Positions 1-64,000 of a stretch of DNA of 64,000 nucleotides are shown piece by piece; position 1 is the first letter of the stretch; the number at the start of each line of letters is the position of its first letter. This DNA comes from Candidatus Binataceae bacterium. GTDB taxonomy: Bacteria; Desulfobacterota; Binatia; Binatales; Binataceae. The stretch lies in the NCBI GenBank assembly GCA_035650475.1, contig DASRHP010000006.1, forward strand, positions 310,001-374,000, read 5' to 3'. The position numbers were made by a program, and so were the translations under genes. The notes below the pieces were generated by a model. That model was not told the origin of the DNA. It ran no database searches and was given only the letters and a program-made list of their open reading frames with translations.

Positions 1-173
1 ATATCACGAGCGCGCCCGTCCGCCCAAACTGCGTGAGTGTGCCGGCTTAGACTCGCGCATTTGGAAGGCTTTGCAACTTGATGCGCGCTGGGGCAGTTTG
101 ATCGGGGGAAAGCTGGACGCCCGGCGGCAAGCACGCCGCCCGCGATCCGCGCGCCCGCAAACGGGAAAGCGCC
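1..173. other. Leader region before the first gene
   Basis: There is no coding region here that I can support. The short open frames have arginine-rich compositions typical of shadow frames in high-GC DNA. I see no convincing promoter, terminator or RNA gene. Confidence 0.5.
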
Positions 174-962
174 GTGGTGGCGCCGGGATCATCGCACAGC
201 GAAAGCTTCGTCGAGCTGGCCGACCTCAGGGTCCATCTGTACAAGGGCGGCGCCGGCGCTCCCCTGCTCGTGCTCCATCACGAGATCGGGACGTCCGGAT
301 GGGTCGCGTTCTACGAGGAGCTGGCGCGCCATTTCACGGTCTACGTCCCCGAGCATCCGGGCTTCGGACGTTCCGAGCGGCCGGCGTGGATGCGCACGGT
401 GCGCGAGATGGCGATCGTCTATCTGTGGCTGCTGCGCGAGATCGGACTTGAGCGCGTGGCGGTCGTGGGGCTCGGTTTCGGCGGATGGGTCGCGGCCGAC
501 ATGGCGATGATGAGCCAGCGGCAGTTCACCCGGATGGTGCTGGTCAATCCGATGGGCATCCAGCCCGAGCGCGGCGAAATCCTCGATCAGTTCGTCATCA
601 ACACCATCGACTATATTCGCGCGGGCTTCGCCGACCAGGCCAAATACCTGATGGTGTTTACCGAGCGGCCGGGAATCGAGCAGCTCGAAGCGTGGGAGAT
701 CAACCGCGAAATGACCACGCGCATCGCGTGGAAGCCGTATATGTTCGAGCAGGCGATGCCGCATCTGGCGCGAGCGATCGCGACGCCCACGCTGATCCTG
801 CACAGCCGGCACAACCGTATCGTGCCGGCCAACTGCGCCGAGCGCTACGCCGCCGCGATCGCGGGCGCGCGGCTGCGGATGCTCGAAGGCTGCGGCCACT
901 TCGCAGAGCTGGAAAAGCCCGAGGAACTGGCCAACCTCATATACGACTTTGTAAGCGGCTAG
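174..962 (+). CDS. Alpha/beta-hydrolase-fold protein lacking the serine nucleophile
   Basis: This 262-residue protein has the alpha/beta-hydrolase layout: an HEIG oxyanion-type loop near residue 36, an HPGFGRS segment at 61-67, a nucleophile elbow at 99-103 and a C-terminal GCGHF histidine (His242). The elbow reads G-L-G-F-G, so the usual serine of G-x-S-x-G is Gly101 (codon GGT at 474-476). The usual acid position, in the HSRHN segment, also appears to be Asn. The fold is clear from family knowledge. Classical serine hydrolysis looks impossible, so it may be a non-hydrolytic member or a lyase-like variant. The start is GTG at 174 and no strong Shine-Dalgarno is visible. An LLM oxidoreductase follows 67 bp downstream on the same strand, suggesting a shared catabolic operon. 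Confidence 0.8.
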   Translation: MVAPGSSHSESFVELADLRVHLYKGGAGAPLLVLHHEIGTSGWVAFYEELARHFTVYVPEHPGFGRSERPAWMRTVREMAIVYLWLLREIGLERVAVVGLGFGGWVAADMAMMSQRQFTRMVLVNPMGIQPERGEILDQFVINTIDYIRAGFADQAKYLMVFTERPGIEQLEAWEINREMTTRIAWKPYMFEQAMPHLARAIATPTLILHSRHNRIVPANCAERYAAAIAGARLRMLEGCGHFAELEKPEELANLIYDFVSG

Positions 963-1029
963 CGGCAGTGACCTGGGCGCGGCCGGATAGCGCGATGCCC
1001 GTTGGCAGCCGCAGGGGAGGGCAACGACG

Positions 1030-2277
1030 ATGCATCTGATGTATTTTACGGAGCAGCCGATGTCGGCCTACCCGCAGGAGGAGGGCGAGAAGTTCGGCTA
1101 CACCGCGCTCATCTTTCCCAACAAGTTCTTCGATCCCGAAACAGGCAGCAGGCTCTACAACGAGCGCATCGTCGAGTACCAGCTCGCCGAGGAGTCCGGA
1201 TTCGACGGCATCATGCTCAACGAGCATCACAACGCGCCGTTCTGCATGCAGGCCAAGTGCAACATCATGGCTTCGATCCTCGCCGCGCTGACCCGGCGCG
1301 TGAAGCTGGTGCTGCTCGGCAACCCGCTGCCGATCGCCGACAACCCGGTGCGCCTGGCCGAGGAGCTCGCGATGATCGACATGATCTCGCGCGGTCGGCT
1401 GGTCTCGGGCTTCGTGCGCGGCGGAGGCGTCGAGTCGCTCGCGACCAATACCAACCCGGCCTACAATCGCGAGCGCTTCGAGGAGGCCCACGACCTCATC
1501 ATCAAAACCTGGACCGTGCCCGGGCCGTTTCGATGGGAGGGCAACCACTATCAGTTCCGGGTGGTCAATCCGTGGGCGCTGCCGCTTCAGAAGCCTCATC
1601 CGCGCGTTTGGATCCCGGGTGTCTCCAGTCGCGAAACGATCGTGTGGGCGGCCGAGCATCGTTACCCCTATCTCGCGCTCAACACCTCGATCGAGGACAG
1701 CAAGAAGATCTGGGCGCTGTACGACGAGACCGCGCTGCGCGCGGGCTACGAGCCGGGGCCGGAAAACCGCGGTTATCTTATCCGATGCCATGTCGCCGAG
1801 ACCGAGGAGAAGGCGCTGCGCAACGCGCGCGAGTTCATGTGGATGCAGGGCGAGTTCACCGGCCTGCTCGATCCGATCTGGTCGGCGCCCTCGGGCTACC
1901 TCGGGCCGTGGGCGCGCAAGGGGCTCGCCGAGTCGCGCGCGGGACTCAGGCGCAAGCCGGGGGGCGGCGGACCGTCGTTCGAAAAGCAGCTTGAAATGAT
2001 GCTCATCATCGCGGGTACGCCCGCGCAGGTGGTGTCGAAGCTGCGTGTCATTCTGGAGGAGACGCGCCCGTCGATCCTCGCGCTGTGGGGCAACGACGGC
2101 CGGGTCAGCCACGAGGATTCGAAAAGCTGCATCCGCCTGATGGGCGCCGAGGTGCTGCCGCGCCTGCGCGAGATCGGCAAGCGCTTGGAGCTCTTCAGCC
2201 CCTTCGAGCTCGACACGCCGGTTAGTCTCCAGTTCACGCCCGGCGGGCAGCCGGCTCAGGCCCCGGCGCCGGCCTAA
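1030..2277 (+). CDS. LLM-class flavin-dependent oxidoreductase
   Basis: This 415-residue protein belongs to the bacterial luciferase-like (LLM) superfamily, cytosolic TIM-barrel enzymes that use reduced FMN or F420. Recognisable parts are the early strand with GFDGIMLNEHH (about residues 57-67), the GRLVSGFVRG segment typical of strand 4, and the C-terminal block where the protein selects its partner. At 415 residues it is longer than the usual 320-380. It starts at ATG 1030 behind GGGAGGG. It lies between two hydrolases, which suggests oxygenation of a cyclic ketone or similar substrate, but the substrate cannot be read from sequence. It is the first of four LLM proteins in the window. Confidence 0.88.
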   Translation: MHLMYFTEQPMSAYPQEEGEKFGYTALIFPNKFFDPETGSRLYNERIVEYQLAEESGFDGIMLNEHHNAPFCMQAKCNIMASILAALTRRVKLVLLGNPLPIADNPVRLAEELAMIDMISRGRLVSGFVRGGGVESLATNTNPAYNRERFEEAHDLIIKTWTVPGPFRWEGNHYQFRVVNPWALPLQKPHPRVWIPGVSSRETIVWAAEHRYPYLALNTSIEDSKKIWALYDETALRAGYEPGPENRGYLIRCHVAETEEKALRNAREFMWMQGEFTGLLDPIWSAPSGYLGPWARKGLAESRAGLRRKPGGGGPSFEKQLEMMLIIAGTPAQVVSKLRVILEETRPSILALWGNDGRVSHEDSKSCIRLMGAEVLPRLREIGKRLELFSPFELDTPVSLQFTPGGQPAQAPAPA

Positions 2278-2382
2278 GCGGCGCGCCAATCGATTGCGGC
2301 GCGGCGGCGGGCGGTGCGATAAAGGGCAAGGCGTCGCGGTAAAGCGCGACAATCGCTTCAACCCCTGACCGAGGAGAAGACG

Positions 2383-3276
2383 ATGGCAACCGAAGCTGAA
2401 ATCCTCGCCCGCGTCAAAACCGGCGCGTCGCAGCCCGCCCGCAGTATCGAGGAGCTGCGCTCCTGGATCGAAAAAAACTCGCGCGCGATCAACGCGGCGC
2501 CGCCCGAGATCGGCGCGATGCATGACGACCTCGCTCTGCGCGCGGGACTCACCGCGGACATCGCGGTGCCCAAGGGCGACGGCCCCTTCCCGATCATGAT
2601 CTACCTTCACGGCGGCGGATGGGTCGGCGGTTCGAGCAAGAGCCACCGCAAGCTCGGGATGCAGTTCGCGGAGGCGGGGTTCCTCACGGTCAACCTCAAC
2701 TATCGACTCGCCCCCGAACATCCGTTTCCCGCGGGCTTGGACGATTGCCTGTTCGCGTGCGGATGGGCGGCGGAAAACGCGCGCCGCTTCGGCGGCGATC
2801 CGTCGCGGATGGCGATCGGCGGCGATTCGGCGGGCGGCAACCTCGCAGCGGCGACGGTCGTCGCGCTCGACGAAGAGCGCAGCCCGCTTAAGATGCGCGC
2901 GGCGGCGCTGATCTACGGGCTTTACGATGTGCCGGCGGTGCTCGAGCGCGAGCGCGACAAGCGCGTGATGGGGCTCGAGCTGATGGCACGCGCATACGTG
3001 CCCAACGACTTTCCCGCCGGACTTCGCGCGCAGCGGGTGAGCCCGCTGGGCGCGATCCGGCCGGGCCTGATGCCGCCGAGCTTCGTCCTTTGCGGCGCCG
3101 ACGATCCGCTGCTGCCGGAATCGTGCGCGATGGCCGAAGCGCTCAAGCGTGCAGGCACGCCGCACGAACTCGCGGTGGTAGACGACATGCCGCACGGCTT
3201 CGTCCAGGTCTGGATGCTGTCGGCGGCGGGCGCCGCGCTGGAGCGGATGTTCGCTTTCCTGCGCCGTCACGTTTGA
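2383..3276 (+). CDS. Alpha/beta hydrolase, hormone-sensitive lipase (HSL) family
   Basis: This 297-residue cytosolic esterase/lipase has the family IV signatures: the HGGG oxyanion motif at 76-79 and the nucleophile elbow GDSAGG with Ser149. The likely acid is in CGADDPLLPES, and the histidine is in MPHGF near the C terminus. Unlike the first hydrolase of the window, all catalytic residues are present. A GGAG ribosome-binding site precedes ATG 2383. The family hydrolyses short-chain esters, and lactone or ester products of the neighbouring LLM enzymes would be plausible substrates, which is inference. The gene is co-directional with the flanking catabolic genes. Confidence 0.9.
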   Translation: MATEAEILARVKTGASQPARSIEELRSWIEKNSRAINAAPPEIGAMHDDLALRAGLTADIAVPKGDGPFPIMIYLHGGGWVGGSSKSHRKLGMQFAEAGFLTVNLNYRLAPEHPFPAGLDDCLFACGWAAENARRFGGDPSRMAIGGDSAGGNLAAATVVALDEERSPLKMRAAALIYGLYDVPAVLERERDKRVMGLELMARAYVPNDFPAGLRAQRVSPLGAIRPGLMPPSFVLCGADDPLLPESCAMAEALKRAGTPHELAVVDDMPHGFVQVWMLSAAGAALERMFAFLRRHV

Positions 3277-3377
3277 GGCGTCTCCGAATCAGCGGGAATG
3301 CGGCGCTTGCCGGGCACGGCGCGACCCGGATAGAAGAAAGCTGACGCCCTTACTTCGCCCGAGGGAGGGACACCCCC

Positions 3378-5051
3378 ATGACGTACGATCTCGTAATCAA
3401 GAACGGCACCGTGGTTGACGGCACTGGCGCGCCGCGCTTTCGCGCCGACGTTGCGGTCAAGGACGGCAAAATCGCTGAAATCGGCAAGCTCAGCGGCGGC
3501 GGGCGCACCATCGACGCCAGCGACCTGATCGTCGCGCCCGGCTTCGTCGATCCGCACACCCATTACGACGCGCAGATCTGCTGGGACCCCCTTCTCACCT
3601 GCACCTCGTGGCACGGTGTGACCTCGGTCGTGATGGGCAACTGCGGGGTGGGAATCGCGCCGTGCAAGCCGGAAGTCCACGAGGTCGCGGCATGGGATCT
3701 GGTCAACGTCGAGGCGATCCCGTTCGACGCGCTCAGCAAGGGCATCACCTGGGACTGGATCAGCTTTCCGGAATTCATGGACGCGGCTGAACGGCGTGGG
3801 GTGGGAATCAACGTCGGCTTTCTCGCCCCCCTGACCCCGTTTCGGCATTTCGTGATGGGGACGGAATCGATGGAGCGCGCGGCGGCACCCAACGAGATCC
3901 AGCGTATTGCGGCGCTCCTGCACGAGGCGATGACGGCGGGCGCGATGGGCTTTTCAACTACGCGGCTCGCCCAGCATATTGGCTTTCGTGGCCAGCCGCT
4001 GGCCTGCCGCCTCGCCGACCGCGACGAGCTTAAGGCCTACGCCAACGTGCTTAAGGAGCTCGGCAAGGGCGCGATCGAAATCGCGCTCACGCGGCGCGCC
4101 GGTCAGGTGCTCGACGACGAGTACGAAATGCTCGAGTTCCTGCTCGACGAGAGCGCGCGACCGGTGACGTGGCTTGCGATGGCGAGCCGGCCGGACAAGC
4201 CCGAGCGTGCGGCCGAGACGCTGGAGCGGCTTGCGCCGCTCATCCGGCGCGGCGGCGTGCCGCAGGTCCTGTGCAAGCCGTTCGTGGTCCAGATGGACCT
4301 GCGCAACCCATTCAGCTTCGCCGACATGGAGGCGTGGAACCACGTCTTCAACCAGCCGCCTGACGAGCAGAAACGGATCTACGCCGACCCGGCCTTCCGC
4401 GAGGCGTTCCGCGACGAGCTCAAGCGGCCGCATCTGTTCACCGGCAAGTGGCATCGGGTCGAAGTTCTCGAGGTCGCCAATCCGGCGCTCAAGCCGTTCG
4501 AACGCAAGACGGTCGGCGAAATCGCCGAGATACGCCGCGCCGATCCGCTGGATACTTTCCTTGACCTTGCGATCGAGGACGACCTCAATATCCAGTACAC
4601 AATGGCGCAGTATCATGAAGAGGGAATCGGCCGCCTGATCGGCGATCCGCGCACGATGATCGGGTTGTCTGACGGCGGCGCCCACGTCGATATGTTGTGC
4701 GACGCCGGCTACTGCACCTATCTGCTGGGCAAATGGGTGCGCGAGCGCCACGCGCTGACGCTGGAGCACGCGGTCAAGCGGATCACGTCCGAGCCCGCCG
4801 ACTTCTTCGGCATTCGCGGACGCGGGCGACTGAAGGCCGGACTGGCCGCCGATTTCGCGATCTTCGACTACAGCACGGTCGGCTCCGCCAAGCGGGCGCG
4901 GATGCAGCACGACTTGCCGGGCGGCGGGCGGCGGCTGGTGATGCCGGCCGAGGGGATCGAGTACACCATCGTTAACGGCGAGGTGCTCTACGAGCACGGC
5001 AGGCCATCCGGCGCGATGCCGGGGCGGGTCCTGCGCTCGGGCCAGTGCTGA
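3378..5051 (+). CDS. Amidohydrolase, N-acyl-D-amino-acid deacylase family
   Basis: This 557-residue zinc amidohydrolase opens with the beta-sandwich half LVIKNGTVVDGTG and then the metal motif HTHYDAQ (His60, His62, Asp64). A cysteine in GNCGVG follows, a usual ligand in D-aminoacylases. The LSDGGAHVDM segment supplies the catalytic aspartate. The C-terminal TIVNGEVLYEHGRPSGAMPGRVLR closes the beta-sandwich, as in complete family members. It starts at ATG 3378 after GAGGGAGGG. Family members cleave N-acyl-D-amino acids or related cyclic amides, and the exact substrate is unknown. It ends the first co-directional run and is followed by a palindromic hairpin. Confidence 0.9.
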   Translation: MTYDLVIKNGTVVDGTGAPRFRADVAVKDGKIAEIGKLSGGGRTIDASDLIVAPGFVDPHTHYDAQICWDPLLTCTSWHGVTSVVMGNCGVGIAPCKPEVHEVAAWDLVNVEAIPFDALSKGITWDWISFPEFMDAAERRGVGINVGFLAPLTPFRHFVMGTESMERAAAPNEIQRIAALLHEAMTAGAMGFSTTRLAQHIGFRGQPLACRLADRDELKAYANVLKELGKGAIEIALTRRAGQVLDDEYEMLEFLLDESARPVTWLAMASRPDKPERAAETLERLAPLIRRGGVPQVLCKPFVVQMDLRNPFSFADMEAWNHVFNQPPDEQKRIYADPAFREAFRDELKRPHLFTGKWHRVEVLEVANPALKPFERKTVGEIAEIRRADPLDTFLDLAIEDDLNIQYTMAQYHEEGIGRLIGDPRTMIGLSDGGAHVDMLCDAGYCTYLLGKWVRERHALTLEHAVKRITSEPADFFGIRGRGRLKAGLAADFAIFDYSTVGSAKRARMQHDLPGGGRRLVMPAEGIEYTIVNGEVLYEHGRPSGAMPGRVLRSGQC

Positions 5052-5076
5052 GCGCAGCCTGAACGATTTGCCTGAA

Positions 5077-5100
5077 CCCTCCCCCAGTTCTGGGGGAGGG
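5077..5100. terminator. Perfect 11-bp hairpin, possible terminator or dispersed palindrome
   Basis: CCCTCCCCCAG and its exact reverse complement flank a TT loop, 26 nt after the amidohydrolase stop and between convergent genes. There is no T-run, so it is not a classical rho-independent terminator. The wording resembles GC-rich palindromes that are dispersed in many genomes. Confidence 0.5.
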
Positions 5101-5230
5101 CCTGGATGAGGGACCTTCGGCGGTGCTCAGTGTCCGCGAGAATCGCCGTCCTTGTACGCACTCGCTTCCGCCGAAGCTCTACTCAGTTGCACATTCACCC
5201 GGCGTGCGCCGGCGAGACTGAAAGCCGCCT

Positions 5231-5986
5231 TCAGCTCACGGTCCAGCCGGCATCGATCACGAACGGTGCGCCGGTGGCGAACGACGCGTCGTCGCTGGCC
5301 AGGAACAGCGCGACTTTGGCGATCTCTTCCGCCTGGCCCATCCGTCCGAACACCGACACCCGCTTGAGCGCGCCTGGTTTGGGCTCCTCGCCATGGCGGA
5401 TGCGCTGCGCCATCGGGGTTTCGATCGCACCCGGGCAGATGCAATTGACCCGGATGTTGTAGCGGCCGTACTCGAACGCCGCCACCCGAGTCAGTGCGAT
5501 CACTCCCGCCTTGGCCGCGCAGTACGCCGCGCCGCCGCGAATCGCGACCATTCCGGCGATCGACGCCTGGTTGATAATCGACCCCCCGCCGAGCTTGACC
5601 ATGTGCGGCAGCACGTACTTCATCCCGAGGAAGACGCCGCGCAGGTTGATCGCGATCACCTTGTCGAAGGCGCCCTCGCTCATTTGCGCCATGAAATCCG
5701 ACTCACCCTCGATGCCGGCGTTGTTGTAGAGCACGTTGGGCGGGCCGAGGCGCTCGACCGTCGCCGCCACCATCCGCTGCACGTCCTCAGACTTCGCGAC
5801 GTCGGCGCCGATTGCGGTCGCCTCGCCGCCGCGCTCGCGGATCTCGCGCGCGGTCGCCTCGACCGCGGCCTCGCTGATGTCGGCGGCGGCGACTTTGGCC
5901 CCTTCGCTCGCGAACAGCAGCGCGGTCGCCTTGCCCATTCCCGACGCCGCCCCGGTTATGAGCGCCACCTTGCCCTCGAGTTTCAT
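5231..5986 (-). CDS. SDR-family NAD(P)-dependent oxidoreductase
   Basis: This 251-residue classical short-chain dehydrogenase/reductase has the cofactor motif TGAASGMG at 11-18, NNAG at 88-91, and the catalytic Ser142, Tyr155 and Lys159 in YCAAK. The PGAIETPM loop follows. I chose ATG 5986 because AGGAGG sits just upstream and the reading begins with the typical MKLEGKVALITG; the open frame continues upstream only as low-complexity sequence. The family oxidises or reduces alcohols and ketones. In this context a role in catabolism of an alicyclic substrate is likely but not proven. It is divergent from the proline-rich secreted protein. Confidence 0.92.
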   Translation of the reverse strand: MKLEGKVALITGAASGMGKATALLFASEGAKVAAADISEAAVEATAREIRERGGEATAIGADVAKSEDVQRMVAATVERLGPPNVLYNNAGIEGESDFMAQMSEGAFDKVIAINLRGVFLGMKYVLPHMVKLGGGSIINQASIAGMVAIRGGAAYCAAKAGVIALTRVAAFEYGRYNIRVNCICPGAIETPMAQRIRHGEEPKPGALKRVSVFGRMGQAEEIAKVALFLASDDASFATGAPFVIDAGWTVS

Positions 5987-6135
5987 CGTGTGGTTCCTCC
6001 TCGCAATCGCGGCCGGTATTAAAACACGGTCCGAGTGTTGCTCGATCTGATCTCTGCAAGCCTCTACCATTGATGATCGAGATTGGGAAAGTCTTGGCGG
6101 CGGTGGCAAAACTGAATGCGCGAGGGGGCGGACGG

Positions 6136-6861
6136 ATGCGCCAGGCGGCCGCCGCGCTCGTTCTTGCGTTTTTGCCGTGTGTGCCGCGCGCAGCGCGTGC
6201 CCAGCAGACGCTGGAGGTCTCGCCGCCCGCGGCCCAGACCCAACCCAACATCCGGATTCGCCCGACCCCCGCGCCGCCGCCCTCGCGCCAGCTCCAGGAA
6301 ATCCCCCAGGCCGCGACTCCCCTGCCCACGCCCTCGCCACCGCCGGCTCCGCTTCCCCCTCCTGCTGCGCCGTCCTCGATGCTCCAGGCGCAGCCGGTGC
6401 TGCCGGCAGAGTTCCGCGGGTGCTGGGAGGGGCAGGTGAACTATCTCGACTCGATCGCGCGCGAGTACGGTGCGCCGAAGACCGGTCCGTGGACGCCGAA
6501 AACGTACCGCATCTGTTACAAGCGCGTTGGCAGTGGGCCGTTCGAGTTGACCTTCAGCCAAGTGGGCGTCGTGCCCAACAGCAAGATCGTCAACCCCACC
6601 GGCAATATGGTGCTGATCTCGACCGACGGGCGCGGCGCGGCGCGGATGAAGGCCAATCTGCATTTCGACGAATACTACGTGGGCCGGCGTTTTCGCGGTC
6701 ACACCTTCGCGGTCGATGAAGAGACGATTCTCGACTGCACGATCCGGAGCGGTGGCGCGATGATGGTGCGCGGGGCGGTGTTCGGCCGGCGCGACGGGGC
6801 GCCCTGGTTCCGCGCAACCTGGCACGCGGTCTTTGAACGGGTCGAAAGCCTGCCCGAGTAG
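6136..6861 (+). CDS. Secreted proline-rich hypothetical protein
   Basis: I do not recognise this 241-residue protein. It begins with a signal peptide (MRQAAAALVLAFLPCVPRAARA, probably cleaved after ARAQ). A low-complexity stretch rich in proline and alanine follows at about residues 30-85, as in wall-spanning or linker segments. The C-terminal domain of about 150 residues begins FRGCWEGQV and has several beta-strand-like repeats and two cysteines, reminiscent of a lipocalin-like barrel. I chose ATG 6136 over the upstream in-frame ATG at 6070 because GAGGGGG precedes it and the signal peptide then starts correctly. Its 3' end lies 5 bp from the convergent CoA-transferase gene. Confidence 0.7.
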   Translation: MRQAAAALVLAFLPCVPRAARAQQTLEVSPPAAQTQPNIRIRPTPAPPPSRQLQEIPQAATPLPTPSPPPAPLPPPAAPSSMLQAQPVLPAEFRGCWEGQVNYLDSIAREYGAPKTGPWTPKTYRICYKRVGSGPFELTFSQVGVVPNSKIVNPTGNMVLISTDGRGAARMKANLHFDEYYVGRRFRGHTFAVDEETILDCTIRSGGAMMVRGAVFGRRDGAPWFRATWHAVFERVESLPE

Positions 6862-6866
6862 GGCGA

Positions 6867-7655
6867 TCAGCGGCGCAGACGGCCGGCGAGATCCACCCGC
6901 GTACGCAACGCATGCAGCTCCTCGGCGGTAGGCGGTTCGGTCTCCGGCAGCGAGGGTGGGATTACCAGTTCGAAGCCGGTGTTCGCGCGCACCGCATCGA
7001 CGCTGACGCCTGGATGCACCGAGCGCAGGCGCATCCGTTTGGTTTCTTCCTCGAAGTCCATCACGCACAGCGGCGTGACGACGTATTTGGGCCCGCCGCC
7101 CGGAAGCCCGCGCTTGCGCCGAGCGTCGGCCCCGCCGTTGCCCCATCCGAAGGCGCTTACATAGTCGCATCGCTCGACCAGCACGCGCGGGCTGTGGTTG
7201 TTGAGCACGATGTAGTAGCGGCCGACGTGGGTGCTGAGCGAGGGCGTGCCGACCGAGCCCGGCCCGCGGAACTTGAGCCGGAGGTGGTCCGGCCCGATAC
7301 CGATCAGGTTGGTATTGCCGAAGCGGTCAACCTGAATGCCGCCGATGAAGAAGACGTGATTGCTCCAGTCCTTGACGCGGTCGAAGCGGTGGCCAGTGTC
7401 GCTGTACGATTCGGCCCATCGCACCACCCGCCGGTCCCATCCGAAGGCCGGCATCGGGATCGTCTCCAGATGGGCGACGTTCATCCGCGCGCCGAGGAAG
7501 ACGAGTTCCATGTTGGGGCCATGAGTGAGATGCGCCAGGCGCACCGCCGCCTCCGCCACCGGCATCGCGACGCCCACGCGCAGCACCTCGCCGTCGCGCA
7601 GGTCGCGCGCCAGGAAGATCGCCATCAGTTCCTGCACGCCGTATTCGTTCGCCAT
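6867..7655 (-). CDS. CoA-transferase beta subunit, IpdB/GctB-like
   Basis: This 262-residue protein belongs to the class I CoA-transferase superfamily, beta-subunit type. The family includes glutaconate CoA-transferase subunit B and the steroid ring-opening hydrolase subunit IpdB. Visible features are HGPNMELVF near the N terminus, the FFIGGIQVDRFGNTNL segment typical of these subunits, and GGGPKYVVTPLCVMDF. I start it at ATG 7655 behind GAGGGTG, 7 bp after the stop of the membrane-protein gene. It probably pairs with the alpha-like subunit at 8295-9173, and both lie in one minus-strand operon with the membrane protein between them. Assignment as a ring-opening hydrolase is inference. Confidence 0.8.
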   Translation of the reverse strand: MANEYGVQELMAIFLARDLRDGEVLRVGVAMPVAEAAVRLAHLTHGPNMELVFLGARMNVAHLETIPMPAFGWDRRVVRWAESYSDTGHRFDRVKDWSNHVFFIGGIQVDRFGNTNLIGIGPDHLRLKFRGPGSVGTPSLSTHVGRYYIVLNNHSPRVLVERCDYVSAFGWGNGGADARRKRGLPGGGPKYVVTPLCVMDFEEETKRMRLRSVHPGVSVDAVRANTGFELVIPPSLPETEPPTAEELHALRTRVDLAGRLRR

Positions 7656-7662
7656 AACACCC

Positions 7663-8283
7663 TCACGCCGTACGCACGCGCGATATCGTTCCGTCGGGCG
7701 CAATCTGCACCCGCGCCATGTAGCGCTCGGGAAAGCGCTTGCTGAACGCGAAGCCGAAGATCAGCAGCGCCGTCGGGATCAGAAAGCCCGGCACCAGTTT
7801 GCCGAAATTGCCGCCGAGCGCCGCGCCGATCGCGGCGAAGCCGACGTTGACGGTGAACAGGCCGGCCCAGAAGAAGGCCAGGATCCAGTTGATCCGATGG
7901 AACAGTGGATTGTCCCAGAACTCAGGCGGCGACTGCTCGCGCGCGTAGGCCAGTGTGAACGGCCTGCCGAGTGCGATCGAGCCCCACGCGGCAAGCGCGA
8001 AGAACGACCAGATCACGACGACGTGGTAGATCGAAAACGCCGCCGAGCGCAGCCCAACCTTCACGATCGCCGCCGCCACGAAGTAGGCGAGTGTCGTCCA
8101 GTCCATCAGCTTGACCGTCGTGCGACGGGCCAGCGTCGCCAGATAGATCAGGCACAGAAACGCGCCGCCGATCGTCGCCGCCGCCCAGTGGTTGCCGCCC
8201 GCCGCCACGCCGTAGAGCACCCACGGCGCCAGCGCGAGCGCGAACAGGAGCCATCCGTTCGTCGATTTTTGCGCTTCCGCCAC
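7663..8283 (-). CDS. Polytopic membrane protein between CoA-transferase subunits
   Basis: This 206-residue protein has about five hydrophobic segments (for example WLLFALALAPWVLYGVAA, AATIGGAFLCLIYLATLA, IWSFFALAAWGSIAL, INWILAFFWAGLFTVNVGFA and LVPGFLIPTALLIFGFAF) and a short basic C-terminal tail. I do not recognise a specific family; it is loosely reminiscent of septation-protein-A-like membrane proteins. I start it at GTG 8283 behind GAGGAGG, which overlaps the last codons of the upstream alpha-subunit gene. Coordinates show tight translational packing with both CoA-transferase genes, so a role in the same pathway, perhaps substrate entry, is a guess from context only. Confidence 0.72.
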   Translation of the reverse strand: MAEAQKSTNGWLLFALALAPWVLYGVAAGGNHWAAATIGGAFLCLIYLATLARRTTVKLMDWTTLAYFVAAAIVKVGLRSAAFSIYHVVVIWSFFALAAWGSIALGRPFTLAYAREQSPPEFWDNPLFHRINWILAFFWAGLFTVNVGFAAIGAALGGNFGKLVPGFLIPTALLIFGFAFSKRFPERYMARVQIAPDGTISRVRTA

Positions 8284-8294
8284 GCGCGACCTCC

Positions 8295-9173
8295 TCAGTA
8301 TTCGTGGAGTTCCAGCAAACGTTTCAGCCCGATGGTTTCCAGGTACTGGACGAGGCCCGCCGGACGGCAACAATAGCGCTCTAAGTAGGCGTCGAGCGCC
8401 GCGCGTTCGCCATGAGCGGCGGCGTCGGCGGCTTCGAGATAGCCGCGCAGATGGGGGCCGTCGGTGACGTAAAAGCCGCGGCTGTAAAACGGATGGGCGC
8501 CGAAAGGCGCGCGCACGATCGCGGCGGCTGCCGCGATCGTCGTCGCCCACGGGTCGGAACGAATTTCCTCGTTGCTGATAATCTGCTCGACTTGGACGAC
8601 CGTGCGGTCCGCGGCGCGGTACTGGAAAAGGTCGAGCCATCCAGGGCCGCCCAGATGGCGTACGTTACCGTAAGCGTCGGCGGCCGCCGCGTGCAGCAGT
8701 GTTACGTCGGGCTTGATCGGCGGCACCGCGATCAGTTCCTCGCCGCCGATCGGATCGCGGAAGAGCTTGAGGTCGGGATTGACCTCGGGCAACGAAGTGC
8801 CGACGCCGGCGCGCCACGGCAGGAAGGGGAGATTCTGCGCCGCCGCCTGGAGCGCCGCGCATACGATTCCCTCCTCGCACTCCCAGACCTCGATTTCGCC
8901 GCGCTCGGCCGCGCGCCGGAACGACGGCATCACCGGCACACCCGGTCCCCCGCCGGCGTAATAGCTGACCGTCTTGCGCACGCATCCGGCGGCGATCAGC
9001 ATGTCGAGCGCAAAGCCGCTGGCGACCACCGTCAACCCGCGCACACGGCGGCGGATTATCTGGCGCACCAGCCCCATCGGCGGCGGGTCGCCGATCGCGA
9101 CCGTCATTCCGTCTTCGACCCAGGATGCGGCCTGATGCTCGTCGAGGATGCGCTCGGTGCGTCTGGTATTCAT
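8295..9173 (-). CDS. CoA-transferase alpha subunit, IpdA/GctA-like
   Basis: This 292-residue protein matches alpha subunits of class I CoA-transferases. It has an early DGMTVAIGD loop, a GGGPGVP segment at 74-80, the acidic stretch ECEEG at 98-102, and the PPIKPDVTLLHAAAADAYGNVRHLG block that is characteristic of the alpha side. Known relatives are GctA and IpdA; IpdAB opens a steroid ring as a CoA thioester instead of transferring CoA. The gene starts at ATG 9173 and is the first of the minus-strand operon that includes the membrane protein and the beta subunit. It diverges from the oxocamphor-hydrolase-like gene across a 149-bp promoter region. Confidence 0.82.
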   Translation of the reverse strand: MNTRRTERILDEHQAASWVEDGMTVAIGDPPPMGLVRQIIRRRVRGLTVVASGFALDMLIAAGCVRKTVSYYAGGGPGVPVMPSFRRAAERGEIEVWECEEGIVCAALQAAAQNLPFLPWRAGVGTSLPEVNPDLKLFRDPIGGEELIAVPPIKPDVTLLHAAAADAYGNVRHLGGPGWLDLFQYRAADRTVVQVEQIISNEEIRSDPWATTIAAAAAIVRAPFGAHPFYSRGFYVTDGPHLRGYLEAADAAAHGERAALDAYLERYCCRPAGLVQYLETIGLKRLLELHEY

Positions 9174-9275
9174 CGCGCGGCCCCTCCCGCCGGCGCTCCG
9201 GCGGTCCTACTGTGATCCGATCGGCGGGCGCGCGGCAAGGCCCGCGCAGCTAACAGTCGGCGCCCGCACTTTAGT

Positions 9276-9301
9276 AGGATGCGGACCGGCGATCGCATCC
9301 T
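9276..9301. promoter_or_regulatory. Inverted repeat in the divergent catabolic promoter
   Basis: AGGATGCG and its exact complement CGCATCCT flank a 10-nt spacer. The repeat lies 21 bp before the start of the oxocamphor-hydrolase-like gene and about 100 bp before the divergent CoA-transferase operon. An operator is plausible, but no regulator gene adjoins it. Confidence 0.35.
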
Positions 9302-9322
9302 GAACGCAGGAGAGAGAGGGCG

Positions 9323-10138
9323 ATGAGCAAATTCGAGGAGTATCAGAACAAGTACCGGCACGTTCGGATGGAGCGGCGCGACGGCATCCTCCAGATGACG
9401 CTGCACAGCGGCGGCGGCCCGCTGCGCTGGGGCGGCCCGCCGCACGAGGAGCTCTCCTACGCCTTTTACGACGTCGCCCGCGACTACGAAAACCGCTGCG
9501 TGATCATCACCGGCACCGGCGAGGCGTTCTGCGCCGAGATCGACCTTGGCGGCGGGCGCGGCGCGCCGGTCGGCAAGACCGCCAGCGGCGAGCCCGCGCC
9601 GCCCCCGACGGCAGGCGTGCGCTCGACCACTTGGGATCACATCTATAATGACGCCAAGTACCTTTTGATGAATCATCTCGCGATCGAGGTGCCGATGATC
9701 GCCGCGGTCAACGGTCCGGCGCTGATCCACGCCGAGCTCGCCGTGCTGTGCGACGTCGTTATCGCCGCCGAGGAGGCGGCCTTCCAGGACGCGCCGCACT
9801 TTCCCAACGGCATCGTCCCCGGCGACGGCGTCCACGTCGTTTGGCCGCTGGTGCTGGGACCCAATCGCGGACGCTACTTCCTGCTCACCGGACAGAAGCT
9901 CTCCGCGCGCGAAGCACTGGAGCTGGGCGTGGTGAGCGAGGTGATGCCGCGCGAGCGCCTGCTCCCGCGCGCATGGGAACTGGCGGAGCTGATCGTCGCC
10001 AAGCCCAAGCTCACCGTGCGTTATGCGCGCGTCGCAATCACCCAGCAGCTCAAGCGCCTGATGCTCGACAATCTCGGCTACGGGCTGGCGCTCGAAGGGC
10101 TGGGCGCAGCCGCGGCATGGCCGGGCGCGAAAGGCTGA
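9323..10138 (+). CDS. 6-oxocamphor hydrolase-like crotonase (beta-diketone hydrolase)
   Basis: This 271-residue crotonase resembles 6-oxocamphor hydrolase of Rhodococcus, which cleaves a carbon-carbon bond in cyclic beta-diketones without CoA. The similarity runs from FEEYQNKY at the N terminus through [12 protein letters not shown] to [10 protein letters not shown]. The catalytic residues known for that enzyme (His122, His145, Asp154, Glu244) map with a constant offset of 14 to His136, His159, Asp168 and Glu258. Trp36 and His41 keep the spacing of Trp40 and His45. An ordinary enoyl-CoA hydratase is less likely. ATG 9323 follows GAGAGAGGG. It heads a plus-strand operon with NIPSNAP, LLM, thiolase-like and DUF35 genes, suggesting ring cleavage of a terpenoid-like diketone. 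Confidence 0.85.
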
Positions 10139-10216
10139 GGCGCAGGCGGCGCGCAGTCGCCGCCCTAAGCGGCGGCGCGGGAATTCTGCGACGTATTCAA
10201 TTTCGGGGGAGACGCG

Positions 10217-10531
10217 ATGATCTACGAACTGCGGACCTACACCCTCGTGCTCGGCGGCACCCGCGAGTACGAGGAGATCACGAAGAACGAGCTGCTGCCG
10301 ATCCTCGCCGAGTACGGGCTCAAGCCGGTTGGCTACTGGCACACCGAGATCGGGCCGCTCAACGAACTGGTCCATCTGTGGGCTTTCAACGACCTCAACG
10401 AGCGCCAGCAGAAATGGGCGGCGTGGGGGCGCGACCCGCGCCGCGCGGCGATCGTGCCGCGGCTGCGCGCGCTGGTCGTAAGCCAGAGCAACAAGATCAT
10501 GTCGCCGGCGGAGTTCTCGCCGCTACAATAA
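10217..10531 (+). CDS. NIPSNAP-family small protein
   Basis: This 104-residue protein has the ferredoxin-like dimeric alpha/beta-barrel pattern of the NIPSNAP family: it opens MIYELRTYTL, has the LVHLWAFNDLNERQ segment in the second half and ends in MSPAEFSPLQ. Bacterial members are small, cytosolic and often encoded among oxygenase and CoA-ester genes, but their reaction is usually unknown. It begins at ATG 10217 after GGGGGAGACGCG. Its position between a beta-diketone hydrolase and an LLM monooxygenase suggests an accessory or degradative role in the same pathway, which is inference. Confidence 0.88.
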   Translation: MIYELRTYTLVLGGTREYEEITKNELLPILAEYGLKPVGYWHTEIGPLNELVHLWAFNDLNERQQKWAAWGRDPRRAAIVPRLRALVVSQSNKIMSPAEFSPLQ

Positions 10532-10602
10532 CGCCGGGCGCGCGGCCGACCCGCTCGCGGGGTTTAGATCGAATCGACCGTGCCGCTTTGACAGGAGCAA
10601 CT

Positions 10603-11730
10603 ATGGAACTGGGACTCTTCCTGATGCCGTCGCATCCGCCCGAACGCGATTTGATGGCCGGGCAACAATGGGACCTCGCCGTGCTCCGCGCGGCCGACCG
10701 CCTGGGCTACAGCGAGGCGTGGATCGGCGAACACTTCACCTCGCCATGGGAACCTAATCCCGCGCCCGACCTGCTGATCGCGCAGGCGCTAAAGGAGACC
10801 AGCCGGATCAAGCTCGCCCCAGGTGCCCATCTGCTGCCCTTCCATCACCCGGCCGAGCTCGCCTGCCGGGTTGCCTTCATGGACCATCTGGCGCAGGGCC
10901 GCTACATGCTCGGCATCGGCGCGAGCGGCCTGCCGAGCGACTGGCAGCTCTTTTCCGTTGACGGCTTCGGGATGCAGACACGGGAGATGACGCGCGAGTC
11001 GCTCGCCATCATGCTCAAGGTCTGGGAGAGCGACGGCGGGCTGGAATATAAGGGCAAGTACTGGAGCGTCAACGTGCCGGGCCCGATGCTGCGCACGCTG
11101 CGCCACCATCTCAAACCCTTCCAGAAGCCGCATCCGCCGATCGGCATCGCCGGGCTCAGCCCCGGTTCCGAGACGCTCAAGCTCGCCGGCGAGCACGGCT
11201 TCATCCCGCTCAGCCTCAACATGAGTCCGGGCTACGTCGCCACCCACTGGGAGGCGGTGGTCGAGGGCGCGCGGCGCACGGGGCGGCGGCCGCGCCGGCG
11301 CGACTGGCGCATCGTGCGCGAGATCTTCGTCGCCGAGACCGACGCCGAAGCCCATCGTCACTGCGTCAAGAGCATGATGGGCCGGATGATGCGCGAGTAT
11401 CTGCTGCCGCTGATGGCGGATTTCCAGTTCACGAAGTTTCTCAAGGACGATCCCTCGGTGCCAGACGACGCGGTCACGCCCGAGTACCTGGTCGATCACG
11501 GATGGCTGGTCGGATCGCCGCGCACGGTGCGCGACAAGCTCGCGCGGATGTACAAGGACCTCGGCGGCTTCGGCACCCTGCTGCTGTTCACCTTCGACTA
11601 TGCCGACAACCCCGAGCCATGGTTCAACTCGATGCGTCTGCTGGCCGAGGAGGTTCTGCCGCACTTTCGCGAACTGGACCCCGACAGCAATCAGACCGCG
11701 CGCGCGGAGGGGCAGCGAAGGACCGTCTGA
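10603..11730 (+). CDS. LLM-class flavin-dependent monooxygenase
   Basis: This 375-residue luciferase-like oxidoreductase starts MELGLFLMPSHPPERD, then has GYSEAWIGEHF, where LLM proteins bind substrate and flavin, and QGRYMLGIGASGLPSD on the following strand. Length and motifs match alkanal or limonene-type monooxygenase relatives. I start it at ATG 10603 behind AGGAG; the open frame extends far upstream only as a shadow of the crotonase gene. Its stop overlaps the thiolase-like start by one base (TGATG), showing translational coupling. A Baeyer-Villiger-like or hydroxylating step on a cyclic substrate is plausible, but the substrate is unproven. Confidence 0.9.
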   Translation: MELGLFLMPSHPPERDLMAGQQWDLAVLRAADRLGYSEAWIGEHFTSPWEPNPAPDLLIAQALKETSRIKLAPGAHLLPFHHPAELACRVAFMDHLAQGRYMLGIGASGLPSDWQLFSVDGFGMQTREMTRESLAIMLKVWESDGGLEYKGKYWSVNVPGPMLRTLRHHLKPFQKPHPPIGIAGLSPGSETLKLAGEHGFIPLSLNMSPGYVATHWEAVVEGARRTGRRPRRRDWRIVREIFVAETDAEAHRHCVKSMMGRMMREYLLPLMADFQFTKFLKDDPSVPDDAVTPEYLVDHGWLVGSPRTVRDKLARMYKDLGGFGTLLLFTFDYADNPEPWFNSMRLLAEEVLPHFRELDPDSNQTARAEGQRRTV

Positions 11731-12899
11731 TGGCCGAGTACAGCATCAGGGACAAGGTCGCGATCGTCGGCCTTGGCGAAACCACATACTACAAGCGCGG
11801 CCAGGCGCCGGTCAGCGAATTCCAGCTCGCCTGCGAGGCGATCCTCAAGGCGGTCGCCGACGCCGGGCTCAAGGTCACCGACCTCGACGGCTTCGCCTCC
11901 TACAGCAACGATCGCAACGATGCGGCGCGCCTGGCGACCGCGCTGGGGCTCCCGCACTACGCGTGGGCGAGCATGGTATGGGGCGGCGGGGGCGGCGGTG
12001 GCTCGGGTGCGGTGGCGCACGCGGCGGCCGCGGTGGCGGCGGGCTATGCGAAGTACGTGGTGGTTTTCCGCGCGCTCGCGCAGGGGCAGTTCGGCCGCTT
12101 CGGCCAGGCGGCGCCGGTCAACTCGATCTCCGGCCCCGCCGCCTACGCCTGGCCCTACGGGCTGTTCGTGCCCGCGCAATGGGTGGCGCTGCGCGTGCGC
12201 CGCTTCATGCACGAGCATCGCATGACCCAGGACGCGCTTGCTGCGGTGGTGCTCGCGGATTACCACCACGCGCAGCGCAATCCGCGCGCCGTGATGTACG
12301 GCCGGCCGCTCACTCGCGAGCAGTACGACAAGTCACGATGGATCGTCGAACCGTTTCATCTCTACGACTGCTGCATGGAGAACGACGGTGCCGCCGCGCT
12401 CATCCTGACCACCGCCGAGCGCGCGCGCGATCTCAAACAGAAGCCAGTGTACGTGATGGCGGCTGCGCAGGGCGCGCCCCAGCGCGCGGCCGCCGCGGCC
12501 GAAAACTCCACCGACTACGCCTCCTCGCACTTCAAGACGCTCGCGCCGCGGCTATACGAGATGGCGGGGATCGGACCCAAGGACGTTGACGTCGTGCAGA
12601 TGTACGAGCACTTCAGCGGCGCGGTGCCGATAAGCCTGGTCGAGCACGGCTTCTGCGAGCCCGACGGCGTGATGGAGCTGTGCACCTTCGAGAACCTGAC
12701 CGCGCCCACCGGCAAGCTCCCGCTCAACACCAGCGGCGGCAATATCGCCGAGTGCTACATGCACGGGCTCGAGCTGGTCAACGAGGCGGTGCGCCAGTGC
12801 CGCGGGACTTCGACCTCGCAGGTGCCCGACGCGAAGATCGCGCTGGTGGCGTCGGGTCCGATGGTCTCGCCGGTCAGCGACCTCATCGTGCACGGCTAG
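11730..12899 (+). CDS. Thiolase-like SCP-x/Ltp-type protein
   Basis: This 389-residue thiolase-superfamily protein resembles lipid-transfer/SCP-x-type proteins such as Ltp2, which act as CoA-ester aldolases in steroid side-chain loss. Thiolase-fold landmarks are KVAIVGLGET at the N terminus and MYEHFSGAVP, LNTSGGNIAECYMHG and LVASGPM in the C-terminal half. The nucleophilic-cysteine loop of true thiolases is replaced by a run of glycines at residues 85-91, so classical thiolysis is unlikely. The gene overlaps the upstream LLM stop and is followed by a DUF35 gene, the usual partner of these proteins. I infer a retro-aldol or related CoA-ester role. Confidence 0.87.
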   Translation: MAEYSIRDKVAIVGLGETTYYKRGQAPVSEFQLACEAILKAVADAGLKVTDLDGFASYSNDRNDAARLATALGLPHYAWASMVWGGGGGGGSGAVAHAAAAVAAGYAKYVVVFRALAQGQFGRFGQAAPVNSISGPAAYAWPYGLFVPAQWVALRVRRFMHEHRMTQDALAAVVLADYHHAQRNPRAVMYGRPLTREQYDKSRWIVEPFHLYDCCMENDGAAALILTTAERARDLKQKPVYVMAAAQGAPQRAAAAAENSTDYASSHFKTLAPRLYEMAGIGPKDVDVVQMYEHFSGAVPISLVEHGFCEPDGVMELCTFENLTAPTGKLPLNTSGGNIAECYMHGLELVNEAVRQCRGTSTSQVPDAKIALVASGPMVSPVSDLIVHG

Positions 12900-12927
12900 C
12901 GTGGTACCTGCGTGTGCAACGAAGGTC

Positions 12928-12971
12928 GTCATCCTGAGCGGAGCGGGTCCGCGAGCGCAGTCGAAGGATCT
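12928..12971. repeat. Dispersed-type intergenic repeat
   Basis: The sequence starts GTCATCCTGAGCGGAGCG, continues through a short GC-rich spacer and ends GCAGTCGAAGGATCT. I recognise this wording from non-coding repeats scattered in many bacterial genomes. I see a single copy here, between the thiolase-like and DUF35 genes. Confidence 0.45.
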
Positions 12972-13024
12972 CGCGCGGCGTCTTCGGAGGCGCGTGATTT
13001 GCCAGAGGTTTGAGGAACGCACCG

Positions 13025-13468
13025 ATGGTTGAGAAATCGCCGTTCTACCTGCCGGCCGGATTGCCCGCGCCCAAACCGCAACGCGACGGGATGGACAAGG
13101 GATTCTGGGAGGCGCTGCGCCGCCATGAACTGGTGGTCCAGCGCTGCAAGGCTTGCCGTACGTTTCAGCACGGCCCGGAATGGATCTGCCACAACTGCCA
13201 CGGCGGCGAGCTGGAATGGCATCGCGTCTCCGGGCGCGGCCGGCTCTACTCGTGGGTGCGCTCGTGGAACCCGGTGCATCCGGCGCTCAAGGAGGCCGGG
13301 CCGTACATCATCGCGGTGGTCGAGCTTGCGGAGGCGGGCGGCGTGCGGATGGTCGGCAATCTGCTCGGCGACCCGATGCAGGACGCGCCGTTCGACGCCG
13401 AGGTCGAGGCGGTCTTCGAGGATCGCCCCGGCGCTACGCTGGTCCAATGGCGGCTGGTGAACGGGTGA
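13025..13468 (+). CDS. DUF35 zinc-ribbon/OB-fold acyl-CoA-binding partner
   Basis: This 147-residue protein has the DUF35 build: an N-terminal helical part (DGMDKGFWEALRRHELVVQ), a rubredoxin-like zinc ribbon with Cys41, Cys44, Cys55 and Cys58, and then an OB-fold with GRGRLYSWVRS and a C-terminal VQWRL strand. DUF35 proteins bind acyl-CoA and form complexes with thiolase-like proteins, such as ChsH2 with Ltp2. I start it at ATG 13025, with GAGG about 10 nt upstream; an in-frame TTG at 13010 is less likely. It directly follows the thiolase-like gene, so the two probably make one complex. Confidence 0.88.
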   Translation: MVEKSPFYLPAGLPAPKPQRDGMDKGFWEALRRHELVVQRCKACRTFQHGPEWICHNCHGGELEWHRVSGRGRLYSWVRSWNPVHPALKEAGPYIIAVVELAEAGGVRMVGNLLGDPMQDAPFDAEVEAVFEDRPGATLVQWRLVNG

Positions 13469-13631
13469 ACGCTTTGCTTTGTCATGCTCGTGCTCGGGTC
13501 CGACGCGCGCCAGAAATCCCGGATTCCGGCAGTGGGGCGGGTTTCCCGGTCCGCCCACGCCTAACGACGGTTGTTACGAAGGCGGCGGCCGACGCAGCGC
13601 TAGTGAGCACCCAATCGGGCGGAGCAGATCT

Positions 13632-14480
13632 TCACTCGCGCCACCACGGATAGCTCTTCGGCATGTCCTTGGACGGGCGGCCGGGGAATTCGGGGCGCCG
13701 CTTTTCCATAAACGCGCGTACGCCCTCCTTGACGTCGGCGCCGGCGCCGAGCTCGCGCGTCAGCGGATAGTCAACGTCCAGCGCCGCCATCGGATGAGGC
13801 GCCGCGGAGAGACGCCACAGCATCTGGCGCGTCAGCGCGATCGATACCGGCGCGGTCTCGGCGGCGATCTCCTCGGCGAGCGAGCGCGCGGCCCCCATCA
13901 GCGCCTCGGGCGCCGCGAGCTCGCTCACGAGGCCGCCCTTGAGCGCCTCGTCGGCATCGAAGATGCGCCCCGAGTAGCACCATCGCAGGGCCTGGCTGAT
14001 TCCCACGATCCGCGGCAGGAACCACGCGCTGCCCGCCTCGGGCACCAGTCCGCGCCGCGAGAAGACGAAACCGAAGCGCGCGTTGCTCGACGCAATCCGG
14101 ATGTCCATCGGCAGCGCGAGGGTGATGCCGACGCCGACCGCGGCGCCGTTGATTGCGGCGATCGAAGGCTTGCGGCAGTTGAAGATGCGCATGATGAAGC
14201 TCTGGCGGCGATCGCCGCGCTCGCCGCCGAGCGCCGCGCTGCTCCCCGCCGAGGTGTCGAAGGTGTTCGCGCCGCCCGAGAGGTCGGCGCCGGCGCAGAA
14301 GCCGCGCCCCGCGCCGGTTACGATTACGGCGCGGACCGCGTCGTCCTCGTCGGCGCGGCGAAAGGCGTCGGCGAGTTCGGCGCCCATCGTCGCCGTGTAT
14401 GCGTTGAGCTTGTCCGGGCGGTTGAGCGTCACGGTCAGGATCGGACCGTCGACTTCGTAGAGAATCTGTTCGTAGTTCAT
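13632..14480 (-). CDS. Enoyl-CoA hydratase/isomerase (crotonase family)
   Basis: This 282-residue crotonase begins YEQILYEVDGPILTVTLNRPDKLNAYT, the family opening. It has the first oxyanion loop GRGFCAGADLSGG and the second one in NGAAVGVGITLALPMDIRIAS. The RRGLVPEAGSAWFLPRIVG segment carries the glutamate typical of enoyl-CoA hydratases. Length is normal. It acts on CoA thioesters in the cytosol. It is encoded 36 bp upstream of nothing else on its strand but directly downstream of the CaiB-type CoA-transferase gene, so the transferase probably supplies the CoA ester. It converges on the DUF35 gene. Confidence 0.92.
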   Translation of the reverse strand: MNYEQILYEVDGPILTVTLNRPDKLNAYTATMGAELADAFRRADEDDAVRAVIVTGAGRGFCAGADLSGGANTFDTSAGSSAALGGERGDRRQSFIMRIFNCRKPSIAAINGAAVGVGITLALPMDIRIASSNARFGFVFSRRGLVPEAGSAWFLPRIVGISQALRWCYSGRIFDADEALKGGLVSELAAPEALMGAARSLAEEIAAETAPVSIALTRQMLWRLSAAPHPMAALDVDYPLTRELGAGADVKEGVRAFMEKRRPEFPGRPSKDMPKSYPWWRE

Positions 14481-14516
14481 CGCTTCGTTCTCCGAACCCG
14501 TTCGATGCGCGCGGGT

Positions 14517-15749
14517 TCAGCGGCCGGCGGGGCGCGGACCGGCGACCACGCGCTCGTCGTGCAGCCGCGCGATCTGGCTCGCGCTCATCCCCAGAACCTC
14601 GGCCAGCACCTCGTCGGTATGCTCGCCGAGCAGCGGCGCGCGTCGCACCGGCACCCGCGGCACCGCCGAGAAGTAAAGCGGCGAGCCCGGCATAAGGTAC
14701 TTGCCCACCCCGGGATGCTCCAGCTCGACGAAGATCGGGTTGGCCGTCGAGCATCGCGGGTCCTCGGTGACCAGTTGGCGGAACGTCTGATACGGGCCCC
14801 ACGACACGTTGGTGCCGGCAAAGATCTCGCGGATTGCGGCGAGGTCGCGCGAGGCGAACCAGGGCCGCAGCATCGCCGCGATCAGGTCGCGCGCCTGGAA
14901 GCGTCCGCTTTGCGTGCTCAGATCGTGGCCGGTGGCGTGCTCGATGTCACGGCAGACCTTCTCGATGCCGGTCGCTTCGACCAGCGCGTTCCATTGGCGC
15001 GCGGTCAGCGCAACCACCATCACGCGCCGCCCGTCGCGGGTCTCGAAGTCGTGGCCGAAGGCGCCGTAGAGGTAGTTGCCGTCCTTGGGCTGATCGCGGC
15101 CGCCGAGCTGCGCCTCGGCGATTCTCCCCAGGTTGCCGACCGCGGCGAACGCTACGTCGGATAGCGATAGATTGATGAGCTGGCCTTGCCCGCTCATCCG
15201 ACGGTGGCGCTCGGCGGCGAGCAAGCCGACCGCGGCCAGTGTGCCGAGCGCGATATCCCATGCGGGGAGCACGCTGTTGAGCGGCTCGGCGAGGTTGCGC
15301 GGCCCGGTCGCCCAGGGAAAGCCGGTCGCCGGATTGACGGTGTAGTCGACTTCGCTGGTGCCGTCGGGATTTCCGGTCAACGCTGCCATCACGAGATCGT
15401 GGCGATGCTTCGCCAGTGCCTCGTAGGAGAGCCATCCGCGCGCAGGGAAGTTGGTCAGGAACAACCCCGCGTTTTCGCCCGGCGCGGTGATGAGCGCGGT
15501 TGCGAGTTCGCGCCCCTTGGGCGAGCCGAGATCGATTTGGATCGAGCGCTTGTTCTTGTTCATCCCGGCCCAGAACAGGCTCTGCCCATCGTTGGCGAGC
15601 GGCCAGCGCTGATAGTCGAGGCCGCCGCCAATCTGGTCGAAGCGGATAACGTCGGCGCCGAGCTGGGCCAGCGTCATCCCGCCGAGCGGCGCGGCGACGA
15701 AGGCCGAGCCCTCGACAATGCGCAGACCGGAGAGGATTCCCGTCATCAT
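14517..15749 (-). CDS. Family III CoA-transferase (CaiB/BaiF)
   Basis: This 410-residue protein is a family III CoA-transferase, moving CoA between carboxylic acids. It opens GILSGLRIVEGSAFVAAPLGGMTLAQLGADVIRFD, the usual N-terminal Rossmann block. The NKRSIQIDL segment follows and the C terminus has APLLGEHTDEVL, where these proteins close. I choose ATG 15749 because GGAGGG lies about 8 nt upstream; the open frame extends further but without family sequence. Length is within the usual 390-450. It forms a pair with the enoyl-CoA hydratase gene 36 bp downstream. The substrate is not readable. Confidence 0.9.
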   Translation of the reverse strand: MMTGILSGLRIVEGSAFVAAPLGGMTLAQLGADVIRFDQIGGGLDYQRWPLANDGQSLFWAGMNKNKRSIQIDLGSPKGRELATALITAPGENAGLFLTNFPARGWLSYEALAKHRHDLVMAALTGNPDGTSEVDYTVNPATGFPWATGPRNLAEPLNSVLPAWDIALGTLAAVGLLAAERHRRMSGQGQLINLSLSDVAFAAVGNLGRIAEAQLGGRDQPKDGNYLYGAFGHDFETRDGRRVMVVALTARQWNALVEATGIEKVCRDIEHATGHDLSTQSGRFQARDLIAAMLRPWFASRDLAAIREIFAGTNVSWGPYQTFRQLVTEDPRCSTANPIFVELEHPGVGKYLMPGSPLYFSAVPRVPVRRAPLLGEHTDEVLAEVLGMSASQIARLHDERVVAGPRPAGR

Positions 15750-15879
15750 GTCGTCACCCTCCATAGCGTGCCCGCCGCGCGCGATTCCGCCGGTTTCCCT
15801 TCCGCGCGACATCACGCGAACGCCGCGGGCGCCACTTCGAGCGCGGCCGCAAATCGCGACGGCCACGCCTCGCCGCGCG

Positions 15880-16656
15880 CTAGAAGCGGTCCTTCAGCTC
15901 GCGGGCCTTGGCGAAGATTGCGACCGGGTCGTCGGGCAACCCGGGATCGATCTTTTTCAGGCTCGCGCGCAGCTCGGCGCTATCGGTGCGCAGGAAGGGA
16001 TTGAAGAGCTTCTCGTCGCCGATCGTCGAAGGGATCGTGAACTTGCCCTCGGCGCGCATCTTCTTCGCCCATTCGTACTTGGCCTTGAGCGCCGGATTGT
16101 TGGGCTCCAGCGTGAGCGCGAACTGCAGGTTCTTCTCGGTGTACTCGTGGCCGCAATAGACCTGGGTATCGTCGGGCAGCGCGGCGAGCTTCTTCAGCGA
16201 GGCCACCATCGTGTCGGCCTTGCCCTCGAACACCCGGCCGCATCCCGCGATGAACATCGTGTCGCCCGTGAACACGGCCTTGAGCTCCGGGAAGTAGTAG
16301 GCGATATGGCCGCTGGTGTGCGCGGGGATGCCGATGACGCGGCCGCGAATCGGGCCGACCGCGACCTCGTCGCCGTCGTCCACGCCGTCGGTGAGCGCGG
16401 GAATCCGCCCGCCCTCGGCACGCGCGCCGTACACCCGGAGCCCGGGGATGGCGCGCACGAGGTCCTCGTTGCCACCGACGTGGTCGGGATGCCAATGGGT
16501 GGGCAGCACGGCCACCAGCTTGAGCCCGCGGCGGCGGACCTCGGCGAGCACCTTGTCGGCTTCCGCGCAATCGACCACGCCGCACAGCTTGCTCGCGTCG
16601 TCGATCACCAGGTAGGCGTAATTGTCGGAGAGTTGGGGCACTGCAACGATCGCCAT
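15880..16656 (-). CDS. gloB: Hydroxyacylglutathione hydrolase (glyoxalase II)
   Basis: This 258-residue metallo-beta-lactamase-fold enzyme hydrolyses S-D-lactoylglutathione in methylglyoxal detoxification. It has the metal motif T-H-W-H-P-D-H at 53-59, the PAHTSGH histidine (His113), GDTMF with Asp132, the AGCGRVFEG stretch and CGHEYT, all hallmarks of the glyoxalase II subfamily. The second position of the motif is Trp where His is common, but it is not a metal ligand. It starts at ATG 16656. Neighbours are fatty-acid and CoA enzymes. The symbol rests on motif recognition only. Confidence 0.9.
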   Translation of the reverse strand: MAIVAVPQLSDNYAYLVIDDASKLCGVVDCAEADKVLAEVRRRGLKLVAVLPTHWHPDHVGGNEDLVRAIPGLRVYGARAEGGRIPALTDGVDDGDEVAVGPIRGRVIGIPAHTSGHIAYYFPELKAVFTGDTMFIAGCGRVFEGKADTMVASLKKLAALPDDTQVYCGHEYTEKNLQFALTLEPNNPALKAKYEWAKKMRAEGKFTIPSTIGDEKLFNPFLRTDSAELRASLKKIDPGLPDDPVAIFAKARELKDRF

Positions 16657-16729
16657 CGACCTGCTCCTTACTTAATGAAGATGCGCATCGCGCGCGCCCG
16701 CGCGGAGTCCGCCCGCGCCGTGGCGCGCG

Positions 16730-17503
16730 TCAGAGCCCGACGATACTGTAGCCCACGTCGACGTATACGGTCTGGCCGGTGACGCCGCTGGCGAGATCGC
16801 TCAGCAGCGCGGCGGCCATCTTGCCGACCTCCTCGGTCCTCATCGCGCGGCGCATCGGCGAGCGCTGCTCGACCTCGTGCGCCATCGCGAAGTAGTCGCG
16901 GATCGCCGAGGACGAGAGCGTGCGCGCGGGCGCCGCGCTGAGCGCGTTGATCCGGATATTTTTCGGCCCGAGGTCGATCGCGAGATAGCGCACGCAGGCC
17001 TCCAGCGCCGCCTTGGCCACGCCCATCACGTTGTAATTGGGCACCGCGCGCACCGCGCCGAGGTAGCTCAGGGTGACGATCGCGCCGCCGCCGCGCGCCT
17101 CCATCAGCGGCTCGGCCGCGCGCGCCAGAGAGACCAGCGAGTAGGCGCTGATGTCGAGCGCCTTGGCGAAGTTGGCGCGGCTGACGTTGAGGAAGCGGTC
17201 GCGCAAGTCCTCGCGCTCGGCGAACGCTATCGCGTGGACCAGCATGTCGAGCCCGCCCCAGCGTTCCCTGAGCGCCGCGAAGACCGCTGCGACCTGGGCG
17301 TCGTCGGTTACGTCGAGCTCGCCGACCACCGTTGCGCCGATTGAGTCGGCCAACGGGCGCACGCGCTTCTCCAAGACCTCGCCCTGGTAGGTCAGCGCGA
17401 CCTCGGCGCCCTGCGCCCGCAGCTCCTGGGCGATCGCCCAAGCGAGACTCTTATCGTTGGCGACGCCGACCACCAGCGCGCGCTTGCCGTCCGCTATTCC
17501 CAT
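16730..17503 (-). CDS. fabI: Enoyl-ACP reductase (NADH), FabI type
   Basis: This 257-residue SDR-like protein catalyses the last reduction in each cycle of type II fatty acid synthesis. It has the FabI nucleotide loop GVANDKSLAWAIA (13-25), the catalytic Tyr157 and Lys164 in NYNVMGVAK (the E. coli residues are 156 and 163), and the usual length. The segment that reads ISAGPIRTLA in E. coli is LSAAPARTLS here, a Gly-to-Ala and Ile-to-Ala change next to the nicotinamide and triclosan pocket. It starts at ATG 17503. It may be the housekeeping copy, but no other fab genes adjoin it. Confidence 0.9.
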   Translation of the reverse strand: MGIADGKRALVVGVANDKSLAWAIAQELRAQGAEVALTYQGEVLEKRVRPLADSIGATVVGELDVTDDAQVAAVFAALRERWGGLDMLVHAIAFAEREDLRDRFLNVSRANFAKALDISAYSLVSLARAAEPLMEARGGGAIVTLSYLGAVRAVPNYNVMGVAKAALEACVRYLAIDLGPKNIRINALSAAPARTLSSSAIRDYFAMAHEVEQRSPMRRAMRTEEVGKMAAALLSDLASGVTGQTVYVDVGYSIVGL

Positions 17504-17627
17504 CCGGCGGGCTCCTTGTTCGTTCGGTTGTGCGATGCTCGCGGTAACGCCCCGCCGCGCCCCCTCCGGCGTGCGCGGGTCCCGCTGCGACGAGCATAGC
17601 CAGCCCGCGGGCGTGGCTCAAAGCCCG

Positions 17628-18386
17628 TCAGAGCGAGATCTTCATCAAATCGGTCGCCATTTCCATCTCGATCTCGGGCGCGTGATCGAGCACTTCGCGG
17701 CCGAGATGGGTGAGCACCACCCGCTTGGCGCTGAAGCGGCTGCGGTTTTTGACGAGGTGCGGGTAGTTGAGATGGAAATCGAGGTGTTCGCTTTTGTAGT
17801 AGGTGCACTCGCACAGGAAGAGGTCGGCGCCGGCGCTGAGCGTGATCAGCTCGTCGGTCCAGCCGGTGTCGCCCGAGAACGCCACCGACTTGCCGGCCAG
17901 CGTCACGCGCAGCGCGAGCGAGACGTCGGGCTTCGTATGCGGCGTACGCACGCTGGTGACGCGCATCGGGCCCAGCCGCGCCTCGCGCCCGGGCTCGAGC
18001 ACGACGTAGCGCAGCTTGCGCGCAAGCGGGCTGGTGTCCATCCGCGGGTACATGCTCTTGAACATCACTCGGGTGCGCTGTTCGAGCTTGCGCGGCCCCG
18101 CGATCGTCAACATCCGCCGGCGTGGACTCTCGTACAGGTACTCGAGCATCAGGAACGGCAGGCCCGCGAAGTGGTCGCCGTGGAGATGGCTGATCAGGAC
18201 GTAGTCGATATCGGCGGGCGCAATCGCCGAGCGTTTGAGCGCGGTGAGCACACTGGGCCCGGCCTCCAACAGGACGACCGCGCCGCCGCCCTCGATCACA
18301 TAGCCGGACTGGAAGCGGCCGCGGCTCGCAAATGCATCCCCCGCACCAAGGACTGTGACGTCCAACACGCCCACCGGCCCCAACAT
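17628..18386 (-). CDS. RNase Z-like metallo-beta-lactamase-fold hydrolase
   Basis: This protein of about 252 residues carries the H-L-H-G-D-H metal motif (His67 to His72), FSGDTGWTDEL in the middle and a C-terminal VVLTHLG histidine. This fits the ribonuclease Z/arylsulfatase-like branch of the metallo-beta-lactamase fold. It could act on tRNA 3' ends or on a small ester. It lacks the long exosite arm one expects for a canonical RNase Z, so I do not use the symbol rnz. The start is uncertain: I chose ATG 18386 because family similarity begins at LDVTVLGAGDAF; an ATG at 18443 is also possible. It is divergent from the LLM gene and the parS-like site. Confidence 0.75.
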   Translation of the reverse strand: MLGPVGVLDVTVLGAGDAFASRGRFQSGYVIEGGGAVVLLEAGPSVLTALKRSAIAPADIDYVLISHLHGDHFAGLPFLMLEYLYESPRRRMLTIAGPRKLEQRTRVMFKSMYPRMDTSPLARKLRYVVLEPGREARLGPMRVTSVRTPHTKPDVSLALRVTLAGKSVAFSGDTGWTDELITLSAGADLFLCECTYYKSEHLDFHLNYPHLVKNRSRFSAKRVVLTHLGREVLDHAPEIEMEMATDLMKISL

Positions 18387-18464
18387 TAGCCGATCCGCCC
18401 GGTGGTCCGCTATGGTACTATCCAGCCAAACCGGCGGCGCCATAGTTGCGCTATGGCCAAGGGG

Positions 18465-18480
18465 AGTTTCACGTGAAACA
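18465..18480. other. parS: parS-like centromere site
   Basis: AGTTTCACGTGAAACA matches the bacterial parS consensus TGTTTCACGTGAAACA at 15 of 16 positions, with the 14-bp palindromic core intact. ParB binds such sites near the chromosome origin. The site spans the GTG start codon of the following LLM gene (18473). No parA or parB gene lies in the window. Confidence 0.7.
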
Positions 18481-19435
18481 CGTCAAGATCGGGGTCGGTT
18501 TCGGGTTATGGCGGCTGGGGATGCCCACCGCCGAGACCATCGCGCACGTCGCCGAGAAAGCCGAAGAATGGGGCCTCGACTCCTTCTGGCTCTCCGACCA
18601 TCTGCTCTCGCCCTCGCCCGAGCTCGACGTGGTCGCGACCTTGGCCGTCCTGGCCTCACGCACGACCCGGATCAAACTCGGCCCCAGCGTGCTGCTGCTC
18701 AACCTGCGCCATCCGCTGCTCGCGGCGAAGGCGTTCGCGACGCTCGACTACTACTCGCGGGGGCGGATGGTGATGGCGGTGGGGACGGGCGCGAACCTGA
18801 CCGACTACGCCGTGACCGGCATCCCGGCCGAGGGGCGTGGGCGGCGGCTCGACGAGGGGATCGAGGTCCTGCGCAAGGTATGGACCGAGCCCAGGGCCAG
18901 CTACCACGGCCGCTATTACAACTTCGACGACGTGACCTTGGAGCCGCGTCCGGCGCGTCGCACCAACAACGACTCCGGCACCATCGACATCTGGGTCGGC
19001 GGCAAGTCGGACGCGGCGCTGCGGCGGACCGCGCGGCTTGCCGACGGCTATTTCGCCTCATTCCAGGCGCCCGAGGAGTTCGCGCGTAATATGGCGACGG
19101 TGCGCCGCTACGCCGCCGAGTGTGGCCGCGCCAACGCCCGCATCGAGTCGGGCCTGATCCTGCTCTGCCGGCTGGGCGCCTCGCGCGAGCGCGCGCGCCA
19201 GGAGCTGGAACCGGTGGTGCGGACACTCGGGCGCGGCGGCGAGCAGTTCCTGACGCGCACGCTCTGCGGCTCGCCCGACGACATCATCGAGCGGCTCGCC
19301 GAATACATCGCGGTTGGTCTCGACAAGTTCGTGCTATGGCCGGTGGCGGAGCCGCAGGCCTGGGCCGGCCAGGTCGAACTCATCGGGCGCGAGATCGCGA
19401 CCCACTATACGCGCCTGGCCCAGGCCGCGGCGTAG
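18473..19435 (+). CDS. LLM-class F420/flavin-dependent oxidoreductase
   Basis: This 320-residue luciferase-like protein begins VKHVKIGVGFGLWRLG and has GLDSFWLSDHLL, RIKLGPSVLLLNLRHP and GRMVMAVGTGANLTDY in the expected order of barrel strands, closing with VGLDKFVLWPV. Its style, with the SDHLL segment and a compact C terminus, is that of F420- or FMN-dependent members. I start at GTG 18473 behind AGGGGAG. The start codon lies within the parS-like palindrome, so ParB binding could affect its expression; this is inference. The substrate is unknown. Confidence 0.86.
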   Translation: MKHVKIGVGFGLWRLGMPTAETIAHVAEKAEEWGLDSFWLSDHLLSPSPELDVVATLAVLASRTTRIKLGPSVLLLNLRHPLLAAKAFATLDYYSRGRMVMAVGTGANLTDYAVTGIPAEGRGRRLDEGIEVLRKVWTEPRASYHGRYYNFDDVTLEPRPARRTNNDSGTIDIWVGGKSDAALRRTARLADGYFASFQAPEEFARNMATVRRYAAECGRANARIESGLILLCRLGASRERARQELEPVVRTLGRGGEQFLTRTLCGSPDDIIERLAEYIAVGLDKFVLWPVAEPQAWAGQVELIGREIATHYTRLAQAAA

Positions 19436-19482
19436 GCAAGCGCGCAGCTCGCGCTCTCCTGCAACGCCGCGCGGCGCGGGTC

Positions 19483-21534
19483 CTACGCGGGCGGTTCGCC
19501 TTCGTCGGCCTCCTGAAGCGCGGCGGTCGGCAGCACCTCAGCCGGGACATCTTCCAGAAAGCGCGATACGCGGCCGACCGTGTGCCCCATCGCGCGGTCG
19601 AACATATAGATCGGATACGAGATGTAAAGTTCGTCGCGCGCTCGCGTGCTCGCCACGTACATCAGCCGGCGCTCCTCCTCGAGCTCCTCGGGGCCGACGC
19701 TCTGCGGGCCGGGGAAGCGGCCGTCGGCAGCCCAGATCAGAAACACCACCCGCCACTCCAGTCCCTTGGCCGAATGGATCGTGCTGAGCGTGACGTAGCC
19801 CTCGTCGGGCTCGACCGCGAGCACGTCGCCGAGCGAGTCGCTCGGTGGCTCGAGCGCCATGTCGGCGAGCATCGATTCGAGGCTGCGATAGCGTTGCGTG
19901 ATGGTATGGAAGTGCTCGAGGTCGCGCTCGCGCTTTGGGTAATCGTCAGGGTAGTTCTCGCGCATCAGCGGCAGGTAGTACTCCAGCGTGCGCGCGACCT
20001 GGCCGGCCGGACGCGCCTCGGGCTCCGCGCGCATCGCGGCGAGCAGCTCGGCGAGTCGCGCCGCGCCGACCGCGGCGTCCGCCGCGCCGCCGCGCATCTG
20101 GCGGACGCCCGCTCCGCGGGCGACGGCTTGCGCAGCCTTCTTCAGCGCCTCGCCGGGATCAGGCGCGGCGACGATCTCGTCGATCAGCCGCTCGGCGCGG
20201 CGATGGCCGATCCCTGGCACCAGCATCAGCACGCGCAGCCATGACACGGCGTCGGAAGGATTGGCGAGGACACGCAGATGGGCAAGGACATCCTTGATGT
20301 GGGCGGTTTCGATGAACTTGAAGCCGCCGCGCTTGATGAACGGGATGTCGCGGCGCTGGAGCTCGAGTTCGAGATCGAAGGAATGGAAGCTGGAGCGGAA
20401 GAGCACCGCAATCTCGCCCAGCCCGACGCCCTGCTCGCGCAGCTCGAGGATGCGCTGGGCGACGAAGCGCGACTGCATGTGCTCGTCCTGCGCGCGCACG
20501 AGCAGCGGGCGCAGCCCGTCGCCGCGGCGTTCGGCGGCGAGCACCTTGGTGTATTTCTCGGCTGCGCGCGCGATCACTTCGTTGGCGACGTCGAGGATGC
20601 CCTGGAGCGAGCGGTAGTTCTGTTCGAGCTTGACGACGCGCGCGCCGGGGAACAGCGCGGGGAAGTCCATGATGTTGCGGAAGTTGGCGCCGCGGAAGGA
20701 GTAGATCGATTGCGCGTCGTCGCCCACCGCCATCACGTTGTGATGGGTCGCGGCGAGCAGGCGCACCAGCTCGGCCTGGATCAGGTTGGTGTCCTGGTAT
20801 TCATCGATCATGATGTAGCGGTAGGTGTCGCTCAGCCGGCGGCGGATGTGCTCGTGCTGCTGGAGCAACTCGGCCAGCCGGTAGAGCAGGTCGTCGTAGT
20901 CGAGCAGGGCGCGCTCGCGCTTGTAGACGTCGTAGGCGGCGGCCAGGCGCAGGATTTCCTCGCGATGCTCGGCTAGATGGGGAAAGTCGTACTCGATCTC
21001 GTCACCCAGCTCGCGCCGCTTGTTGCGCGCCATGCTGATCGCCTCGACCAAGGTGCCCTTTTTCGGGAAGCGCCGCTCGCGCGAGCCCAGGCCCATCCGC
21101 ATGCGGAGCAGGTTGACCACGTCCTCCATGTCGGAGCGGTCGAGGATGGTGAAGTTGGGGCGCAGCCCGAGCGCGCCGCCGTAGTGACGCAGCGTGAGGT
21201 TGGCAAATGAATGGAAGGTGCCGCCGGCGACCGCGCGCGAGCGCTCGCCGACCAGCTGCTCGACCCGGCGCAGCATCTCCTGCGCCGCGCGACGGGTAAA
21301 CGTCAGCAGCAGGATCGCCCCCGGCGGCACGCCGCCCTCAATAAGCCGCGCGACGCGGTAGATCAGCGTGCGCGTCTTACCCGAGCCGGCACCGGCGACC
21401 ACCAGCAGCGGACCGTCGCGGTGGGTGACCGCGGCGAGCTGCGCCGGGTTGAGCAGCTCGGCGTACTTGATCCTGAAGGCGCGCTCGTCAGGCTCGGCGC
21501 GCGCGCTGCGCAAAAGGATAACCTTGTCGGCCAC
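19483..21534 (-). CDS. UvrD/Rep-family ATP-dependent DNA helicase
   Basis: This 683-residue superfamily 1A helicase has Walker A GAGSGKT (48-54), LTFTRRAAQEM (motif Ia), IDEYQDTN (Walker B, motif II), VGDDAQSIYSFRGA (motif III), LEQNYRS (motif IV) and a C-terminal TIHSAKGLEWRVVFLI with VASTRARDELY (motifs V and VI). It unwinds 3'-5' in repair or replication restart. It is shorter than E. coli UvrD (720), nearer to Rep size, and I cannot decide between uvrD, rep and pcrA. The start is GTG 21534 with no clear Shine-Dalgarno. It diverges from the selenocysteine rhodanese across 95 bp. Confidence 0.93.
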   Translation of the reverse strand: MADKVILLRSARAEPDERAFRIKYAELLNPAQLAAVTHRDGPLLVVAGAGSGKTRTLIYRVARLIEGGVPPGAILLLTFTRRAAQEMLRRVEQLVGERSRAVAGGTFHSFANLTLRHYGGALGLRPNFTILDRSDMEDVVNLLRMRMGLGSRERRFPKKGTLVEAISMARNKRRELGDEIEYDFPHLAEHREEILRLAAAYDVYKRERALLDYDDLLYRLAELLQQHEHIRRRLSDTYRYIMIDEYQDTNLIQAELVRLLAATHHNVMAVGDDAQSIYSFRGANFRNIMDFPALFPGARVVKLEQNYRSLQGILDVANEVIARAAEKYTKVLAAERRGDGLRPLLVRAQDEHMQSRFVAQRILELREQGVGLGEIAVLFRSSFHSFDLELELQRRDIPFIKRGGFKFIETAHIKDVLAHLRVLANPSDAVSWLRVLMLVPGIGHRRAERLIDEIVAAPDPGEALKKAAQAVARGAGVRQMRGGAADAAVGAARLAELLAAMRAEPEARPAGQVARTLEYYLPLMRENYPDDYPKRERDLEHFHTITQRYRSLESMLADMALEPPSDSLGDVLAVEPDEGYVTLSTIHSAKGLEWRVVFLIWAADGRFPGPQSVGPEELEEERRLMYVASTRARDELYISYPIYMFDRAMGHTVGRVSRFLEDVPAEVLPTAALQEADEGEPPA

Positions 21535-21629
21535 GGCGCGACGATCTTATCATGGCGGGGTGTCGATTTTAGCCGCCGCGCGATCCTCTCGGGCGGCGCC
21601 GGAGCAAGATCCGGCCAAGAGGTGAGGCT

Positions 21630-22037
21630 ATGGCCCTCAAGCTGAAGAAGACGGTCAAGCAGATGCTCGCGGAGGCCAACGCCGAAGTCGAAACCGTCAA
21701 CGCTGAGGATGCGCTCAAACTCAAGGACGATCCCAACGTGGTCTTTGTCGATATCCGCGACGTCCGCGAGCTCGACCGCGACGGACGTATCCCGGGCGCC
21801 TTCCACGCGCCGCGCGGGATGCTGGAGTTCTGGGTCGATCCCGAGAGCCCCTACTACAAGGAGATCTTCGGCTCGGGCAAGAAGTTCCTCTTTTTCTGAG
21901 CGGGCGGAGGACGCTCTGCGCTGGCAGCGCAGACTCTGCAGCGGATGGGGCTGGAGCCGGTCTGCCATCTGGGCGGCGGCTTTCGCGCATGGAAGGCGGC
22001 GGGCGGCCCGGTCGAGGGCGGCAAGCCGCAGCCGTAG
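21630..22037 (+). CDS. Selenocysteine-containing rhodanese (in-frame TGA at 21897-21899)
   Basis: The frame opens at ATG 21630 behind GAGGTGAGG and encodes a single-domain rhodanese: VFVDIRDVRELDRDGRIPGAFHAPRGMLEFW then KKFLFF. A TGA codon follows at residue 90, and the same frame continues AGGGRSALAAQTLQRMGLEP, then HLGGGFRAWKAAGGPVEGG, ending at TAG 22035-22037. In this proteobacterial rhodanese family the residue at the TGA is the catalytic cysteine of C-x-x-G-x-R-S. With selenocysteine the protein has 135 residues and all family blocks. A hairpin follows at 21915-21933. Rhodaneses move sulfane sulfur through a persulfide on this residue. A nonsense mutation is the alternative, but the second case at 25157 makes chance unlikely. 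Confidence 0.85.
21915..21933 (+). promoter_or_regulatory. Candidate bacterial SECIS hairpin of the single-domain rhodanese
   Basis: TCTGCGCT pairs perfectly with AGCGCAGA over 8 bp around a GGC loop. The loop starts 23 nt after the TGA codon and opens with G, which fits the known bacterial SECIS pattern (apical loop roughly 16-37 nt downstream, G in its first two positions). SelB would bind it. It lies inside the coding sequence. Confidence 0.7.
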
Positions 22038-22079
22038 CGCGGCATCAGCCGGGGACGGAGGCCCAAGCGGCTGTTCGGG

Positions 22080-22712
22080 TCACTCCGGGCGTGCGCGAAT
22101 CACGAAGTGGTAACGCAGCGGCTTGAGCCGTTCGGCCTTGAGGCCGAAGCGCTCCAGACGCTTTGCCGCCTCAACGACGGTGTAGGTGTGCTCGCGCGGC
22201 GGGCCGACCGGGCGCTCGACGCTGGCCTCCCAATCGGCGATCAAGATCGCGCCGCCCGGCTTGAGCAGGCCTATCATCTGGCGCGTCGCCTCGTCGCTAA
22301 GCTCGTGCAGGACGTTGACGACCAGGATCCGGTCGGCGGCGCCCTTTATCGTATCGATTGCATCCGTATGCAGCGGCTTTAGATTCCTGAGTCGGCCGGC
22401 GGCCGGCTTGGCGCGCAGCAGTTCAAGCATCCTCGGCTGCTCGTCAAGGGCGATTACGGTCAGGTCCGGGCGCTGCTCGGCGAGCGGCAGCGCGTAGGCG
22501 CCGGTGCCGGCGCCGAAATCGACCACTACGCCGCCGGGCGGCGCGTCGAGCATCGCGATCAGCCGCGCTGGCGGCAAATACTCGAAGCGCTCGGGCTCGT
22601 CGAGCAGCGCCGCGCGCGCCGGATCGAATGCCTCGGGCTGCCTGGCGCCGTGGCGTCCGTGGCCGTGATGGTGGCCGCCGCAGCGGTCATCGGGTTCGTG
22701 TTTTCCGCTCAT
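22080..22712 (-). CDS. SAM-dependent class I methyltransferase with His-rich N terminus
   Basis: This 210-residue methyltransferase has the SAM-binding motif VVVDFGAGTGAYALPLAE, then VIALDEQPRML and KPGGAILIADW, the ordinary class I series. The first 25 residues are rich in histidine and glycine with one cysteine (CGGHHHGHGRHG), which looks like a metal-binding tail. I start at ATG 22712 since this codon overlaps the upstream ArsR-rhodanese stop (ATGA), so the two genes are translationally coupled. Family members near ArsR regulators methylate arsenic or other toxic elements; a metalloid or selenium methylation role is possible but unproven, and arsenite-methylating cysteines are not evident. 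Confidence 0.85.
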   Translation of the reverse strand: MSGKHEPDDRCGGHHHGHGRHGARQPEAFDPARAALLDEPERFEYLPPARLIAMLDAPPGGVVVDFGAGTGAYALPLAEQRPDLTVIALDEQPRMLELLRAKPAAGRLRNLKPLHTDAIDTIKGAADRILVVNVLHELSDEATRQMIGLLKPGGAILIADWEASVERPVGPPREHTYTVVEAAKRLERFGLKAERLKPLRYHFVIRARPE

Positions 22713-23434
22713 GAGCCTTCGTACCCGTGCCCGTCCCGCTGCGAAACCGCTCCGGTGTTCGCCACAGACTCCACTGGCAAGCCCGCAGCTTTCCACTCTG
22801 GGTATCCATCTTCCAACCGGAAAGCATCAAAGCCGCGCCGGCGCAGTTCAGCGACCGCCTCGTAGGACAATACGCAATAGGGGCCGCGGCAGTAGGCGAC
22901 GATCTCGTGCTCGCGGGGCAGTTCGCGCATCCGGCGCTTGAGCTCGCGCAGCGGCAGGTTGAGCGCGCCGGGCAGATGGCCGGCCGCGTATTCCTCGGCC
23001 GGACGCGTATCGATCACGGTAACCAGTCCGTCGCGCATGCGCCGCAGGAGCTCCCTGCGCGAGACCGGTTCGAGGCTGTCGCGCTCGCGAAAATAGCTGT
23101 TGAGCACCTTTTCGACCGCGCCCACGTTGCGCTCGGTAATCCGGCGCAGCGCGCCCAGCAATACCACGGTCTCCGCGTCGGCGAGCCTGTAGAGCACGCG
23201 CTTGCCGTCGCGGCGCGCCTCGACCAGCCCGGCGCGGCGCAACTGCTGGAGATGCTGCGAGGCGTTGGCGACGCTGAGCCCGCCCATCGCGGCCAAGTCC
23301 TCGACGCTGCGCTCGGTTTGCGCGAGCAACTCGAGCAGTTCCAGGCGATGGGCCGAGCCGAGGCTGCGGGCGACTGCGGCCAAGTGCTCGAAAATCTCGC
23401 GTTTGGGATTCTCGCTTGACACTGCGTTGGTCAC
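22709..23434 (-). CDS. ArsR-family transcription regulator fused to rhodanese
   Basis: This 241-residue protein has an N-terminal winged-helix ArsR domain at about 14-100 (LGSAHRLELLELLAQTERSVEDLA then SVANASQHLQQLRRAGLVEARRDGKRVLYRLAD) and a C-terminal rhodanese domain at about 120-225 (VTVIDTRPAEEYAAGHLPGALNLPL, then the cysteine loop YCRGPYCVLS). The cysteine codon is ordinary here. ArsR-rhodanese fusions are known and are thought to sense persulfide or oxidant. I use GTG 23434; GTG 23422 with GGTGA upstream is an alternative. It is coupled to the methyltransferase and divergent from the desaturase-selenorhodanese operon, over dyads that could be its operator. Confidence 0.9.
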   Translation of the reverse strand: MTNAVSSENPKREIFEHLAAVARSLGSAHRLELLELLAQTERSVEDLAAMGGLSVANASQHLQQLRRAGLVEARRDGKRVLYRLADAETVVLLGALRRITERNVGAVEKVLNSYFRERDSLEPVSRRELLRRMRDGLVTVIDTRPAEEYAAGHLPGALNLPLRELKRRMRELPREHEIVAYCRGPYCVLSYEAVAELRRRGFDAFRLEDGYPEWKAAGLPVESVANTGAVSQRDGHGYEGS

Positions 23435-23445
23435 CCCATAAGCTT

Positions 23446-23475
23446 ATTCAAGACATTAATTGAATCTTTGATTCA
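23446..23475. promoter_or_regulatory. Overlapping dyads in the ArsR/desaturase divergent promoter
   Basis: Two dyads overlap. The first is ATTCAA and TTGAAT separated by 8 nt (23446-23465). The second is TGAATC and GATTCA around TTT (23461-23475). Repeated TTCA/TGAA half-sites in a 52-bp AT-rich region between a divergent ArsR gene and its neighbour are what one expects of an ArsR-type operator that controls both operons. Confidence 0.6.
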
Positions 23476-23486
23476 GGTCAACCACG

Positions 23487-24311
23487 ATGCCTGATGAGCC
23501 GCTCATCCGGCTTGGCGCGTTTATAGCCGTTCTCGCCGCGATCGCGTTATGGGAGGCCGCAGCGCCGCGCCGCGCAAGATCGTACGCGAGGTTTCGCCGC
23601 TGGCCGAGCAACCTGGCGATCGTGGCGTTGAATACGGCGCTTCTCAGAATTCTCCTCCCGGTCAGCGCGGTGGGCCTGGCGCTGGCCGGCGAAAGCCACG
23701 GCTGGGGCCTGCTGAACAATCTGCCCATTTCTTCCTGGGCCAGGATCGTCGGGGCGGTAGTGCTGCTCGATGCGGTCATCTACCTCCAGCATGTGATGTT
23801 TCATGCGGTGCCGGCGCTTTGGCGCGTGCATCGGATGCATCATGCGGACCTCGACTTCGACGTGACCACCGGCGCGCGCTTTCATCCGATCGAGATTGTT
23901 CTCTCGATGCTGATCAAATTGGGCGCGGTCGCCGCACTGGGGACTCCCGCCTCGGGCGTGCTCGTCTTCGAAGTTCTGCTCAACGCGACGTCGATGTTCA
24001 ATCACGGGAACGTTGGCGTCCCAATCCAGGTTGATCGTTATCTGCGATGGTTCGTCGTCACGCCCGACATGCACCGCGTTCACCATTCGACCATGCTCAG
24101 GGAGACCAACAGCAACTTCGGCTTCAATCTGCCGTGGTGGGATCGATTGCTGGGCACTTATCGCGACCAGCCCGCAGGCGGCCATCTGGGAATGACTATC
24201 GGCATCGAGCAGTTCCGCGACGCGCGGGAATTATGGCTCGACCGCATGCTGCTCCAGCCGTTTCGCGGCCGCGCCGGGGCCTACGCGATTAGCACGAGGA
24301 ACGCGGCATGA
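23487..24311 (+). CDS. Sterol desaturase/fatty acid hydroxylase-family membrane di-iron protein
   Basis: This 274-residue membrane protein has the histidine clusters of the family: HVMFH in LQHVMFHAVP, HRMHHAD, HNH-like spacing around MFNHGNVG, and DMHRVHH, with 3-4 hydrophobic segments before and between them. The family binds two irons and hydroxylates or desaturates lipid chains at the membrane face. It starts at ATG 23487, 12 bp after the dyads, and its stop overlaps the start of the VTT-selenorhodanese gene (ATGA), so the two form one operon. The lipid substrate is unknown; the link to a rhodanese suggests redox or membrane stress. Confidence 0.88.
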   Translation: MPDEPLIRLGAFIAVLAAIALWEAAAPRRARSYARFRRWPSNLAIVALNTALLRILLPVSAVGLALAGESHGWGLLNNLPISSWARIVGAVVLLDAVIYLQHVMFHAVPALWRVHRMHHADLDFDVTTGARFHPIEIVLSMLIKLGAVAALGTPASGVLVFEVLLNATSMFNHGNVGVPIQVDRYLRWFVVTPDMHRVHHSTMLRETNSNFGFNLPWWDRLLGTYRDQPAGGHLGMTIGIEQFRDARELWLDRMLLQPFRGRAGAYAISTRNAA

Positions 24312-25285
24312 AACGAGGAGGCAATTTCATCGTTCGAATCTCTTTGCTCGTCCTGTTGGGCGGGGCGATCGGCTGGCTCGCGTTCCATCGCCAGTTTCTC
24401 GAAAGCGCCACGTTGGCGCGCGAACTGCAGCGGTTTGGGCGATCGGCGCCGCTCCTGTTCATTGCCATTTATGCCCTCTCAACGGTTCTTTTCGTTCCGG
24501 GATCGGTGCTCACCATCGCCGGCGGCGCCTTGTTCGGTCCGGCATGGGGCGCGCTGTGGAACCTGATTGGCGCCACCCTGGGCGCGACGCTGGCCTTCGT
24601 GATCGCCCGCTATGTCGCGGCGGACTGGGCCTCGGCGCGCGCCGGCGAAGGATTGGCTCGGCTGATACGCGGGGTAGAGGAGGAAGGATGGCGCTTCGTG
24701 GCGTTTGTCAGACTCGTCCCGCTGTTTCCGTTCAACCTTGTGAATTACGCATTCGGATTAACGCGAATCCGCCTGGGAGAATACATACTTACCTCGTTCG
24801 TGTGCATGGCTCCGGGCGCGATCGCCTATACCTATCTTGGCTACGCCGGCCGCGAAATTGCCGCCGAAAGCGCGGATGCGATCCGCAATGGGCTCATCGC
24901 GCTGGCTCTGCTAGCGGCCATCGCCTTCCTGCCGCGGCTGGTTCGCCGGCTTAAGGCACAGCGCTTCATCGAGGCTGCCGAACTGAAGCGTCGCCTGGCC
25001 GATGGCGACAAGACTTTGCTTATAGACGTGCGCACCGCGGAAGAGTTCCGCGGGCCGCTCGGCCACATCGCGGGCTCGCTCAACATTCCCATCGCCGAGC
25101 TATCCGGAAGAATCCGCGAGCTGAGCGGATACCAGCGCAAGACCGTGATAACCGTCTGACGAACCGCGCGGCGCTCGGCGAGCGCTGCGACGCTGCTCTC
25201 GCAGGCGGGCTTTAAGGAAGTATCGGTGCTGCGTGGCGGGATGGAGAACTGGAATAAGATGGACTATCCAGTCGAGCGCAACTAG
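24308..25285 (+). CDS. VTT/DedA-domain membrane protein fused to selenocysteine rhodanese (TGA at 25157-25159)
   Basis: Residues 1-215 form a TVP38/TMEM64-type (VTT, SNARE-associated) membrane domain with hydrophobic segments and the FVPGSVLTIAGGALFGPAWGAL re-entrant-like motif, plus RLVPLFPFNLVNYAFGLT. A rhodanese domain follows from about 220: LLIDVRTAEEFRGPLGHIAGSLNIP, then KTVITV. A TGA codon occurs at residue 284, and the frame continues RTARRSASAATLLSQAGF, then SVLRGGMENW, to TAG 25283-25285 (325 residues). The TGA replaces the catalytic cysteine of C-R-T-x-R-R-S. A 10-bp hairpin at 25167-25189 follows. I read it as selenocysteine. It overlaps the desaturase stop. It would place a sulfur- or selenium-relay domain at the membrane. 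Confidence 0.86.
25167..25189 (+). promoter_or_regulatory. Candidate bacterial SECIS hairpin of the VTT-rhodanese
   Basis: CGCGGCGCTC (25167-25176) pairs with GAGCGCTGCG (25180-25189) over 10 bp including one G-U, around a GGC loop. The loop starts 17 nt after the TGA. Its loop is the same as that of the hairpin at 21915-21933 even though the stems differ, as expected for two SelB-bound elements of one organism. Confidence 0.72.
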
Positions 25286-25293
25286 ATTCCGCC

Positions 25294-25851
25294 TCAATCC
25301 GATTCCACCGTTTTCGACTTCAGCAACTGCTGAAAGCTCTTGTGCAGCTTGGCCAGTTTCGGATCGATCACAACCTGGCAGTACGGCGCCCATCGGTTGT
25401 TGCGATAATACTCGCGGTGGTAGCCCTCGGCGGGATAGAAGGTCGCGAGCGGAACGACCTCGGTAACGATCGGATGCCCGGACCCGAGCACCTGGTTCAG
25501 CTCCCCGATGAACGCTTCGGCCTGCCGTCTCTGATCTTCGGTCGCATACATAATCGACGAGCGGTACTGGGTTCCGACGTCGGCGCCCTGGCGGTTGAGT
25601 GAGGTCGGGTCGTGGGTAGCGAAAAAGACCGTGAGCAGATCGCGGTAGGAAATCTGCGCGGGGTCGAACTCGACGCGCACGACCTCCGCGTGCCCGGTGG
25701 TTTCGCTGCATACCTGCGCGTAGGTCGGGTTGGCGGTCGTGCCGCCGGCATAGCCGGGCATCACAGACAGCACGCCCCTCAGCCGCTCGAACACGGCTTC
25801 CGTGCACCAGAAGCATCCGCCGCCGAATACCGCGACTTCCCTTCTGTCCAT
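25294..25851 (-). CDS. msrA: Peptide-methionine (S)-S-oxide reductase
   Basis: This 185-residue enzyme reduces methionine-S-sulfoxide in oxidised proteins. It shows the MsrA signature FGGGCFWCTEAVF with the catalytic Cys13 (ordinary cysteine codon, not TGA), GYAGG, and the long C-terminal block (FYPAEGYHREYYRNN) that holds resolving residues in this family. It starts at ATG 25851, overlapping the stop of the upstream universal stress gene by one base (TGATG), so these two are coupled. It converges on the VTT-selenorhodanese gene with only 8 bp between the stops. Confidence 0.94.
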   Translation of the reverse strand: MDRREVAVFGGGCFWCTEAVFERLRGVLSVMPGYAGGTTANPTYAQVCSETTGHAEVVRVEFDPAQISYRDLLTVFFATHDPTSLNRQGADVGTQYRSSIMYATEDQRRQAEAFIGELNQVLGSGHPIVTEVVPLATFYPAEGYHREYYRNNRWAPYCQVVIDPKLAKLHKSFQQLLKSKTVESD

Positions 25852-26327
25852 CAGGCCTCCGATCTTGCTCTGCGCGTCGCCGCAGCGCGCCGCGGCGCGG
25901 GCGGCGCCGCGCCCGGGCGTATTGTGAGCACTGGGCAGGGCGCCTCGCGGACCACGCTCTCTGCCACGCTGCCAAGCACCAGATGCTTCAGCCCCTTGCG
26001 CCCGTGGGTTGCCATCACAATCAGGTCGGCGCCCCAGCGCTCGGCCGCGCGCAGGACCTCAAACGCGGGCGCGCCGCTGCGCACGTGGGCCTCCCAGTTG
26101 GCACCGGCGCCGACTTTCTCGCGCACGAGCCGCTCGAGTCGGGTGCGCGCGGCGCCCTCCAGCTTGGAGAAGTCGAGCGAGACCTCGGGGCCGGACGGGA
26201 TCGCAACGACGTGCAGCACGTACAGCGCGGCGCCGCGTTCGCGGGCGAGCTCGGCGGCGATCTTCAGCGCCGTCACGGAGTTCGCGCCAAAATCCACCGG
26301 ACACAAAATCCTACGGAATTTAATCAT
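25851..26327 (-). CDS. Universal stress protein, UspA family
   Basis: This 158-residue UspA-type protein opens KFRRILCPVDFGANSVTALK and has the ATP-binding motif THGRKGLKHLVLGSVAESVVREAPCPVLTIR (G-x2-G-x9-G-S) near its end, so it probably binds ATP. A 20-residue tail of arginine, alanine and proline follows. I start at ATG 26327, with GGTGAG upstream; the upstream open frame is arginine-rich and looks non-coding. It sits between the P-type ATPase gene and msrA on the same strand and is a close relative of the stress protein at 28888-29340 on the far side of the ATPase. Confidence 0.88.
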   Translation of the reverse strand: MIKFRRILCPVDFGANSVTALKIAAELARERGAALYVLHVVAIPSGPEVSLDFSKLEGAARTRLERLVREKVGAGANWEAHVRSGAPAFEVLRAAERWGADLIVMATHGRKGLKHLVLGSVAESVVREAPCPVLTIRPGAAPPAPRRAAATRRARSEA

Positions 26328-26378
26328 CCGTCTCACCCGACGCGCACGGGGGCGAACCTTGCGCCGCGCCGACAAATT

Positions 26379-28724
26379 TCATAGCGCATTGCGCAGCCGC
26401 CGCAGAAGCGCGACCTTCAGAAAATCAAGCCCCGCCAAATAGAGCAAGCACGCGAGCAGCAGCGCGCCGACCAGCGCCGCCGGCACGGCCGCCATCAGGA
26501 CTCCGCGCACAGCCGCGGCGCTGACCACGATAATGTCGGCGACCGAGGCTATCAGCAGCCATCGGCTGGGCATCGAGCTCCAGAAATGGCGCCGCTCGCG
26601 CACGAGATACACGGTGCCTTGCCCGGTGAAGACCAGGGTGAGGAAGACCAGGGTCTGAAGCTGCGCCAGCGGCAAGCCGAGCGCCTCGCGCGCGAACAGG
26701 AACACTCCAAAGGACAGGACGAGGATGAAGCTGCCGAGCACGAACCCGGCGCGCATCAGGCGTGCGATATGCCAGCGATCGGGAGCGGTCGAGAAACCCA
26801 CGCGGTCGGTTGCGATCGACATCGTGACGAAGTCGTTGGTGAACAGTAGCAGCACGATGAGCAAGGGCGTGATGATGAACGTCCGGGTCAGCATCACGCC
26901 GAGGCTTAGGAACAGCGCGATCTCGACCGTCTTGATGATCTTGTTCAGCGTGTAGGTCAGCATCCGCTGATAGATGCGCCGGCTGGTCTCGACCGCGGCG
27001 GCGATGTCGCCCAGTCCGGGATTAGTGAGCACCAGACTAGCCGCCGCCTTGGCGACGTCGGTGGCCGAGGCGACCGCGATTCCGACCTCGGCCTGCTTGA
27101 GCGCGGGCGCATCGTTGACGCCGTCGCCAGTCATCCCGACCACATGGCCGGTCTCCTGCAACGCGCGCACCAGGCGGAACTTGTCTTCGGGAAAGACGCC
27201 GGCAAAGATCGCCGATTTGAGCGCTCGTGCGCCGCCGCGGCGCAGCGCGTCGGCGGAGCAGATCTCGCCCTCGATGGCGACCGCTTTGGCCACGGCGCGC
27301 GCGGTTGCCGGCGTATCGCCGGTGATCATCAGGACGCGCACACCGAGCTCGCGCAGCCGGCGGATGACGCCGGCCGAGTCAGGGCGCGGTGGATCTTCCA
27401 GCGCGATTAGGCCAACGATACGCAACGCGTCCTCGGCTCCGGCGGCCACCGCCAGCACGCGATAGCCGCCCGCGGCCAGGCGCGCGAGGTCGGTCTCGAG
27501 CGAGGCGGGCGGCGCGACCGCACGCGCCACCACGGCGCTCGGCGCACCCTTGAGCGCGCGCCACTCCTGGCCGTCATGGCGGACGATCGCCTCGGCCAGC
27601 TTGGTCGCCGGATCGAAGGGGACAAAGCGCAGACGCGGCGGAGCAGCGAAGCCACGACGAGCAGCGAAAGAGAGAATCGCGATGTCGATCGGATCCTGAG
27701 TGGCATCATCGCTCGCGGCCGCGGCAAAGCGCAGCAGCTCGTCTTCGGAAAATGGCGCATACAAATGCAACGCGGCGAGGGTCAGGTGGTTTTGGGTGAT
27801 CGTGCCGGTTTTGTCGCTGCACAGCACATCCATCGCCGCCGCTTCTTCGATCGCTCCCAGCCGTGTCACGAGCACTCCGCGCGCGGCAAGTTCGAGCGAG
27901 CCGAGCGCGGTGGCAAGGGTAAAGGTGGCCGGTAGCGCGACCGGCACCGCGGCGACGAGCAGGATCAGCGCGAACGGCAATACGTCTGCGAACGGCAGTC
28001 CGGCGATGCAGGCATACAGCAGCAGCGCCGCCACCAGCGCGCCGTCCATCACCACCATGTACCTGACGATGGTGAAGATCACGCTTTGGAGGTGGCTCGC
28101 CGTTTTCGCCTCGCGCACGAGTTCAGCGGTTCGCCCGAAATACGTGCGCGCGCCGGTTGCGGTGACTTCGCCGCCCGCCTCGCCGCGCTTGACCAGGGCG
28201 CCGGCCCGGGCAGCCGCGCCCGGACCAGCGTCCACCGGCACTGATTCGCCGGTCAGTGCCGACTGATCGAGCTGGATTGCGCCGTCGGCGAGGCGGACGT
28301 CGGCCGGCACGAGATCGCCCATCCGCAAATGGACGAAGTCGCCAGGAACCAGCTCCTCGGCCGGTACCATCCGCCACGCGCCGTCGCGGAGCACGCGCGC
28401 CTCGACCACGAGGCGTTTGCGCAGGAGCGCAAGCGCGTCGTGCGCGCGCTTCTCCTGGAAAAAGCTGAGCGCGGCATTGAACAGGAGCAGGCCGCCGATG
28501 ATCAGCGCCTCGAGACCCTTGCCTAGGATCAGTTCGAAGACGGTCGTTGCCTCAAGCATCCACGGCACCGGCGCCCAAAACTTGGCGAGGATTTCCAACA
28601 GGAGGTGGGGCTTCTCCTCGGCGACGGCGTTGGGTCCATACTTCGCCAGACGCCGGCGGGCCTCTTCGGTACTCAGGCCGCGGGGCGCAGCGCCGGCCGC
28701 TGACACTTGCGCTTCAATGGCCAT
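26379..28724 (-). CDS. Plasma-membrane proton-efflux P-type ATPase (type IIIA)
   Basis: This 781-residue transporter has all P-type landmarks: TGES (158-161, actuator domain), the phosphorylated Asp304 in SDKTGTIT, and TGDGVNDAPAL in the hinge. The type IIIA group (fungal PMA1 and archaeal and bacterial H+ pumps) fits its N terminus GLSTEEARRRLAKYGPNAV and its membrane profile of about ten helices. It would export protons at ATP cost. The start is ATG 28724 without a strong Shine-Dalgarno. Universal stress genes flank it on both sides, an arrangement seen often with such pumps in acid or envelope stress. Confidence 0.9.
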   Translation of the reverse strand: MAIEAQVSAAGAAPRGLSTEEARRRLAKYGPNAVAEEKPHLLLEILAKFWAPVPWMLEATTVFELILGKGLEALIIGGLLLFNAALSFFQEKRAHDALALLRKRLVVEARVLRDGAWRMVPAEELVPGDFVHLRMGDLVPADVRLADGAIQLDQSALTGESVPVDAGPGAAARAGALVKRGEAGGEVTATGARTYFGRTAELVREAKTASHLQSVIFTIVRYMVVMDGALVAALLLYACIAGLPFADVLPFALILLVAAVPVALPATFTLATALGSLELAARGVLVTRLGAIEEAAAMDVLCSDKTGTITQNHLTLAALHLYAPFSEDELLRFAAAASDDATQDPIDIAILSFAARRGFAAPPRLRFVPFDPATKLAEAIVRHDGQEWRALKGAPSAVVARAVAPPASLETDLARLAAGGYRVLAVAAGAEDALRIVGLIALEDPPRPDSAGVIRRLRELGVRVLMITGDTPATARAVAKAVAIEGEICSADALRRGGARALKSAIFAGVFPEDKFRLVRALQETGHVVGMTGDGVNDAPALKQAEVGIAVASATDVAKAAASLVLTNPGLGDIAAAVETSRRIYQRMLTYTLNKIIKTVEIALFLSLGVMLTRTFIITPLLIVLLLFTNDFVTMSIATDRVGFSTAPDRWHIARLMRAGFVLGSFILVLSFGVFLFAREALGLPLAQLQTLVFLTLVFTGQGTVYLVRERRHFWSSMPSRWLLIASVADIIVVSAAAVRGVLMAAVPAALVGALLLACLLYLAGLDFLKVALLRRLRNAL

Positions 28725-28887
28725 GGTGCGCTCGCGCCAGCGTCCGGCAGTCTCGAATTCGACAGAAATTCATCAATTCGCAACTTTACCCTCTCGCGCT
28801 GAATATAGTGTAGCCGCGCGTCGTCTATGGCACCGCAGGCTTGATCCGCCGCGGGTTCAGCGGTGGGGGAAAGGATTGGCCGCCGTT

Positions 28888-29340
28888 GTGCCAGAGTTCG
28901 GCAAATTCCGGAAGATTCTGTGCCCCATCGACTTCACGCAACATGCGCTGGGCGCGCTGGCCGTCGCGCGCGACCTCGCGCAGGACAACGGCGCCACGCT
29001 GCATCTGCTCCATGTGGCGCGCGTCCCGTCGCGGGATATGGACGTGCCGCTGCCCTTTGGCGCGGACCCCAGATGGGAGCGGGCGGCGCGGCGCAAGCTC
29101 GAGCGGATGGCCGCCGAGCGGCTCCAAGGCATGGTCGCCTATCAGATCCACGTGGTGAGCGGCACTCCGGACGTCGACGTGCTGCGGATGGCCAAAGAGC
29201 TGGATGCCGACCTGATCGTGATGGCGACGCATGGGCGCAAAGGCCTAAGCCATCTGGTGCTCGGCAGCGTGGCCGAACGCGTCGTGCGCGAGGCATCCTG
29301 TCCGGTGCTCACGATTCGCAGCGGCGGCAAGCCGCGGTGA
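28888..29340 (+). CDS. Universal stress protein, UspA family
   Basis: This 150-residue UspA-type protein begins FGKFRKILCPIDFTQHALGALAVARDLA and ends with the ATP-binding motif THGRKGLSHLVLGSVAERVVREASCPVLTIRSGG. The last 40 residues are nearly the same as in the stress protein at 25851-26327, so these are paralogs. The start is uncertain: I chose GTG 28888; TTG 28876, with GGGGGA before it, is an alternative. It is divergent from the P-type ATPase, separated by about 160 bp that has a TATAGT hexamer at 28804-28809, a possible -10 box. Confidence 0.85.
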   Translation: MPEFGKFRKILCPIDFTQHALGALAVARDLAQDNGATLHLLHVARVPSRDMDVPLPFGADPRWERAARRKLERMAAERLQGMVAYQIHVVSGTPDVDVLRMAKELDADLIVMATHGRKGLSHLVLGSVAERVVREASCPVLTIRSGGKPR

Positions 29341-29379
29341 TTGCGAAGGTGCGGCGCGCGGGGATAGAGTGAAAGATTG

Positions 29380-29739
29380 ATGTCGAACGTCCGCGGTGCG
29401 AGGTTTCCCTGGCTGCTCGGTGCGCTGGTGGCGCTCAGCCTGACCGTGGTGGCGCCGCGCACTCGCATGCACCATCTTTCCTTTTCGCTCAGGGCTGCCC
29501 GCGCGCATCACCTTGTGACGCATCGCACGCTCGTCGACCAGGGCGACAGCCGGCTCGACGCGTCAATCGATAGCGCGCGGCGCGCCATACCTCCCGGCAA
29601 TACGCTTGAGATTTCCTCGGCCGCGCAGTTCTCGGTACCGGCGGCGCGGCTGTCGCGCGAACCGGCACGGCCGCGGCTGTTGCGACGGTTGCGAATGGCG
29701 CCGGCAGAGCCCGGCGGCGGCGCCGATCCTCTGAGCTAG
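29380..29739 (+). CDS. Small hypothetical protein with signal peptide
   Basis: This 119-residue frame begins MSNVRGARFPWLLGALVALSLTVVAPRTRMH, which looks like a signal peptide or single membrane anchor. The rest is arginine-rich and without recognised domains, and a short stretch (LDASIDSARRAIPPGNTLEISS) could be ordered. I see no family. Coding status is uncertain because the C-terminal composition resembles shadow frames. It lies upstream of the first RND gene on the same strand. Confidence 0.35.
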   Translation: MSNVRGARFPWLLGALVALSLTVVAPRTRMHHLSFSLRAARAHHLVTHRTLVDQGDSRLDASIDSARRAIPPGNTLEISSAAQFSVPAARLSREPARPRLLRRLRMAPAEPGGGADPLS

Positions 29740-29854
29740 CCAACTTCCACATGAGTGCACGCTGCGCGCGCGGTGTGACCGGACCGGCCACCGACGCGGG
29801 TGTGTGCGGTGGCGTCTGCACACGGCCGACGCCGTAACTCCGTGAGGTTGTGGT

Positions 29855-32800
29855 ATGCCTTCGTTTTCCTTGCGCAATCCCCACACGGTGATCGTGGGGG
29901 CGTTGATCATATCGATCCTCGGCCTGACCGCGTTCGCGCGGATGCCGGTGGACGTCTTCCCGCCGCTGCACATTCCGGCGGTGGTGGTGGCGACCTTCTA
30001 TCCGGGGATGCCGCCGCTCGACATCGAGCGCGACATCACGACGCGCTTCGAGCGCTTCTTCACCCTGGGCAGTGACATCGAGCATATCGAGTCGCGCTCG
30101 CTCCCCGGTGTGAGCATCATTAAGGTCTTCTTCCATCCCGGGGTTGATCTTGGCGCCGCAGCGGCATCGCTGGGCGACCTTGCGATGGCGGATTTGCGCC
30201 ATCTTCCGCCCGGCACGCTGCCGCCGCTGGTGCTGAAGTCGGGCGCCTCGTCGCTGCCGGTGGTGCTGGTGACGGTCTCGGGCAAGGGCTTCAACCAGAC
30301 CGAGCTGCACGACCAGGCGCAGTACAACATCCGCAACTGGCTCGCTACAGTGCCCGGCGCGTCGGTGCCGCCACCGTTCGGCGGCAAATACCGCCAGATC
30401 ATGGTTTATCTGGACCGCGACGCTCTGCAAGCGCACGGGCTGACGCCGATGGAGGTGGTGCACGCGCTCAACCGGACCAATCTGATTATCCCGGCGGGCG
30501 ATGCCAAGATAAGCACGCTCGACTACTTCGTATACACGAACTCGATGATTGCCAACCCGGCCAACATCAATGACGTGCCGGTCAAGGTCGGCAAGGACGG
30601 CGCTCCAGTATACGTGCGCGACGTTGGCCACGCCGAGGACGCGGCGCAGATCCAACAGAACATCGTGCGCATCAACGGCCAGCGCTCGGTCTATATTCCG
30701 GTGCTCAAGCAGTCCGGCGCCAACACCATCTCGATCGTCAACGGCACCAGCGCGGTGCTGCCGAAGATCACCGGGATGCCGGCGGGGATGAAGCTGCGCG
30801 CGATCTTCAGTCAGGCGACCTACATCATGAACGCGATCGAGGCGCTCGAGCACGAGGCGGTCTCCGGAGCGGTGCTCGCCTCGCTGATGATCCTGATCTT
30901 CCTAGGCAGCTTCCGCTCGACGTTTGCGATTTTTCTCTCGATTCCGCTGTCGATCCTGGCGGGCGCGTTCGGCCTGCTGATGTCCGGCGCGACGGTCAAC
31001 ATCATGACCCTCGGCGGCTTCGCCCTCGCCATCGGGCGGCTGGTGGACGATTCCACCGTGGTGCTCGAAAACATCAACCGCCACCTGGCAGAGGGCAAGG
31101 AACCCAGGCGCGCCGCCCGCGAAGGAGCCGAGGAAGTTGCGCTGCCCGTCCTCGCCTCCACTATCACCACCATCATCGTGTTTTTCCCGGTGATGTTCCT
31201 TTTCGGAGTGGCGAAGTACCTGTTCAGCGCGCTGGCGCTGGCGGTGGTGCTGTCGATGCTGGCTTCATACGTGGTCGCGATGAGCGTGATCCCGATCTAC
31301 TGCGCGCGCTTTCTGACCATTGAGTCGGCGCGCGAGGGCGAGGAAGGCGCGGCGCATGGGCCGTTGGGATGGTTCATGCGCGCCTACGAGCGGCTGGCCG
31401 TAAGCTACGAGGGCTGGCTGCGCCGCGCGCTCGATCACAAGAGCGCTGTGATCGGAGCGGTCGCCGCGCTGTTCGTGGCCAGCATCGCGCTCTATCCGCG
31501 CATCGGCACCGAGCTGTTTCCGCGCACCGATGCCGGCCAGTTCATCATCGACTACCACGCGCCGGTGGGGACCCGGATCGAACTGACCGAGGCGCTGACC
31601 GCGAAGATGGAGGCGGCGGTACGACGGGTGATTCCACCCGCCGAGCTTTCAACGATCGTCTCGAACATCGGGCTGGCGCCAGGGTTTTCCTCGATCTATT
31701 CGTCCAACGCGGCTTCCGACTCGGGCTTCATGATGGTCGCCCTGAAGCCGACCCACAAGGTTTCGACCTTCGTTTACATCGAGCGGCTCAAGAAGCTGCT
31801 GCCGCAGGCGGTTCCCGAGGTGCGCACGTTCTTCACCTCCGGCAGCATTATCGATTCAGTGCTCAACTTCGGCCTGGCCGCTCCGATCGACGTCCAGCTC
31901 AGCGGCCAGACCTACCGGGAGCTGTTTCCGCTGGCGCGCGAGGTGCAGAAGACGCTGCGTTCGGTGCCCGAGGTCGCCAACACTTTCATCCCGCAGGAGT
32001 CCGATTATCCCACGCTGCGCATCAAGGTCGATCGAGTCAAAGCGGCGCGCCTGGGTCTCGACCAGCGGGCAGTTGTAACCAACGTGATCACGGCGCTCAC
32101 TTCCAACGAGATGATCGCGCCGTCGATCTGGATCGACCCCAAGTCGGGCAACGACTATTTCCTTACGGCCCAGTATTACGAGCCCGAGATCAAATCGCTC
32201 GCCACCTTGGAGAACATCCCGGTCGCGGTGGCTCCCGGCGTTGAATCGCGCCGCCAGTCGCTGATGCTGCGCGACGTCGCGACCATCGTGCCCGAGCGCC
32301 ATCCGGCCGAGGCCGACCACTACGACATCCAGCGCGTGGTTGACGTGCTGGTGGCGCCGCGCACGCAGGACCTTGGTGGTACTCAGAAAGCGGTGCTGGC
32401 CGCGCTCGCCAGCCTCCATCTGCCCAAGGATGTCGGCGTCGATCTGCGCGGCTCGGTCGCCTCGATGGAGAAGTCGTTTTCCAGCTTCGGCTTCGGCCTC
32501 GGGATGGCGGTGGTGCTGTTGTACCTGGTGATGGTGGCGCAGTTTCGTTCCTTCCTCGACCCTTTCATCATCATGTTCGCGGTGCCGATGGGGCTGATCG
32601 GCGTAATGTGGACGCTGTATCTGACCGGCACCACGCTCAACATCGAATCTTTCATGGGAATCATCGTGATGGTCGGCATTGTGGTTTCCAACTCGATTTT
32701 GCTGGTGGACTTTGCCAACCAGCGCCGGCGTGAAGGCCAGCCGCTGCGCCAGGCGGTTGTGGAATCGGCGCGCATCCGGATGCGCCCGATCCTGATGACA

Positions 32801-32980
32801 GCGCTGGCCACGGTGGTTGGGCTGATGCCGCTGGCGCTGGAGTTGGGCGCCGGCTCCGAGGCTTCGGCGCCGCTGGCGCGCGCGGCGGTGGGCGGGCTGG
32901 CGGTTTCGACCGTGCTGACCTTGTTGCTGGTACCGGCGGTGTACGAGGCGTTCTACGCGCGGCGCGAGAGTCACGGCTAG
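29855..32980 (+). CDS. RND efflux transporter, first copy
   Basis: This 1041-residue inner-membrane RND pump has twelve expected membrane helices and two large periplasmic loops. Visible are the N-terminal NPHTVIVGALIISILGLTAF helix, FYPGMPPLDIERDI (porter domain), the TM4 motif GRLVDDSTVVLEN with two adjacent acidic residues of the proton relay, and the second-half repeat GIIVMVGIVVSNSILLVDFANQ. Substrate class (drug or metal) is not certain; it is nearer to the HAE1/hydrophobic-agent type than to CzcA. It starts at ATG 29855, behind GTGAGGTTGTGGT. It is the first of two tandem copies; adaptor and channel genes follow the second. Confidence 0.92.
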   Translation: MPSFSLRNPHTVIVGALIISILGLTAFARMPVDVFPPLHIPAVVVATFYPGMPPLDIERDITTRFERFFTLGSDIEHIESRSLPGVSIIKVFFHPGVDLGAAAASLGDLAMADLRHLPPGTLPPLVLKSGASSLPVVLVTVSGKGFNQTELHDQAQYNIRNWLATVPGASVPPPFGGKYRQIMVYLDRDALQAHGLTPMEVVHALNRTNLIIPAGDAKISTLDYFVYTNSMIANPANINDVPVKVGKDGAPVYVRDVGHAEDAAQIQQNIVRINGQRSVYIPVLKQSGANTISIVNGTSAVLPKITGMPAGMKLRAIFSQATYIMNAIEALEHEAVSGAVLASLMILIFLGSFRSTFAIFLSIPLSILAGAFGLLMSGATVNIMTLGGFALAIGRLVDDSTVVLENINRHLAEGKEPRRAAREGAEEVALPVLASTITTIIVFFPVMFLFGVAKYLFSALALAVVLSMLASYVVAMSVIPIYCARFLTIESAREGEEGAAHGPLGWFMRAYERLAVSYEGWLRRALDHKSAVIGAVAALFVASIALYPRIGTELFPRTDAGQFIIDYHAPVGTRIELTEALTAKMEAAVRRVIPPAELSTIVSNIGLAPGFSSIYSSNAASDSGFMMVALKPTHKVSTFVYIERLKKLLPQAVPEVRTFFTSGSIIDSVLNFGLAAPIDVQLSGQTYRELFPLAREVQKTLRSVPEVANTFIPQESDYPTLRIKVDRVKAARLGLDQRAVVTNVITALTSNEMIAPSIWIDPKSGNDYFLTAQYYEPEIKSLATLENIPVAVAPGVESRRQSLMLRDVATIVPERHPAEADHYDIQRVVDVLVAPRTQDLGGTQKAVLAALASLHLPKDVGVDLRGSVASMEKSFSSFGFGLGMAVVLLYLVMVAQFRSFLDPFIIMFAVPMGLIGVMWTLYLTGTTLNIESFMGIIVMVGIVVSNSILLVDFANQRRREGQPLRQAVVESARIRMRPILMTALATVVGLMPLALELGAGSEASAPLARAAVGGLAVSTVLTLLLVPAVYEAFYARRESHG

Positions 32981-33267
32981 CACGCACAGATGCGGAGGAG
33001 CTTGATGCCCCCGTTGCAGGGAGAAGCAGGGATGCAGTCACAGCTTGCTTTTCGAACTAAAACTTGCCGGTTGCTGGGCCGCTGGGTGCTGAGTAGACTT
33101 CGAGCCGGTTGGGGGGCCGCAGACACATGGATTGATCTCGCCGGACCGTTCCCTTCCTGGCTCGCCGCATGGGTCGGCGGCGGCGCGCCCCGCCGCGCCG
33201 GTTTTCGCGTGGTCCGCGGGACGAAGCGAGTCTTCTTGAATCGGCCCTGCCCCGCGAGGTCACACAG
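32981..33267. other. Intergenic leader between the two RND genes
   Basis: This 287-bp region holds no gene I can support. Short open frames in it are arginine- and tryptophan-rich shadows. I see no convincing terminator, so the second pump may be cotranscribed with the first or have its own promoter. Confidence 0.5.
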
Positions 33268-36200
33268 ATGGCAGGCTTCTCGCTGCGCAATCCCCACACG
33301 GTGATCGTGGGGGCGCTGATCATATCGATCCTCGGCCTGACCGCGTTCGCGCGGATGCCGGTTGACGTCTTTCCCCGGCTCAACATCCCGGCGGTCGTGG
33401 TTGCGACCTTCTACCCGGGGATGCCGCCGCTCGACATCGAGCGCGACATCACCACCCGTTTCGAGCGCTTCTTCACCCTGGGCAGTGACATCGAGCATAT
33501 CGAGTCGCGCTCGCTGCCCGGCGTCAGCATCATCAAGGTGTTCTTCCATCCCGGGGTTAACCTCGGCGCGGCCGCTGCATCGCTGGGCGACCTTGCGATG
33601 GCGGACCTGCGTCACCTACCGCCTGGCACGCTCCCGCCGCTGGTGCTGAAGTCCGGTGCCTCGTCGCTGCCGGTGGTGCTGGTGACGGTCTCAGGCACAG
33701 GTTTCACGCAGTCCGAGCTGCGCGACCAGGCCCAGTACAACGTGCGCAACTGGCTGGCCACCATCGAGGGCGCGTCGGTGCCGCCGCCATTCGGCGGCAA
33801 GTACCGCCAGATCATGGTTTACCTGGACCGCGACGCCTTGCAGGCGCGCGGGCTGACGCCGATGGACGTGGTGCATGCGCTCAACCGCGCCAACCTGATC
33901 ATCCCGGCGGGCGACGCCAAGATAGGCGCGCTGGATTACTTCGTCTACACCAACTCGATGATCGACAACCCGGCGAACATAAATGACGTGCCGATCAAGG
34001 TTGGCCTGGGACAGGCGCCGGTGTACGTGCGCGACGTTGGTCATGCCGAGGACGCGGCCCAGATCCAGCAGAACATCGTGCGCATCAACGGCCAGCGCTC
34101 GGTCTATATCCCGGTGCTCAAGCAGGGCGGCGCCAACACGCTCAACGTGGTCGATGGCATCGAGCGCGTCCTCGGGCACGTCACCGGGATGCCGGCCGGG
34201 ATGGGGTTGCGCGCGATCTTCAGCCAGGCGACCTACGTGCGCGCGGCGGTCACGGCGCTCGAGCACGAGGCGGTCTCCGGCGCGGCGCTCGCCTCACTGA
34301 TGATTCTGATCTTCCTCGGCAGTTTCAGCTCGACGTTTGCGATCTTCCTGTCGATCCCGTTGTCGATTCTGGCCGGTGCGTTCGGCCTGATGATGTCCGG
34401 CGCGACCATCAACATTATGACCCTGGGTGGCTTCGCCCTCGCCATCGGGCGCCTGGTCGATAACTCGGTGGTGGTGCTGGAAAACGTCAATCGCCATCTG
34501 GCCGAAGGCGCGCCGCCGGCCGAGGCGGCGCTGCGCGGCACCGACGAGGTCGATCTGCCGGTGCTCGCCTCGACCCTGACCACGATCATCGTGTTCTTCC
34601 CGGTGATGTTTCTCTTCGGCGTGGCCAAGTACCTGTTCGGTGCGCTGGCGCTGGCGGTGGTGCTCTCGATGCTCGCCTCGTACGTGGTCGCGGTGACGGT
34701 GATCCCGATCTACTGCGCGCGGTTTTTGACCACCGAGTCCGCGCGCGCGGCCGACGCGGGCGCCGGCGCCGGCCCGTTTGCCCCGTTCATGCGCGCCTAC
34801 GGGGGCTTCGCTCGCCGCTACGAGCATTGGTTGGAGGCCGCGCTCGACCACAAAGCGCGGGTGATCGGCGCGATCACGCTGCTGTTCGTCGCCAGCATGG
34901 CGATCTATCCGTGGATCGGCACCGAGCTGTTTCCGCGCACCGACGCCGGCCAGTTCATCATCGACTACCGCGCGCCGGTCGGCAGCCGCATCGAGCTCAC
35001 CGAGTCGCTGACCGAGCGGATGGAGGCGGCGGTGCGCCGGTTGATTCCACCCGCCGAGCTTTCGACGATCGTCTCGAACATCGGGCTGGCGCCGGGCTTC
35101 TCGTCGATATACTCGCCCAACGCGGCCGCTGATTCGGGTTTCATGATGGTCGCCCTGAAGCCGACCCACAAAGTTTCGACCTTCATTTACATCGAGCGGC
35201 TCAAGAAGCTGCTGCCGCAGGCGGTGCCCGAGGCGAGCACCTTCTTCACCTCCGGCAGCATCATCGATTCGGTGCTCAACTATGGGCTGGCGGCGCCGGT
35301 CGACGTCCAGCTCAGCGGCCAGACCTACAAGGAGCTCTTCGCGCTGGCGCGCGACGTCGGGGAGGCGTTGCGCGCGGTGCCCGAGGTCGCCAGTGCCTTC
35401 ATCCCGCAGGAATCGGGCTATCCGACGCTGCGGATCAAGGTTGACCGGGTCAAGGCCGCGCGGCTGGGACTCGACCAGCGCGACGTGGTAACCAACGTGA
35501 TCACGGCGCTTACCTCCAACGAGATGATCGCGCCCTCGATCTGGATCGATCCCAAAACGGGCAACGACTATTTCCTCACCGCTCAATACTACGAGCCCGA
35601 GATCAAATCGCTCTCCACCCTGGAGAACATTCCGGTCGCCACGGCGGCCGAACGCCATGCGCGAAGCGACGCCCTGACGCTGCGCGACGTCGCGACCATC
35701 GTGCCCGAGCGCCATCCGGCCGAGGCCGACCACTACGACATCCAGCGCGTGGTTGACGTGCTGGTCGCGCCACGCACCGACGACGTCGGCGGCGCGCAGA
35801 AGGCGGTGCTGGCGGCGCTCGGCAAACTGCGGATGCCCTCCGACGTGCAGGTTGCGCTGCGCGGCTCGGTGGCGGCGATGGAGAAGTCGTTCTCCAGCTT
35901 CGGCTTCGGTTTGGGGATGGCGGTGGTGCTCCTTTACCTTGTGATGGTGGCGCAGTTCCGCTCCTTCCTCGACCCGCTGATCATCATGTTTGCCGTGCCG
36001 ATGGGACTGATCGGCGTCATGTGGACGCTGTATCTGACCGGCACCACGCTCAATATTGAATCGTTCATGGGGATTATTGCGATGGTTGGGATTGTGGTTT
36101 CCAACTCGATTCTGCTGGTGGACTTCGCCAACCAGCGCCGAAACGAGGGCCAGCCGCTGCGCCGGGCCGTAGTCGAGGCCTCGCGCATCCGGATGCGTCC

Positions 36201-36393
36201 GATCCTGATGACCGCGCTGGCCACCGTGGTCGGCCTGCTGCCGCTGGCGCTGGAGGTGGGCGCCGGCTCCGAGGCTTCGGCGCCGCTGGCGCGCGCGGCG
36301 GTAGGTGGGCTCGCGGTTTCGACCGTGCTCACTCTGTTGCTGGTGCCTGCAGTGTACGAGGCGTTTTACGCGCGGCGCGAGGTGACGCGATGA
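33268..36393 (+). CDS. RND efflux transporter, second copy
   Basis: This pump is also 1041 residues and matches the first copy along its whole length, with identical blocks such as VDVFPRLNIP-like, GVSIIKVFFHPGV and SNEMIAPSIWID. The TM4 motif is GRLVDNSVVVLEN, so the second acid of the first copy (Asp) is Asn here (AAC at 34462-34464). I start at ATG 33268 behind GAGG, giving the same N terminus (FSLRNPHTVIVG); an upstream in-frame ATG adds only arginine-rich sequence. The stop overlaps the adaptor start. It may form a mixed trimer with copy one, as MdtB and MdtC do. Confidence 0.92.
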   Translation: MAGFSLRNPHTVIVGALIISILGLTAFARMPVDVFPRLNIPAVVVATFYPGMPPLDIERDITTRFERFFTLGSDIEHIESRSLPGVSIIKVFFHPGVNLGAAAASLGDLAMADLRHLPPGTLPPLVLKSGASSLPVVLVTVSGTGFTQSELRDQAQYNVRNWLATIEGASVPPPFGGKYRQIMVYLDRDALQARGLTPMDVVHALNRANLIIPAGDAKIGALDYFVYTNSMIDNPANINDVPIKVGLGQAPVYVRDVGHAEDAAQIQQNIVRINGQRSVYIPVLKQGGANTLNVVDGIERVLGHVTGMPAGMGLRAIFSQATYVRAAVTALEHEAVSGAALASLMILIFLGSFSSTFAIFLSIPLSILAGAFGLMMSGATINIMTLGGFALAIGRLVDNSVVVLENVNRHLAEGAPPAEAALRGTDEVDLPVLASTLTTIIVFFPVMFLFGVAKYLFGALALAVVLSMLASYVVAVTVIPIYCARFLTTESARAADAGAGAGPFAPFMRAYGGFARRYEHWLEAALDHKARVIGAITLLFVASMAIYPWIGTELFPRTDAGQFIIDYRAPVGSRIELTESLTERMEAAVRRLIPPAELSTIVSNIGLAPGFSSIYSPNAAADSGFMMVALKPTHKVSTFIYIERLKKLLPQAVPEASTFFTSGSIIDSVLNYGLAAPVDVQLSGQTYKELFALARDVGEALRAVPEVASAFIPQESGYPTLRIKVDRVKAARLGLDQRDVVTNVITALTSNEMIAPSIWIDPKTGNDYFLTAQYYEPEIKSLSTLENIPVATAAERHARSDALTLRDVATIVPERHPAEADHYDIQRVVDVLVAPRTDDVGGAQKAVLAALGKLRMPSDVQVALRGSVAAMEKSFSSFGFGLGMAVVLLYLVMVAQFRSFLDPLIIMFAVPMGLIGVMWTLYLTGTTLNIESFMGIIAMVGIVVSNSILLVDFANQRRNEGQPLRRAVVEASRIRMRPILMTALATVVGLLPLALEVGAGSEASAPLARAAVGGLAVSTVLTLLLVPAVYEAFYARREVTR

Positions 36394-37559
36394 AGCGCTC
36401 GGGGGGCATTGCACTCGCGCTGGCGGCGCTTCTGATGGCGGCGGTTGCCGCACTGGTCGGCGGATGCGATCGGGCCGAGTCCGACACCCCGCCCGTACAG
36501 CAGCTCCCGCGAGTGGTGGTCATCCGGCCGCAGCGCGGCGAAGCGGTGCGCTCGCTGACGTTGCCCGGCGACGTCGTCGGCTATTTCCAGTCGGCGCTCT
36601 ACGCCAAGGTCACCGGCTACCTCAAGCAGATCTTCGTGGACAAAGGCGACCGCGTGAAAAAGGGCCAGGTGCTGGCCGAGATCGAAGTGCCCGAGCTGCG
36701 TGAGCGCCTTGACCGCGCGCGCTCCAACCTCGAGATCCAGCAGCTCACCTATAACCGGCTCGACCGGGTATGGAAGAGCGACCCGCGGCTGGTCGCCCGC
36801 GAGGACGTTGATATCGCCTACAGCAAGTTCCAGCAGGCCAAGGCGCAGGCCGACGAGCTGGCGGCGATGGTGAGTTACACCCGGATCATCGCGCCGTTCG
36901 ACGGCATCGTGACCGAGCGCTTCGTCGACCCGGGCGCGCTGATCAAGGCCGGCGGCCAGGGCGGGGTGAGCGCGCCGATGGAGGGGACGGCGCGGGCGGG
37001 CGGAGTGGCGGCGCCGGTGGTGAGCGTGGCCGATATCGAAAAGCTGCGCATCTACGTCTATGTGCCGCAGGACACCGTGAACTACATTCGCCGCGGCCTG
37101 CCGGTCACGGTCACCTTCCGTGAATTGCCCGGTCGCGTGTACCACGCCAGCGTCACCCGCTTCGCCCATTCGCTCGATCTCGCCACACGCACGATGCTGA
37201 CCGAGATCGACCTCGACAATCCTAGGCGCGAGATCTACCCCGGGATGTACGCCAACGTGGTGCTCGACCTCGAACGCCATCCCAATGCGATCAAGCTGCC
37301 CGATAGCGCGGTTGGCAATTCATCCGACGGCGCGCACTTCGTGCTGGTGGCCCGCCACGGGCGTCTGGTCCGCGTGCCGGTCACCGTCGGCATCGACACC
37401 GGCATCGATGTCGAGATTACGAAGGGGCTTACGGGTGACGAGGAGGTTGTGCAAACGGTGTCGCCGGCTTTCAGCGCGGGCGAGCGAGTGCAAGCGGTGC
37501 TCGACAACGGCTACCGCCTGAGCTGGCAGGCCGCGCTCGCAAAGCCCAATTCCAATTGA
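36390..37559 (+). CDS. RND periplasmic adaptor (membrane fusion) lipoprotein
   Basis: This 389-residue adaptor has a signal peptide ending in the lipobox LVGGC (Cys26), so it is likely lipid-anchored. It has the lipoyl half motif AKVTGYLKQIFVDKGDRVKKGQVLAEIE, a coiled-coil hairpin (RERLDRARSNLEIQQLTYNRLDRV), the second lipoyl half TRIIAPFDGIVTERFVDPGALI, and beta-barrel segments. It links the RND pump to the outer-membrane channel. Its ATG overlaps the stop of the second RND gene (ATGA), so at least the second pump, the adaptor and the channel form one unit. Confidence 0.93.
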   Translation: MKRSGGIALALAALLMAAVAALVGGCDRAESDTPPVQQLPRVVVIRPQRGEAVRSLTLPGDVVGYFQSALYAKVTGYLKQIFVDKGDRVKKGQVLAEIEVPELRERLDRARSNLEIQQLTYNRLDRVWKSDPRLVAREDVDIAYSKFQQAKAQADELAAMVSYTRIIAPFDGIVTERFVDPGALIKAGGQGGVSAPMEGTARAGGVAAPVVSVADIEKLRIYVYVPQDTVNYIRRGLPVTVTFRELPGRVYHASVTRFAHSLDLATRTMLTEIDLDNPRREIYPGMYANVVLDLERHPNAIKLPDSAVGNSSDGAHFVLVARHGRLVRVPVTVGIDTGIDVEITKGLTGDEEVVQTVSPAFSAGERVQAVLDNGYRLSWQAALAKPNSN

Positions 37560-37573
37560 GCGGAGACAAAATC

Positions 37574-38938
37574 ATGGTGCTCAAGCTTGAGCGTGCGCTC
37601 GGCGTCGCGCTGTTGGGTCTGTTGCTCGTACCCGCGCGCGCGCTGTGGGCGATTTCGATGCCCACGCCCGGCCAGCGATTGGCGCTGGGCGACGCGATTC
37701 AGCTCAGCCTGGAGAATCATCCGCGGCGGATGGCTGCGCGGTCCGAGGCCGGCGCGGAAGAACAGCGGGTGGCCGAGGCGCAGGCGGCGATGCTGCCGCA
37801 GGTTTACGGCATCGCCCAGTACCTTGGCGCGACTCAGAATGGCATCGACGGTACGAACTACCTCAACCCGGGCTTCATTCCCCGCCACAGCGGCGCCGGC
37901 GGCGAGCCGCAGGCGTGGTCGCTGAAAAACAATTATCTCGGCGGCGTTGCGGTTTCGCAGTATCTGCTCGATTTCGGTCGCGTGCGCGGGCAGATCGCCG
38001 AGCAGACAGACAATGCCGACGCCGCCCAAGCGCAGCTCAAGCTCACCGATCTCGACCTGGTCTTCGAGACCTCGCAGCGCTACTTCGCGATGCTGGCCGC
38101 GACGGAACTGGTAAAGGTTTACGGGGAGGCGATCACCGAACGCAAGGAGCAACTTCATGAATCGCAGGTCAAGGCGCAGGCTGGCCTGACCTCGCAGATT
38201 GACGTCTATACCGCGCAGGCCGAGCTCGCGCGCGCCCGCGTGCAGTTGCTCGACGCGCGCAACAACGTGGCCAAGGCAAAGGCCGCGCTGGACAACGCGA
38301 TGGGCCTCGGTATCGCGGCTCCGGATTACCGGCTCGCCTCAAATCTCAACTACAGCGACGTCAGCGGATCAATCAAAGATTACTTCACTACCGCGCTGCG
38401 CCTGCGGCCGGATCTGCGCGCGCTGGAGGACGAGGCGCGCGCGGCCGGTGCGCGCATCACCGAGTACCGCAGCGACTTTCTGCCCACAGTCAGCGCAATC
38501 GCTGGCTACAGCGCGATCGGCAGCGGCCTGCCGGCGATCAACAATTACGATGTCGGTGTCACCATCACCTGGCCGATCTTCAACGGGATGCTGACCACGC
38601 ATCAGGTCGAGGAGGCGCGCCTGCGTCGCGAAGCGATCGAGCACTCGATTACCGACCTCCGCCAGCACATCCTGCTCGAAGTCAAGACCGCCTTCCTCGA
38701 CTGGCAGACCGCGCTCCAGCGGATTCATCAGGCCGAAGTCACGCTGAACGCCGCGCGGGTCGAGTTAGAGCTTGCCCAGAAGCGTTACACTGCCGGGCTT
38801 GGAAACATCATCGAGCTCACCGACGCCGAGCGCTTCTTCATCCAGGACAAGGCGGCCTACGTCGATGCGCTCTACACCTTCGCGGTCGCCAAGGCAGGGC
38901 TGCAGCGAGCCACGGGCGAGTCGCTCGAAGGCCGCTGA
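37574..38938 (+). CDS. TolC-family outer membrane efflux protein
   Basis: This 454-residue protein has a signal peptide (LGVALLGLLLVPARALWA) and the duplicated TolC/OEP build: LALGDAIQLSLENHPRRMAARSEAGAEEQRVAEAQAAMLPQV at the start, LLDFGRVRGQIAEQ, AELARARVQLLDARNNVAKAKAALDNAMG in the first half, and LRPDLRALEDEARAAGARI and AQKRYTAGLGNIIELTDAERFFIQ in the second. It would form the outer-membrane channel for the preceding pumps. I start at ATG 37574 behind GGAG, 14 bp after the adaptor stop; the TTG at 37556 is less likely. The operon ends here, facing the convergent porin gene. Confidence 0.92.
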   Translation: MVLKLERALGVALLGLLLVPARALWAISMPTPGQRLALGDAIQLSLENHPRRMAARSEAGAEEQRVAEAQAAMLPQVYGIAQYLGATQNGIDGTNYLNPGFIPRHSGAGGEPQAWSLKNNYLGGVAVSQYLLDFGRVRGQIAEQTDNADAAQAQLKLTDLDLVFETSQRYFAMLAATELVKVYGEAITERKEQLHESQVKAQAGLTSQIDVYTAQAELARARVQLLDARNNVAKAKAALDNAMGLGIAAPDYRLASNLNYSDVSGSIKDYFTTALRLRPDLRALEDEARAAGARITEYRSDFLPTVSAIAGYSAIGSGLPAINNYDVGVTITWPIFNGMLTTHQVEEARLRREAIEHSITDLRQHILLEVKTAFLDWQTALQRIHQAEVTLNAARVELELAQKRYTAGLGNIIELTDAERFFIQDKAAYVDALYTFAVAKAGLQRATGESLEGR

Positions 38939-39112
38939 GCCGGCGCCGCCCGCGGCTGCTGCGTACGCAGCGCCAATCCAATAAACGACAAACCGAGTGT
39001 GACGTGAGAGTGGCGGACCGGAAGGCGCATCGCCCCTTGCGGCGGGCGCGACGGGCCGGGGAGAGCCCGCCGCGCGCCGCCGCCTTCGCGGTGCGGGGCT
39101 GCCGCTAAGTAA

Positions 39113-40849
39113 CTAGTAACTGAACTCCAGGTTGGCGAAGATCGAGTGCGTATCCCGAGTGACCAGGTTCGGGATGCTGCCGGTCTTGGGGAGCAGTTGA
39201 CCGTTGAATTTGCCGCCCGGCGCATAGCCGAACTTGGCCAGCTCCGCGACCGGCACCGACTGCTGGCCGTGATAGTAGGAGAAGTTCTGTGTATCGAGCG
39301 CGAAACGCAGATACTCGTTGTACTGGTAGCTCACGCCGAATATCCAGCGCTGGAAGTCCAGCGGGTCGCTGGCGAACTTCTGGTTGGGCATGAACCACTG
39401 GAACATCCCAAACAACGTCAGCGGAGTGTACGGAATGTGGTAATGACCGAAGGCATCGAAGCCGCGCGACGTCGCCTGCCCGTTGTTCAGGATCGCCTGC
39501 CACGCCGCTGTCTGCGGTCCGAACGTATTAACCAACGGGTAGCACGGTGTGGCTGTGCTACAGGTGTTACCGGCGAACGTTCCCGAGGTGATCGCTTTGC
39601 CGGTGGGGAAGCCGAAGGCGTCGGCCGGCCCGCTGCCCGACCATAGATTGGACGCTCCAAAGGCGTTGTAACCGTAGTCGAACTCTCCGGCTATGCCCCA
39701 CTGATCGGTGTAGTAGTGCAGCAGCGCCGCCACGCGCTCGATATGCGCGTTGCCGCCCTTGAGCGCGGCCGGCAAATCGACCGTGTCCGGAGCGGTGTTG
39801 CCATAGCCGTAATTGAAGAAGCCGGTGATGCCGAGCCCGTCGAAGCGCCATAGCGCGCCGAATGGATAGGCAGACAGCCGCGCCATGAACTGTTTGGTAT
39901 CGGTCTGCTCGAAGGCGTGAAAGCTGGCGTTGGTGTATGCGCCGATATCATAGTCGAGGTACATCCGTTCGTCGCCGAACGGCTTGACCGGCCCCTGCAT
40001 CGAGACGCCGACCTGGGTCGAAGACAGGCTGAGGTAGTTCCACGGCGTCAGGTTGACGTAGCGGAAGCCGTAGAGGTCCTCCTCCCAGGCAACCAGTGGG
40101 TTAGCTATCTCGCCGATCGAAACCGTGCCGCCTTTGAGCGCCGGCACATCGTTCCACAGCCCGTTGTAGGTGAGGCTCGCGTACTTCATGCGCACGCCGA
40201 GGTTGCCGTCCAGGTTGCTGCCGAACCCGGTGACCTGGCCGATCTTGTCGTTGGCCGAGCCGATGGTCTTGTACATGTTGGGTGTCAGACGCAGCGTCCA
40301 GTCCTTGGTCGGGAAGAAGAAGAAGTTGAGATAGGTGCGCGTGAGGTCGAACGAATTGTAGTTGTTGTTACCCGGTCCGGGATTGGTCAGCTGGGTCATC
40401 TCCTGCGGCTGAAATCCAGTGTTGTTGTAGAAGCGGTAATCGCCGTACACCAGTGCGCCGACCCGGAACTTGTCTTGAAAGTTGTCCAGATAACTTTTCC
40501 ACGCCGGTTCCATCTTGTTGACCTGCTGCGCAAGCGCGGCGTTCTGCTCGGCTAGCTGCGCTGAGGTCTGTTGGACCTGCGTCTGGATCTGCTCGCGGGT
40601 CTTGGCCTCGACCTTCTGTTCGACCTGCTGCGCGATCGCGCTGGCGTCGGTCGTGCTCAACACAAGCGGCGTACGCCCCTTGCCCGGGCGAACGAAGACT
40701 TGGCCGGTGCGTTGATCGACCCATAGCTTTACCGTAGCCGACCACGCGGTGGCGGCGTCCTCGGCTGCCGCGTGGCGCGCTGGGATCGCTGCGACGACAA
40801 GCGCCGCGATCGCTATTGAAACAATACTAATTAGCCACTTACGTGTCAT
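39113..40849 (-). CDS. Porin-like outer membrane protein with N-terminal coiled coil
   Basis: This 578-residue protein has a signal peptide (MTRKWLISIVSIAIAALVVAAIPARHAAA), a short domain, then a coiled-coil part rich in Gln, Glu and Ala (residues 70-115, QQVEQKVEAKTREQIQTQVQQ), and a long C-terminal region of alternating aromatic and polar residues that ends in NLEFSY, a final-strand pattern with terminal aromatic. This fits trimeric porins with an N-terminal coiled coil. The start at ATG 40849 follows AGGAG. Neighbouring PstS suggests that it might be phosphate- or anion-related, but that is speculation. Confidence 0.8.
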   Translation of the reverse strand: MTRKWLISIVSIAIAALVVAAIPARHAAAEDAATAWSATVKLWVDQRTGQVFVRPGKGRTPLVLSTTDASAIAQQVEQKVEAKTREQIQTQVQQTSAQLAEQNAALAQQVNKMEPAWKSYLDNFQDKFRVGALVYGDYRFYNNTGFQPQEMTQLTNPGPGNNNYNSFDLTRTYLNFFFFPTKDWTLRLTPNMYKTIGSANDKIGQVTGFGSNLDGNLGVRMKYASLTYNGLWNDVPALKGGTVSIGEIANPLVAWEEDLYGFRYVNLTPWNYLSLSSTQVGVSMQGPVKPFGDERMYLDYDIGAYTNASFHAFEQTDTKQFMARLSAYPFGALWRFDGLGITGFFNYGYGNTAPDTVDLPAALKGGNAHIERVAALLHYYTDQWGIAGEFDYGYNAFGASNLWSGSGPADAFGFPTGKAITSGTFAGNTCSTATPCYPLVNTFGPQTAAWQAILNNGQATSRGFDAFGHYHIPYTPLTLFGMFQWFMPNQKFASDPLDFQRWIFGVSYQYNEYLRFALDTQNFSYYHGQQSVPVAELAKFGYAPGGKFNGQLLPKTGSIPNLVTRDTHSIFANLEFSY

Positions 40850-40971
40850 TGCTCCTCTCCTGAATTGGCCGCCTGAGCCGGCCGGGCAACTCCCCGGATA
40901 CACAGCGTGCTGGCTGCGCCGGGATCTTCCGCCGCCATCGAGCGTGGCGGCCCCCCTCTTTGGCGACATTC

Positions 40972-41328
40972 TCAACGCGTCGTGTTCGCGGTCGGCGCCT
41001 GGGCGCGCTCCTCGCGTGCGCGGGCGAGTTCAAAGCTGGTGTAAACCTTGCCGTCGGAACAGACGAAACGCGCCGGCGACGAGATCGCGACGATCCCGCA
41101 GTCCTGCACCCGGATGCTCGGCGGCACCTTCACGCCTTCCTCTTTCTTCGTCAGCCGCATCCCGGTGGTATGCACAAATGGCGGCGCCCCCTCCTGCGCG
41201 GAAGGTTTGGCGGACGCCACGACCGGCGGCGGACCCCATCCCGCGGTCGAGCATCCGCCGACGCAGAGGCCGGCAACCGCTCCGACCAACAATCCCAATC
41301 CGATCTGATAAAGCGTCTTTGTCCTCAT
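40972..41328 (-). CDS. Small lipoprotein of unknown function
   Basis: This 118-residue protein starts MRTKTLYQIGLGLLVGAVAGLCVGGCSTA, a signal sequence with a V-G-G-C lipobox at about residues 23-26, so it should be lipid-anchored. A proline- and serine-rich linker and a small domain with two cysteines follow (VQDCGIVAISSPARFVCSDGKVYTSFELA). The family is not recognised. It lies between pstS and the porin gene on the same strand. A tight link to PstS is possible but not shown. Confidence 0.7.
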   Translation of the reverse strand: MRTKTLYQIGLGLLVGAVAGLCVGGCSTAGWGPPPVVASAKPSAQEGAPPFVHTTGMRLTKKEEGVKVPPSIRVQDCGIVAISSPARFVCSDGKVYTSFELARAREERAQAPTANTTR

Positions 41329-41368
41329 AGTTCGACTCCTGTCGAGACTGTGTATTGGGCCGCGCCGC

Positions 41369-42403
41369 CTATTTGGACGCGACCTCGAGTTTCTCGAGTT
41401 GCGCCTGCTCGAGTGTGACTACTTCAGGGGGGAGCGGCGCATAGTTCATCGCGGAGGCGTAACGCTGCCCCTGTTCAAGCATCCAGCTCAGGAACTTCTT
41501 TATCGCCGCGCCTTTCTTCGCATCCTCCTGACGAGCGTAAACGATCATCCAGGTAAATGAGGAAATCGGGTATGCGTCGTGGCCTGGCGCATTGACGATT
41601 GATACCCGGAAGTCCGACGGCATGTTGGATGCCGCACCCGCCGCCGCGGCGGTGACGCTCTTGAGACTCGGCATTATCCAGACGCCGTCGCGATTTTGGA
41701 CCTCAGCCACCGGCTGATGGATTTGAAGCGCGTAGATCAGCGTTACGTAGCCAATCGAATATGGCGTCTGTGTGACCAGCGCGGTGACCCCCTCGTTGCC
41801 CTTGCCGCCGAGCCCGGTCGGCCACTTGAGCGCGGTTGAGGTGCCGACCTTGCTCGCCCACTCTGGGCTAATCTTGCTCAAATAGTCAGCGAAGATGTAG
41901 GTATCGCCACTGCCGTCGGACCGGTGCACGACCGTTATTGGCTTGGCGGGCAGCGTCATGCCCGGATTGAGTTGAGCAACCGCCGGGTCGCTCCACTGGG
42001 TAATCTTTCCCAGATAGATGTCGGCGATGACCGGGCCAGTAAGCCGCAGCGTGCCCTTCAACCCGGGTAAGTTATACGCAATCGACACCGCGCCGAGGAC
42101 GGTCGGGAAGTGGAGCACCGGCGCGGGTGCGCGCTTGATCTGTTCCGCGGTCAGCGGCGCATCACTCGCCCCGATGTCGACGGTGCGGTTGAGCAGCATA
42201 TTAATTCCGCCGCCCGAACCGATCGACTGGTAGTTGAAACGGACGGAGGGGTCGACCTTGGTGTAGGCATCGAACCACTTGGAGTAGATCGGGTAGCCGA
42301 AGGTCGAACCCGCGCCGTTGATCAGCAGCTGACTGCGTGCGGGTGTGCACCCGAGCAGGGTCAAGCCGACCGCCATCCCCACAGACAGTAGTGTTTGTCT
42401 CAT
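41369..42403 (-). CDS. pstS: Phosphate ABC transporter substrate-binding protein PstS
   Basis: This 344-residue periplasmic protein binds phosphate for import. It starts with a signal sequence (LSVGMAVGLTLLGC, possible lipobox), then the PstS opening INGAGSTFGYPIYSKWFDAY, YQSIGSGGG, DIGASDAPLT, VVHRSDGSGDTYIFADYLS and FTWMIVYARQ. Ligand loops AGST, SGGG, D and RSDGSGDT are the phosphate contacts known in E. coli PstS. A GAGG ribosome site precedes ATG 42403. pstC, pstA and pstB are not beside it, so it is an orphan copy. Confidence 0.93.
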   Translation of the reverse strand: MRQTLLSVGMAVGLTLLGCTPARSQLLINGAGSTFGYPIYSKWFDAYTKVDPSVRFNYQSIGSGGGINMLLNRTVDIGASDAPLTAEQIKRAPAPVLHFPTVLGAVSIAYNLPGLKGTLRLTGPVIADIYLGKITQWSDPAVAQLNPGMTLPAKPITVVHRSDGSGDTYIFADYLSKISPEWASKVGTSTALKWPTGLGGKGNEGVTALVTQTPYSIGYVTLIYALQIHQPVAEVQNRDGVWIMPSLKSVTAAAAGAASNMPSDFRVSIVNAPGHDAYPISSFTWMIVYARQEDAKKGAAIKKFLSWMLEQGQRYASAMNYAPLPPEVVTLEQAQLEKLEVASK

Positions 42404-42700
42404 TGCCTTCCTCGTTTATGGGCGCACGAACAGCAGCCCGCATAGGGAGTACAGCGTGCGCCGGATGGATTTGAAGCGCGCGCGTTACGCGCCGGTTACA
42501 TCAGAATTATGCGCGATTGAATTCCTCAATCGAGGAAAATCGACCAATCTCCACCGGACGGTCACTCTTAAATCCGCGTGTCGCACGTCTCGCCCGTGCA
42601 CTTGCACGCCGGCGCTCGCTCGTGAGAATTTCAATTCACGGCCCGACCGATAGGCGCCGCGCCGCACATTGCGGCCCAAAGTTCGAGGAAGCGATCCGCG
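42404..42700. other. Divergent intergenic region between pstS and the CoA-transferase gene
   Basis: No gene is supported in these 297 bp. One perfect inverted repeat is present: CGATTGA (42514-42520) and TCAATCG (42526-42532) around ATTCC, a possible operator or small hairpin. I see no clear Pho box. Confidence 0.45.
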
Positions 42701-45040
42701 ATGAGTAAGGCGCTCGACGGCATCAACCTGGTTGAATTCAGCTCCAACCTCGGCGCCGCGTACGCCGCGATGTTGCTGGCCGAACAGGGAGCGCGTGCGC
42801 TGCGCGTCGAGCCGCCCGGCGGCGCGCCGTGCCGCGGCACGCCGCATTTCCACGTGCTTAATCGCAGCAAACGGGCGTTGTTTCTCGATCTCGACTCGTC
42901 TCAGGGGCGTGCGCGCGTCGAGCGGCTGCTGCGATGGGCGGACATTGCGGTGCTTGGAGATCCGCTGGCGCGAGTTCGCGCGCGTGGGCTCGATTACGCG
43001 GCGCTTTGCCGAATTAATCCCCGACTGGTGGTGCTGCACCTGCCGCCGCTTGGCAGCCGTGGTCCGCTTGCAGACTTCGACGCTGGCGACGAGCTGGTGT
43101 CAGCGCTCGGCGGCGTCTACGGCAGCCAGTGGGCGGCCAGTGGAAACCCGGTCGCGCTGCATTTTCCCGCCGCCAGCTACTCGGCGGGTGTGCTGGGTGC
43201 TGCCGCGGCGGCCGCGGCGCTGCACGCGTGCGAAAGCGGCGGCCAGGGCCAGCTGGTCGAGGTTTCGCTGCTGGCGGGCGCGTTGTCGCTCCAGACCGGC
43301 GGGGTCATGCGCCACGAGAAGATGACCCGCATGCACGAGGGGCCCGCCGATCCGCTGGGCCCAATCCCCTGCTACCGGCTGTTCCGAGCCGCTGACGGCG
43401 AATACCTCTTCATCGCGTGCGGCAATGCGACCTTCTTCAACAAGCTTGCGCTCGCGCTCGATCGGCCTGAAATGGTCGCCGACCCGCGCTTTGAGGGGGC
43501 GCCGTGGGGCGTCGCGCCGCCCCATCGCCAGACGCTCAAGGATCTGATCCAGAAGCATATCGCGACGCGCCCGCGCGCGGAGTGGTTGCGCATCCTGCGC
43601 CAGAACGACATTCCGTGCGCGCCCGTGCTGATGCGCTCTGAGTTTATCGGCGACCCGCAGGTGCGCGCGCTCGCGATGCGCCGCGAGATCGATGATCCGA
43701 CGCTTGGCAAAACCTTTCAGATCGGCATTCCGGTTACGCTCAATGACACGCCCGGCGAGATCGCCGGCTCCGCCCCCGCGCTGCGCGACGATCCGGTCGT
43801 CGAAGCATGGCTCGCTGCGACGCCTGCACGGCAGTCATCGCTGGCTGGCGCAACCGCCAGGGCGGCCGGCGCGCATTCGTTCGCCCGGGGGCCGCTCGAC
43901 GGCGTGCTGGTGCTCGACTTTTGTAGCTACATCGCGGGTTCCTACGGCCCGATGATTCTGAGCCAGATGGGCGCCGAGGTTATCAAGATCGAAAGCCTCG
44001 AGGGCGACGCGTTTCGCCACTTCGGCTTCGGTTTCCTGGGATGGAACCAGGGCAAGCGCGCACTCGCGCTCGACCTCGCCTCGGCGGAGGGGCGCGAGAT
44101 CGTGCACGGCCTGGTGCGCCGTGCGGGTATCGTGGTCGAAAACCTGCGGCCGGGGCGGATGCGCCGATTCGGAATGGATTACGAGGCGCTGGCCGCGCTC
44201 AACCCGCGCCTCATCTTCATGTCGGTCAACGGCTTCGGCAACCACGGCCCCGAGCACAACCAGCCCGGCTTCGATCCGCTGTTGCAAGCGCGCTCGGGCG
44301 TGATGGCGGCCGAGGGCGGACACGGCCATCCGCCGCTCTACCTGACCTGCGCGATCTGCGACTACGGCGCGGCGATGCTGTCGGCGTTCGGATGCGTACT
44401 GGCGCTGCGCGCGCGCGAGCGCACCGGGCGCGGGCAGTTCTGCGAGACCTCGCTGTTGCAATCGTCGATGGCGTTCCAGGCGGGCGAGTTCATCTTTTAT
44501 GACGGCCGGCCCGACCTCGAGAACAGCCGCCCCGAATCGCGTGGCCGCTCGGCGCTTTGCCGCGCCTACCAGTGCCGCGACGATGGATGGTTGTTCGTTG
44601 ACGCGAAGGCTCCGGCGCATTGGGACGCGCTGTGCCAGATATGCGGAATCAGCGCCGCCGCCTCCTTTGCCGCGGCGGCGGCAGAGCCTGAGGACGGCAC
44701 GGTCGCGTCGGCGCTGGCCGAGGCCTTCGCGCGGATGGAGCGCGCCGCCGCGCTCGATGCGTTGGGCAGAGCGGGCGTCCCCGCAATCAGCGTGCATCGC
44801 TACGGCGATCTGTTCGACGACCCGCAGGTCCGCGCGAACGATCTCCTCGCCGAGCTACATCACTCGCAGTGGGGCGCGGTCGTACAGACCGGACTGCTCG
44901 CGAAGTTCTCGGCGACGCCGGGCCGCGTTGAGCGCGCCGCGCCGCTGCTCGGCGAGCATACTGACGAGATTCTCGCCCGCTACCTCGGCTACGACCGCGA
45001 GCGCATCGCCGACCTGCGCCGGCGCCGGATTGTCAAATAG
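42701..45040 (+). CDS. Double-domain family III CoA-transferase (tandem CaiB/BaiF fusion)
   Basis: This 779-residue protein contains two complete family III CoA-transferase units. The first opens LDGINLVEFSSNLGAAYAAMLLAEQGARALRVEPP and runs to about residue 390; the second opens PLDGVLVLDFCSYIAGSYGPMILSQMGAEVIKIE near 400 and ends with APLLGEHTDEILARYLGYD. Single-domain relatives are about 400 residues. Family III enzymes are usually interlocked homodimers, so the fusion may mimic a dimer within one chain. Only the second half has the clear RPGRMRRFGMDYEAL and NGFGNHGPEHNQPGFD blocks, so the halves may differ in activity. It starts at ATG 42701 and leads a plus-strand group with amidase genes. 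Confidence 0.88.
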   Translation: MSKALDGINLVEFSSNLGAAYAAMLLAEQGARALRVEPPGGAPCRGTPHFHVLNRSKRALFLDLDSSQGRARVERLLRWADIAVLGDPLARVRARGLDYAALCRINPRLVVLHLPPLGSRGPLADFDAGDELVSALGGVYGSQWAASGNPVALHFPAASYSAGVLGAAAAAAALHACESGGQGQLVEVSLLAGALSLQTGGVMRHEKMTRMHEGPADPLGPIPCYRLFRAADGEYLFIACGNATFFNKLALALDRPEMVADPRFEGAPWGVAPPHRQTLKDLIQKHIATRPRAEWLRILRQNDIPCAPVLMRSEFIGDPQVRALAMRREIDDPTLGKTFQIGIPVTLNDTPGEIAGSAPALRDDPVVEAWLAATPARQSSLAGATARAAGAHSFARGPLDGVLVLDFCSYIAGSYGPMILSQMGAEVIKIESLEGDAFRHFGFGFLGWNQGKRALALDLASAEGREIVHGLVRRAGIVVENLRPGRMRRFGMDYEALAALNPRLIFMSVNGFGNHGPEHNQPGFDPLLQARSGVMAAEGGHGHPPLYLTCAICDYGAAMLSAFGCVLALRARERTGRGQFCETSLLQSSMAFQAGEFIFYDGRPDLENSRPESRGRSALCRAYQCRDDGWLFVDAKAPAHWDALCQICGISAAASFAAAAAEPEDGTVASALAEAFARMERAAALDALGRAGVPAISVHRYGDLFDDPQVRANDLLAELHHSQWGAVVQTGLLAKFSATPGRVERAAPLLGEHTDEILARYLGYDRERIADLRRRRIVK

Positions 45041-45167
45041 CGGCCCGGCGCGCCGCTCACCCCCGGGGCGGCAATTGCGCTAGGGTACCCCGAGACGGAC
45101 CGAGAGGCCGTACAATGCGGCTGCGCCCGCGCCCGGCGTGGCGATCCCGGTCCACACGAGGTGCGCG

Positions 45168-46553
<1,386 letters not shown>

Positions 46554-46588
46554 GGCGATAAGGCAACGCCGGCGCGGAGGCGATCACG

Positions 46589-47560
46589 ATGGCAAAGAGT
46601 CTCGGAATTTCGCTCGCCCCTTTCTCCGGAATCCCATATCCGGACCTGACCCGGCTCGCGTGCGAAGCCGAGGACACCGGATTCAGCGGCGTCTTTATCC
46701 CGGAAGCCGCCAACGACGGCCTGATGTGCTGCTATGCGATCGCGCGCGCGACCAGCCGGATCACGATCGCCACCTGGATCGTCAACATCTACTTCCGTGA
46801 GCCGGCGCTGTGCGCGGCGGCGAGTGAGATGGTGCAGACCGAGTCCGGTGGACGTTTCATCCTGGGCCTCGGCGTCAGCCATCGCCCGGCGATGGAGTCG
46901 CTGGGCATCCAGATGGGCAACGCGCGCGACCGGCTGCGCGCCTACACCGCGTTTCTGCGCAAGGCGCTCGCCGGCGAGCCGGTCGGCGCGTTCGGCCGCG
47001 CCTACCGCAAGCCGGCCAAGCCGGTGCCGATCTACTTTGCCGCGCTCGCGCTGGAGACCGCGCGGCTGGGCGGCGAGATTGCCGACGGCCTGATGCTCTA
47101 CCTGGCCTCGCCCGAGCGGATGCGCGCGTCGGCCGCAGTCGCGCACGCCGCCGCGCGTGCGGCCGGACGCCAGCCGTCCGACGTCGCGATTACGATGGGC
47201 GTGCCGGCGTTTATCGACGACGATCGCGTCCGCGCGCTCGACGCGGCCCGCCGCGCGCTTTCCTTCTACGCCTCGCTGCCGTTCTACAACCGGCTGCTTG
47301 CGCGCAGCGGCTTCGCGGCCGAGGCGGCGCGCGTGATGGAGGCGGCGAAGCGGCGCGACGCCTCCGCGATGGCGGCGGCGCTGACGGACAAGATGGCCGA
47401 CACGGTCGCGTTGATCGGGCCGCCCGCGCGATGTGTGGAGCGGCTCGCCGAGTATCGCGCTGCGGGCGCCGAGCTGCCGATCATCGTTCCCAACCAGGTC
47501 GGCGACGACTACCTGACCACCGTGCGCAAGGCGCTAAAAGTCTTCACGGCAACACTCTGA
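46589..47560 (+). CDS. LLM-class flavin/F420-dependent oxidoreductase
   Basis: This 323-residue luciferase-like protein starts AKSLGISLAPFSGIPYPDLTRLACEAEDTGFSGVFIPEAAND, then has RITIATWIVNIYFREPALCAAAS and GRFILGLGVSHRP, in the order seen in F420- or FMN-dependent members. It starts at ATG 46589 behind GGAGG. Location between two amidase genes suggests that amidase and oxidoreductase act on one compound, perhaps a nitrogen heterocycle whose ring is oxidised and then hydrolysed; that is inference from gene order. Confidence 0.88.
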   Translation: MAKSLGISLAPFSGIPYPDLTRLACEAEDTGFSGVFIPEAANDGLMCCYAIARATSRITIATWIVNIYFREPALCAAASEMVQTESGGRFILGLGVSHRPAMESLGIQMGNARDRLRAYTAFLRKALAGEPVGAFGRAYRKPAKPVPIYFAALALETARLGGEIADGLMLYLASPERMRASAAVAHAAARAAGRQPSDVAITMGVPAFIDDDRVRALDAARRALSFYASLPFYNRLLARSGFAAEAARVMEAAKRRDASAMAAALTDKMADTVALIGPPARCVERLAEYRAAGAELPIIVPNQVGDDYLTTVRKALKVFTATL

Positions 47561-47584
47561 GTGGGTAACACGGAGGAAATGACG

Positions 47585-47800
47585 ATGGCACGGCTGACAC
47601 CCGAGACGGTCAAGGCGATGGCGAAGGAGCTGTACGGCTACGAGATGTCGGACGAGAGCGCAGGCGCGGTCGCCAACGCGGCGGGTGCGATGGTGACCAA
47701 CGCGCGGCGGCTCGGCAATCTCGACCTCGCCGGCGTGCAGCCGCCCTTCGGCTATCCGATCCTGCTGGCCGAGGCCGAACGCATCCGCAAGCGCGGCTGA
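47585..47800 (+). CDS. AtzG/GatC-like amidase accessory protein
   Basis: This 71-residue protein looks like the small GatC-like partners (DUF4089/AtzG type) of AtzE amidases: a helix near the N terminus (LTPETVKAMAKELYGYEM) and the segment ARRLGNLDLAGVQPPFGYPILLAEAERI, where these proteins wrap the amidase. I start at ATG 47585 behind GGAGG; earlier in-frame starts at 47561 and 47579 are less likely. Its stop lies 3 bp before the start of the second amidase. The pair is likely a complex. The homology is short, so the call is moderate. Confidence 0.7.
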   Translation: MARLTPETVKAMAKELYGYEMSDESAGAVANAAGAMVTNARRLGNLDLAGVQPPFGYPILLAEAERIRKRG

Positions 47801-47803
47801 GCG

Positions 47804-49219
47804 ATGTCGCACGACGAGCTGCTGAGTTTCGACGTTGCGGCGCTCGGCGAGGCGATCCGCGCCCGGCGGATCTCGCCGGTCGAGCTGACCGAGGCGTATC
47901 TCGGCCGGATCGAGCTGCTCGACAAGCGCGTCAACGCCTACATCACGGTCACCGCCGAGCGCGCCCGCGCCGACGCCGCGCGCGCCGAGGCCGAGGTTGC
48001 GGCGGGCAACTGGCGCGGGCCGTTTCACGGCGTGCCGGTCGCGCTCAAGGACCTCTGCTACACACGCGGAATTCGCACCAGCGCGGGCGCGAAGATTCTT
48101 GCCGACTTTGTTCCCGAGTACGACTCGACGGTGTGGGCGCGGCTTGCGGCCGCGGGCGCGGTCCTGCTCGGCAAACTCAACATGCACGAGTTCGCCAACG
48201 GCGCGAGCTCAACCAACCCGCACTTCGGCGCGGTGCGCAATCCCTACAACCTCGACCATATCCCCGGCGGATCGAGCGGCGGCTGCGGTACGGCGATCGT
48301 TGCACGCACCGCGGCGGCGACGATCGGCACCGACACCGGCGGCTCGATCCGGATTCCGGCGGCGTTTTGTGGATGCGTCGGCCTCAAGCAGACGTGGGGC
48401 CGGGTCAGCCGCTACGGGGTGATTCCGCTGAGCGACACGCTCGACCACGCCGGGCCGATCGCACGCACGGTGCGCGACGCCGCGCTGATGCTCAACGTGA
48501 TCGCCGGCCACGACCCCAACGACGCGACCTCCAGCCGCGAGCCGGTGCCCGATTACACAAGCCGCCTTGAGGCGGGCGTGCGCGGGATGCGTCTGGGCGT
48601 GATCACGGAATTGACCGTCGGCACATCGGACGAGGTGCTCGATTCGTTCCGCGCCGCATTAAAGGTGCTTGAATCACTCGGCGCCGCGCTCGAGGAGGTT
48701 TCGATTCCGGCGATCGAGTCGGGGATCGCGCTTGCCACCGCGATCATGTCGCCCGAGGCGTTCGACTTCCATCGCCGATGGTTCCCCGAGCGCGCGGACG
48801 ACTACGGCGCCGACGTGCGGCGCACGATGGAGACCGCGGGGGTGATGCCGGCGACCGGTTATATCCGGGCGCAGCGGATGCGCGCGGGGTTGCTCGCCCG
48901 CGTGCTCGAAGCGATGGAAGGGCGGGCGGCGCTGCTCGCGCCGACCGCAGGAATCGAGCCTCCGCTAGTCAGTAACCTCGGACGCGTGCTGGCGACGCCG
49001 GGTGGAGGAACGGTGAACCTCGTGTCCGCAGTGCTGCGCTTCACCGCGCCGTTCAACGTCACCGGCCAGCCCACGCTCGCGATTCCGACGGGGCTCTCGC
49101 GCGCCGGGCTGCCGCTCTCGATGCAGGTCGTCGGGCGACCGTTCGACGAGTTGACTGTGCTCCAGGTCGGTGCGGCCTACGAACGCGCCCGCGTGCCGCT
49201 CCCGCCGCCGGCGCTCTAG
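47804..49219 (+). CDS. Amidase-signature hydrolase, copy 2
   Basis: This 471-residue amidase has Lys82 in ALKDLCYT, PGGSSGGC (157-158) and Ser181 in TDTGGSIRIPA, so the catalytic triad is complete. It is close to the amidase at 45168-46553 throughout (for example GRVSRYGVIPLSDTLDHAGPI) and is about 10 residues longer near the C terminus (VLATPGGGTVNLVSAV). It starts at ATG 47804, 3 bp after the AtzG-like gene, with a stop TGA before it. Physical coupling to the AtzG-like gene suggests a heteromeric amidase. The gene converges on gyrA. Confidence 0.92.
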   Translation: MSHDELLSFDVAALGEAIRARRISPVELTEAYLGRIELLDKRVNAYITVTAERARADAARAEAEVAAGNWRGPFHGVPVALKDLCYTRGIRTSAGAKILADFVPEYDSTVWARLAAAGAVLLGKLNMHEFANGASSTNPHFGAVRNPYNLDHIPGGSSGGCGTAIVARTAAATIGTDTGGSIRIPAAFCGCVGLKQTWGRVSRYGVIPLSDTLDHAGPIARTVRDAALMLNVIAGHDPNDATSSREPVPDYTSRLEAGVRGMRLGVITELTVGTSDEVLDSFRAALKVLESLGAALEEVSIPAIESGIALATAIMSPEAFDFHRRWFPERADDYGADVRRTMETAGVMPATGYIRAQRMRAGLLARVLEAMEGRAALLAPTAGIEPPLVSNLGRVLATPGGGTVNLVSAVLRFTAPFNVTGQPTLAIPTGLSRAGLPLSMQVVGRPFDELTVLQVGAAYERARVPLPPPAL

Positions 49220-49262
49220 CCGCGCCGGGAGGCCGCACGGGCTATCTGGATCCGCGAATTCC

Positions 49263-51800
<2,538 letters not shown>

Positions 51801-51961
51801 TGCCTTTTATTTTCCGATTTCAGCTTATTTGGATTTCGCTCCCTACAAGACTGAGGCGAACGACCTAACCGTCCGACCCGTTCGCGGGGGAGCGGTTGGG
51901 GGTCAGGTCGCACGCCATCCAAGATTTTCCCTTGGACGGGGAGAGGAGACAGAGTTGGCGG

Positions 51962-54747
<2,786 letters not shown>

Positions 54748-56979
54748 CTACTTGGTTTCGAACTCAAAAACCATCTCGGTCGGCTGGCCGTCGACCGCTT
54801 CCTCTAGCTTTTCCAGGTAGAGGTTTACCAGCGCATCGTCGGGTGCCTCGCGGTTGAGCGCGCGCAGGGTGGCGACTGCGGCCGAGGCGTTGCCGTTGCG
54901 CACGTGTTCGAGCGCTTGGTTGAAGCGCTGGTAGAAAGAGGCGTCGATTCCGTTGCCGGCGCGCCCGGCAACGTCGACGATCGGGACGAGCTGTTCCTTG
55001 CCCTTGACCTTAACCAGGCCGACCTCGCGCCCGCAGTAGTTGCTGTCGGCCTCGAGCACAGTCTGACGGTTGACCAGCAAATGGACCCCGAAGTGGCGGG
55101 TCAGACCCTCAAGGCGCGCAGCGAGGTTGACCGTGTCGCCTACTGCCGAGTAGTCAAAACGCTGCTCGCTTCCGAGGTTGCCCACGATCGCCTCGCCGGT
55201 GGCGACTCCGATGCCGATATCGACGTCGGCGAAGCGCTCATCGGTCCTGCGCAGGCGCGCCAGCCCTTCGAGCATGCTGAGCGCGCAGTCGATCGCCGCG
55301 CGGGCCGGATTGGCGATGGCCTTGGGGGCGCCCCAGAACGCCATAATCCCGTCACCCATCAGCTTGTCGACCACACCCTGCGACTCGAAGATGATCCGCG
55401 TCATCTCGGTCATGTAGCTGTTAAGCAGGGCGACCAGGCGCTCCGGTTCGTAGCGCTCGGCGCGCGCGGTGAAGTTGACGATGTCGGCGAACAGGATGGC
55501 GAGGTGGCGCCGCTCGCCGCCTAGCCGCAAGCCGGCGGGATCGTCAACCACCGAGGCGACCACGTCGGGATTGAGGTAGTGCTCGAGCGCGTTGCGCACG
55601 TATTTCTTGGCCCTGCCTTCGGTGATGTATAGGTAAGTGGCCTGGAAAACGTAGGTCAGCGAAGAGGCCGCCAGCGGCATCACCACGTTGATCAAGATTC
55701 CCGCCCTAGTCAGGCAGTACTGAGCGTAGCCGACGAAACCGATCATCACCCACAGCCAGATTGCCGCCGACGACAGCGGTGAGAGGTAGGCCACGGTCAG
55801 ACTGATCGCGAGGACCATGATCGCCGCCGCCACCTCCTCCTCGGCGGCGTCGGTCAGGCGCGAGCGCTGGACGAAATCGCCACGCAATACGTTGTCGATC
55901 GCGTTGGCGTGAACCTCGACCCCCGGGAAGTCGGCACCCACCGGTGTGACCACGCGGTCGCCCAGCGCATGCGCGGTCATTCCCACGAGCACCAGCTTGC
56001 CGGCCAGCGCGGCCGGCGGCACGCGGCGGGCGATAATGTCGGAAACCGAGTAGGTCGCAAACGTGCCCGGCGGCCCCCGGAAGTCCACAATCATTCCCCC
56101 GATCTCGTCCACCGGGATCCGCTCGGAGCCGACCGCGACCTGCTGGATACCGTCAGGCCCAACCGCGAGACTGAGCGGCGCGTTGTTGCGATAGGCCGCG
56201 ACCAGCGCCAGGTACAGCGGAACGCAATAGCGCTTGCCGAAACGGATGACCGTCAGCTCGGAGCGCATCACACCGTCCGCATCCGCGCCGATATCGACGT
56301 AGCCTATCCCGCGCACGGCGCGGTTGAGAATAGGCACTGGCGGCAAATAGGCATGCGCGCTCATCAGCGCCCGCGAGGCGCCGGGCAATTCGCGCACCAG
56401 CCCGTAGGCAAGCGGCGGCGGATCAAGTGGGACCGTTTTGTAACCCGTAGTGACCGGCGCCGGCGGGGAGCCGTCGTCTACCTGGTGACTCTGGAAGGCG
56501 TAGGCGATGTAGGTCGCTCCCTGATGCCGGATCGCTTCGGCGAAGGCCGCATCATTGCCCGCGCCAAGCGTCTCCTCGACGGCGCGACGCGCGGCTCCCA
56601 TCGTCTTGAGGCGCGCCAAAATCCGCTCTGCCTGTGCGTCGTCCTCGTCGCGCTCGCTGAACAGGACGTCGTAGCCGACAACGGCGGCCTTGTACTCAGC
56701 CAGCGCCTGATTCAGCCGCGCCTCCATGCTGCGCGGCCATGGCCAGTGGCCAAGGTCGGCGATGCTCTTGTCGTCGATGGCGGCGATCACGACCGCACCG
56801 GTCGGGCGCGGGCGCTCGATCATATACATTCTAAGGTCGGCCGCTTTCAGTTCGGCCAGTTCGAAGAGCGCCGGATGGTGGGCGTTGAAGAGAAAAAACG
56901 CGATCAGAACGGCCAGCCCGATGAGCAGCGGGACCCATGCCTGCCGGCGGCGTCTGTTGACGGTCTGCCTGGTGGCCAT
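54748..56979 (-). CDS. CHASE2-domain class III adenylate/guanylate cyclase
   Basis: This 743-residue membrane cyclase begins with an N-terminal helix (WVPLLIGLAVLIAFFLFNAH), followed by the extracytoplasmic CHASE2 sensor (LRMYMIERPRPTGAVVIAAIDDKSIADLGHWPWPRSMEARLNQAL, DVLFSERDEDD, VDFRGPPGTF), about three C-terminal helices of the sensor, and a class III catalytic domain at about 490-640. That domain has FADIVNFTARAERY, GDGIMAFWG (metal aspartates) and GDTVNLAARLEGL. The tail LEHVRNGNASAAVATLRALNREAPDDALVNLYL resembles a short TPR. Signal output is probably cAMP. The FecR-domain gene 80 bp upstream is a frequent partner of CHASE2 cyclases. Confidence 0.92.
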   Translation of the reverse strand: MATRQTVNRRRRQAWVPLLIGLAVLIAFFLFNAHHPALFELAELKAADLRMYMIERPRPTGAVVIAAIDDKSIADLGHWPWPRSMEARLNQALAEYKAAVVGYDVLFSERDEDDAQAERILARLKTMGAARRAVEETLGAGNDAAFAEAIRHQGATYIAYAFQSHQVDDGSPPAPVTTGYKTVPLDPPPLAYGLVRELPGASRALMSAHAYLPPVPILNRAVRGIGYVDIGADADGVMRSELTVIRFGKRYCVPLYLALVAAYRNNAPLSLAVGPDGIQQVAVGSERIPVDEIGGMIVDFRGPPGTFATYSVSDIIARRVPPAALAGKLVLVGMTAHALGDRVVTPVGADFPGVEVHANAIDNVLRGDFVQRSRLTDAAEEEVAAAIMVLAISLTVAYLSPLSSAAIWLWVMIGFVGYAQYCLTRAGILINVVMPLAASSLTYVFQATYLYITEGRAKKYVRNALEHYLNPDVVASVVDDPAGLRLGGERRHLAILFADIVNFTARAERYEPERLVALLNSYMTEMTRIIFESQGVVDKLMGDGIMAFWGAPKAIANPARAAIDCALSMLEGLARLRRTDERFADVDIGIGVATGEAIVGNLGSEQRFDYSAVGDTVNLAARLEGLTRHFGVHLLVNRQTVLEADSNYCGREVGLVKVKGKEQLVPIVDVAGRAGNGIDASFYQRFNQALEHVRNGNASAAVATLRALNREAPDDALVNLYLEKLEEAVDGQPTEMVFEFETK

Positions 56980-57059
56980 CGCGCGACGCCCCAGAGCTTA
57001 GCGCGCGGCGCGCCGAACAACCATCGGGGCCGACGCAAAGACGATAGGAGCGCTTCGGC

Positions 57060-57830
57060 CTACCTAACAGAGGTGCCTGGGCTTCGGGGTCCCCCGCTGC
57101 TGAAGGCGCCGCCTGCGGCGAGGCCGCCCAGCGTGCCGGCGCCAACGAACGCGCCGCCTAGAAGCAGGCTGGCAGTTCCGGGTCCGCCGAACGCCGCTGC
57201 CGCAGCCGCCGCAAGCTCGCTGGGCGGCTCGGGAGGGTAGCCGCAGGGAACCAGCGTCTTGTAGCCCGCCGGCACCTGAACCGAGCCCGCCGACGGATTG
57301 GTCGAATTCACCACCTCGACCGTGCCTTCATACACCGAAACCTGGGTAAAGCGGCGGCAATCCTTGTACTCCTTGCGCTCGCTGGTGTCGGTCTCGGTGT
57401 CGTATTGGGTCCCGCGCGCTGAGGCGACGGCGTTGGGGGTATGCACCTCGAAATTGGGCGTGGGAGCGGCCGTGTACGAGACAAACGACCGGACCAGCCC
57501 CGAAAACAGGCTCAGCTTGGTGTTGCGGGTGCCCGGAGCGACCATTTCCTGGTCGATGACCAGCGTGGTCGATTCGGCGACCTCGAGTTTGCTGTTGTCG
57601 ATAAGGGTCACGCTGGCGCGGCCGTTGCTGGCGGTCACGATGCGGTCGCCGACATTCAGTCCCATCCCCTGGGTCGCGCTCAAGGTCGAGCCGGTGCGCT
57701 CGACATGGACGTCTCCGCTAAGCGCACTCAGTATGCCGGCCGCGGTTTGAGCGTGCGCGGGAGGCGCGCAAGGGCCGGTCAGGCTGGCTAATGCAGCTAT
57801 AATTAGCAATAATATGAATGTATTACGCAT
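57060..57830 (-). CDS. FecR-domain secreted protein
   Basis: This 256-residue protein has a signal peptide (MRNTFILLLIIAALASLTGPCAPPAHAQ), then a FecR domain of about 110 residues (VGDRIVTASNGRASVTLIDNSKLEVAESTTLVID, FEVHTPNAVASARGTQYDTETD, VYEGTVEVVN). The C terminus has a run of alanine and glycine with a hydrophobic patch (TASLLLGGAFVGAGTLGG) that may be a weak membrane anchor. FecR-domain proteins of this type are often encoded beside CHASE2 cyclases and may send an outside signal to them. The cyclase gene starts 80 bp downstream. No Shine-Dalgarno is visible at ATG 57830. Confidence 0.88.
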   Translation of the reverse strand: MRNTFILLLIIAALASLTGPCAPPAHAQTAAGILSALSGDVHVERTGSTLSATQGMGLNVGDRIVTASNGRASVTLIDNSKLEVAESTTLVIDQEMVAPGTRNTKLSLFSGLVRSFVSYTAAPTPNFEVHTPNAVASARGTQYDTETDTSERKEYKDCRRFTQVSVYEGTVEVVNSTNPSAGSVQVPAGYKTLVPCGYPPEPPSELAAAAAAAFGGPGTASLLLGGAFVGAGTLGGLAAGGAFSSGGPRSPGTSVR

Positions 57831-57901
57831 AAAAGGATATTTAAAAGCCAGCCCTCGGCATCTTTATCGTTTGGCGCCGTTAGAGTCAAACGACGCTGCA
57901 C

Positions 57902-57934
57902 AAAAAAAACCGTCCTTTCGACGGTTTAAAAAAA
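57902..57934 (-). terminator. Rho-independent terminator of the MoxR-VWA operon
   Basis: On the minus strand, AAACCGTC and GACGGTTT pair around GAAAG and are followed by a T-run, all within 60 nt of the VWA gene stop. An A-rich stretch flanks the other side, so it could also act on the plus strand. Confidence 0.8.
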
Positions 57935-57958
57935 TAATCCGGAAGGAATTGCGGGCGT

Positions 57959-59266
57959 TCAGGCCGCCCTGACGAACGAGCGCTCGAGCGCGCTTTCGAG
58001 CTCGTTTAGGTTGCCGCACTCATAGAGTCCGTCGACTTCGCGCGCATACTGAAAAATCGCGCTGTCGCCCGTACCCCAGCGCTGACGCGGCTCGGGATTG
58101 AGCCAGATCACGGCGCGGCAATGGCGGCGTAGGTCGCGCAGGAGGTCGGCGCGCGAGGGCCGGCGGTTGTTGCGTCCGTCGCCTAGGATCACGACCAGGG
58201 TGGCTCGGCCTATAAGCTCCGCACGTCGCTCCCATACCTCGGCCAGCACCCGTCCGAAGTCCGAACGCGCATACATGTCAAGCGGCTCGGTAGCCACGTG
58301 GCCGCCCGCGAACTCAGCCTCGGCGAGGCGGTCGATAAAGACAAAACTACGCACGCGACGAAATGACCGGCACGCGCCGGCGACCAGTTCCAGCATCAGG
58401 TTGGAGCAGTAGCGCACCGAACCCGAGACGTCGGCGAGAATCAGAAGATCGACGTGGCGCGGCCGGCGCGCACGCATCCGCAAATCGACCAGGGCGCCGC
58501 CCCGCTGAAGTGACGCGCGGATGGTGCGGCGAAAGTCGATTCGCCCACGGCGCGCGGCGTGCAGCCGGCGTCCAAAACGGACACGCAGGCGGCGCGCCAG
58601 GGGCGCGAGCGCTTCGCGGGCCGCTTCATATTCAAGGTCGGTGTAGGCAGCAAAGGGCGTCCGGCGCGCCTTGCGCAGCGCAGCTTGACGGCGCGTGTCA
58701 AGGCCAGACTGCTCGGGATCAACGTACTCGGCTTGCGCGCCGAGAGAGCGGGTGGCGGCCTGTACAGCGCCACCCGCCCCCGCACGCTGCTCCTCGCCGG
58801 CGGCAGGTCGGAGTATGCCGCGCGCCGCCGCAGCCGATGGCGTCTCGGTGGCGGTCGGCGCGTGCGCCCGCGCCGACCGCGCGGACTGCGGACCGGGCAC
58901 GCCCGCTGGCGCGCCGCTTGCCGCTTTGGGTTGCGCGCGCTCGGCGCGCGCGCGACCCAAAGCGCCTTCGTCCCCGCGTCCGCCGCCGGCGCCCGCGGTC
59001 CGGTGATGGCCCCCTGGGCGGCCCTCGTAGCGGGCAGCCCTGGCGCCAGAGCCAAAGAATCGTGCGAAGACCTGGTCGAACGCCGCACGATCCGCTTCGT
59101 CCTTGACCAGCGCGGCGGCCAGCGCCTCGCGCAGGCGCGTGCGCTCGGCGAAGCCCGCCACGGCAACGGCGCGCATCGCATCAAGGGCCTCGGCCACTGA
59201 GACCGGAATTTCCGCCGCGCGCAGCTCGCTGACGAGGCGCAGCAGTTCGTCGCTCAGACGGGTCAT
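57959..59266 (-). CDS. VWA-domain protein, CoxE-like
   Basis: This 435-residue protein begins with MTRLSDELLRLVSELRAAEIPVSVAEALDAM, and has a C-terminal von Willebrand A domain with the MIDAS motif DVSGS in LLILADVSGSVRYCSNL, a LGDGRNNRR segment and VIWLNPEPRQRWG. In between it is low-complexity (residues 80-190, Ala- and Gly-rich). CoxE of the CO dehydrogenase operon has this build and works with the AAA ATPase CoxD in loading the molybdenum-copper site. A MoxR ATPase gene lies directly upstream and xanthine-dehydrogenase genes follow on the same strand. The start is ATG 59266. Confidence 0.9.
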   Translation of the reverse strand: MTRLSDELLRLVSELRAAEIPVSVAEALDAMRAVAVAGFAERTRLREALAAALVKDEADRAAFDQVFARFFGSGARAARYEGRPGGHHRTAGAGGGRGDEGALGRARAERAQPKAASGAPAGVPGPQSARSARAHAPTATETPSAAAARGILRPAAGEEQRAGAGGAVQAATRSLGAQAEYVDPEQSGLDTRRQAALRKARRTPFAAYTDLEYEAAREALAPLARRLRVRFGRRLHAARRGRIDFRRTIRASLQRGGALVDLRMRARRPRHVDLLILADVSGSVRYCSNLMLELVAGACRSFRRVRSFVFIDRLAEAEFAGGHVATEPLDMYARSDFGRVLAEVWERRAELIGRATLVVILGDGRNNRRPSRADLLRDLRRHCRAVIWLNPEPRQRWGTGDSAIFQYAREVDGLYECGNLNELESALERSFVRAA

Positions 59267-59299
59267 CAGGGCTCCGCGTTGCTCAACCGCGTTCCGATC

Positions 59300-60172
59300 T
59301 CAGCGCGGACGCGCCGCGAGCGCACTCGCTTTTGCTTCGACGCGGGCGCGGTCGTCCTCATGTTTGAGCAGGACGCCGAGCGCGCCGCGGATTGCGGCTG
59401 CGTCGAGTTCGGTGACGCCGAGGCGCAGCAGCGCGCGCGACCAGTCTAGGGTCTCGGCAATCGACGGCGGCTTCTTCAGTCCGAGCTTGCGCAGCGCGTT
59501 GACGAAGCGCGCCGCTTCGGCGGCGAGATGGGCGTCGAGCCCGGGGACCTTAAGCTCGATTATGCGGCGTTCCTGTTCAATTCCGGGAAAGTCGATGAAC
59601 AAATGAAGGCAGCGCCGCCGTAATGCCTCCGAGAGCTCGCGCGCGCGGTTGGAGGTGAGCACGACCACCGGACGCTCGTGGGCGCGGATGGTTCCAAGCT
59701 CGGGTACGCTTAGCTGGAAATCTGAGAGCAGCTCGAGCAGGAAGGCTTCGAACTCCTCGTCGGCCTTGTCGATCTCGTCGATCAGCAACACGACGCGGCG
59801 AGGCGAGGAGATCGCTCGCAGCAGTGGGCGCTCGAGCAGGTACTCGCGCGAGAACAGATGCTCGGAGACCTCCTCCCATCGCAAGCCCTGGTGCTCGTCA
59901 GCTTGCAGGCGCAGGAGCTGCTTCTGGTAGTTCCACTCGTACAGCGCGCGGGCTTCGTCGAGGCCCTCGTAGCATTGCAGCCGAATCAGCTCCGTGCCCA
60001 GCATCTCGGCGAGCACCTTGGCGACCTCGGTTTTGCCGGAGCCCGCCGGGCCCTCGATCAACAGCGGCTTCTCCAGCGCGAGCGCGAGGAACACTGCGGT
60101 TTCGACGCGCTCGTTGGTCACGTAGCCCGCGCAGCGCAGGCCGTCGCTGACGAATTGCGGCGTCACATCCAT
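59300..60172 (-). CDS. MoxR-family AAA+ ATPase, CoxD-like
   Basis: This 290-residue ATPase has Walker A GPAGSGKTEV (41-50), Walker B in VVLLIDEIDKADEEFEAFLLELL, and VVLTSNRARELSEALRRRC, the sensor 1/arginine-finger region. MoxR-type ATPases act as chaperones that work with VWA proteins to insert metal cofactors. Its gene is separated by 33 bp from the CoxE-like VWA gene and is on the same strand. The upstream xanthine-dehydrogenase genes are likely clients. The start at ATG 60172 gives MDVTPQFVSDGLRCAGY, the usual MoxR N terminus. Confidence 0.92.
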   Translation of the reverse strand: MDVTPQFVSDGLRCAGYVTNERVETAVFLALALEKPLLIEGPAGSGKTEVAKVLAEMLGTELIRLQCYEGLDEARALYEWNYQKQLLRLQADEHQGLRWEEVSEHLFSREYLLERPLLRAISSPRRVVLLIDEIDKADEEFEAFLLELLSDFQLSVPELGTIRAHERPVVVLTSNRARELSEALRRRCLHLFIDFPGIEQERRIIELKVPGLDAHLAAEAARFVNALRKLGLKKPPSIAETLDWSRALLRLGVTELDAAAIRGALGVLLKHEDDRARVEAKASALAARPR

Positions 60173-60562
60173 CGCGGATCAGAATAGCAGGTGGCGTCGC
60201 CGATACGGCGCAGGTCCCGACCGACAAGGGCGCTTTGTTTGTAACCGGTCGGTCTCGTGTGCCGCGCCCCTCGATCAATAAGCGAGTCAAGCGTTGCGAA
60301 AAATATGAGGCCGAACGGCTTTCGCCGCCCGGCCTCCAGCCAACCGGGAAAAGGGGGGGCAAACCCCGGCCAGCGGCCTCATTGTACGCCTGCTTTGACT
60401 AGTTGCAATAGCTTCTATGATGAAATTGGGCGTAAAAGCTTCGACGGCGGGCTCTATGCTCGCCGCCGCCGCATGTCCTGGCAACGTATCCGCCCGACCG
60501 ACGGGCGGGAGATCCCTCAAAGCTGTGCTATCCGTCAACTCGGGACGCGCGGCGCCCCGACT
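60173..60562. other. Intergenic region between XDH-type large subunit and MoxR
   Basis: These 390 bp contain no supported gene. A 7-bp hairpin (CCGCCCG and CGGGCGG around ACCGA) lies at 60490-60508 and could end transcription of the XDH-type gene, but no T-run follows it. A partial dyad ACCGGTCGGT near 60244 resembles TetR-type half-sites. Confidence 0.4.
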
Positions 60563-62902
60563 TCAGCTGGCCGCCGCCGACTGCACCTCCTCGGGCCGCC
60601 GGTGCGCCAGGATCGCCTTGAGCAGGCGCGGCGGTGAAATCGGCAGCTCCATCATCCGCACGCCGACCGCGCGGGCGATCGCATTTGCCACCGCCGCCAT
60701 CGGCGGCACGATCGACACTTCACCCACGCCGCGCACGCCCAGCGGATGGTTCGGGTTGGGCACCTCGACGATGATCGCGTCGATCATCGGCAAGTCCAGA
60801 CACGTTGGCATCCGGTAGTCCAGCAGGCCCGCGTTACGCAGGTTTCCGTTGCCGTCGTAAAAGTATTCTTCGTTCAGTGCCCATCCGATGCCCTGTGCGG
60901 TGCCACCTTGGATCTGGCCCTCGACGTAGGCCGGATGGAGCGCGCGGCCGGCATCCTGCGCGGTGGTGCAACGCAGGATTTTCACCTTGCCGGTGTCGGG
61001 GTCGACTTCAACGTCAACGCAGGTAACGGCGAATGCATTGCCGACCGCCCCCACCGCGCCGGCGTTGACCGTGGCGCGGCCAGCGATCGGGCCACCAGTG
61101 CGGGCCAGGCACGTCGCGATCTCCTTGACCGTCAGCGAGGGCACGCCGGTGCCGCGCGCGCTCAGCCGCCCGTTGCTGAACTCAACTTCATCGGGCTTCT
61201 TCTCCCACAACCGTGCCGCGCGCTCCTTGAGCTGACGCACGACGTCCTGCGCCGCCTCGTAAACCGCAAGCCCGGTGGCGAGCGCGATTCGGCTGCCGCC
61301 GGTCACGTCGGTATGGCCGATCGAGTCGGTGTCGGCGACGACCGGGCGCACGTCCTCGGCGCTCATGCCCAACACCTCCGCCGCAACCATCGCCATCGCC
61401 GCGCGCGTCCCGCCGATATCGACCGAGCCGGTGACCACGCTGAGCGTGCCGTCGGTATGGAGATTGACCGCGGCCGAGGATTGCAGGCCGCCGTTAAACC
61501 AGAAGCCGGCAGCGATGCCGCGTCCGCGGTTCGGGCCTTCCAGGCGCGAGCGGTAGTGTTCACTGTTTTTGATCGCCTGGCAGGTCTCGACGAAGCCGAT
61601 GCGCTTGAAGGGCGGGCCAGCGGGTTGCGGCGTGCCCTCGTGCGAGGCGTTGAGGAGGCGGAACTCGATCGGATCGATTCCGCACTTAAGCGCCAGCTCG
61701 TCAACCAACGATTCGCAGGCGAAGGCGGAGCTGGGCGAACCGGGAGCGCGATAGGCCGCGACCTTAGGGCGGTTGACCACCACGTCGTAGGCGTCGATGA
61801 GCAGGTTGGGGATGTTGTACGGGGCCGAGCAGCACATCGCGCCGGGAGCGAACGGCGAGCCAGGGAAAGCGCCCGCCTCGTAGGCCATCCAGAACTGAGC
61901 GGCGGTGATCCTGCCGTCGCGCGTCGCGCCCATCCGCGCCTTTATCCAGGTGCCCGAGGTCGGCCCGGTCGCGCGCATCACCTCGGCCCGGTTCATCGTC
62001 ATTTTTACCGGCCGCCCGGTTTTCTTCGAAAGCAGCACCGCGAGCGGTTCGAGATAGATCGTGGTCTTGCCGCCGAAGCCGCCGCCAATCTCGGCCGGCA
62101 CCACGCGGATTCTGCCCTCGGAAATTTTGAGCAGCGTGGCCGTGAGCGTGCGGACGTTGAAGGTGCCCTGGGTCGAGCAATAGATCGTGATGTGGCCGTC
62201 GGAGTTGTAGATCGCCAGCGCGTTCTGCGGCTCGATGTAGCCCTGATGGACGGTTGAGGTGCGGAATTCGCGCTCGACGATATAGTCGGCACCGGCAAAG
62301 CCCGCCTCGAGGTCGCCGCGCTTGAACTGGATGTGGGCGGCGACGTTGGTGGGCGCGTCGGGACCTTCGGGCTGACCCGGGTCGCTGCGGCCGGCGATAA
62401 ACCTGCTGCGCAGCTCAGGCAGCAGAACCGGCGCCTGCGGCTTCATCGCCGCCTCGGCTGTCATCACCGGCTCCAGCGGCTCGTAATCGACCTCGATAAG
62501 CCTGAGCGCCTCGTCGGCGACATGCGGGCTGGTGGCGGCGACGGCGGCGACCGCATGGCCGTCGTACATCACTTTGCCGCGCGCCATCACATTGAGCGAC
62601 AGGTAATGCGTGTTGACGACGAGCTCGCCAAGCTGGGCGGTGGTGCCTGGGATATCAGGCAGGTCGGCGCCAGTAAGCACCGCCTTCACACCGAGCATCG
62701 CGAGCGCCTTCTCGGTGCGAATCGCTTTGATGCGCGCATGCGCGTAAGGGCTGCGCAGGACCTTGCCGTATAGCATCCCGGGAAACGAATAGTCGGCGCC
62801 GTACTTGGCGGCGCCGGTCACCTTTTCGACGCCGTCGTGCCGGATCGGACGGGTGCCGATCACCCGGAAGTGTTGCGAAGAGCCGTTCGTGGAACCTGCC
62901 AT
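60563..62902 (-). CDS. Xanthine dehydrogenase-type molybdopterin-binding large subunit, copy 1
   Basis: This 779-residue molybdenum hydroxylase subunit opens RPIRHDGVEKVTGAAKYGADYSFPGMLYGKVLRSPYAHARI, the family N terminus. It has the large-domain segments GGGFGGKTTIYLEPLAVLLS and AAYRAPGSPSSAFACES, which hold the molybdopterin. The C-terminal GVRGVGEVSIVPP carries the active-site glutamate of xanthine dehydrogenases and aldehyde oxidases. CO dehydrogenase's cysteine loop is not present, so this is not CoxL. I start at ATG 62902 behind GAGG. FAD- and iron-sulfur-subunit genes are not in the window. A second copy lies upstream (63487-64000). Confidence 0.9.
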   Translation of the reverse strand: MAGSTNGSSQHFRVIGTRPIRHDGVEKVTGAAKYGADYSFPGMLYGKVLRSPYAHARIKAIRTEKALAMLGVKAVLTGADLPDIPGTTAQLGELVVNTHYLSLNVMARGKVMYDGHAVAAVAATSPHVADEALRLIEVDYEPLEPVMTAEAAMKPQAPVLLPELRSRFIAGRSDPGQPEGPDAPTNVAAHIQFKRGDLEAGFAGADYIVEREFRTSTVHQGYIEPQNALAIYNSDGHITIYCSTQGTFNVRTLTATLLKISEGRIRVVPAEIGGGFGGKTTIYLEPLAVLLSKKTGRPVKMTMNRAEVMRATGPTSGTWIKARMGATRDGRITAAQFWMAYEAGAFPGSPFAPGAMCCSAPYNIPNLLIDAYDVVVNRPKVAAYRAPGSPSSAFACESLVDELALKCGIDPIEFRLLNASHEGTPQPAGPPFKRIGFVETCQAIKNSEHYRSRLEGPNRGRGIAAGFWFNGGLQSSAAVNLHTDGTLSVVTGSVDIGGTRAAMAMVAAEVLGMSAEDVRPVVADTDSIGHTDVTGGSRIALATGLAVYEAAQDVVRQLKERAARLWEKKPDEVEFSNGRLSARGTGVPSLTVKEIATCLARTGGPIAGRATVNAGAVGAVGNAFAVTCVDVEVDPDTGKVKILRCTTAQDAGRALHPAYVEGQIQGGTAQGIGWALNEEYFYDGNGNLRNAGLLDYRMPTCLDLPMIDAIIVEVPNPNHPLGVRGVGEVSIVPPMAAVANAIARAVGVRMMELPISPPRLLKAILAHRRPEEVQSAAAS

Positions 62903-63167
62903 GATCGAACCTCGCACTTCGGGCCGCAGATCGTATCGGGCCGGAGATCACACGGGAACTTAGCATGCCCCGCCGCGCCCCGTCACGGGCGGGGAAGACC
63001 GCCCAAAGTCGGTCCGCAGGACTTCAGCCGATGCTCTTCACGTAGAGCCACGGATAGCTGCTGTGGGGTGAGCCTGCATGCCATTCGCGAGCCAGCTGTG
63101 GCTTCGTACGAATAGCGGGGCTCTCCTGCCGTGGGCAGGAGATGGCAGCGGAAGAGGCAGTCGCTGG
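62903..63167. other. Gap between MoaD-like gene and XDH-type gene
   Basis: I find no gene in these 265 bp. Short frames have shadow-like composition. Promoter for the XDH-type gene on the minus strand is likely to lie here, but I see no confident boxes. Confidence 0.45.
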
Positions 63168-63440
63168 CTAGCAACAGCGGCCGCCGCCGATCGCCGGAAG
63201 GAAATAGACCTCGCTGTTCTCGCGCACCCGGTCGAGCAGACCGCCCAAGCCCATCTCACCGTCCACCCACACGGCGATCGAAGCTTTCAACTCGCCTCCT
63301 TCGACAAGCTGGGCCTTGATGCCGGGGAATTGGCGTTCGAGGTCGTCGATGATCTGGCGGACGTTGGAGCCCTGCGCCGTGACACGCTCCTGGCCGCTGG
63401 TCAGCTTGCGCAGCAGCGCGGGAATAATCACCGTGGCCAT
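63168..63440 (-). CDS. MoaD/ThiS-family ubiquitin-like sulfur carrier with a Cys-Cys tail
   Basis: This 90-residue beta-grasp protein resembles MoaD/ThiS sulfur carriers: ATVIIPALLRKLTSGQERVTAQGSNVRQIIDDLERQFPGIKAQL, with DGEMGLGGLLDRVRENSEVYFLPAIGGGRCC at the end. Typical members stop at Gly-Gly, which is activated to a thiocarboxylate. Here the diglycine is followed by G-R-C-C or similar, so the tail must be removed to expose it, or the protein does another job. It is placed between two molybdenum-hydroxylase genes, where a MoaD-like carrier in Mo-cofactor sulfuration makes sense. The terminator hairpin sits right before its start, and I see no strong Shine-Dalgarno. Confidence 0.78.
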   Translation of the reverse strand: MATVIIPALLRKLTSGQERVTAQGSNVRQIIDDLERQFPGIKAQLVEGGELKASIAVWVDGEMGLGGLLDRVRENSEVYFLPAIGGGRCC

Positions 63441-63472
63441 AAAACAAAGGCCGGGCCCGCGCGGGCCCGGCC
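63441..63472 (-). terminator. GC palindrome with T-run between XDH copy 2 and MoaD-like gene
   Basis: A perfect 12+12-bp palindrome (GGCCGGGCCCGC and its complement, 63449-63472) lies 14 nt after the XDH copy 2 stop. On the minus strand it is followed by TTTGTTTT and then directly by the ATG of the MoaD-like gene. It has terminator form, and it may also attenuate or sequester the start. Confidence 0.7.
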
Positions 63473-63486
63473 GTCCCTGACAATCC

Positions 63487-64000
63487 TCAGTCTGCGGCAG
63501 CTGCCGCCTGCGCCGCGCCTTCCTTGCTCATAATCGCCTTGCACACCCGCGCCGGCGACATCGGCAGCTCGGTCATCCTGACCCCCACCGCGCGCGCGAT
63601 CGCGTTGGCCACTGCGGCCGGCGGCGGCACGATCGAAACCTCACCTACGCCGCGCACCCCGATCGGATGACCCGGAGTGGGAACCTCGACGATGCAGGTT
63701 TCGATGATCGGCAGATCGAGACAGGTCGGCATCCGGTAGTCGAGCAGGCCCGAGTTACGCAGGATGCCCTTATCGTCGTAGAAGTATTCTTCGTTGAGCG
63801 CCCAGCCGAGGCCCTGCACGGTGCCGCCCTGCATCTGGCCCTCGACATAGCTCGGATGGATCGCCTTGCCGGCGTCCTGGGCGATGGTGGCGCGAAGGAT
63901 CTGCACTTTGCCGGTCTCAGGGTCGACCTCGACGTCGACGCAGGTGGTGGCGAAGGCGGGGCCGACGTTGCGCGCGTTGACCGTGGCGCGGCCCGTGATG
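63487..64000 (-). CDS. Xanthine dehydrogenase-type molybdopterin subunit, copy 2 (partial, C-terminal end)
   Basis: Only the last 171 codons are in the window; the gene continues past 64000. It reads VDVEVDPETGKVQILRATIAQDAGKAIHPSYVEGQMQGGTVQGLGWALNEEYFYD and GVRGVGEVSIVPPPAAVANAIARAVGVRMTELPMSP, matching the C terminus of the copy at 60563-62902, including the active-site glutamate. The two copies are separated by a MoaD-like gene, so a duplicated molybdenum-hydroxylase arrangement is likely. The terminator hairpin follows the stop. Confidence 0.9.
   Translation of the reverse strand, partial: ITGRATVNARNVGPAFATTCVDVEVDPETGKVQILRATIAQDAGKAIHPSYVEGQMQGGTVQGLGWALNEEYFYDDKGILRNSGLLDYRMPTCLDLPIIETCIVEVPTPGHPIGVRGVGEVSIVPPPAAVANAIARAVGVRMTELPMSPARVCKAIMSKEGAAQAAAAAD

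What the first reader, a model, noticed from the sequence alone, without database searches (positions are those of the whole stretch)
24308..25285. VTT/DedA membrane domain fused to a rhodanese with TGA at its catalytic cysteine
Seen: at 25157 a TGA interrupts V-[C]-R-T-x-R-R-S of a rhodanese domain, and the frame then continues RTARRSASAATLLSQAGF and RGGMENWNKMDYP to TAG 25283-25285. This is the second independent case within 4 kb in a different rhodanese subfamily. A single-mutation pseudogene explanation would need two hits at the equivalent codon. Inference: a membrane-anchored selenorhodanese of 325 residues that could handle persulfide or selenide at the membrane. I do not know a described example of this fusion with Sec.
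Basis: partly seen in the sequence, partly recalled or inferred. Interest (0 to 1): 0.93.

Follow-up and report, generated by a model that had tools for sequence, protein, structure and literature searches.

The report
Membrane-anchored selenium rhodanese
A bacterial gene joins a membrane domain to a sulfur-handling rhodanese whose catalytic codon is TGA, kept in related genomes next to a conserved hairpin-like sequence, so the cell is predicted to insert selenocysteine there and would make a selenium-based membrane sulfur transferase that databases list in cut-off form.

Summary
Window 24308-25285 encodes a VTT membrane domain plus a rhodanese with one in-frame TGA (25157-25159) at the catalytic cysteine. 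The genome has tRNA-Sec, SelA, SelB and SelD. In 148 genomes of the class, 8 of 14 full-length fusion genes found have TGA at this codon and 6 have Cys; a ninth TGA gene has an internal deletion. The 80 best loci of a named-genome scan have TGC, TGT or TGA there, none TAA or TAG. A SECIS-type hairpin 17 nt after the UGA is intact in 6 of 6 close Sec genes and 0 of 82 Cys rows; the gene's only run of four or more invariant third codon bases covers it. Of the 120 nearest proteins listed, 99 end just before this residue. The tree needs two Cys/Sec changes. Selenorhodaneses and Cys DedA-rhodanese fusions are known; I found no Sec fusion in the papers searched. A fatty-acid-hydroxylase gene lies directly upstream in 69 of 75 loci. 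Substrate and mechanism are inferred.

The parts
24308..25285 (+). VTT-rhodanese fusion gene, 325 residues with TGA read as Sec, TAG stop
25157..25159 (+). in-frame TGA (codon 284), predicted Sec, at the rhodanese catalytic cysteine
25171..25185 (+). hairpin GCGCTC-GGC-GAGCGC of bacterial SECIS type; loop 17 nt after the UGA
24494..24844 (+). VTT domain, residues 63-179
24974..25258 (+). rhodanese domain, residues 223-317
23487..24311 (+). fatty acid hydroxylase gene (PF04116); its TGA stop overlaps the ATG of the fusion gene
22709..23434 (-). ArsR-type regulator fused to a rhodanese, divergent from the hydroxylase gene
21630..22037 (+). second predicted selenoprotein: single-domain rhodanese with TGA at 21897-21899 and a hairpin at 21915-21933

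Best explanation
This gene joins a VTT membrane domain to a rhodanese whose catalytic-cysteine codon is TGA here and in eight related genomes that have SelB, and it is predicted to be read as selenocysteine with the help of a SECIS-type hairpin, giving a membrane-anchored selenorhodanese that likely moves sulfane sulfur at the inner face of the membrane. Shown by calls: the fusion, the TGA at the catalytic codon, its conservation, the Cys counterparts, the selected downstream frame, the conserved hairpin sequence, and tRNA-Sec, SelA, SelB and SelD in the genome. Inferred: SelB recodes the UGA at the hairpin; the selenolate of Sec284, in a six-residue loop closed by Arg289, takes sulfane sulfur from thiosulfate or a small persulfide as Cys rhodaneses do, and hands it to a thiol acceptor; Sec would ease release of the sulfur or guard against over-oxidation. 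The VTT part would anchor the enzyme and may move phospholipid. The neighbouring ArsR-rhodanese would sense sulfane sulfur and control the hydroxylase and the selenorhodanese together, as YgaV controls the membrane rhodanese YgaP in E. coli.
Against: No protein or selenium was observed. The hairpin's six pairs do not vary, so there is no covariation; in a single gene the stem is not rare under synonymous recoding (1.9-6.9%) and single-sequence folding is weak (z -0.3 to -1.4). Among Cys rows 17 of 82 have some stem of 6 or more pairs at other places within the allowed spacing. SelB is also in 31 of the other 35 family genomes, so its presence does not discriminate. G324, same genus, has lost about 60 residues of the rhodanese, and six family genomes carry a close VTT gene whose match ends before the rhodanese, so the domain is dispensable. 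Substrate, side of the membrane and regulation are untested; the VTT part was not tested by the fold search.
Confidence: 0.77

Rival explanations
1. The TGA is a plain stop: a truncated VTT protein with a decaying rhodanese tail.
For: G324 has an internal deletion; six family genomes have a VTT match ending before the rhodanese; gene callers stop at the TGA.
Against: Same codon TGA in 8 full-length genes, none with TAA or TAG at it; the frame after it is selected; hairpin absent from Cys rows.
Confidence: 0.03
2. TGA is read as another amino acid, by a changed code or a Cys tRNA, and not as Sec.
For: The Cys orthologs would make Cys insertion harmless.
Against: The upstream gene ends in TGA overlapping this ATG and the L054 ortholog ends in TGA after its internal TGA; the genome has a full Sec set, and a SelD with its own in-frame TGA.
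Confidence: 0.02
3. Sec is real, but the enzyme is a selenium-delivery or selenite-binding protein: the rhodanese carries Se as perselenide at the membrane for SelD or for detoxification.
For: The genome uses selenium; a DedA protein was linked to selenite resistance (title of Ledgham 2005, seen only in a reference list).
Against: Cys forms are common in the 80 loci (77 of 80), many in sulfur oxidisers by name; the regulator and neighbours point to sulfur, not to Se genes.
Confidence: 0.1
4. Sec is real, but the domain works as a redox enzyme on membrane lipids or disulfides rather than as a sulfurtransferase.
For: A fatty acid hydroxylase gene directly upstream in 69 of 75 loci; database names place the VTT part in TVP38/TMEM64, a subfamily proposed to hold phospholipid flippases (PMC10127716, passages).
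Against: Loop and fold are those of sulfurtransferases, and the active-site motif in these sequences is U-R-T-x-x-R-S with no neighbouring Cys.
Confidence: 0.1

Closest known systems
Rhodanese-like selenoproteins, forms 1-5 of the review PMC13188914 (table passages seen), among them NF041203 and TsoB (NF045694)
   Same: Rhodanese domain with Sec in the active-site region
   Different: Listed motifs are UxxS, UxxG, CxU, UxxxxU; none is listed with a VTT or DedA part (0 text matches); the window protein scores 50.7 of 115 and 29.1 of 805 bits against the two NCBIfam models
Cys fusions of DedA-type and rhodanese domains (PMC10127716, passages)
   Same: Same two Pfam domains in one chain
   Different: No Sec mentioned in the passages seen; the paper names rhodanese fusions for COG0586, whereas database names put this family in YdjX/TVP38
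YgaP with regulator YgaV of E. coli (PMC9774250 passages, PMC4730233 abstract)
   Same: Membrane-bound rhodanese controlled by an ArsR-type regulator
   Different: YgaP has a two-helix membrane part, Cys, no hydroxylase partner in the passages seen, and its regulator has no rhodanese named there
Persulfide dioxygenase-rhodanese fusion BpPRF (5ve3, 5ve4, 5ve5)
   Different: Fused to a dioxygenase, Cys-based

Membership tests
Bacterial selenoprotein | in-frame TGA conserved at a position that is Cys in homologs | tested here: met
Bacterial selenoprotein | bSECIS limits: loop 3-9 nt, stem 4-16 bp, G in first two loop bases, 16-37 nt after UGA, energy -7.5 or lower | tested here: met
   Loop GGC, at least 6 bp, 17 nt; whole 45-50 nt folds at -20.3 and -25.1 kcal/mol (limits from PMC13188914)
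Bacterial selenoprotein | SelA, SelB, SelD and tRNA-Sec in the genome | tested here: met
Bacterial selenoprotein | Sec present in the protein | not testable with these tools
   needs expression and mass spectrometry
Rhodanese (PF00581) | score above the Pfam cut-off and catalytic residue in a C/U-x4-R loop | tested here: met
   73.4 of 22.2 bits; U284...R289
Rhodanese (PF00581) | sulfurtransferase activity | not testable with these tools
   needs enzyme assay
VTT/DedA domain (PF09335) | score above the Pfam cut-off | tested here: met
   92.9 of 33.9 bits
TVP38/TMEM64 subfamily (COG0398) | placement among DedA subfamilies | tested here: inconclusive
   JGI names of close homologs say YdjX (TVP38/TMEM64); no subfamily tree made
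NF041203 rhodanese-related (seleno)protein | score above the curated cut-off | tested here: not met
   50.7 of 115 bits
TsoB rhodanese/DsbD selenoprotein (NF045694) | score above the curated cut-off | tested here: not met
   29.1 of 805 bits
BigR sulfite/sulfide-sensing repressor (for the neighbour 22709-23434) | score above the curated cut-off | tested here: not met
   47.6 of 155 bits; it passes the broader ArsR/SmtB model NF033788 (71.2 of 55)

The most novel reading that the evidence does not exclude
A membrane chalcogen-stress module, found in Binatota-like genomes and in Proteobacteria, in which a sulfane-sulfur-sensing ArsR-rhodanese switches on a lipid hydroxylase and a VTT-rhodanese that couples sulfane-sulfur chemistry to membrane lipids, and whose catalytic thiol has been exchanged for a selenol at least twice.
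Probability: 0.25. Interest if true: 0.8.

Novelty: new variant of a known kind. Interest (0 to 1): 0.65.

Why it matters
It adds a membrane-fused selenorhodanese to the predicted bacterial selenoproteome and shows how such proteins stay hidden: 99 of the 120 nearest proteins listed (one of them the window's own) end one residue before the Sec site, so the catalytic residue and the rest of the domain are missing from annotation. Natural Sec and Cys versions of one fusion within one class allow a direct test of what selenium buys in sulfur transfer. The conserved neighbours give a testable link between sulfane-sulfur sensing and membrane lipid modification.

Tried and rejected
Rfam scan of the window at gathering thresholds: 0 matches. 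ARAGORN on the window: 0 tRNAs; the tRNA-Sec lies outside the window on the same contig, and the second Rfam match over the cut-off is a tRNA-Ser by ARAGORN. Single-sequence folding did not prove the hairpins: z -1.11 and -1.40 for 50 nt, -1.19 and -0.28 for 59 nt. My first translation of the second rhodanese was out of frame (redone), and a first reading of loci ignored strand (redone). The first structure model, from 10 rows, was poor (mean pLDDT 62.5) and was replaced by one from 67 rows (84.7, pTM 0.64; TGA read as Cys). The fold search informs only on the rhodanese part. A single origin of Sec, suggested by a tree with 5 Sec rows, was dropped when 3 more distant Sec rows were added (2 changes, bootstrap range 2-3; one of the three, L196, is a long branch). 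One further TGA rhodanese in G324 (locus L205) could not be read because my slice came out empty. Paper searches: 20 papers; 119 with two or more terms, 30 listed; 10; 60 with two or more terms, 20 listed; the two listed that hold 'selenoprotein' were not opened; 1, not opened; 0; 14, 8 listed, none opened; 14, 12 listed, none opened for this. An earlier count said 10 TGA forms of the second rhodanese; the count is 9 of 28 full-length rows at 70% identity or more.

Full report
What is there. Reading 24308-25285 with TGA as Sec gives 325 residues ending in TAG; the only TGA is codon 284 at 25157-25159. Pfam finds a VTT domain (63-179) and a rhodanese domain (223-317), both well above cut-off. 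By the ordinary code the ORF is 283 residues. Close homologs with a species name are labelled Candidatus Binataceae and Candidatus Binatus, phylum Binatota in the NCBI taxonomy; the window's genome is itself unnamed.

Sec machinery. The genome (3.83 Mb, 95% complete) has tRNA-Sec (71.7 bits; ARAGORN tRNA-SeC, anticodon tca), SelB (340.3 bits, 368.3 with its second piece), SelA (567.8 bits) and SelD, itself with one in-frame TGA (375.6 bits).

Conservation of the TGA. Among 41 genomes of the family, five have a full-length fusion with TGA (G000, G313, G299, G308, G314; 71-73% identity to the window) and six loci in five genomes (G321 twice, G325, G322, G315, G319) have it without a stop; these have Cys at the site. 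A further TGA case, G324 of the same genus, keeps the TGA, the hairpin and what follows but lacks about 60 residues of the rhodanese in frame. Six more family genomes (G304, G306, G307, G309, G284, G323) have a close VTT gene (56-69% identity) whose match ends before the rhodanese, and G326 has a frame broken by a TAG. Among 148 genomes of the class three more full-length fusions have a TGA: G368, G343 and G344 (48-52% identity, families f100 and f96), at the same codon in all three. So 8 of 14 full-length fusion loci found in the class carry TGA. Those three genomes are 74-88% complete; all have SelB over the cut-off, as do the six family genomes with TGA. SelB is also in 31 of the other 35 family genomes, so it does not discriminate. 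In an even draw of 297 genomes of the phylum, no genome but G000 had a match better than 8.7e-77 (at most about 7 candidates per genome were scored).

Named genomes. At the site 59 have TGC, 18 TGT, 3 TGA, none TAA or TAG; one locus (L094) has a TAA elsewhere.

Database truncation. Of the 120 proteins listed, the best of 7532, 99 end in the residues that precede the site (ITI, VTI, TTI, VTV, ITV, VAI, VAL), one of them the window's own; 21 are full length with Cys there, 17 by motif and four read by eye. I saw no DNA for the others, so that their stop is TGA is inferred.

Hairpin. In six Sec genes (window, L054-L057, L063) a stem of six pairs stands at the same place with loop GGC, GTC or GGT, 17 nt after the UGA: 6 of 6 pairs in 6 of 6. 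At the same place the 82 Cys rows (79 distinct records by my reckoning) have 1 to 5 pairs, never 6. Ser at position +8 is in 6 of 6 Sec genes and 2 of 82 Cys rows. In five full-length Sec genes 71 of 322 codon columns have an invariant third base, and the only run of four or more is residues 287-292, which covers codons 288-292 of the hairpin. The window's hairpin meets the published bSECIS limits. G343 and G344 have a stem with a GGTCA loop at the same spacing, and G368 a 7-pair stem at 21 nt. Against: the six pairs do not covary; single genes reach this stem by chance in 1.9-6.9% of synonymous recodings; and 17 of 82 Cys rows have some stem of 6 or more pairs elsewhere in the allowed range.

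Selection and history. After the TGA dN is 0.08-0.26 and dS 0.40-2.27 over 10 pairs. A tree of 53 rows (8 Sec, 45 Cys; 34 of the 77 Cys loci and the deleted G324 copy were left out) needs two Cys/Sec changes; none of 200 bootstrap trees needs only one. The root is not inferred, so gain and loss cannot be told apart; Cys being far commoner makes Cys to Sec the likelier direction.

Module. The ATG of the fusion overlaps the TGA stop of a fatty acid hydroxylase gene (PF04116). Of the 80 loci, 75 have 900 nt or more upstream and 69 of these have this gene directly upstream; 68 have 1900 nt or more, and 43 of these have the divergent ArsR-rhodanese beside it, 4 have it elsewhere upstream and 21 have none by the test used. 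In G343 and G344 hydroxylase, fusion and ArsR-rhodanese stand on one strand. This resembles ygaVP of E. coli (PMC9774250, passages; PMC4730233, abstract) with other partners.

Known or new. Selenorhodaneses are listed in five forms, none with a DedA or VTT part in the text (PMC13188914, passages). Cys fusions of DedA and rhodanese are in print (PMC10127716, passages); that paper names them for COG0586, while database names put this family in TVP38/TMEM64, so the subfamily is open. I found no Sec form of the fusion in the searches, in a library that lacks most subscription journals. Verdict: new variant of a known kind, with strong evidence for Sec coding and an inferred biochemistry.

Noticed in passing
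21630-22037 (+): Second predicted selenoprotein, a single-domain rhodanese; 9 of 28 full-length homologs at 70% identity or more in the family have a TGA, in all 9 at the same site with the stem core CTGCGCT/AGCGCAG by eye. The same genome has a homolog without a stop at G000:C12:294938-295330.
   Followed up: partly
   Followed up: partly
   Followed up: no
   Followed up: partly
22709-25285: Conserved neighbourhood ArsR-rhodanese, fatty acid hydroxylase, VTT-rhodanese across Proteobacteria; a search for rhodanese with sterol desaturase and ArsR found 0 papers.
   Followed up: partly
G000:C10:247205-250192: SelB and SelD lie side by side, and SelD carries its own in-frame TGA.
   Followed up: no
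29855-32980 and 33169-36393 (+): Two long, similar ORFs in tandem that look like RND-type efflux pump genes (recalled from the sequence; no family search).
   Followed up: no
25294-25851 (-): MsrA gene (PF01625) convergent with the fusion gene; its active site reads GCFWC, a Cys form.
   Followed up: no
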